Source: a virus
Strand: one strand, 5' to 3'
Virus record (IMG/VR): IMGVR_UViG_3300007038_000013
Span: 1-23,357 of that record
Length of the DNA stretch: 23,357 bases
Below the pieces are notes generated by a model that searched no databases, was not told the DNA's origin, and was given only the letters and a program-made list of their open reading frames with translations. The stretch's first letter is position 1, and each line of letters starts with the position of its first letter. A program made the translations under genes and the position numbers. Of the stretch, positions 1 to 23,357 are shown in pieces.

Positions 1-99
1 TTCTTCGGTACGGATTTCAACCAACGCATCAGTGCAACAGGCGACCTCAGCAGCCTCGTCAATGCAAATAGTATGCTACGAAAAACGCCTTTCAATCAG
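1..99. repeat. Terminal overlap, left copy (identical to 23259-23357)
   Basis: The first 99 bases are identical to the last 99. They lie inside the receptor-binding gene, and joining them keeps the frame, so they mark circularity of the assembled molecule rather than a biological terminal repeat with its own function. An odd length of 99 is also what a k-mer assembler leaves at the ends of a circular contig. Confidence 0.97.
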
Positions 100-1527
100 G
101 ACATTTCCGGCTGGCAGGTGCCGAACCTGGAGATCGCTACACAGCTGTTTGCAAACGCACCCTTCAACAACGGCCGGCCCGCAGGTCAAGCAGGAACCTG
201 GACCTGGAATACGCCCAGCCTGCGCATCACAGCTGGCATGTTCGCAAACAACGCCTTCAACCAGAACATCAACGGCTGGGATTGGAGCAGCTTAGAGGTT
301 GCAGGAGCTCCTTTTAGCGGGATGTTTCAGGGCAACGACGTATACCAAAACGGCGGCGTTGGAATTGACTGGAATACAACTGACGCTCTCACAACACTTA
401 GCGGATTTATCCGCAACGCCGCGTACAACCAACCTATCAATCTGGATGACACGTCAAGCGTTACAGATATGCGGGCATTTGCCGCAGACAATGTCGCATT
501 CAACCAGGACATGAGCTGGTTTGACGCATCTTCTTTGCAGGATATGCGGAAAGCATTCATGGGTGCTCTGGCATTCAACAACGGCAATGCGCCGGGCGCA
601 GCCGGAACCCTCACTTGGAATACGCCCAACCTGACCCAAATAGCAGACCGCTCGAGAGGCGCATTCCAAAATGCAGAAAGCTTCAACTGCGACATCAGCG
701 GCTTTGATGTGTCGGGCGTTACGAACTTCAAGTTTCTATGTAGAGGTGCTCTTCTTTTCAACAACGGCGGCCAGAGCCTAAACCCTTGGGCTCAGGATTT
801 CCAAGCAGGCCAGAGCTACAACTTTGCTGCAATGCTGAACCGTACCGAGTACGACCAACCGCTTGACGCTTGGGGACCCGCTATAGGTGATATGACTACA
901 GCCAGCTTCAACGGCTTCTTGTTCGATGTGTCGCAATTTGATCAAAGCCTGGAGACCTGGGACATTCGCCCAGTTACCAGTTTCCTCAACTGCTTCAACA
1001 GTACAGGCTTTAGCCAAGCCAACTGGAGCAAAACGATTGCAGGCTTTGGCCGCTTCGACGAAAGTGAGTACCAGGATACCCTCCGCGACAGCTTTTCAAC
1101 GCCGATTGCCTCCGGCATAGAGGAGATCGACCTCACCGAAACCGATGCCCAAGGCAATACCGCTGAAGACGGGTACAATACGCTCTTTGGGCCGCCTTCG
1201 GAAGCTACAAGCGTTATCACAGGCGTCGATGGCCATAGCGTTCGTAACGCACAAGGCACCGTTCAAGGGCCAGATATTACTATCGCCCGCACCGACCCGA
1301 ACACACTGACGATCACCCTTGACCGCGATACGGGCGGGCCCTACAGCATCCTCCAGGGCGACGACGATGGCGGAGAATACACGGAGCTTGTGACTGGCCT
1401 CACCGCAGCAGACTTCCCCTACGCGGTGACGGGCCTTACGCCAAGTACTGTGTACTGGCACTTGATCTACGACGAGACCGGTAATGTGCCGGGCCGCGGC
1501 TACCGCCTGAATACGCCGAGCTCGTAA
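1..1527 (+). CDS. Receptor-binding/tail fibre protein with BspA (DUF285) repeats, C-terminal part
   Basis: This is the downstream part of a gene whose start lies at 21528. The frame is open from base 1, and joining the two ends through the 99-bp overlap gives one uninterrupted 1085-residue protein. The piece here is a run of about ten imperfect units of roughly 25 residues with the pattern FNqdIsgWdv...l..mF..a, for example FNQDISGWQV, FNQNINGWDW, FNQDMSWFDA and FNCDISGFDV. This is the hallmark of BspA-type leucine-rich / DUF285 surface repeats. After the repeats comes a fibronectin-III-like tail (about residues 425-505 of this piece) with TLTITLD and VTGLTPSTVYW. Its place after the tail-tip gene makes it the likely host-recognition protein. 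The repeat family is clear; the receptor role is inferred from position. Confidence 0.8.
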   Translation, partial: FFGTDFNQRISATGDLSSLVNANSMLRKTPFNQDISGWQVPNLEIATQLFANAPFNNGRPAGQAGTWTWNTPSLRITAGMFANNAFNQNINGWDWSSLEVAGAPFSGMFQGNDVYQNGGVGIDWNTTDALTTLSGFIRNAAYNQPINLDDTSSVTDMRAFAADNVAFNQDMSWFDASSLQDMRKAFMGALAFNNGNAPGAAGTLTWNTPNLTQIADRSRGAFQNAESFNCDISGFDVSGVTNFKFLCRGALLFNNGGQSLNPWAQDFQAGQSYNFAAMLNRTEYDQPLDAWGPAIGDMTTASFNGFLFDVSQFDQSLETWDIRPVTSFLNCFNSTGFSQANWSKTIAGFGRFDESEYQDTLRDSFSTPIASGIEEIDLTETDAQGNTAEDGYNTLFGPPSEATSVITGVDGHSVRNAQGTVQGPDITIARTDPNTLTITLDRDTGGPYSILQGDDDGGEYTELVTGLTAADFPYAVTGLTPSTVYWHLIYDETGNVPGRGYRLNTPSS

Positions 1528-1553
1528 TTCCGTACTTAATGAGGACATACCTT

Positions 1554-1877
1554 ATGACGACCGAAGAAGCTCTCGCGCTACTGCACGCAACCCGTGCCTA
1601 CTGGACTGCGCCCATGATGCACGCATGTGCCGTCGAGCTGGGAGAGGAGCTTGAGGCTATGCTGGACCGCGAGGAGATCACAGAGGAGACGCACGAGGTC
1701 GCGGTCGCTAAGCTGCAGGAGGCGGCCAGCCGTGAGAAAGGCGCTTGGGCGCAGAGCCAGCGCCTGCAGGCCGAAGCAGGCGAGCTAATGCAGGTCTTTG
1801 GCCCAGAGAACATCTTGATCTGCATGACCCGCAACAACCCGAGCGTGCAAGACCCGCCCGCCGAAACCGCACTGTAA
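1554..1877 (+). CDS. Small helical protein of unknown function
   Basis: The product is 107 residues. I chose the ATG at 1554 because GAGGA (1541-1545) lies 8 nt upstream; an in-frame ATG at 1539 overlaps that site and has none of its own. The protein is Ala/Glu-rich and predicted almost wholly helical, with a stretch rich in E and T around residues 30-50 and no signal peptide or membrane segment. It starts 26 nt after the receptor-binding gene and is followed 20 nt later by a membrane protein, so it closes the late operon with it. I do not recognise the family. A tail-fibre chaperone or lysis accessory would suit the position, but nothing in the sequence shows either. Confidence 0.7.
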   Translation: MTTEEALALLHATRAYWTAPMMHACAVELGEELEAMLDREEITEETHEVAVAKLQEAASREKGAWAQSQRLQAEAGELMQVFGPENILICMTRNNPSVQDPPAETAL

Positions 1878-1897
1878 CTTTGACTGAGGACTTATGA

Positions 1898-2323
1898 ATG
1901 GAATTTGGACTACTCGAAAGCATCATCACAGCACTGGTCACTCTGCTCTCAGCCGGAGGTGCTGTTGTCTGGTACAAAGAGTATGGCGAGCAGAAAGTGC
2001 AAGACGGCGACTACAACCTGGACGTTGTAGACGTCTTTCAACAGCGACTCCAGCGCGTTGAGGACCGCTTAGACGAGCAGAGCAAGCAGATCAGACATCT
2101 CCAAAAACGCGAGTCGCGGCTGGTCGCTGAGGTGAGGGTGTTGATCACGCGCATCGATACGCTGCTGAGGCGTCTTAGTCAGCACGAAGACATTAGCGAA
2201 AGTGAGCGCCAACAATACCTCGAGCTGGCGGTCGACCTGTACACCCAGCCGCATGCTGGTGCTGGTCAGGCGGGCGAGGAGCCATTGTATGAGGAGGAAT
2301 CCTCTGACCAGCCTGTCCCATAA
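1898..2323 (+). CDS. Membrane-anchored coiled-coil protein, possible holin or spanin-like lysis factor
   Basis: The product is 141 residues, starting at the ATG at 1898, 7 nt after GAGGA (1886-1890). A nearer ATG at 1894 opens only a short out-of-frame reading. Residues about 5-26 form one hydrophobic segment (IITALVTLLSAGGAVVWY). A charged heptad-rich coiled coil follows at about residues 43-105 (RVEDRLDEQSKQ, RIDTLLRRL), then an acidic, proline-ending tail. One N-terminal membrane anchor plus a long coiled coil at the end of the late operon resembles i-spanins and some one-segment holins, but no family signature decides this. Its stop codon lies inside a copy of the GTCCCATAACA element (2315-2325). 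It is the last rightward gene before the terminator. Confidence 0.72.
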   Translation: MEFGLLESIITALVTLLSAGGAVVWYKEYGEQKVQDGDYNLDVVDVFQQRLQRVEDRLDEQSKQIRHLQKRESRLVAEVRVLITRIDTLLRRLSQHEDISESERQQYLELAVDLYTQPHAGAGQAGEEPLYEEESSDQPVP

Positions 2324-2325
2324 CA
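2315..2325 (+). repeat. GTCCCATAACA element, copy at end of late operon
   Basis: One exact copy of the 11-bp element, overlapping the stop codon (2321-2323) of the last late gene and followed by CGACTACAGCAGG. Other exact copies are at 5550-5560 (- strand), 6076-6086 and 10710-10720, with a one-mismatch copy at 5662-5672. Confidence 0.7.
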
Positions 2326-2374
2326 CGACTACAGCAGGCTTGTCCTCTGCTGGTAATGTCCTATGTCCAGCACG

Positions 2375-2410
2375 ACGCCCAGTAGCTTCGGAGGCTACTG
2401 GGCGTTTGCT
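2375..2410. terminator. Terminator hairpin between convergent operons
   Basis: A perfect 12-bp stem (ACGCCCAGTAGC at 2375-2386 with its complement at 2394-2405) closes on a 7-nt loop, with TTT following on the + strand. It sits between the last rightward gene (stop 2323) and the end of the leftward operon (2428), exactly where two converging transcripts must be stopped. The T-tract is short, so it is better read as a stem serving both directions than as a textbook one-way terminator. Confidence 0.7.
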
Positions 2411-2427
2411 GTTGTAGGTTGGTGCGG

Positions 2428-2610
2428 TTAGCTAAGCATATCCTTCAGCCGCTGCTCCTCTTCTGAGTATTCCGCGAGCTGCACGCGGCGTTTGATCATC
2501 TGCTCCGTCTCAGACTGCATCGTCGTGCTTTTGATCTGGCAATGGAGCTTGTACTGATGGTGCAGATCTGGCGGAAGGTCAACCGTCAGACGGATGGTCT
2601 TGTCAGGCAT
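2428..2610 (-). CDS. Ribbon-helix-helix DNA-binding protein (Arc/ParG-like)
   Basis: The product is 60 residues. The chosen ATG (complement of 2608-2610) has AGAGGA 8 nt upstream; an ATG six codons further up overlaps that site. Residues 5-12 (TIRLTVDL) form the expected N-terminal beta strand with alternating side chains. PPDLHHQYKLHC and a second helix ending in EQMIKRR complete the RHH arrangement seen in Arc, ParG and plasmid copy-control proteins. These bind operators as dimers through the paired strand. It is the last gene of the leftward operon, 25 nt after the gene before it, so it is likely an autorepressor or regulator of the early/late switch. The fold is fairly sure; the target is unknown. 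Confidence 0.7.
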   Translation of the reverse strand: MPDKTIRLTVDLPPDLHHQYKLHCQIKSTTMQSETEQMIKRRVQLAEYSEEEQRLKDMLS

Positions 2611-2635
2611 AAGGTGTGTCCTCTGCATGGTGAGA

Positions 2636-2896
2636 CTATATGACGTAGAGGGCGGCCAGTAGGATCACGTTAACGACAATAAGGGCGACGAGGGGGCTGA
2701 TCCCAGGACCCTCGCCGCTCTCAACCGCACGCTCCGCTGCACTGGCCCGCGCTTTGGAGCGTGCCTTGATATGCCGGCGTTCTTCACCGGCCAGCTCCAT
2801 CTGGATCACGTCAGCCGCCGCGTGCACCTCGTCCTGCTCGCAGATATCCAGTGAGGTATGGGCGTAGATGATTTCTGCAATATCTTGAGTTTTCAT
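2636..2896 (-). CDS. Small tail-anchored membrane protein
   Basis: The product is 86 residues. The ATG at 2896 (reading left) follows AGGACACTACT, the same initiation pattern as its neighbours. The first half is soluble and acidic (IAEIIYAHTSLDICEQDE). A basic Ala/Arg-rich linker follows at about residues 38-58, and the last 19 residues are purely hydrophobic (LVALIVVNVILLAALYVI) and run to the stop. That makes it a C-tail-anchored protein with its bulk in the cytoplasm. I recognise no family. Phage proteins of this build include antiholins and superinfection-exclusion factors, but this is only analogy. A stable hairpin (2927-2951) separates it from the gene upstream. Confidence 0.65.
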   Translation of the reverse strand: MKTQDIAEIIYAHTSLDICEQDEVHAAADVIQMELAGEERRHIKARSKARASAAERAVESGEGPGISPLVALIVVNVILLAALYVI

Positions 2897-2926
2897 AGTA
2901 GTGTCCTAAATCTGAGTGTAAACATA

Positions 2927-2951
2927 AGGCCCAGGGCGAATCCCTGGGCCT
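2927..2951 (-). terminator. Intra-operon hairpin (terminator or attenuator)
   Basis: A perfect 10-bp stem AGGCCCAGGG / CCCTGGGCCT with a 5-nt loop lies 9 nt after the stop of the 126-residue gene (2960). On the - strand it is followed by TATGTTTA, a weak U-rich tail. It could end or thin out transcription before the membrane-protein gene, or protect the upstream mRNA. Confidence 0.5.
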
Positions 2952-2959
2952 GGTGCTGC

Positions 2960-3340
2960 TTAGCGAGAGCGGATGCCCATACGGAAGAGCACGTCGGCGG
3001 CCCAGCGTCCCTTGGCGATGTATTCACCGTCACCGCCTGGCTGGTAGATGCAGCTCTGCAGGCACTCTGTGAGCACGTTCAGGCCAGCATTTGCTGCTGT
3101 TTCGCCAGCGACACGGGCCATTGTACGTAGCTCCTTGTCAGTAACGTCTATGCCATCCTGCTGGCGAGCTTCCGCGAGGAGGCCCAGGGCCCAGCCCTCG
3201 ATCAGCATAGCGTGTGTCGTGTCCTGGCGCACTTTAGAGCGGCCTCTGACCTTGTACTGGTCGACTGATCTACGACGGGCGGTTGAGGTCTGCGCAAAGT
3301 GCCGTTCGCGTCGGGAAGGTGTTGCGGTTGAGTCTGTCAT
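2960..3340 (-). CDS. Unknown 126-residue basic protein
   Basis: The start is the ATG at 3340 (reading left), preceded by AGGACACCTT. The first 40 residues are basic and low in structure (RRERHFAQTSTARRRS, then RGRSKVRQ). The rest is a compact helical domain (AMLIEGWALGLLAEARQQ, MARVAGETAANAGLNVL) ending in IAKGRWAADVLFRMGIR. The basic head suggests nucleic-acid contact, but no known motif is visible. It is the second gene of the leftward operon, downstream of the polymerase-like gene, so a replication accessory role is possible. I do not recognise it and would not assign a function. Confidence 0.65.
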   Translation of the reverse strand: MTDSTATPSRRERHFAQTSTARRRSVDQYKVRGRSKVRQDTTHAMLIEGWALGLLAEARQQDGIDVTDKELRTMARVAGETAANAGLNVLTECLQSCIYQPGGDGEYIAKGRWAADVLFRMGIRSR

Positions 3341-3472
3341 AAGGTGTCCTATTAGTGCGTCCTAAATCTGGGCCTCTTTGCGTGCCGGGCGGGCCCTTCC
3401 TCCCTTGTTGCGTGTCCTTATAGTCAGATCAGTAGACAATGATTCACTGATCGTGTGAAGCTAAGATGAATC

Positions 3473-3498
3473 AGGGAGAGGATGGTGTGCTTCTCCCT
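3473..3498 (-). terminator. Weak hairpin after the polymerase-like gene
   Basis: A 7-bp stem AGGGAGA / TCTCCCT with a 12-nt loop lies 15 nt beyond the stop of the polymerase-like gene on the - strand. The bases that follow (GATTCATCTT) contain few T, so it is at best a leaky terminator or mRNA end-stabiliser. The rest of 3341-3513 holds no gene I can support. Confidence 0.3.
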
Positions 3499-3513
3499 CC
3501 TGCCTATTATGTG

Positions 3514-5406
3514 TTATGTGCTACGCTGTACTCTACGCAGTAGCCTGTCTGCAGTCATCTGCTCCAACGCAGCCTGCAAGGTCTGGTACGTTTCGCTCAG
3601 AGACCTGCCGCTCCGATACGAGCGCCTATCAATGAGCCGCCCAGCCTTTCGGCGGCCCAGGGATTTATCGTATCGCCCAGCGCTGTACGCCCAACTGATG
3701 CCCAGCTCCGACTCCAACTCGCTGCCAGAGGGCTCGCCCTCAAGCTGGGACAGGTAGATAGCCGCTGCGTGCCCTGAGGCTGCCTCTGCAGCAGTCAGTA
3801 ACCAAGACTGCGCCTGTTGACTGTGTGCGCTTAGTATCGCTACAGCATCCTCTACGGGCGTCTCTGACGACCGCTCTACGGACGCCTCTGACGACCGTGT
3901 GCGCGTACGTGCACGGTGACGGCGCCGGGCGCGAGGGCGATCTTTTCGGGACCGTGTGCTACCGCTCGATGGGATGGCGAGTACCTCGTCGATCTTGTCG
4001 TAGTCTTTCTGACTGGCGAGGTCTTTCTTTTCGAGGCTTGGGCGGACAGTCAGCTGCTCCAACCCGCTCCAGCTGCGCACAGCCTCTATCGCCTGCTCTA
4101 CAGCCCTGTCTATGTCACCATCGACGTACTCAATGCCATCGTGATCCGCGAGGGCGACCTCCAGCTCGCAGCATAGGGCCGCAGTCAGAAGCCCTTCCAT
4201 GCCTTGGAGATACCAGGCCAGGGCGTTTTGCCCTGCGTACTCGCAGCCCATTGGATGGGAGAGCGCGCCTGCTTCTGCTGCGGTTTGAGCGGCCTTGCTT
4301 AGACGCTGCATCCCAGCCTCAAGGTCAGCGTACGCATCAACCAGAGTATCTAAGGCGTCTTGACCGGCGCCCATACGCTGCAGTGCTGCAGCAATGCTGC
4401 CTGAGTCGCGATCCGCCAGCATTTGCTGCTGTTCGACGCTACGCGGAAGCTTACCTCCATACCTTAGGCCGTGCGCTGCGATCTTGGCCATCTTCTTCCG
4501 GTCGACATCGACGTCATCCTTATCGATCTCAGTAGGCAGGTCTACGTCTAAAGTCTGCGCGAGGATAGCTGATAGGTCCTTGTGACAGGAGGCCCAGTCG
4601 TATGTCGTAGTCTGACTGAAGATCTGATCTTTGATCGCAGCGGGTAGGCTCTGGATCATCGAGCGCGTGTAGATTCGCCCGTGCCGGTCGGCCTTGTAGC
4701 TGACTTTGAGCTGGCCATCTGTTGTCTGGTCCTTCAGGCTCTCTACAGCCAGGATTAGATGGGCGAGGATAGGTACGTCATCTTTCTCAACGGCGTGCTC
4801 TAAGCGCTCCAGGAGACGCTCACGTAGGTCCTCTACGACGCTAAGGTCGTAGCTATACGTACACTCAGCGTCACGTATCCAATAAGTCTGTGCGGCGGTA
4901 GCGCTGCTGACGGAGCTACTGACAGCGCGTGCGGGCGAGGTTTTGTCTTTCGACCGCGTGTGCGCTTTGTAGCGCGTCTTGCTCGTTGTTTCCAGCCCTG
5001 CTTTCAGGTACTGCAGGTACCAGCTGTGATCCAGACGATACTCAGCTGTACGAGCGGGTAGGTCAAGATCGGAGTCGGGAGAGATATGATGCTGGGCCTT
5101 TTCTATGGGAAGGGATTCGTAAATTCCCTCACTGGCCATCCCTGCGACTGAGCCGCGATACCCTGTCTGCTTGCGGAAACCTTTCGCGTGCACGCCTACA
5201 GTTGGAAGATGTACAGCGTCGAGATCACTGGCTTGGTAGTACGCGCGATTGTAGCTGGTCTTTTTGATGACAGCGGCTAAGAACCGTCGGGCATTACGCT
5301 CGTCTGGGTGACCCTCAACGGACGCGTCAATGAGATTGCGTTGGCTGGAGGTCGCTGTGAGCTCGTAGTCGACCTTCGGGGCGGTTTCCTGTTTGGATTT
5401 TGCCAT
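3514..5406 (-). CDS. Divergent family A (Pol I-like) polymerase
   Basis: The product is 630 residues; the ATG at 5406 follows GAGGAAG. The palm and fingers signatures of family A polymerases occur in order: GRIYTRSMIQSLP (243-255, cf. GRLSS..PNLQNIP); motif A YDWASCHKDLSAIL with catalytic D270; motif B (O helix) KKMAKIAAHGLRYGG, K304-x3-K308-x3-H312-x3-Y316-G317; a QG at 401-402 as in the NAPMQG helix; and motif C ADHDGIEYV with H422-D423. The spacing from D270 to D423 (153) is a little shorter than in Pol I (177). Residues 1-230 show no 3'-5' exonuclease motifs. The last 150 residues are an extension with a very basic stretch near 486-505 (RPRARRRHRARTRTR). The usual Glu five residues after the motif A Asp is H275, and the usual O-helix Phe/Tyr is H312. 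It heads the leftward operon beside the repeat-rich region, so it probably replicates this phage. A single-subunit RNA polymerase is the alternative, but motif B is closer to DNA polymerases. Confidence 0.75.
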   Translation of the reverse strand: MAKSKQETAPKVDYELTATSSQRNLIDASVEGHPDERNARRFLAAVIKKTSYNRAYYQASDLDAVHLPTVGVHAKGFRKQTGYRGSVAGMASEGIYESLPIEKAQHHISPDSDLDLPARTAEYRLDHSWYLQYLKAGLETTSKTRYKAHTRSKDKTSPARAVSSSVSSATAAQTYWIRDAECTYSYDLSVVEDLRERLLERLEHAVEKDDVPILAHLILAVESLKDQTTDGQLKVSYKADRHGRIYTRSMIQSLPAAIKDQIFSQTTTYDWASCHKDLSAILAQTLDVDLPTEIDKDDVDVDRKKMAKIAAHGLRYGGKLPRSVEQQQMLADRDSGSIAAALQRMGAGQDALDTLVDAYADLEAGMQRLSKAAQTAAEAGALSHPMGCEYAGQNALAWYLQGMEGLLTAALCCELEVALADHDGIEYVDGDIDRAVEQAIEAVRSWSGLEQLTVRPSLEKKDLASQKDYDKIDEVLAIPSSGSTRSRKDRPRARRRHRARTRTRSSEASVERSSETPVEDAVAILSAHSQQAQSWLLTAAEAASGHAAAIYLSQLEGEPSGSELESELGISWAYSAGRYDKSLGRRKAGRLIDRRSYRSGRSLSETYQTLQAALEQMTADRLLRRVQRST

Positions 5407-5467
5407 TTGACTTCCTCAGTTAGTTCTGCTGCTATCGAACTGGCTGCGAGACCAGTGAGGTGCGGGC

Positions 5468-5533
5468 GGGAGATAAGGCGGCGACCTTTTGATATGCTCG
5501 CAGAAGCAACAGCACCGCTCTACCTTATCTCCC
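5468..5533. repeat. 11-bp perfect inverted repeat upstream of polymerase gene
   Basis: GGGAGATAAGG at 5468-5478 is matched by its exact complement CCTTATCTCCC at 5523-5533, with a 44-nt interval. It lies 62 bp before the polymerase start codon, so in the leftward transcript it would fold the 5' leader. As DNA it could be a paired operator. Confidence 0.75.
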
Positions 5534-5549
5534 TTCCGACCTCAATCGT

Positions 5550-5560
5550 TGTTATGGGAC
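5550..5560 (-). repeat. GTCCCATAACA element, reverse copy upstream of polymerase
   Basis: Exact copy of the 11-bp element in the leftward orientation, 144 bp before the polymerase start codon. It is therefore upstream of the early operon and points the same way as it. Confidence 0.7.
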
Positions 5561-5659
5561 AAGCGGTTAGTCTTGTCTCGCACTACTATATAGACGTAGT
5601 CAACACGCGAAAAGTTACACGGTAAATGTGAAGCGCTTGTGAATCGTCTATTGGGCGGT

Positions 5660-5692
5660 CAGTTCCATAACACACATAGTGCATCAGCAGGA
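5660..5692 (+). repeat. Long direct repeat, copy 1 (with CATAACA element)
   Basis: CAGTTCCATAACACACATAG followed by TGCATCAGCAGGA matches 6075-6105 except for one CA insertion and two substitutions. It carries the near-exact copy of the GTCCCATAACA element at 5662-5672. It sits directly against the iteron array. Confidence 0.75.
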
Positions 5693-5757
5693 TTTGTTTG
5701 CACTTTGTTTGCACCTGTTTGCACTTCAGGATTTCAGGCTTCAACGGCTGCAAACAG
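5693..5757 (+). repeat. Iteron array: three tandem TGTTTGCAC copies and one inverted
   Basis: TTTGTTTGCAC occurs at 5693-5703 and again at 5704-5714, followed by CTGTTTGCAC at 5715-5724. The shared core TGTTTGCAC repeats every 11 and then 10 bp, placing the copies on one face of the helix. A further copy in reverse, TGCAAACAG, lies at 5749-5757. This is the arrangement of iterons or multimeric operators bound cooperatively by one protein. The nearest encoded candidates to bind it are the RHH protein, the Bro-N protein and the polymerase itself. Confidence 0.75.
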
Positions 5758-5842
5758 CGATTTTGGCCCTATTTTGGCCTATCTGAAGAACGGCAAAGTG
5801 ACACCCTATAGGAGGAGGGACTAAGTGTAATAACCCGTCCGT

Positions 5843-6067
5843 CCATAGCCTGGCCCAGCTATGGCCCGCCCAGCTATGGCCCTCACGGACAGGCCTGCCC
5901 TCCCGACCAGGCCCTTCCGCACGGCCCGGTTGGTAGGCCCGCACGGCCCTTCCGGCCATAGCTCCCGCCTGACCCGCTGGGCCGTAGCCCCCGCCATAGC
6001 CCGCCAGGCCATAGCTCCCGCCTGACCCGCCCGGCCATATCCCGCCATAGCCCGCCAGGCCGTAGCC
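5843..6067. repeat. C-rich degenerate repeat block
   Basis: This is a strongly C-biased, low-complexity stretch built from variants of CCATAGC and CGCC. Two long units begin at 5954 and 6007 (53 and 51 bp); each starts with GGCCATAGCTCCCGCCTGAC and ends with CGCCATAGCCCGCCA. The ten-mer AGCTATGGCC occurs at 5857-5866 and 5872-5881, and its reverse complement at 5954-5963 and 6007-6016, so the block can fold on itself. Composition is unlike the rest of the genome. No start codon with a ribosome site opens it in either direction. Confidence 0.7.
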
Positions 6068-6074
6068 AGCGTCC

Positions 6075-6105
6075 AGTCCCATAACACATAGTGCATCAAC
6101 AGGAG
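6075..6105 (+). repeat. Long direct repeat, copy 2 (with GTCCCATAACA element)
   Basis: CAGTCCCATAACACATAGTG followed by CATCAACAGGA is the partner of 5660-5692. The two copies bracket the iterons and the C-rich block. This copy lies 44 bp before the Bro-N gene start. Confidence 0.75.
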
Positions 6106-6133
6106 TCAAAGTCCATAAAGCTAGTCAAAAGCC

Positions 6134-6139
6134 TACAAT
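6134..6139 (+). promoter_or_regulatory. Possible -10 box for a leaderless Bro-N transcript
   Basis: TACAAT lies 9 nt before the ATG at 6149, and no Shine-Dalgarno precedes that ATG, unlike most genes here. Transcription from this box would start almost at the ATG, giving a leaderless mRNA. The same CTACAATCA string recurs in both copies of the 65-bp repeat (6803 and 7050 areas). No good -35 is visible, so an activator or a different sigma factor would be needed. Confidence 0.3.
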
Positions 6140-6148
6140 CAAAAACAG

Positions 6149-6721
6149 ATGGATGACCTAAGAGAAACGGCAGACGGAAGCTTAGCTCTACACAGAGAAC
6201 CTCAGACGGCATACATCCCAGACTCAGACGGCCAGGCTCACGAGGTCAGAGTATGGCCAGAAGCTGGCCATATGCTGGCTAAGGATCTAGTCGAGGTCTT
6301 AGGCTACAGAGGGTATAAGGGTGTAGCGTATCATTGTACTGACGAGGTCTACTGGGCAACCAACTACCAGTCAACGACTGGGCCCAGTCGGCTGATCAGT
6401 GACGAGGACTTAACGCACGTCATCGATACGACCAAGGATAAGGAGCATGTAGCGGGCCTCACAGCACAGACAGCTATCGATCAGCACGCTAAGGACGCTA
6501 AGGACGACTCAAACCCAACCCGCCGCCTGCACACCCGCCGCAGAAGCCGCCGTGACCAGTCACACAGTGATACTGAGCAGGTATCCGGAGAATTCCAGCC
6601 CGGCCTCAAGGCGGAGCTACAAGAGGTCGAGAACGAGCTCCAAAAGACCAAGGCTCGTCTGCGGAGTGCCCGGCGGCTGATCGGTCATTACAGGCAGATG
6701 ATAGACGAGGAGCTCGCGTAG
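6149..6721 (+). CDS. Bro-N domain regulator (antirepressor-like)
   Basis: The product is 190 residues. Residues about 20-65 fit the Bro-N DNA-binding domain common in phage antirepressors: a short strand HEVRVWPEAGHMLAKDL followed by VEVLGYRGYKG, corresponding to the family pattern iRvv...pwFvakDVa.aLGy. The middle is basic (RRLHTRRRSRR, near 125-135). The C-terminal 45 residues form a heptad-rich coiled coil (ELQEVENELQKTKARLRSAR) likely used for oligomerisation. It is transcribed away from the polymerase operon and stands alone, so it is a likely early regulator acting on the divergent region. There is no ribosome-binding site upstream. The domain call is moderately sure; the regulatory target is inferred. 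Confidence 0.65.
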   Translation: MDDLRETADGSLALHREPQTAYIPDSDGQAHEVRVWPEAGHMLAKDLVEVLGYRGYKGVAYHCTDEVYWATNYQSTTGPSRLISDEDLTHVIDTTKDKEHVAGLTAQTAIDQHAKDAKDDSNPTRRLHTRRRSRRDQSHSDTEQVSGEFQPGLKAELQEVENELQKTKARLRSARRLIGHYRQMIDEELA

Positions 6722-6787
6722 CACATAACAGTTGTAGGTGATGATCAGGGCATTTGGACAGGGTACCTGAGGCAGTGACCGCCCTTA

Positions 6788-6852
6788 GTAGATGCACCCG
6801 CGCTACAATCACTGAACCCTCTTACAATAGGCCATTATGAGTGAGCAAACCA
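6788..6852 (+). repeat. Direct repeat copy 1 (65 bp)
   Basis: It runs from GTAGATGCACCCGCGC to GTGAGCAAACCA and matches 7035-7102 with one substitution and a 3-bp indel. It contains CTACAATCA, TTACAA and AGGCCATTATGAGTGAG. The last 18 bases overlap the end of the truncated Bro-N reading frame on the other strand. Confidence 0.9.
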
Positions 6853-6930
6853 TGGCTCGTTGTTCACAACCTGGATCTCCATGGCATTACCATCTGGGGC
6901 TGTGAAGTGATCGATCTTTACGTTACTCAT
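6835..6930 (-). pseudogene. Truncated Bro-N gene remnant
   Basis: Read leftward from the ATG at 6930, 31 codons encode a peptide containing APDGNAMEIQVVNNEPWFA. This matches the opening strand of Bro-N domains, which normally continues ...EPWFvakDVaeaLGY. Here the frame runs into the 65-bp repeat right after WFA and stops two codons later. Its counterpart in the intact gene at 6149 is DGQAHEVRVWPEAGHMLAKDL. No Shine-Dalgarno precedes it. I read it as the 5' stump of a second, oppositely oriented Bro-N gene cut by the repeat. Confidence 0.5.
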
Positions 6931-7034
6931 AGGAGTTTTTTGGTCTTTACAAAACGCTAACGAAAACCCTGTTTGGAGCAGTCTGATGGCCCTTTCTGAA
7001 ATAAAGGGCCGCTCAGATCGCTACAAATCGGGGT

Positions 7035-7102
7035 GTAGATGCACCCGCGCTACAATCACTAAACCCTCTTACAAAGATAGGCCATTATGAGTGAGCAAAC
7101 CA
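7035..7102 (+). repeat. Direct repeat copy 2 (68 bp), provides nuclease gene leader
   Basis: This is the second copy of the repeat. It supplies the upstream region and the first codons of the nuclease gene: the AGG at 7078-7080 and the GTG start at 7091 lie within it. The two copies begin 247 bp apart. Confidence 0.9.
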
Positions 7103-7594
7103 GACGTCAGAGAAGTCAGAGAAGTCAGGAGCACGTATACGGGGCAGGAGACCTGGAAGCGGCACAGGCGATATGGATGGGACGCGCCAGCCTGCGATAT
7201 CGATTGCATTGAATACGACTATGGTGCGCCGGTTGCTATGATTGAGGACAAGCACTCCAACGCCAGCCCTGACGAAGGCACGCGCACGAATCATCCGACA
7301 CAAAACGCCAAGCGTGCCTTGGCAGATGCTGCCGGTGTGCCGTTCTTCAGTCGGCGCTACTGGACAGAAAGCTGGATGCAGCTTGTGATCCCATTGAACG
7401 AGGAGGCAGATGTCCTGCTGCATACCGCTGGCGAGCTGCTGACAGAGTTTGAGTACGTCGATATGCTCTATCGGCTCAGGGACAGCGAGATGCCCGGAGG
7501 CTTAGACCTTAGCGGTCGCGTCGACCCAGCCGCGCAGGACTGGTGCCTGAAGTATCACCCAAATGCCCTGATCGTAGACGAGGACTTTGCATGA
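7091..7594 (+). CDS. PD-(D/E)XK-like nuclease
   Basis: The product is 167 residues, read from a GTG at 7091. The frame is closed by TGA at 7088-7090, so this is the only early start. An ATG at 7087 opens a different 41-codon frame. Residues 27-55 read RRYGWDAPACDIDCIEYDYG then APVAMIEDKH: an acidic DID, a strand, and E-x-K, which is the core of PD-(D/E)XK nucleases (D..., ExK). The later WMQLVIPLNEEA strand also fits the fold. It leads the packaging genes, 135 bp before TerS. A role in DNA processing at packaging, host DNA degradation or recombination is possible. A 9-bp tandem duplication (CAGAGAAGT twice, 7108-7125) gives VREVRE near the N terminus. The fold is likely; the role is open. Confidence 0.6.
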   Translation: MSKPDVREVREVRSTYTGQETWKRHRRYGWDAPACDIDCIEYDYGAPVAMIEDKHSNASPDEGTRTNHPTQNAKRALADAAGVPFFSRRYWTESWMQLVIPLNEEADVLLHTAGELLTEFEYVDMLYRLRDSEMPGGLDLSGRVDPAAQDWCLKYHPNALIVDEDFA

Positions 7595-7729
7595 ACGACT
7601 AAACGTGCACCGTATGTACGCGCTGGCTACGAATCAACAACAGCAGCGCTACGTAAATCCTACGTATAAGCGTTTTGATGCACAGATTTTCTACCGAATC
7701 ACTACTAATCAACTACAGGACAGTACACT

Positions 7730-8125
7730 ATGGCAGAAATGACCTTCGACGCAGCATGGGAGTCACTAACACAGAAGCAGAAGCGATTTGTGATGGCTCG
7801 CCAGGAGCACGCGACCAAAAAGGAAGCAGCAGAAGCAGTCGGTGTAGCGCCCAGGACTACCTATAGCTGGCCCAAAGAGGTCGACTGGTGCGCGGATAAG
7901 CTGATCGATCACCAGCTGGACGCAGTGCGTGCGGACTTGCGTAAGATTGCTCGCGAAAGTATGAACGAGCTGTCAGACCTTGCGTCCAAAAGCGATGACG
8001 ATCGCGTACGTCTACAGGCAATCAAGTATGCTATCGATCAGGCAATAGGCAAAGCCAAGCAGACGGCGGAAGTCGAGAACAAGCAGATCGGATCAATCAA
8101 CGTCAACGTCAAAGGCGGTGACTGA
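7730..8125 (+). CDS. terS: Terminase small subunit
   Basis: The product is 131 residues; the ATG at 7730 follows ACAGGACAG. Residues 13-50 (LTQKQKRFVMAR...KKEAAEAVGVAPRTTYSW) form the N-terminal helix-turn-helix typical of small terminase subunits, which recognise the packaging site and load the large subunit. The centre is helical and charged (ADLRKIARESMNELSDLA), suited to the oligomerisation core, and the C terminus (GSINVNVKGG) would contact TerL. TerL begins 75 bp downstream. The 135 bp before the gene contain no supported gene, only two close copies of CTACGTA. Confidence 0.8.
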   Translation: MAEMTFDAAWESLTQKQKRFVMARQEHATKKEAAEAVGVAPRTTYSWPKEVDWCADKLIDHQLDAVRADLRKIARESMNELSDLASKSDDDRVRLQAIKYAIDQAIGKAKQTAEVENKQIGSINVNVKGGD

Positions 8126-8200
8126 TGCGCCGCCTGAGCCTGGACAGGCTTCCCATCAAGTAAAGCCCTCAGCAAACACGAACAACAGTAGGACTGCCCT

Positions 8201-9463
8201 TTGGACCTGGACATAGACGCAACGCCGTTACTGCCCAAGACCTTATCCTGGCTGCAGAGCAAGGAGCGCTACCTGGTGCATCAGGGCGGTACGCGGTCCA
8301 GCAAAACATGGTCAGTTCTGCAAGGCCTGATCATTCATGGCCTACAACACGCAGGCCTAACCATCGGCATCTATCGCGCAGAGCAAACGGTAGCCAAGCG
8401 GACTGTCGGTGAAGACCTCGTTGAGATCCTCAGGGACCAGATGGGTATCTATGACCAGAACGCCCATCATAAGACCGACGCGGAATATACCCTGCCCAGC
8501 GGCACCGTGCTCAGGCTGCGCGGATGTGACAAAAGCTCCCGCCTGCGCGGCGAGAAGAGTGACATCCTGTACCTGAACGAGGTGCAAGAGATCGACTCGG
8601 CGAGCTGGACGCAGCTGAAGCTGCGAAGCAAGCGCGTCATCTGCGACTTTAACCCCAGCTTCGACTGGGATTCATTCTACCTGGCAGAGGACGTACGTCA
8701 GGGCGGGCACACGATGATCGTCAGTACCTACAAGGACAATACCTTCCTCGCTGAGGAAACTATACAGGGCATCGAGAGCCTGATTCCGCGTTACAAGGAA
8801 GAAGATGGGACGGTGATGGATGACCCAGATCTGGAGTACAAGGGCGATGGGCGGCTGATCAGCGGCGATCCGGTTGACTGGTCAATATACGGGACCGCCA
8901 GCTTTATGCGGAGCCCAATGCTGCTCTTGCCGCGATACAGCATCCAAGAGCTTACCATCGACGAGCCTGACGCCTATGGGCTGGACTTTGGCTTTACAGC
9001 GCCCTCAGCCTTAGTCGCAGTAGGGATAGACGAAGACGACTATGAAGACGACACCGCCTACCTCGAGGAGCTCCTGTACGAGAAAGGTCTGACAACGAGC
9101 GACCTCATCGGCAGACTCGGCGACCTCGCCATCAGCAAAGACATCCCATTGTTCTGCGACTCCGCGGAGCCTGACCGAATCGTGCAGCTTCAGCGGGCGG
9201 GCTATGACGCACGCAAAAGCAGAAAGGATATTGAGGCGGGCCTGGATGCTATGCGCTCCCATCAGCTGATAGCGGCTGGTCCGCACATCAAGTCAGAGCT
9301 GGAAGGCTACATGAGGAAGTCTGCAGACTCGGACAAGCCCAGAACCGGCGCCGTCGACCATCTCATCGATGCTTCACGCTACGCGATACTGACACTGATC
9401 GCGGGCCCAGTCACAGCAGACTGGTCGAAGAGCTACAACGCCCTGGACGGCCTCACCCTATAA
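8201..9463 (+). CDS. terL: Terminase large subunit (packaging ATPase/nuclease)
   Basis: The product is 420 residues. The start is a TTG at 8201 with AGGA at 8190-8193, at the same spacing as its neighbours; no ATG lies near. The N-terminal ATPase shows Walker A GGTRSSKT (29-36), Walker B DILYLNE (121-127, catalytic E127) and the coupling motif STYKDN (175-180). The C-terminal RNase H-like nuclease has GLDFGF (D262), CDSAEPDR (D320) and VDHLIDASRYA (D386/D390). Length and motif order match the terminase_3/PBSX-type large subunits. It drives DNA into the prohead through the portal encoded next. With no obvious cos site, headful packaging is plausible and would fit the circular assembly. Confidence 0.93.
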   Translation: MDLDIDATPLLPKTLSWLQSKERYLVHQGGTRSSKTWSVLQGLIIHGLQHAGLTIGIYRAEQTVAKRTVGEDLVEILRDQMGIYDQNAHHKTDAEYTLPSGTVLRLRGCDKSSRLRGEKSDILYLNEVQEIDSASWTQLKLRSKRVICDFNPSFDWDSFYLAEDVRQGGHTMIVSTYKDNTFLAEETIQGIESLIPRYKEEDGTVMDDPDLEYKGDGRLISGDPVDWSIYGTASFMRSPMLLLPRYSIQELTIDEPDAYGLDFGFTAPSALVAVGIDEDDYEDDTAYLEELLYEKGLTTSDLIGRLGDLAISKDIPLFCDSAEPDRIVQLQRAGYDARKSRKDIEAGLDAMRSHQLIAAGPHIKSELEGYMRKSADSDKPRTGAVDHLIDASRYAILTLIAGPVTADWSKSYNALDGLTL

Positions 9464-9502
9464 CCCTTTCGCACGCGTACATATACTAAGTAGGATTGAC
9501 CT

Positions 9503-10684
9503 ATGATCACAGATGCGACCAACCGCAGATACGACCAGATGCTGCCCAGCTGGCAGATGACGCGCAGGATGACCCAGCCAGACAACGCCCGACGAGAGCT
9601 GATCCAGGGCGCCTACGAAAGCCGCTCACGCTTTGAGGCCCGCGCCCAGCTGACGGACTATCATCCCTTGACCAGTACCATCATGCAGCGGATGGTTGGG
9701 ATGTTGTATGCCCGTCAGGCTGACATTAGCCGCCAGGCGAGTGTAGATCTATCCGACATTGGCGCCGGCGGTGAGGGTATAGACGTCATCGCTGGTGAGA
9801 TTGCCCTAAACCTGCTCCTGTACAACGACTGTACCGTCATTGTTGAATCGGAGGGGATTCGGGTCAGCTCACCTATCGCCTGTACGCGTTGGGAGCCCGG
9901 GCGCTTCTACACCATCAAGTCCCTGCGTACAAGCGGCGACCCAGGGCCTGCAGCGAATCAGAAATTGATGGACGTCTGGACCGTGTATGAGGCGAATGGT
10001 TTTACCATCTACGCCCAGCAAGAAAACGATAGCGGCGAAAAGGAAGACGTAGTCGTCCAGCCCTTTACCGCCTGGAACGCTGAAGATGCCGATGGTGCCT
10101 TTCGTCTTCGCCAGGAGGCGGTACCGCCTATCCTGCGTGCAGAGATGCACTGGGAGCGGGCCTTAGGCGCCGCCGTTGCTCGCGGTCATCGCGCGATCTA
10201 CCGTGCAGAATCCCGCTGCGACGCCGCCGAGCTGGAGGCAGCAGCCAGTACCAAAATCCAGGCAGGCGTTGGCGCAGACGAAGACTTAGCTAAAGCCTTC
10301 GCCGAGGCGCTCAAAAAGGACCGCTCTTACGTGCCATATAGCAGCGAGATGGGAGAACACAAGCCATTGAGCTTGCCGACCGGCCCGTCTGATGCCCTGC
10401 GCACTACCATCGAGGAGAAGGAAGCGCGTCTGTACAAGGTGTTAGGCATTACTATGGCAGCCAACGCCAAGCGCTCAGCGACAGAAGCTATGCTGGACGT
10501 GTCGACAGGCATTGCAACAACCTTAAGCACCCTCGCAGATAAGATGCAAGACATTGAGCGCGACATGCTCCAGCTCCTGCAGCAAGCCCGAAACGTACAG
10601 ACCAGCTTAGGCCGACCAGATGACGTCACCATCGAATACCCAGCCGCCTTCAGCCAAGTTGACCTGACATCCGATGACGAGTAG
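9503..10684 (+). CDS. Portal protein
   Basis: The product is 393 residues, ATG at 9503 behind GTAGGATTGACCT. Position directly after TerL, size, and the mixed alpha/beta start (RYDQMLPSWQMTRRM, YHPLTSTIMQRMVGMLYAR) fit DUF4055-like portal proteins. The long amphipathic helix near residues 300-360 (EEKEARLYKVLGITMAAN, TLADKMQDIERDMLQLLQQA) fits the stem and clip part of portals that line the DNA channel. The portal forms the 12-subunit ring at the capsid vertex and docks TerL. It is on the short side for the family. Assignment rests on both context and these features. Confidence 0.8.
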   Translation: MITDATNRRYDQMLPSWQMTRRMTQPDNARRELIQGAYESRSRFEARAQLTDYHPLTSTIMQRMVGMLYARQADISRQASVDLSDIGAGGEGIDVIAGEIALNLLLYNDCTVIVESEGIRVSSPIACTRWEPGRFYTIKSLRTSGDPGPAANQKLMDVWTVYEANGFTIYAQQENDSGEKEDVVVQPFTAWNAEDADGAFRLRQEAVPPILRAEMHWERALGAAVARGHRAIYRAESRCDAAELEAAASTKIQAGVGADEDLAKAFAEALKKDRSYVPYSSEMGEHKPLSLPTGPSDALRTTIEEKEARLYKVLGITMAANAKRSATEAMLDVSTGIATTLSTLADKMQDIERDMLQLLQQARNVQTSLGRPDDVTIEYPAAFSQVDLTSDDE

Positions 10685-10692
10685 TACATAAT
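10664..10692 (+). promoter_or_regulatory. Possible sigma70-type promoter before the scaffold/capsid genes
   Basis: CTGACA (10664-10669) and CATAAT (10687-10692) are separated by 17 bp. It overlaps the end of the portal gene and would start transcription near 10699, ahead of the 136-bp gap preceding the scaffold gene. The gap also holds a GTCCCATAACA element (10710-10720). Capsid genes need high expression, so a promoter here makes sense, but it is untested. Confidence 0.35.
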
Positions 10693-10709
10693 AGACAGAG
10701 GGGCAGTAT

Positions 10710-10720
10710 GTCCCATAACA
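10710..10720 (+). repeat. GTCCCATAACA element, portal-scaffold gap
   Basis: Exact copy in the 136-bp gap between portal and scaffold genes, followed by ACAGTAGG. The overlapping string ACAACAGTAGG (10717-10727) also occurs exactly at 8182-8192, just before the terminase large subunit. Confidence 0.7.
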
Positions 10721-10820
10721 ACAGTAGGGCGCAGAAGCTGCCTTAGCCCAGCAGCAGAGTAGCTCGCTTCACGAGCGCACCAGCGTACATTCACGCGTTA
10801 CAAAATAGAGGACCAACCAT

Positions 10821-11552
10821 ATGACGATCCAAACAGACGACGGAACCATCGAAGTGCCAGCAAGCGCTATCCAAGAGCTTGGCGAAGGCGATGACCCGGC
10901 AGCCATTCCAGGCGTGCAGGACGAGATCTCTCGTGTTGCAGCAAAGACACGCAAGGAAGCCCAGCGGTCGACCAAAAGCCAGCTGCTTGAAAGCGACGAC
11001 TTCTGGCGCAAGGCTGCATCCAAGCGCGGCGTCGAGCTGCGCGACGACGACCTGCGGCCCAAAGGAGCAACTGCGGGAGAAACAGCTAAGCTTCGGGAGC
11101 GCGTCGACCAGCTGAAAGAGAAAGCCCAGCGCGCCGACGAGCTCGAGGAGCGCGTCAAAGAAGGACGCAAGGAGCAGCTGAAGAACCGGCTGCTTCAGCG
11201 TGCCTCGCACGTGAAAGACGACCTGAAGGACATCTTCCTTGACCATGCAGTCAGCCGTTTCGGTTACGACAGCGACGACGACACGCATGTACCAATTGGC
11301 GAAGAAGGTCGGCTGGACTTCACCCGCACAGCAGATGATGTGATTAGTGAGATCCAGAAGGAGAAGCCCAGTCTTTTCAAAAACGGCTCGGCGACCAGCA
11401 CAGGCACGGATCCAGACTCGGATAGCGGATCGCGTACGACCTACACAGAAGTTGAGGTGTCGCGCCTTATGAGCAATGCGGCCAGTCTCAGTGACGACGA
11501 ATACAGCAGCGTGATGACGGCGGTACGAGAAGGCCGTGTCGTCTCATCCTAA
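10821..11552 (+). CDS. Capsid scaffolding protein
   Basis: The product is 243 residues, ATG at 10821 after GAGGACCAACC. It is highly charged and almost free of hydrophobic core. A long coiled-coil region lies at about 85-135 (GETAKLRERVDQLKEKAQRA, DELEERVKEGRKEQLKNRL), with an acidic, Ser/Gly-rich linker near 190-205 (TGTDPDSDSGS). This composition, and its place between portal and major capsid genes, is typical of scaffolding proteins. These direct coat assembly and leave before DNA entry. No separate head protease gene is seen, so the scaffold probably exits intact rather than being cleaved. The stop codon lies in a 9-bp tandem duplication (TCATCCTAA twice, 11544-11561). Confidence 0.75.
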   Translation: MTIQTDDGTIEVPASAIQELGEGDDPAAIPGVQDEISRVAAKTRKEAQRSTKSQLLESDDFWRKAASKRGVELRDDDLRPKGATAGETAKLRERVDQLKEKAQRADELEERVKEGRKEQLKNRLLQRASHVKDDLKDIFLDHAVSRFGYDSDDDTHVPIGEEGRLDFTRTADDVISEIQKEKPSLFKNGSATSTGTDPDSDSGSRTTYTEVEVSRLMSNAASLSDDEYSSVMTAVREGRVVSS

Positions 11553-11594
11553 TCATCCTAACCCATTACCTACCTACAGATTTAGGAGCTCATT

Positions 11595-12404
11595 ATGAGC
11601 AACATGACGCAAACAATTCTGGCTGGTGCGCTGGAGCGTAAGCTCCGCCAAGAACAGCTCGCCGACCAGATCGCAAACCGCAATTATCAGCAAACCTTCA
11701 ACGGGCCGGAAGACACCGTCAAGGTCACGATCGCTCAGTCGGGTACCGTATCCAATTATACGGGCGGCCAGATCACCCTGGAAACCGGTGTTGACGCGAC
11801 GCCGCGATTGATTACGCCCGATCATCAGAAGGCGTTTGGGTTTGTTCTTGACGGCAACGAAAACCTCGCGCAGTATGCCGAAGGCTTTGCCTCGGAAACG
11901 TTCGCGCAGGTGCTCGAAGAAGCTGACAAGTATATCCTCGAAAACGCAGCGTCGGCTGGGAATACTGTAGCGTACGATCAGACAACGGAGAACGTAAGGG
12001 AGCTCTTCGGCGGCGCCCGCGAGACGCTTGACGACGAAGGCGTACCGCAACAGCAGCGCTTCGCCGTCGTGCCCAGCTCCGTTGGACGTGAGGTCTATGA
12101 CGACCTCGCCCAGCGTGAAACGGGGCTTGGTGATGACCGTCTGCTCACCGGCATGATTGGCATGTATTATGGTTTCCAGGTGTACGTACGCCCGACCGCC
12201 TTCTTCCAGCTTGATACGGGAGACGTAGAGTCGATGTTTGGTAGCCGTTTTTACCAGACGTATGCTGATGCGGTTGTCGCTCTGCAGGTCATCGAAGATG
12301 CACCCGGCTATCCGGGCGGCGTCGTGATTCAGGGCCTGCACGTTGCTGGCTCGATCATCACGCAGCCTGAGTCGATGGTGCGCGGCCTAATCACAGAAGC
12401 ATAA
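11595..12404 (+). CDS. Major capsid protein (HK97-fold)
   Basis: The product is 269 residues, ATG at 11595 behind TTTAGGAGCTC. Features fitting an HK97-type coat protein are an N-terminal helical arm (ILAGALERKLRQEQLADQ), a strand-rich P domain (GPEDTVKVTI, YTGGQITLETG) and a spine-helix segment (QYAEGFASETFAQVLEEADK). There is also the typical FAVVPSSVGREVYDDL section and a C-terminal strand pair (GVVIQGLHVAGSIITQPESM). At 269 residues it is compact. It follows the scaffold gene and is followed by a large hairpin. It would form the capsid shell; no cleavage signal or protease partner is evident. Confidence 0.8.
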   Translation: MSNMTQTILAGALERKLRQEQLADQIANRNYQQTFNGPEDTVKVTIAQSGTVSNYTGGQITLETGVDATPRLITPDHQKAFGFVLDGNENLAQYAEGFASETFAQVLEEADKYILENAASAGNTVAYDQTTENVRELFGGARETLDDEGVPQQQRFAVVPSSVGREVYDDLAQRETGLGDDRLLTGMIGMYYGFQVYVRPTAFFQLDTGDVESMFGSRFYQTYADAVVALQVIEDAPGYPGGVVIQGLHVAGSIITQPESMVRGLITEA

Positions 12405-12424
12405 GCATAAGCAACACGCCGCCC

Positions 12425-12476
12425 GCGGCCCAGCCTAAGGCATACGCCAATAAGGCATACGCCAGGGCTGGGCCGC
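12425..12476 (+). terminator. Structured hairpin after the capsid gene, loop made of a tandem repeat
   Basis: A perfect 11-bp G/C-rich stem (GCGGCCCAGCC with its complement at 12466-12476) encloses a 30-nt loop that is exactly two 15-bp copies of TAAGGCATACGCCA(A/G). GCCGCCCGCGGCC flanks it on both sides (12418-12430, 12472-12484). There is no T-tract, so it may be an mRNA stabiliser or processing site that keeps capsid expression high, rather than an intrinsic terminator. Confidence 0.6.
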
Positions 12477-12507
12477 CCGCGGCCTTGTTCGATACGCTCT
12501 AACCCGC

Positions 12508-12539
12508 TAAGGATTACCTCAAATAAGGATTACCTCAAA
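12508..12539 (+). repeat. Tandem duplication upstream of connector gene
   Basis: TAAGGATTACCTCAAA occurs twice head to tail, with no mismatch, ending 11 bp before the connector start. Each copy carries an AAGGA, so the duplication multiplies Shine-Dalgarno-like sites; the one used by the gene is probably AAGGG at 12539-12543. Confidence 0.85.
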
Positions 12540-12550
12540 AGGGCCCAGCT

Positions 12551-13120
12551 ATGCAGCCAAAGATTCTGACGGAGGACCTCTTCAAACTGTACCTGACGGA
12601 TAAAACTGTCAAGGAATGGCTGCGCCAGGTGTCTGACTTAGACATTGACCTGACGCAGCCAGGTGTTGAGGAGCGTCTGATCCTGCAGCGGAAGAAACTA
12701 CAGCTGTTGATCAGCACCGTCGAACAAGAGGTGCTGCAGAAGTACTCAGAGCCCAGAGTGCGTGTAAGCCCAGCCCGATTCGACCCATTCTTCCCAGCCA
12801 TTGGTGCGGTGCACCTGATCGGCTACCGGGAAGTGTTCGAGGAGGAAGTCAACACTGGCACAGATCTCCCATCCTTGCCGGATGGCACGGATTACGAGGT
12901 CGGCGATCCAAACGTCATTACCAGTGACGAGCGCTTGGTCGAGGCCTTGCGCCAGACCATCAGTAAGATCGCCCATCATGAGGTGCAGCTACCCAACGAT
13001 GGCTTGACACGTAAGCTTGAGGGCGAAAGCCGAGAGTTCTACGACCCGACGCGCCGGCCCAGTAGCCTCTACCGCCTGATGCAGGTGTTCGACATTCGCC
13101 GTAGCCATCATTACCTGTAG
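12551..13120 (+). CDS. Head-tail connector (adaptor) protein
   Basis: The product is 189 residues, ATG at 12551 with AAGGG 7 nt upstream. The gene sits immediately after the capsid gene, where siphoviruses encode the adaptor that binds under the portal. The N-terminal part is helical (LTEDLFKLYLTDKTVKEWLRQ; VEERLILQRKKLQLLISTVEQEV) and the C-terminal half mixed, without membrane or catalytic motifs. No specific family signature is visible to me, so the call rests on order and size. Confidence 0.6.
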   Translation: MQPKILTEDLFKLYLTDKTVKEWLRQVSDLDIDLTQPGVEERLILQRKKLQLLISTVEQEVLQKYSEPRVRVSPARFDPFFPAIGAVHLIGYREVFEEEVNTGTDLPSLPDGTDYEVGDPNVITSDERLVEALRQTISKIAHHEVQLPNDGLTRKLEGESREFYDPTRRPSSLYRLMQVFDIRRSHHYL

Positions 13121-13130
13121 ACATAAGCTT

Positions 13131-13574
13131 ATGCAGCTACAGAAGACGTTCCAGGATAGCTACGCCCAGGCCCTCGCAGAAGAAGGCGAGCGGATGGTCA
13201 GTGTTATTCAGACGTTCCTTCGCCGACGCGGCAAAGACGCCTCAGGCGAGTTGATCAAAAGCGTAGGCTACGAGGTAACTGATGACTACCGCCTGATCCT
13301 GAAGGCTGAGGCTGAGCACGCCATCTACGTCCATGAAGGGACGTCAGGGCATTGGCCGCCGAAAGGCTCTATGCGTCAATGGGTCCAGCAGGTCGGCTTC
13401 GCGCCCGCCCTGTCGATTGAAAGCAGGGATTACTTAGCCCGTAAATCCGTCGCTGAGGATGGGACTGACGCCCTGCCTTTCATTGATGACCCGCTTACGC
13501 AAAACGCCCGAGCGATCGCCCAGGCCCTTGAGGACCGTATAATCCAAGACCTAAACAGTGAGGCCCAAGCATGA
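13131..13574 (+). CDS. HK97 gp10-like tail completion/head closure protein
   Basis: The product is 147 residues. The helical N terminus (QDSYAQALAEEGERMVSVIQ), then residues 60-80 with AEHAIYVHEGTSGHWPP, match the AeyA.yVE.GTs pattern of HK97 gp10-like proteins, which join heads to tails. It lies 10 nt after the connector gene without a Shine-Dalgarno. The start codon lies inside a perfect 12-bp palindrome (CATAAGCTTATG, 13122-13133), and translation is probably coupled to the upstream gene. It overlaps the next gene by ATGA. Confidence 0.75.
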   Translation: MQLQKTFQDSYAQALAEEGERMVSVIQTFLRRRGKDASGELIKSVGYEVTDDYRLILKAEAEHAIYVHEGTSGHWPPKGSMRQWVQQVGFAPALSIESRDYLARKSVAEDGTDALPFIDDPLTQNARAIAQALEDRIIQDLNSEAQA

Positions 13575-13960
13575 TCAGTAAGATCCGCGACAAGGTGCAG
13601 GCTGCAGTAGACAGTCTACCCATCTACATAGAGGTAACAACAGACGCCTTAGACCAGGACCGTCTGCCTATGCTCGCCATTGAGCGCGCCTCGGCAGCCG
13701 ACCTGACCCGTACTGGTCTTTCCGTAGAGGCCAGCGGCACGGGCGTTGACCTCTGGCTCGCGCATCAGCAGGACGTACATTGGGACGATATTGAGCAGGT
13801 AGCAGGCGCCCTCATTAAGGCCCTGCCCTCCAGCTTGACAGTAGAGCGTATCGAACAGGGCCGCGGCGCATCCGGCTTTAAGCTTATGCGCATCCGTATA
13901 CAGACCGGCACCCGTTTAGATCTCGAAGATCTACCTGACGACTTCCGGTACCGTTATTAA
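13571..13960 (+). CDS. Tail terminator / tail completion protein
   Basis: The product is 129 residues; its ATG overlaps the stop of the gene before (ATGA at 13571-13574), so the two are translationally coupled. The pattern of an N-terminal helix (IRDKVQAAVDSL), a strand with PIYIEV, and a later helix (DDIEQVAGALIKALPSSL) fits the small alpha/beta tail-terminator proteins (lambda gpU type) that cap the tail tube at the head end. The position between the gp10-like gene and the tube gene supports this. Family assignment is by order and outline rather than a firm motif. Confidence 0.65.
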   Translation: MISKIRDKVQAAVDSLPIYIEVTTDALDQDRLPMLAIERASAADLTRTGLSVEASGTGVDLWLAHQQDVHWDDIEQVAGALIKALPSSLTVERIEQGRGASGFKLMRIRIQTGTRLDLEDLPDDFRYRY

Positions 13961-13983
13961 CATACCAAATATAGGAATCACCT

Positions 13984-14676
13984 ATGAGTGACCCAACAGT
14001 AGTATCTGAGTTCCAATACAAGTCAGGCCATGGCGGCTCGTCCAGTATCCAGATTCTCCTGGAGACCGACGCAATCGCGGCCGAAGCCTGGCGCGTGCCT
14101 GATACAAACGCCCTTGCAACCGCAGGCTGGCACGAAATATCTCCTGCGCTGACTGGCGGAACCATTGGCCGTAGCCGTAACAACACCAAAGTACGTCTGG
14201 AGAACGACGTCGAATGGGTTGAGATTACCGAAGACGACGAGATCCAGATCATCAACACAACCATTGTTGTTGACCAGCTCCGTTTCAACCTCCTGGAATG
14301 GATGGAAGAGAACTACTTCAAAGCGCGCTATGCTCTGCCAACCAACAGTGACGGCGGGTACGAGCTGCAGGTCATTGAAGATGACGGAGCAGGCGGAGAG
14401 ATCATCGAACCTGTCGCGCACTGGCTTGGTTTTGAGCGGGTCTCAGCTGATAAGGTCGACTGGACGATGACGACTGAGCGCGGAAGTCTCCGCTCGGTTG
14501 AGTTTCAGTTGGCGGCCTCTAAGCCGAAGGCTGCATCCAGCCAGCGCATCTACGACCAGGCGGTCTTGCCTCTGGATACCTCTGTAGTGCCTGTTGTTGC
14601 AGGCGACTACGAGCTCCTCAGCGCATGGGACGACTCGACCTGGGCGCAGTACGCAGACGCCGCGGTCACGCCTTAA
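13984..14676 (+). CDS. Major tail tube protein
   Basis: The product is 230 residues, ATG at 13984 after ATAGGAATCACCT. It is beta-rich and acidic throughout, with repeated strand segments (NTKVRLENDVEWVEIT, DEIQIINTTIVVDQLRFNLL, SLRSVEFQLAASKP), as expected of tube proteins that stack as hexameric rings. It lies just before the tail chaperone pair and tape measure and is followed by a strong terminator. That is the usual way of giving the tube gene a high separate expression. Assignment is mainly by context and composition. Confidence 0.75.
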   Translation: MSDPTVVSEFQYKSGHGGSSSIQILLETDAIAAEAWRVPDTNALATAGWHEISPALTGGTIGRSRNNTKVRLENDVEWVEITEDDEIQIINTTIVVDQLRFNLLEWMEENYFKARYALPTNSDGGYELQVIEDDGAGGEIIEPVAHWLGFERVSADKVDWTMTTERGSLRSVEFQLAASKPKAASSQRIYDQAVLPLDTSVVPVVAGDYELLSAWDDSTWAQYADAAVTP

Positions 14677-14700
14677 ACGACAGTGACACGCAAACATCAT

Positions 14701-14734
14701 AGCCCGGCCTGCTAAAGGGGCCGGGCTTTTGTTT
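14701..14734 (+). terminator. Rho-independent terminator after the tail tube gene
   Basis: A perfect 9-bp stem AGCCCGGCC / GGCCGGGCT (14701-14709, 14719-14727) with a 9-nt loop is followed directly by TTTTGTTT. It lies 25 nt after the tube gene stop. It is the clearest terminator in the genome and should lower expression of the genes after it. Confidence 0.85.
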
Positions 14735-14768
14735 AGCACCAACACAGATATTCTTGAGGACACTGCCT

Positions 14769-15200
14769 ATGCTTACCAAAACCAGGCTCTGGCTGCACCG
14801 CGTGTTGATCAGGCTGATTGACCTGCTTCATCCGGGCTACCTGACCGCCGAATGCACGGTTGGCCGCGTGCAGCGAATGCACGACCTGCTGACAGAAACC
14901 AAAAGCCGTCCGCAGGCCCAAGCGGTCGACGCACCCGCGGGCCCAGTAGACACGTCAAGCTTTGCCGACAAGGCCAAGCAGGGCAAGCAGAGCGCCGACG
15001 ATCTACGCACAAAGATCGCAGCGGAAAACCGCCTGACCGAGCTGGCGGATATTGTCCTGGAGCTAAAGCCCGGGCAGAGCGCGCACGACGTTCCAGCGAG
15101 AGTGTTGAACCGTGCACTGGCCCATTTTATCAGGAGCTACGCCAAGCATATGACGACACTCAGCGGTACGCGCGCCTCCATACAGGATCAGGCAGCGTAG
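14769..15200 (+). CDS. Tail assembly chaperone, short form (gpG-like)
   Basis: The product is 143 residues. I take the ATG at 14769 because GAGGAC (14753-14758) precedes it at the spacing used by its neighbours; an upstream TTG at 14754 overlaps that site. The protein is helical, with a Pro/Ala-rich linker near residues 45-62 and a charged C terminus. Location between the tube and tape measure genes is where siphoviruses encode a chaperone pair made by -1 frameshifting (lambda gpG/gpGT). A second frame runs beyond this stop to just before the tape measure gene, supporting that reading. Confidence 0.65.
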   Translation: MLTKTRLWLHRVLIRLIDLLHPGYLTAECTVGRVQRMHDLLTETKSRPQAQAVDAPAGPVDTSSFADKAKQGKQSADDLRTKIAAENRLTELADIVLELKPGQSAHDVPARVLNRALAHFIRSYAKHMTTLSGTRASIQDQAA

Positions 15201-15382
15201 GCAGTAGCTCAAACGGTACCGCACGTCCGCTGGGGCAGCAGGCGGTTGCCCTGGCCGAAATGACTGGCCAAAGCCGCAGCGAAAGTATGCGAATGCAGTA
15301 CGCGGAGTTCTGCAGGGCCTACATTGACGCCGCCGCAGTCGCCAAAGAGCGCCAGAAAGCCCTCAAACAAAACCAGCAGTAG
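15125..15382 (+). CDS. Frameshifted extension of the tail chaperone (gpT-like part)
   Basis: This reading lies in the -1 frame relative to the short chaperone and has no start codon with a ribosome site of its own. From 15128 it encodes YQELRQAYDDTQRYARL, a Gly/Ser linker, then a helical domain (QYAEFCRAYIDAAAVAKERQ), ending 28 nt before the tape measure. A slip on TTTT (15125-15128), where the Phe codon re-pairs perfectly, would give a fusion of about 204 residues. An alternative canonical slippery heptamer GGGCCCA lies at 14939-14945 in the right phase, but the -1 frame between the two sites looks like noise. The fusion would bind both tube and tape measure proteins. Confidence 0.5.
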   Translation, partial: FYQELRQAYDDTQRYARLHTGSGSVGSSSNGTARPLGQQAVALAEMTGQSRSESMRMQYAEFCRAYIDAAAVAKERQKALKQNQQ

Positions 15383-15410
15383 TAAAGCCCATTAAATAGG
15401 ACGCCAGTTT

Positions 15411-18400
15411 ATGTCTGTACAGATCCCAGTCTCCAGCCCAGGAGCAGAGCAAACCGAGCGCCAGCTTGCCGCCTTAGACGCGGCTGTAGAAGGCCTCGAG
15501 GATAAGCAAATGCGGTTAGAGCGGAGGACCAACAATGCCCGCCAGTCGGTCGACCGCTTCGGCCAGGACGTAGACATTGCTGCCAGCTCCATCAGAGAAG
15601 CAGGCGACGAAGCAGGAGGCGCTGCACAAGACGTTGATGCTTTCGCCCAGGCGATGATCAGTGCATCCAGGCAAGGTAATCAGGGCCTACTTGAAGTAGC
15701 AGGGTCTGTTGAAAACATCCAGCGGGCATTCGAAGACGCGGAAGGCGATGCCCAGCAGCTGGAAGCCATCCTCGGCCCAGGCGGCGCCTTCACAGCAGGT
15801 GCCGCTGAAGCCGACCGTTTAGGCGACCGTCTACGTGCTGCCTTGCAGGAGGGCGACTTAGGCAGCCTCGCAACAGGCGACGTTAACTTAGGCCAGCAGC
15901 TTGTTGAAAACCTGCAGCTCGACGGCGGAAGCGCCCAGGCAGAAGCCCAGGCCCAAGGGTCTGCATTAGGGACGGGCATTGCGGTTGCAACAGGGCAGGC
16001 ATTTGGTGACGTGCTTTCCGGTTACGGCACGCTCGAAACTCAGGGATTCATATCACATTACCTCTCTGATGGTGGTGAGGTACCTGATGAGGCGGCAAAA
16101 GGCCTCTCGGGGGGTGGCGTACTTGATGCGTTGGCGGACGGTAGCCGACCCGCAGCGGCGGGTCTACGTAACGTAGCCAACCGGTTACGTGACGTCACAG
16201 GGATCGACCTCACAGGTTACGTTGACGACGGGATCGCAGTCTTCAGCCGCTTCGCGAACAGCAGCGGCACATTAACCTCGCGCTTAGGCGGGGCTGTAGG
16301 CAGCCTGCGCACTCTTGTTAGTGCAGCAGGTGTAGCCAGCGCCGCCGTAGCGGCGGTTGTAACCATCATCACGGCAGCAGCAGCCGCCGCATCCAACCTC
16401 GCCAACCAGCTGGCTCAGTCGAGCGTCGAGCTTGAGCAGGTCGTATCCCAGACCGGCGTAGCCCGCGAGGAGCTGGCCCTCTTTGCCGAGGTGCTCCGTA
16501 ATCAGAACCCGGAGGCAGACGTCCGTGACCTTGCTGACGTGTTCAGCGAGCTGCAACAGTCAATCACCGAAGCAAAAGACCCAACGACGGAGCAGGCCCG
16601 GCTCTTTGACGAGCTTGGCTTAAGCGCAGAGCGCCTGGCCGGCCTGCCCTTGACTGACGCCTTCGCCGAAATCAGCGACCGCGTCAGCACCCTCAATGCA
16701 GAGAGTAAACTACTGGCGGCCCGTCTGACGGTCGGTGAAGAAGGAGCTCGCCAACTGGCGCGTAGCTTTGGCCTAACATCAGAGGAGCTGGCCCGTCTCC
16801 AGGCACGCGTTGAAGGCGGCGTGTTAGACGAAGAGGCCCAGCAGTCGCTCGTCGGCCTAAGCGATAGCGTGTCAGCAACCAACAGCCAGGTGTCTCGCTT
16901 AGGCGAGGAGCTGGCAGCAGTCTTAGGCCCGCCTGCAGCGCGGGTGTACGGCGCGATTGTAGATGTGTTGGATCCCATTGTACAGGCATTCACCGACCTA
17001 CTATCCGTGATCACGGGTATCGTCGGGCTGATGTTTGGCAGGCTAAAGGATGCAGTCGGCATCATCCAATCAGGCGCAGAAACAACCCGCTCCTTCGTTG
17101 GCGAATGGGAGTTTCTGGACAACCTGCTCAATACCGTCTCGGATAGCTTCAGCTCGTTGTTCCGCGGTATTAAACGCGGATACACCGACCTGATCAACTT
17201 CTTCGCTGGGCAGGATGACTTCGAAGTCATCAGCGCGACGCCAGGCCAGGAAGCCATTAGTATCCAGGATGAAGAAACAACGCCAGACAATGATGATGCA
17301 GACACGCCTCTCTTGGATGCCATACGCGCACGGAGGGAAGCCATCGACGACGCCAACGACGAGTTTGAACGCGAACTCATCGATTACGAAGACCTCTTAA
17401 ACCGTTTGGAAGCAGCCGAGCTGCAGCTATTCGAAGACGCAAGAGATGCAGGTGCAGACGCAACAACAGATGCGGCGGCCCAGCGGGTACTGGCTATCAG
17501 GCGGCAGATTGAAGCGCTGGGCGCAGAGGTAGATGCGCTTCCATCCAGTTTAGGTATTGACAGCATCCAGGGCCAGGGCCTACAGGCACCGCCATCAACC
17601 GAAGATCTCTTTGCCCAGACGGACGAGTTTGGCGTACTACAGGACGAGCTGGCCATCATCAACGAGTTCTTCGCTGGACAGGAGCGCCTGCAGCGCCGTA
17701 TCCGCACCATCGAGAATGCACGCATACGCTTTGCCAGAGAAGGCGTCGAGCTCTCCCAGATAGAGGAGCTGGTCTTAGATACCATCCTGCAGCAGAACCG
17801 TGAGCGTCTGGAGCAACTGGAACGACTCAGCGCAGAGGAGCAAGAGCGTCTTCAGACGCTGAATAACATCGCTGATCGTCTCAGCGAAGACCTCGTTGGC
17901 AACCTGTTTGATAGCCTGGTTGATAGCAGCCAGGACTTTGGCGAAGCCTTACGTGATGCAGGCATTAGCGCCCTACGCGACATTGTAACCAGCGCCGCGG
18001 CCGATGCCTTCCGTCGCCTGCTTAGCCAGGGCGAGAGCGAGGGCGGCTTCTTCAGTGCCTTAGGAGCGCTTGGGTCAAACAAGCCTGACGCGAAAGGAGC
18101 GGGCGACAAGGCCAAAGCAGGCAAAGCAGCGCGCACTGTAACGCCTGGTCAAACAAAAGGGTTGACGGGTACGCAATCAGCAGCAGCGGGAACAGCAGGT
18201 ACGTTGGCTGGGCAAGGCGTACAGGCAGCAACAGGTAGCAAGCTGTTGGGCGGCCTGGCGGGCGGTGTGACGGCAGCAGGCACCGCCGCCCTCTTAGGAG
18301 CTGGGCCTTTAGGCATCGCCTTACTTGCAGCGGGCGGTCTGCTTGGCGGGTTATTCGCAAATGGCGGACGTCCGCCCAAAGGCAAAGCATCTATTGTCGG

Positions 18401-18653
18401 CGAGCGCGGACCAGAGCTTTTCGTTCCAGACAATGCAGGCACCATCATTCCCAATGAAGCGCTCCAGCCCAGCTTGCCTGAAATGCCTGGCAACGGCGCC
18501 CTGATCAACGAAGTCAGGAAACTGAGATCTGCAACCGAAGCGGCCCTGAGTCGCCCGGCCCAGGCGCGTATTGCTCGTAAGGATTTCCGTGAAGCCGAGA
18601 CGGAGACGCGCCAGTACACGCGCCAGAAGAATGCACGCAACCTGCGCAACTAA
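15411..18653 (+). CDS. Tail tape measure protein
   Basis: The product is 1080 residues, ATG at 15411 after ATAGGACGCCAG. It is the longest helical protein here, with extended Gln/Ala/Glu-rich coiled-coil regions (for example around 20-60 and 630-830). Hydrophobic stretches near 300-330 (AAVAAVVTIITAAAAAASNL) and 516-545 (ILSVITGIVGLMFG-like), and a Gly/Ala-rich hydrophobic block near 945-985, fit segments that cross the host membrane on DNA entry. The C-terminal signature IVGERGPELFVPDNAGTIIP (around 993-1012) is characteristic of phage tape measures. At about 1.5 angstrom per residue it predicts a tail of roughly 160 nm. No peptidase or lytic motif was seen. Confidence 0.92.
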   Translation: MSVQIPVSSPGAEQTERQLAALDAAVEGLEDKQMRLERRTNNARQSVDRFGQDVDIAASSIREAGDEAGGAAQDVDAFAQAMISASRQGNQGLLEVAGSVENIQRAFEDAEGDAQQLEAILGPGGAFTAGAAEADRLGDRLRAALQEGDLGSLATGDVNLGQQLVENLQLDGGSAQAEAQAQGSALGTGIAVATGQAFGDVLSGYGTLETQGFISHYLSDGGEVPDEAAKGLSGGGVLDALADGSRPAAAGLRNVANRLRDVTGIDLTGYVDDGIAVFSRFANSSGTLTSRLGGAVGSLRTLVSAAGVASAAVAAVVTIITAAAAAASNLANQLAQSSVELEQVVSQTGVAREELALFAEVLRNQNPEADVRDLADVFSELQQSITEAKDPTTEQARLFDELGLSAERLAGLPLTDAFAEISDRVSTLNAESKLLAARLTVGEEGARQLARSFGLTSEELARLQARVEGGVLDEEAQQSLVGLSDSVSATNSQVSRLGEELAAVLGPPAARVYGAIVDVLDPIVQAFTDLLSVITGIVGLMFGRLKDAVGIIQSGAETTRSFVGEWEFLDNLLNTVSDSFSSLFRGIKRGYTDLINFFAGQDDFEVISATPGQEAISIQDEETTPDNDDADTPLLDAIRARREAIDDANDEFERELIDYEDLLNRLEAAELQLFEDARDAGADATTDAAAQRVLAIRRQIEALGAEVDALPSSLGIDSIQGQGLQAPPSTEDLFAQTDEFGVLQDELAIINEFFAGQERLQRRIRTIENARIRFAREGVELSQIEELVLDTILQQNRERLEQLERLSAEEQERLQTLNNIADRLSEDLVGNLFDSLVDSSQDFGEALRDAGISALRDIVTSAAADAFRRLLSQGESEGGFFSALGALGSNKPDAKGAGDKAKAGKAARTVTPGQTKGLTGTQSAAAGTAGTLAGQGVQAATGSKLLGGLAGGVTAAGTAALLGAGPLGIALLAAGGLLGGLFANGGRPPKGKASIVGERGPELFVPDNAGTIIPNEALQPSLPEMPGNGALINEVRKLRSATEAALSRPAQARIARKDFREAETETRQYTRQKNARNLRN

Positions 18654-18673
18654 TCTAATCAAAGGACAACCAT

Positions 18674-21469
18674 ATGCAGCTGATTATTACAGGACGTGAT
18701 GGTTTCGCCCAGACCTACTCAGATATTGAGCTGGCTGAAGGTGACGTCGTTGTTGACACACAGCTCAGCGGAAGCGGCGGGATCGAACAGGTCGAATCTG
18801 GAAGCATGTCCCTGGCCGTCTACAACGAGTTTCAGGGCGAGCCAACCTTAGACGCCTACTTCGACACCATTGACTCCGATTATGAATACCTACAGGCCCG
18901 CGTCCAAGACGCAGGCGGAAGCGTGTCTGGCTCCATCTATGAGGGCGGCATTCAGTACGACGAGGTATCGGGGCGGTTTACCTTCGACTTCTTAGCTGAC
19001 GCAGAAGCAGTCTTACGGGACCGCCTACGTAAGGTTGCCCTACGTGATGTAGTAACAGATACCAGCCAGGCGGTAGAGCAAGTCGTATTTACCGCTGGAG
19101 CGCCCGTAGCAGAGGATCTTACGCCCTTGTACCCGGGTACGCTCCGGCACGTCGAAGGCAGTGCAGGCGTACGTGACCCGCAGCAGGACTCTGGCTTAAC
19201 CGAAAGCTTTGCGGGCTGGCAGTCAGTCGGAGCCATTATGGCCTGGCTTCCATCGGACCTGCTGACCCAGGTCATTGATAGCCAACTGAACCTACAAATC
19301 AGCCCAACTGAAACCAGCGCACACGACACCGACCCGGTAACGGGCGAGATCCCGGGCATCCCGGCCCAGAATGCCAAGTACAAACAGGAAACTGTAGACA
19401 CCAAAGGCAGCCCGCGTATCTGGCAGATCGATGACTGGGAAGGACCGATCGGCGAGTCGCAGCCCCGCAAGGACGTCACAGGCGTGCCCGACTGGACAGG
19501 CGAGGAGCTGCTGGACTACTACCTGCAGCGCACCGGGCGGCGCGTCATTGCCCAGTATGACGGCACCAGCCTAACCCGTATCAACCTGTACTTTGCCGAT
19601 GACACGCCCGAGCTGATAGCGTCAGACAGTATAGATACCGCCGTGCCAGCGTCCGGTATTGAAGCAGGCGCTGATAGAGAGCAAGACTTCTACCAAGCAG
19701 AAACCCGGCGCCCAAGGCTTCCTGATTTAGCCGTGCAGGTTGGCCAGCTGGTCGAGGGATCCATCACCGCCAGTGACCCAGGCCATACAGGCCTATTGGA
19801 CGTCCGCCAGCAAGGCGTACATGCAGACGGCAATAACGACAGTACCGGTTGGTACACGCCGTACAACTGGATCCGCGATAGCAGCATCGGCGCCTTAGAC
19901 GAGCTTACCGTCGACACCTATCGTATTACCTACCGCGACCGCGACAGCCTGGCCTTAGACGCCTACGACTACTGGAGCGCTTGGGTACAGCCGCCCTATG
20001 CCAAGTATGCGTCAGAGCGCTGGTCAGCAGGACGCGAAACCAAGGTTGTTGAAGGGCCAGAGAGCACCATCAATCTCCCAGTAGAGCTCCCTCAGCTGCT
20101 CTTCCCGATGAAGCATGGAGCCGAAACCAGAGGGCAGAGCCATAGGGCGCAGCGGAATCATGTGATGGACCCATTGAAAGACCCGTACTTCCGACCCGGA
20201 AGCAAGGGCGCAGCTACGCTGGACTTCCTGTTTCCAGAGCAGTATGAAACAGGTGACAATCACACGTACAAGATCCGTAACGTCGATAGCGAGCCGGATG
20301 TGAATGAGTTCTACAATGGCTTAGATGGGATTGGGATTACAACGCCCTGGTTGGTGCAGTACCAGTATGGCTATCCTATCGTGCCGTACGAATCGGATGC
20401 GGTCTACGAAACCGTTGTCGCAGAAGGCTCCCGTACAGAGCGCGCCTTTAACCAGGCCGCAAGCCTCCTTTGGACAGACCTTAGAGAGCCTGGTGAGCAG
20501 CGCTATGGCCCTGCCAATGACGGCAACAAGAATACCAGCCTGCCTTACCTCGCCAAAGCCTACCGCGACCGTGAGCTGATTGAGACCGATACGAGCGGGG
20601 CTGTATATCCCGTAGACCGCGAGCTGTTAAATGACGCAGCCAGCCTGCAAGGGATCGATGGTCTAAGCAAACCGCCCGCCCAGCCTGCGACTCAAGATGA
20701 AGTACAACAGCGCGGCTACGGCGGCCTATACAACGCCAGCTGGGCCTGGCATACCTGGAGCCTACATAAAGCCTCTGCCTTAGAGCGCCTGCAGGTGACC
20801 GTTGAAGTCGATACCGCAGAGCTTGATTATCAGGTCGGAGACAGCAACAAAGGTCTAAGCTGGAGAGGATACACCTGGCTGGTCGCTGAAGAGGAGCGGC
20901 GGGTTGACCGCACGGTAAGTACGCTAGTGTTAGAACGCTATGTCCAACGCGAGCGGGAGCTGTATTCCTCAGAGCGCCAGGCATCAGTCGGCGCGCCCAG
21001 GGATGTGACCAGTCAGATCACTGCTACGCATCTGCTGCGAAAGGACGACCAGGCGAAAGGAGACCAGCAAGGTCCGACCATCAGAGGCGGCCAGGAGGAG
21101 AGCTTTCGGCTGATCCAATGGGCGCCGCCCAGATGGGAAGACCAGCTGGCTATTATGTACTACGAGGTACAGGCGTTAGACACCAGCTACTGGGCTCAGG
21201 TCTGGCAGCGCAGGGCGGTAACAACAGGCACAGCCATCTACCTGGCATGGAGCCGTCCAGAGCTTACGTTTGTCGACTCACCCATCAGAGTGCGCGCTGT
21301 CGGTTGGCCGACAAGAGAAACCCTTGAGGTCAAAGAGCTGGATGCTACTGCGCCCTACGACCCAGCTGATCCGGCGGATACGCGCACCATTGAGGTTGCA
21401 ACGCCTGTCGTATCAGACTGGACCTACTCAACCGAGCAAGATGTCAGCCTCCAGCGCCCGGAGTTGTAG
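18674..21469 (+). CDS. Tail tip / distal tail hub protein
   Basis: The product is 931 residues, ATG at 18674 after AAAGGACAACC. Immediately downstream of the tape measure, siphoviruses encode the distal tail and tail-hub proteins; here one large protein fills that place. The first 120 residues are beta-rich (QLIITGRDGFAQTYSDIEL, SMSLAVYNEF, RFTFDFLADAEAVLRDRL). The rest is beta-rich with many aromatics. A fibronectin-III-like part near 770-900 (FRLIQWAPPRWEDQLAIM, YYEVQALDTSYWAQVW) precedes a VRAVGWP strand. I see no hydrolase motif. It likely combines the hub with the attachment base for the receptor-binding protein encoded next. Confidence 0.7.
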   Translation: MQLIITGRDGFAQTYSDIELAEGDVVVDTQLSGSGGIEQVESGSMSLAVYNEFQGEPTLDAYFDTIDSDYEYLQARVQDAGGSVSGSIYEGGIQYDEVSGRFTFDFLADAEAVLRDRLRKVALRDVVTDTSQAVEQVVFTAGAPVAEDLTPLYPGTLRHVEGSAGVRDPQQDSGLTESFAGWQSVGAIMAWLPSDLLTQVIDSQLNLQISPTETSAHDTDPVTGEIPGIPAQNAKYKQETVDTKGSPRIWQIDDWEGPIGESQPRKDVTGVPDWTGEELLDYYLQRTGRRVIAQYDGTSLTRINLYFADDTPELIASDSIDTAVPASGIEAGADREQDFYQAETRRPRLPDLAVQVGQLVEGSITASDPGHTGLLDVRQQGVHADGNNDSTGWYTPYNWIRDSSIGALDELTVDTYRITYRDRDSLALDAYDYWSAWVQPPYAKYASERWSAGRETKVVEGPESTINLPVELPQLLFPMKHGAETRGQSHRAQRNHVMDPLKDPYFRPGSKGAATLDFLFPEQYETGDNHTYKIRNVDSEPDVNEFYNGLDGIGITTPWLVQYQYGYPIVPYESDAVYETVVAEGSRTERAFNQAASLLWTDLREPGEQRYGPANDGNKNTSLPYLAKAYRDRELIETDTSGAVYPVDRELLNDAASLQGIDGLSKPPAQPATQDEVQQRGYGGLYNASWAWHTWSLHKASALERLQVTVEVDTAELDYQVGDSNKGLSWRGYTWLVAEEERRVDRTVSTLVLERYVQRERELYSSERQASVGAPRDVTSQITATHLLRKDDQAKGDQQGPTIRGGQEESFRLIQWAPPRWEDQLAIMYYEVQALDTSYWAQVWQRRAVTTGTAIYLAWSRPELTFVDSPIRVRAVGWPTRETLEVKELDATAPYDPADPADTRTIEVATPVVSDWTYSTEQDVSLQRPEL

Positions 21470-21485
21470 TATAGACTACGTATCA

Positions 21486-21491
21486 CATAAT
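21486..21491 (+). promoter_or_regulatory. Possible -10 box before the receptor-binding gene
   Basis: CATAAT lies 36 bp before the start codon with a weak TTGTAG 16 bp upstream (21464-21469). The same (A/C)ACATAAT string appears behind the portal gene (10686-10692) and behind the polymerase stop on the - strand (3506-3512). It is a weak candidate only. Confidence 0.2.
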
Positions 21492-21527
21492 TAAAGTAAG
21501 GCTCTACTCAACAAGAGGATAGGATAT

Positions 21528-23357
21528 ATGCAGCTACAAGGACCTGTACGTATTGAGGGACCGACCGTACCCGGCGCGCAGCAGACAACGACCTTTGAGG
21601 CGTACGCCTCAGCAGATGCGCCGTGCATTGTGCGCTGGGAAGACGAACGGGAGAGTTCTGGCCGCATGCAGACGAACCGTGCCGGAACGGAAACCCTCAT
21701 TGGCCCGCCGCGCTGGCGAGGCCGGATTACTGTTGGCTTTGGCGCGCTAAGCCCAGAGCGTGCATTGGAGCTTCTGTTTCAGCTACGTAAGGGAGAGATT
21801 GACATTACGCCCAGAACCGACGACGGCTCTACCAGCGTAGGTATTGACGCAACCGGCGACGGGATTACCGATTTCGTTATTGAAGAGACAACACTGGCCG
21901 TGCGGCTGGTGTCTGACATCCCATCTACAACCAGCCTACAGCGCACGGCCAAGGAGCTGGTGCGTAGTGATATAGAGGTAGAACTTCGCACCAAGCAGGT
22001 CTATTCGGAGATCCCAGGCTTTGGGACGCCAACGCTTTGGACCTTTGAAGCGGAAGCAACGCAAGGCGACACTTTAACCGCCAGCTTCGACGGAGGCACT
22101 CGCAATCAGATTGAGCGATGGATTGTCACTGACAACGCTACGGGCCAGACGGTCGCGGTCACCAACCAGACCGACTTTGAGTTCGTTGGCTTCCTTTCAG
22201 GCACCAGAGAGTACACTATTGGCGTGCAGATTGCCGCCAACAGCTTCGACGCTACCGAGCGCATCCAGATTGTAGGCGACGTCGCCCGCGTGATCTGGGA
22301 CAACGTTGACTTTGAGGCGATCCCTGCAGATGCACCCATTGTCGCCTTAGATACCGACCATCCGCGCGTAAGTGCGATGCAGATGCTCTTCGATACCAGC
22401 TTAGAAGATGTCGGCCAGGGCTACACACCCGTCCAGCCGGGCAATACCAATGTTGGCCTGCCCTTAGACCCGAATACCGAGTACACCCTCGCTGTTGAGG
22501 TTGAAACCAGAGATGGCGATAGCGTAGAGCGCCGGCTGATCCAGGGCGTGCCAGCGGAGACGATTGTCAACGGCGAAGGGATTGGCGTAAGCTACGAGGA
22601 GACGCTCTTCAATTTCGGCTACGCGGGCGAGCATCGGATGACGATCGCTGGGGCAATGCCCAGCATGCGTTTTGCCGACCAGCACTACGAAGATGTGCCC
22701 AACAAGCTCTTAGCAGTAACCGAATGGAGCGACCTCAAATGGACCGGCTTTGCACGCGCATTCTACGGCTGCAGTAACCTCTTGACGACGGGCTACGACC
22801 TAATCTACGACGGAATCGACTGGACCGTGCCTGTAAGCCCAGAGCCTGCAGAGTACGTACCCGAGCCTGTAGGCGAGGCTCTGCGGACCTTTGCCGAGTG
22901 TACCCGCTACGGCGATCCGGCCCGCGTCGGCACCGATTGCGATATTGGCGACTGGGATATGAGCGGTGTGATTGGCATTGGGCGACGCGGGCTCGGCCCC
23001 GGCACTCCGTATGCTCGTCGAGGGTTCTTTTGGAACTGCACCAATTTCAACCAGCCGATCGGCACCTGGGACACATCGGGTTTTCTCGATGTTGGCGGCG
23101 CACTCGCAGATTGCGAAGCGTTTGATCAAGACCTCAGCGGATGGGTTATGAGCCAGTGCGAGCGGTTCTGGGGCCTCTTCCGCTCTGCCTCAAACTACAG
23201 CAACGCCGGACAGCCGTTGGATTGGGACATGAGTAGTGCTGTGATTACACTACGTATGTTCTTCGGTACGGATTTCAACCAACGCATCAGTGCAACAGGC
23301 GACCTCAGCAGCCTCGTCAATGCAAATAGTATGCTACGAAAAACGCCTTTCAATCAG
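21528..23357 (+). CDS. Receptor-binding/tail fibre protein with BspA (DUF285) repeats, N-terminal part
   Basis: The gene starts at the ATG at 21528 with AAGAGGA (21512-21518) upstream and is open to the window end; it resumes at base 1 in the same frame. This piece gives the first 610 of 1085 residues. Residues 1-200 are a beta-rich, Thr-rich start (RIEGPTVPGAQQTTTFEAYA, then VRWEDERES) that should bind the tail tip. Ig/FN3-like segments follow (RNQIERWIVTDNATGQTV, NTEYTLAVEVETRDG). From about 385 the BspA module begins with the canonical entry LLAVTEWSDLKWTGFARAFY and GCSNL, followed by repeats such as FNQPIGTWDTSG and FDQDLSGWVMS. BspA repeats are known in bacterial surface adhesins; in a phage fibre they would make a long recognition surface. 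Confidence 0.82.
   Translation, partial: MQLQGPVRIEGPTVPGAQQTTTFEAYASADAPCIVRWEDERESSGRMQTNRAGTETLIGPPRWRGRITVGFGALSPERALELLFQLRKGEIDITPRTDDGSTSVGIDATGDGITDFVIEETTLAVRLVSDIPSTTSLQRTAKELVRSDIEVELRTKQVYSEIPGFGTPTLWTFEAEATQGDTLTASFDGGTRNQIERWIVTDNATGQTVAVTNQTDFEFVGFLSGTREYTIGVQIAANSFDATERIQIVGDVARVIWDNVDFEAIPADAPIVALDTDHPRVSAMQMLFDTSLEDVGQGYTPVQPGNTNVGLPLDPNTEYTLAVEVETRDGDSVERRLIQGVPAETIVNGEGIGVSYEETLFNFGYAGEHRMTIAGAMPSMRFADQHYEDVPNKLLAVTEWSDLKWTGFARAFYGCSNLLTTGYDLIYDGIDWTVPVSPEPAEYVPEPVGEALRTFAECTRYGDPARVGTDCDIGDWDMSGVIGIGRRGLGPGTPYARRGFFWNCTNFNQPIGTWDTSGFLDVGGALADCEAFDQDLSGWVMSQCERFWGLFRSASNYSNAGQPLDWDMSSAVITLRMFFGTDFNQRISATGDLSSLVNANSMLRKTPFNQ
23259..23357. repeat. Terminal overlap, right copy (identical to 1-99)
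   Basis: Right-hand copy of the 99-base overlap. It should be removed once when the genome is circularised, giving 23,258 bp. Confidence 0.97.

Follow-up and report, generated by a model that had tools for sequence, protein, structure and literature searches.

Does the 23-kb genome of a siphovirus-like phage encode a polymerase of its own, and if so, to which family could this enzyme belong? The question is raised by one open reading frame of virus record IMGVR_UViG_3300007038_000013, whose product had been proposed in a sequence-only reading to be a divergent family A-type polymerase. In this study, we analyzed the whole stretch of 23,357 bases (hereafter the window) and compared the candidate protein with sequence libraries, genome collections and profiles of known phage polymerases.

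Genome, host and the polymerase-like gene

The window carries a 99-nt direct terminal repeat (1-99 = 23259-23357) and therefore most likely represents a complete genome of ~23.26 kb, which agrees with the small genome size (23 kb) assumed before. Profile scans recognised terminase subunits, portal, scaffold, major capsid, tail completion and tape measure proteins; judged from this gene content, with a tape measure present and no sheath seen, siphovirus is a fair reading of the phage. The major capsid protein was closest to those of Salinibacter phages (~31% identity), and DUF285 repeats (BspA-like), a kind of repeat known from BspA-family genes, were found in the receptor-side gene (73-1527). 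A BspA-family gene is also carried by Salinibacter plasmid pSR35. Because of both the capsid similarity and this DUF285/BspA link, the host probably lies in or near Rhodothermota, and is probably a salt-loving bacterium. The receptor-side gene itself appears to cross the terminal repeat (window 21491-23357 and 1-1527).

None of the scanned proteins was recognised as a helicase, primase, clamp, integrase or exonuclease, and such absences should mostly be read as absence of recognition. The polymerase-like gene was the sole recognisable replication gene in this phage and in its only relative described below. The earlier argument that phages of such small size normally depend on the polymerases of their hosts does not hold as a strict rule, as phi29 (~19 kb) encodes its own family B polymerase. 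The open reading frame was found where it had been placed, on the minus strand (5406 to 3514), which had not been given before. The gene and the regions outside its motif-bearing core are as follows:

3514-5406, minus strand: orphan polymerase-like gene, 630 aa (open reading frame; 57% identical homologue; purifying selection)
4852-5406, minus strand: N-terminal region, residues 1-185 (no conserved DxE; no polymerase profile similarity)
3847-3966, minus strand: Arg/Ser-rich linker, residues 481-520 (33% identity, length varies)
3517-3846, minus strand: C-terminal region, residues 521-630 (40% identity to the homologue; no polymerase similarity)

The single relative of the 630-aa protein was protein P0003 of IMGVR_UViG_3300023283_000372 (L001), a complete small phage genome of 22,921 bases (22.9 kb) with a 127-nt terminal repeat. 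The two polymerase-like proteins shared 57% identity, compared with 94% for the capsid, 75% for the terminase and 72% for a 167-aa protein encoded at 7091. Both genomes were collinear where compared, with the polymerase gene oriented divergently from the structural cluster in each of them. Identity between the two polymerase genes was 0.65, 0.73 and 0.34 at codon positions 1, 2 and 3, respectively, and thus purifying selection on this gene is clear. By segment, protein identity was 0.48-0.58 for residues 1-230, 0.71-0.78 for residues 231-440 and 0.33-0.40 after residue 480; thus, the motif-bearing part is the best conserved. Consistent with the previous claim that an N-terminal exonuclease motif is missing, no DxE pair was conserved in the N-terminal part, and residues 1-185 could possibly form an origin- or DNA-binding part. 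The "added basic domain" suggested for the C-terminus consists of an Arg-rich linker (approximately residues 481-520) and, behind it, a distinct region of weak conservation (33-40% identity across the two).

Two other features of the window were noticed. First, the 167-aa protein (phrog_16357; 7091-7594), whose gene adjoins the terminase genes, contains a D-x-D ... E-D-K pattern resembling PD-(D/E)xK nucleases. Second, near-identical 40-nt plus 26-nt direct repeats occur at 6788-6852 and 7035-7102, ~250 nt apart, the second of which ends at the start of the gene at 7091.

Searches of Pfam, NCBIfam, PHROGs and PDB sequences yielded no meaningful match for the 630-aa protein. As noted before, it matches no named phage polymerase group, here with respect to these libraries. 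A loose search with PF00476 (DNA_pol_A) gave no match to it, and the same search was positive in ten control genomes; PF00940 gave no match either, a result of little weight since no control genome matched. No relative beyond L001 was found when viral contigs were scanned by protein, alignment and motif pattern, for the capsid as well as for the polymerase-like protein; a scan of the genome collection for the polymerase-like protein returned nothing, and a profile search of ~640 Bacteroidota/Rhodothermia genomes returned chance or low-complexity matches only. The idea that the protein defines a clade therefore comes down to two sequences in the collections searched. Among the candidates rejected, three motif-pattern matches (L010, L012 and L014) were due to chance and a fourth (L011) was an ordinary family A DNA polymerase, and weak tblastn matches in a Microviridae record (no matching gene in that stretch) and in Thiothrix plasmids (a protein without polymerase motifs) were discarded.

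Motifs and profile comparison

The motif positions noted previously proved correct (GRIYT 243-247, D270, K304-x3-K308-x3-H312-x3-Y316-G317, Q401-G402 and H422-D423). All named residues were invariant in the pair except K304, whose counterpart in the homologue is Arg or Lys, depending on the placement of a one-residue gap. The motif segments are:

4675-4689, minus strand: DxxGR (D240-R244), followed by I-Y; D, G and R invariant in the pair
4582-4602, minus strand: motif A, YDWASCH, residues 269-275 (D270), invariant in the pair
4453-4500, minus strand: motif B, RKKMAKIAAHGLRYGG, residues 303-318, aligned by hhalign to motif B of phage DNA polymerases
4201-4206, minus strand: QG, residues 401-402, aligned by hhalign to QG of phage DNA polymerases
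4123-4146, minus strand: motif C, DHDGIEYV, residues 421-428, aligned by hhalign to HDEI of phage DNA polymerases

When the protein was shuffled 100,000 times, DxxGR / D / K(x7)YG / QG / HD came up in this order, with loose spacing, in only 2 cases. The claim that all core family A signatures occur in order was too strong, as S-x-x-E in motif A, TxxGR and HDE are absent. First, TxxGR is replaced by DxxGR (D240-x-x-G243-R244), as in RNA polymerases. Second, motif A (DWASCH) keeps its Asp, and the position of the steric-gate Glu (E710 of Pol I) is His275. Third, motif B has K308 (with a basic residue at -4), Y316 and G317, and His312 stands at position 762 (F762 of Pol I), where Phe, Tyr and Leu distinguish the described types of phage PolA (PMC6302109). 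Finally, HD of motif C is invariant, as is D421 before it, and followed by Gly, giving HDG versus HDE in DNA polymerases or HDS in RNA polymerases. As three features of family A DNA polymerases (the Pfam profile, TxxGR and the steric-gate Glu) were missing, we filed the protein as a family-A-like, diverged variant. Of the features used for RNA polymerases, DxxGR was present, and a PF00940 match, HDS in motif C and D-x2-C-S-G in motif A were not found.

The intervals from DxxGR to motif A, A to B and B to C were 30, 38 and 114 residues, compared with ~35-42, 47-55 and 115-144 in family A DNA polymerases and 116-125, 71-112 and 156-181 in phage RNA polymerases; some first-interval values in this comparison (22-24 or 102) are regex matches at other T-x-x-GR sites. 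By this measure, the spacing is nearer to that of DNA than of RNA polymerases, yet more compact than either.

For profile comparison, the two-sequence core (residues 190-480) was aligned by hhalign with a profile built from ten diverse family A DNA polymerases of phages. The score was 36.0 (P=3.4e-4), statistics that come from one sequence pair, for which several comparisons were made, and motif B, QG and HD of the core were placed unprompted on their DNA polymerase counterparts. None of 200 block-shuffled decoys reached this score (best decoy 25.6). Scores on the polymerase profiles were at most 20.3 for the reversed core, for other protein pairs of both phages and for the N- and C-terminal regions, and the core scored ~21 on a Y-family control profile. 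When bacterial Pol I was added to the DNA polymerase profile, the core score fell to 24.6-28.8, and the profile evidence is therefore good, not overwhelming. Alignment of the pair with single T7 polymerases was not significant. AlphaFold2, run with two sequences, gave a pLDDT of 34 for the whole protein and 41 for residues 185-480, the low confidence reflecting the lack of homologues; the order of helices and strands in the latter model is compatible with a family A palm and fingers, which we do not count as evidence, and Foldseek with this model returned noise only.

Taken together, the decoy-beating, in-register profile match and the near-DNA-polymerase spacing sustain the proposal of a divergent family A-type polymerase, and the missing family hallmarks weaken it. 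We consider it somewhat better than an even bet (probability about 0.55) that the protein is a right-hand polymerase of the family A superfamily, beyond detection by sequence libraries, which would serve as the replication polymerase of the phage.

A different protein with chance motif resemblance would account for the absence of a database family match and for the low-confidence fold, and motif A is also similar to D-x2-S-x-Y of family B. However, the ordered motif set is very rare in shuffles and invariant in the homologue, the profile alignment is in register, and the motif B spacing and HD suit family A rather than B, which makes this explanation very improbable.

The main rival reading takes the protein for a single-subunit RNA polymerase, functionally like that of T7, which would transcribe the phage from promoters containing a repeated 12-mer (TGTCCCATAACA, see below). 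It agrees with DxxGR in place of TxxGR, with the lack of Glu at the steric gate, and with "LSAIL" after motif A, which resembles "YSAIL/FSAML" of phage RNA polymerases. The core scored 26.6 against a profile of nine phage RNA polymerases, a value reached by 1 of 200 decoys, and hhalign placed DxxGR on DWRGR of T7 RNA polymerase, a placement not significant alone. On the other hand, the DNA polymerase profile matched better, all three spacings are DNA-polymerase-like, QG is present, and motif C is not HDS.

Upstream hairpin and repeated 12-mer

The region upstream of the polymerase gene contains conserved elements that bear on its possible role, and copies of the 12-mer are found elsewhere in the window:

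5452-5546, minus strand: hairpin upstream of the polymerase gene, with an 11-bp perfect inner stem, an internal loop and an outer stem (supported by z-score and paired changes)
5585-5643, minus strand: promoter-like stretch, comprising a TTCACA-N5-TTCACAT box (5643-5625) and TATATAGT (5592-5585), conserved in both phages
5550-5561, minus strand: TGTCCCATAACA, 144 nt before the polymerase ATG, with two mismatches at the matching place in L001
6075-6086, plus strand: TGTCCCATAACA copy with one mismatch, 74 nt before the gene at 6149
10709-10720, plus strand: TGTCCCATAACA copy, 112 nt before the scaffold gene

The window hairpin is 95 nt long and lies 46-140 nt upstream of the polymerase ATG. A hairpin of 103 nt with a different sequence occupies the same place in L001 (7853-7955, plus strand), and the end of the inner stem is ~61-64 nt from the ATG in both phages. 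Five of the 11 inner-stem pairs were altered on both sides between the two phages with pairing kept, i.e., by compensatory changes, and folding energy was far below that of shuffles (RNA z-score -5.1 for the window and -9.0 for the homologue). A terminator scan was empty and no T run follows the hairpin, which speaks against its being an intrinsic terminator. Given the promoter-like stretch upstream of it, the hairpin could act as an mRNA leader for the polymerase gene, as a structure of the origin or as an inverted pair of protein sites, RNA and DNA functions being inseparable with two sequences. The spacing within the promoter-like stretch was nearly equal in the two phages (33-34 nt). In addition, GC-rich imperfect repeats (CCCGCCATAGCCCGCCAGG) occur at 5830-6080 in the divergent intergenic region of the window, and none was seen in the corresponding region of L001.

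A primase-polymerase or self-priming initiator, with the same palm but starting chains from rNTP or dNTP at a hairpin origin, would fit the conserved hairpin adjoining the gene, His at the sugar-selecting positions and the absence of a recognised primase among the scanned proteins. However, no zinc or primase domain was seen and the hairpin may be a mere mRNA leader, and we regard such an activity as improbable.

The 12-mer recurs before three operons of the window phage. In L001, an exact copy lies 107 nt before the scaffold gene, and CCCATAAC is found upstream of the counterpart of the gene at 6149. Allowing for as many as two mismatches, six copies were counted, versus 0-3 in shuffles. Besides those before the three operons, copies were observed at 2314, at the stop codon of a gene, and at 5661 (two mismatches). 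TGTCCCATAACA may act as a promoter or be the operator bound by the Arc-like protein encoded at 2428-2628. Its recurrence before three operons, at matching places in both phages, is what an RNA polymerase with its own promoters would predict; however, the 12-mer is short and could be a host promoter or repressor operator, and together with the spacing, QG and profile results this leaves the RNA polymerase explanation unlikely, albeit a serious competitor. Both the hairpin with its compensatory changes and the repeated TGTCCCATAACA are new observations beyond the sequence-only reading.

Proposed role and comparison with known systems

A replication polymerase is favored because neither phage has another gene that was recognisable as serving replication. 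In such an enzyme, D270 and D423 would bind the two metal ions, the triphosphate would be contacted by K308 together with the basic residue four positions before it, and H275 and H312 would occupy the places of E710 and F762 of Pol I. The protein would copy the phage genome with the remaining replication proteins supplied by the host, and its N- and C-terminal regions would probably recognise an origin in the intergenic region 5407-6148; both suggestions follow from the failure to recognise a helicase, primase, clamp or exonuclease. A bolder version, which we hold to be quite doubtful, places the protein in a third branch of the superfamily of family A, its motifs falling between those of DNA and RNA polymerases, and makes it a one-protein replicase for which the conserved hairpin beside its own gene would be the starting point. 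It would be in line with DxxGR, His at both sugar-selecting positions and HDG on the one side, versus DNA-polymerase spacing and QG on the other.

If active, the replication polymerase proposed here would be a very compact, deeply diverged family-A-like enzyme outside current profile libraries. Its sugar-selecting residues, unlike those of both DNA and RNA polymerases, would allow DNA/RNA selectivity in the superfamily to be tested from a new start. It would also account for the copying of the genome in a siphovirus of 23 kb, and could be a minimal one-protein copying machine. More generally, replication genes of small phages can escape profile annotation entirely.

With regard to known systems, the 630-aa protein shares with phage family A DNA polymerases (T7 gp5, SP6, Herelleviridae, Fromanvirus and the like; PF00476) the motif order, QG before motif C, HD, the K-x3-x-x3-YG helix with a preceding basic residue, and a spacing near the known range. 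It differs from them in lacking a Pfam match, S-x-x-E and an exonuclease motif, in having DxxGR, His at 762 and HDG, and in its N- and C-terminal regions, which showed no polymerase similarity. With the single-subunit RNA polymerases of Autographiviridae (T7 gp1; PF00940), it has in common DxxGR-[IV]-Y, S-A-x-L after motif A and K-x3-x-x3-YG-[SG], whereas its spacings are much shorter, QG is present, motif C is HDG instead of HDS, and no similarity to their N-terminal part was detected. Finally, phi29 with its protein-primed family B enzyme is likewise a small phage with its own polymerase gene, but the family B spacing of motif B, the DTD motif C and a terminal protein gene were not seen here.
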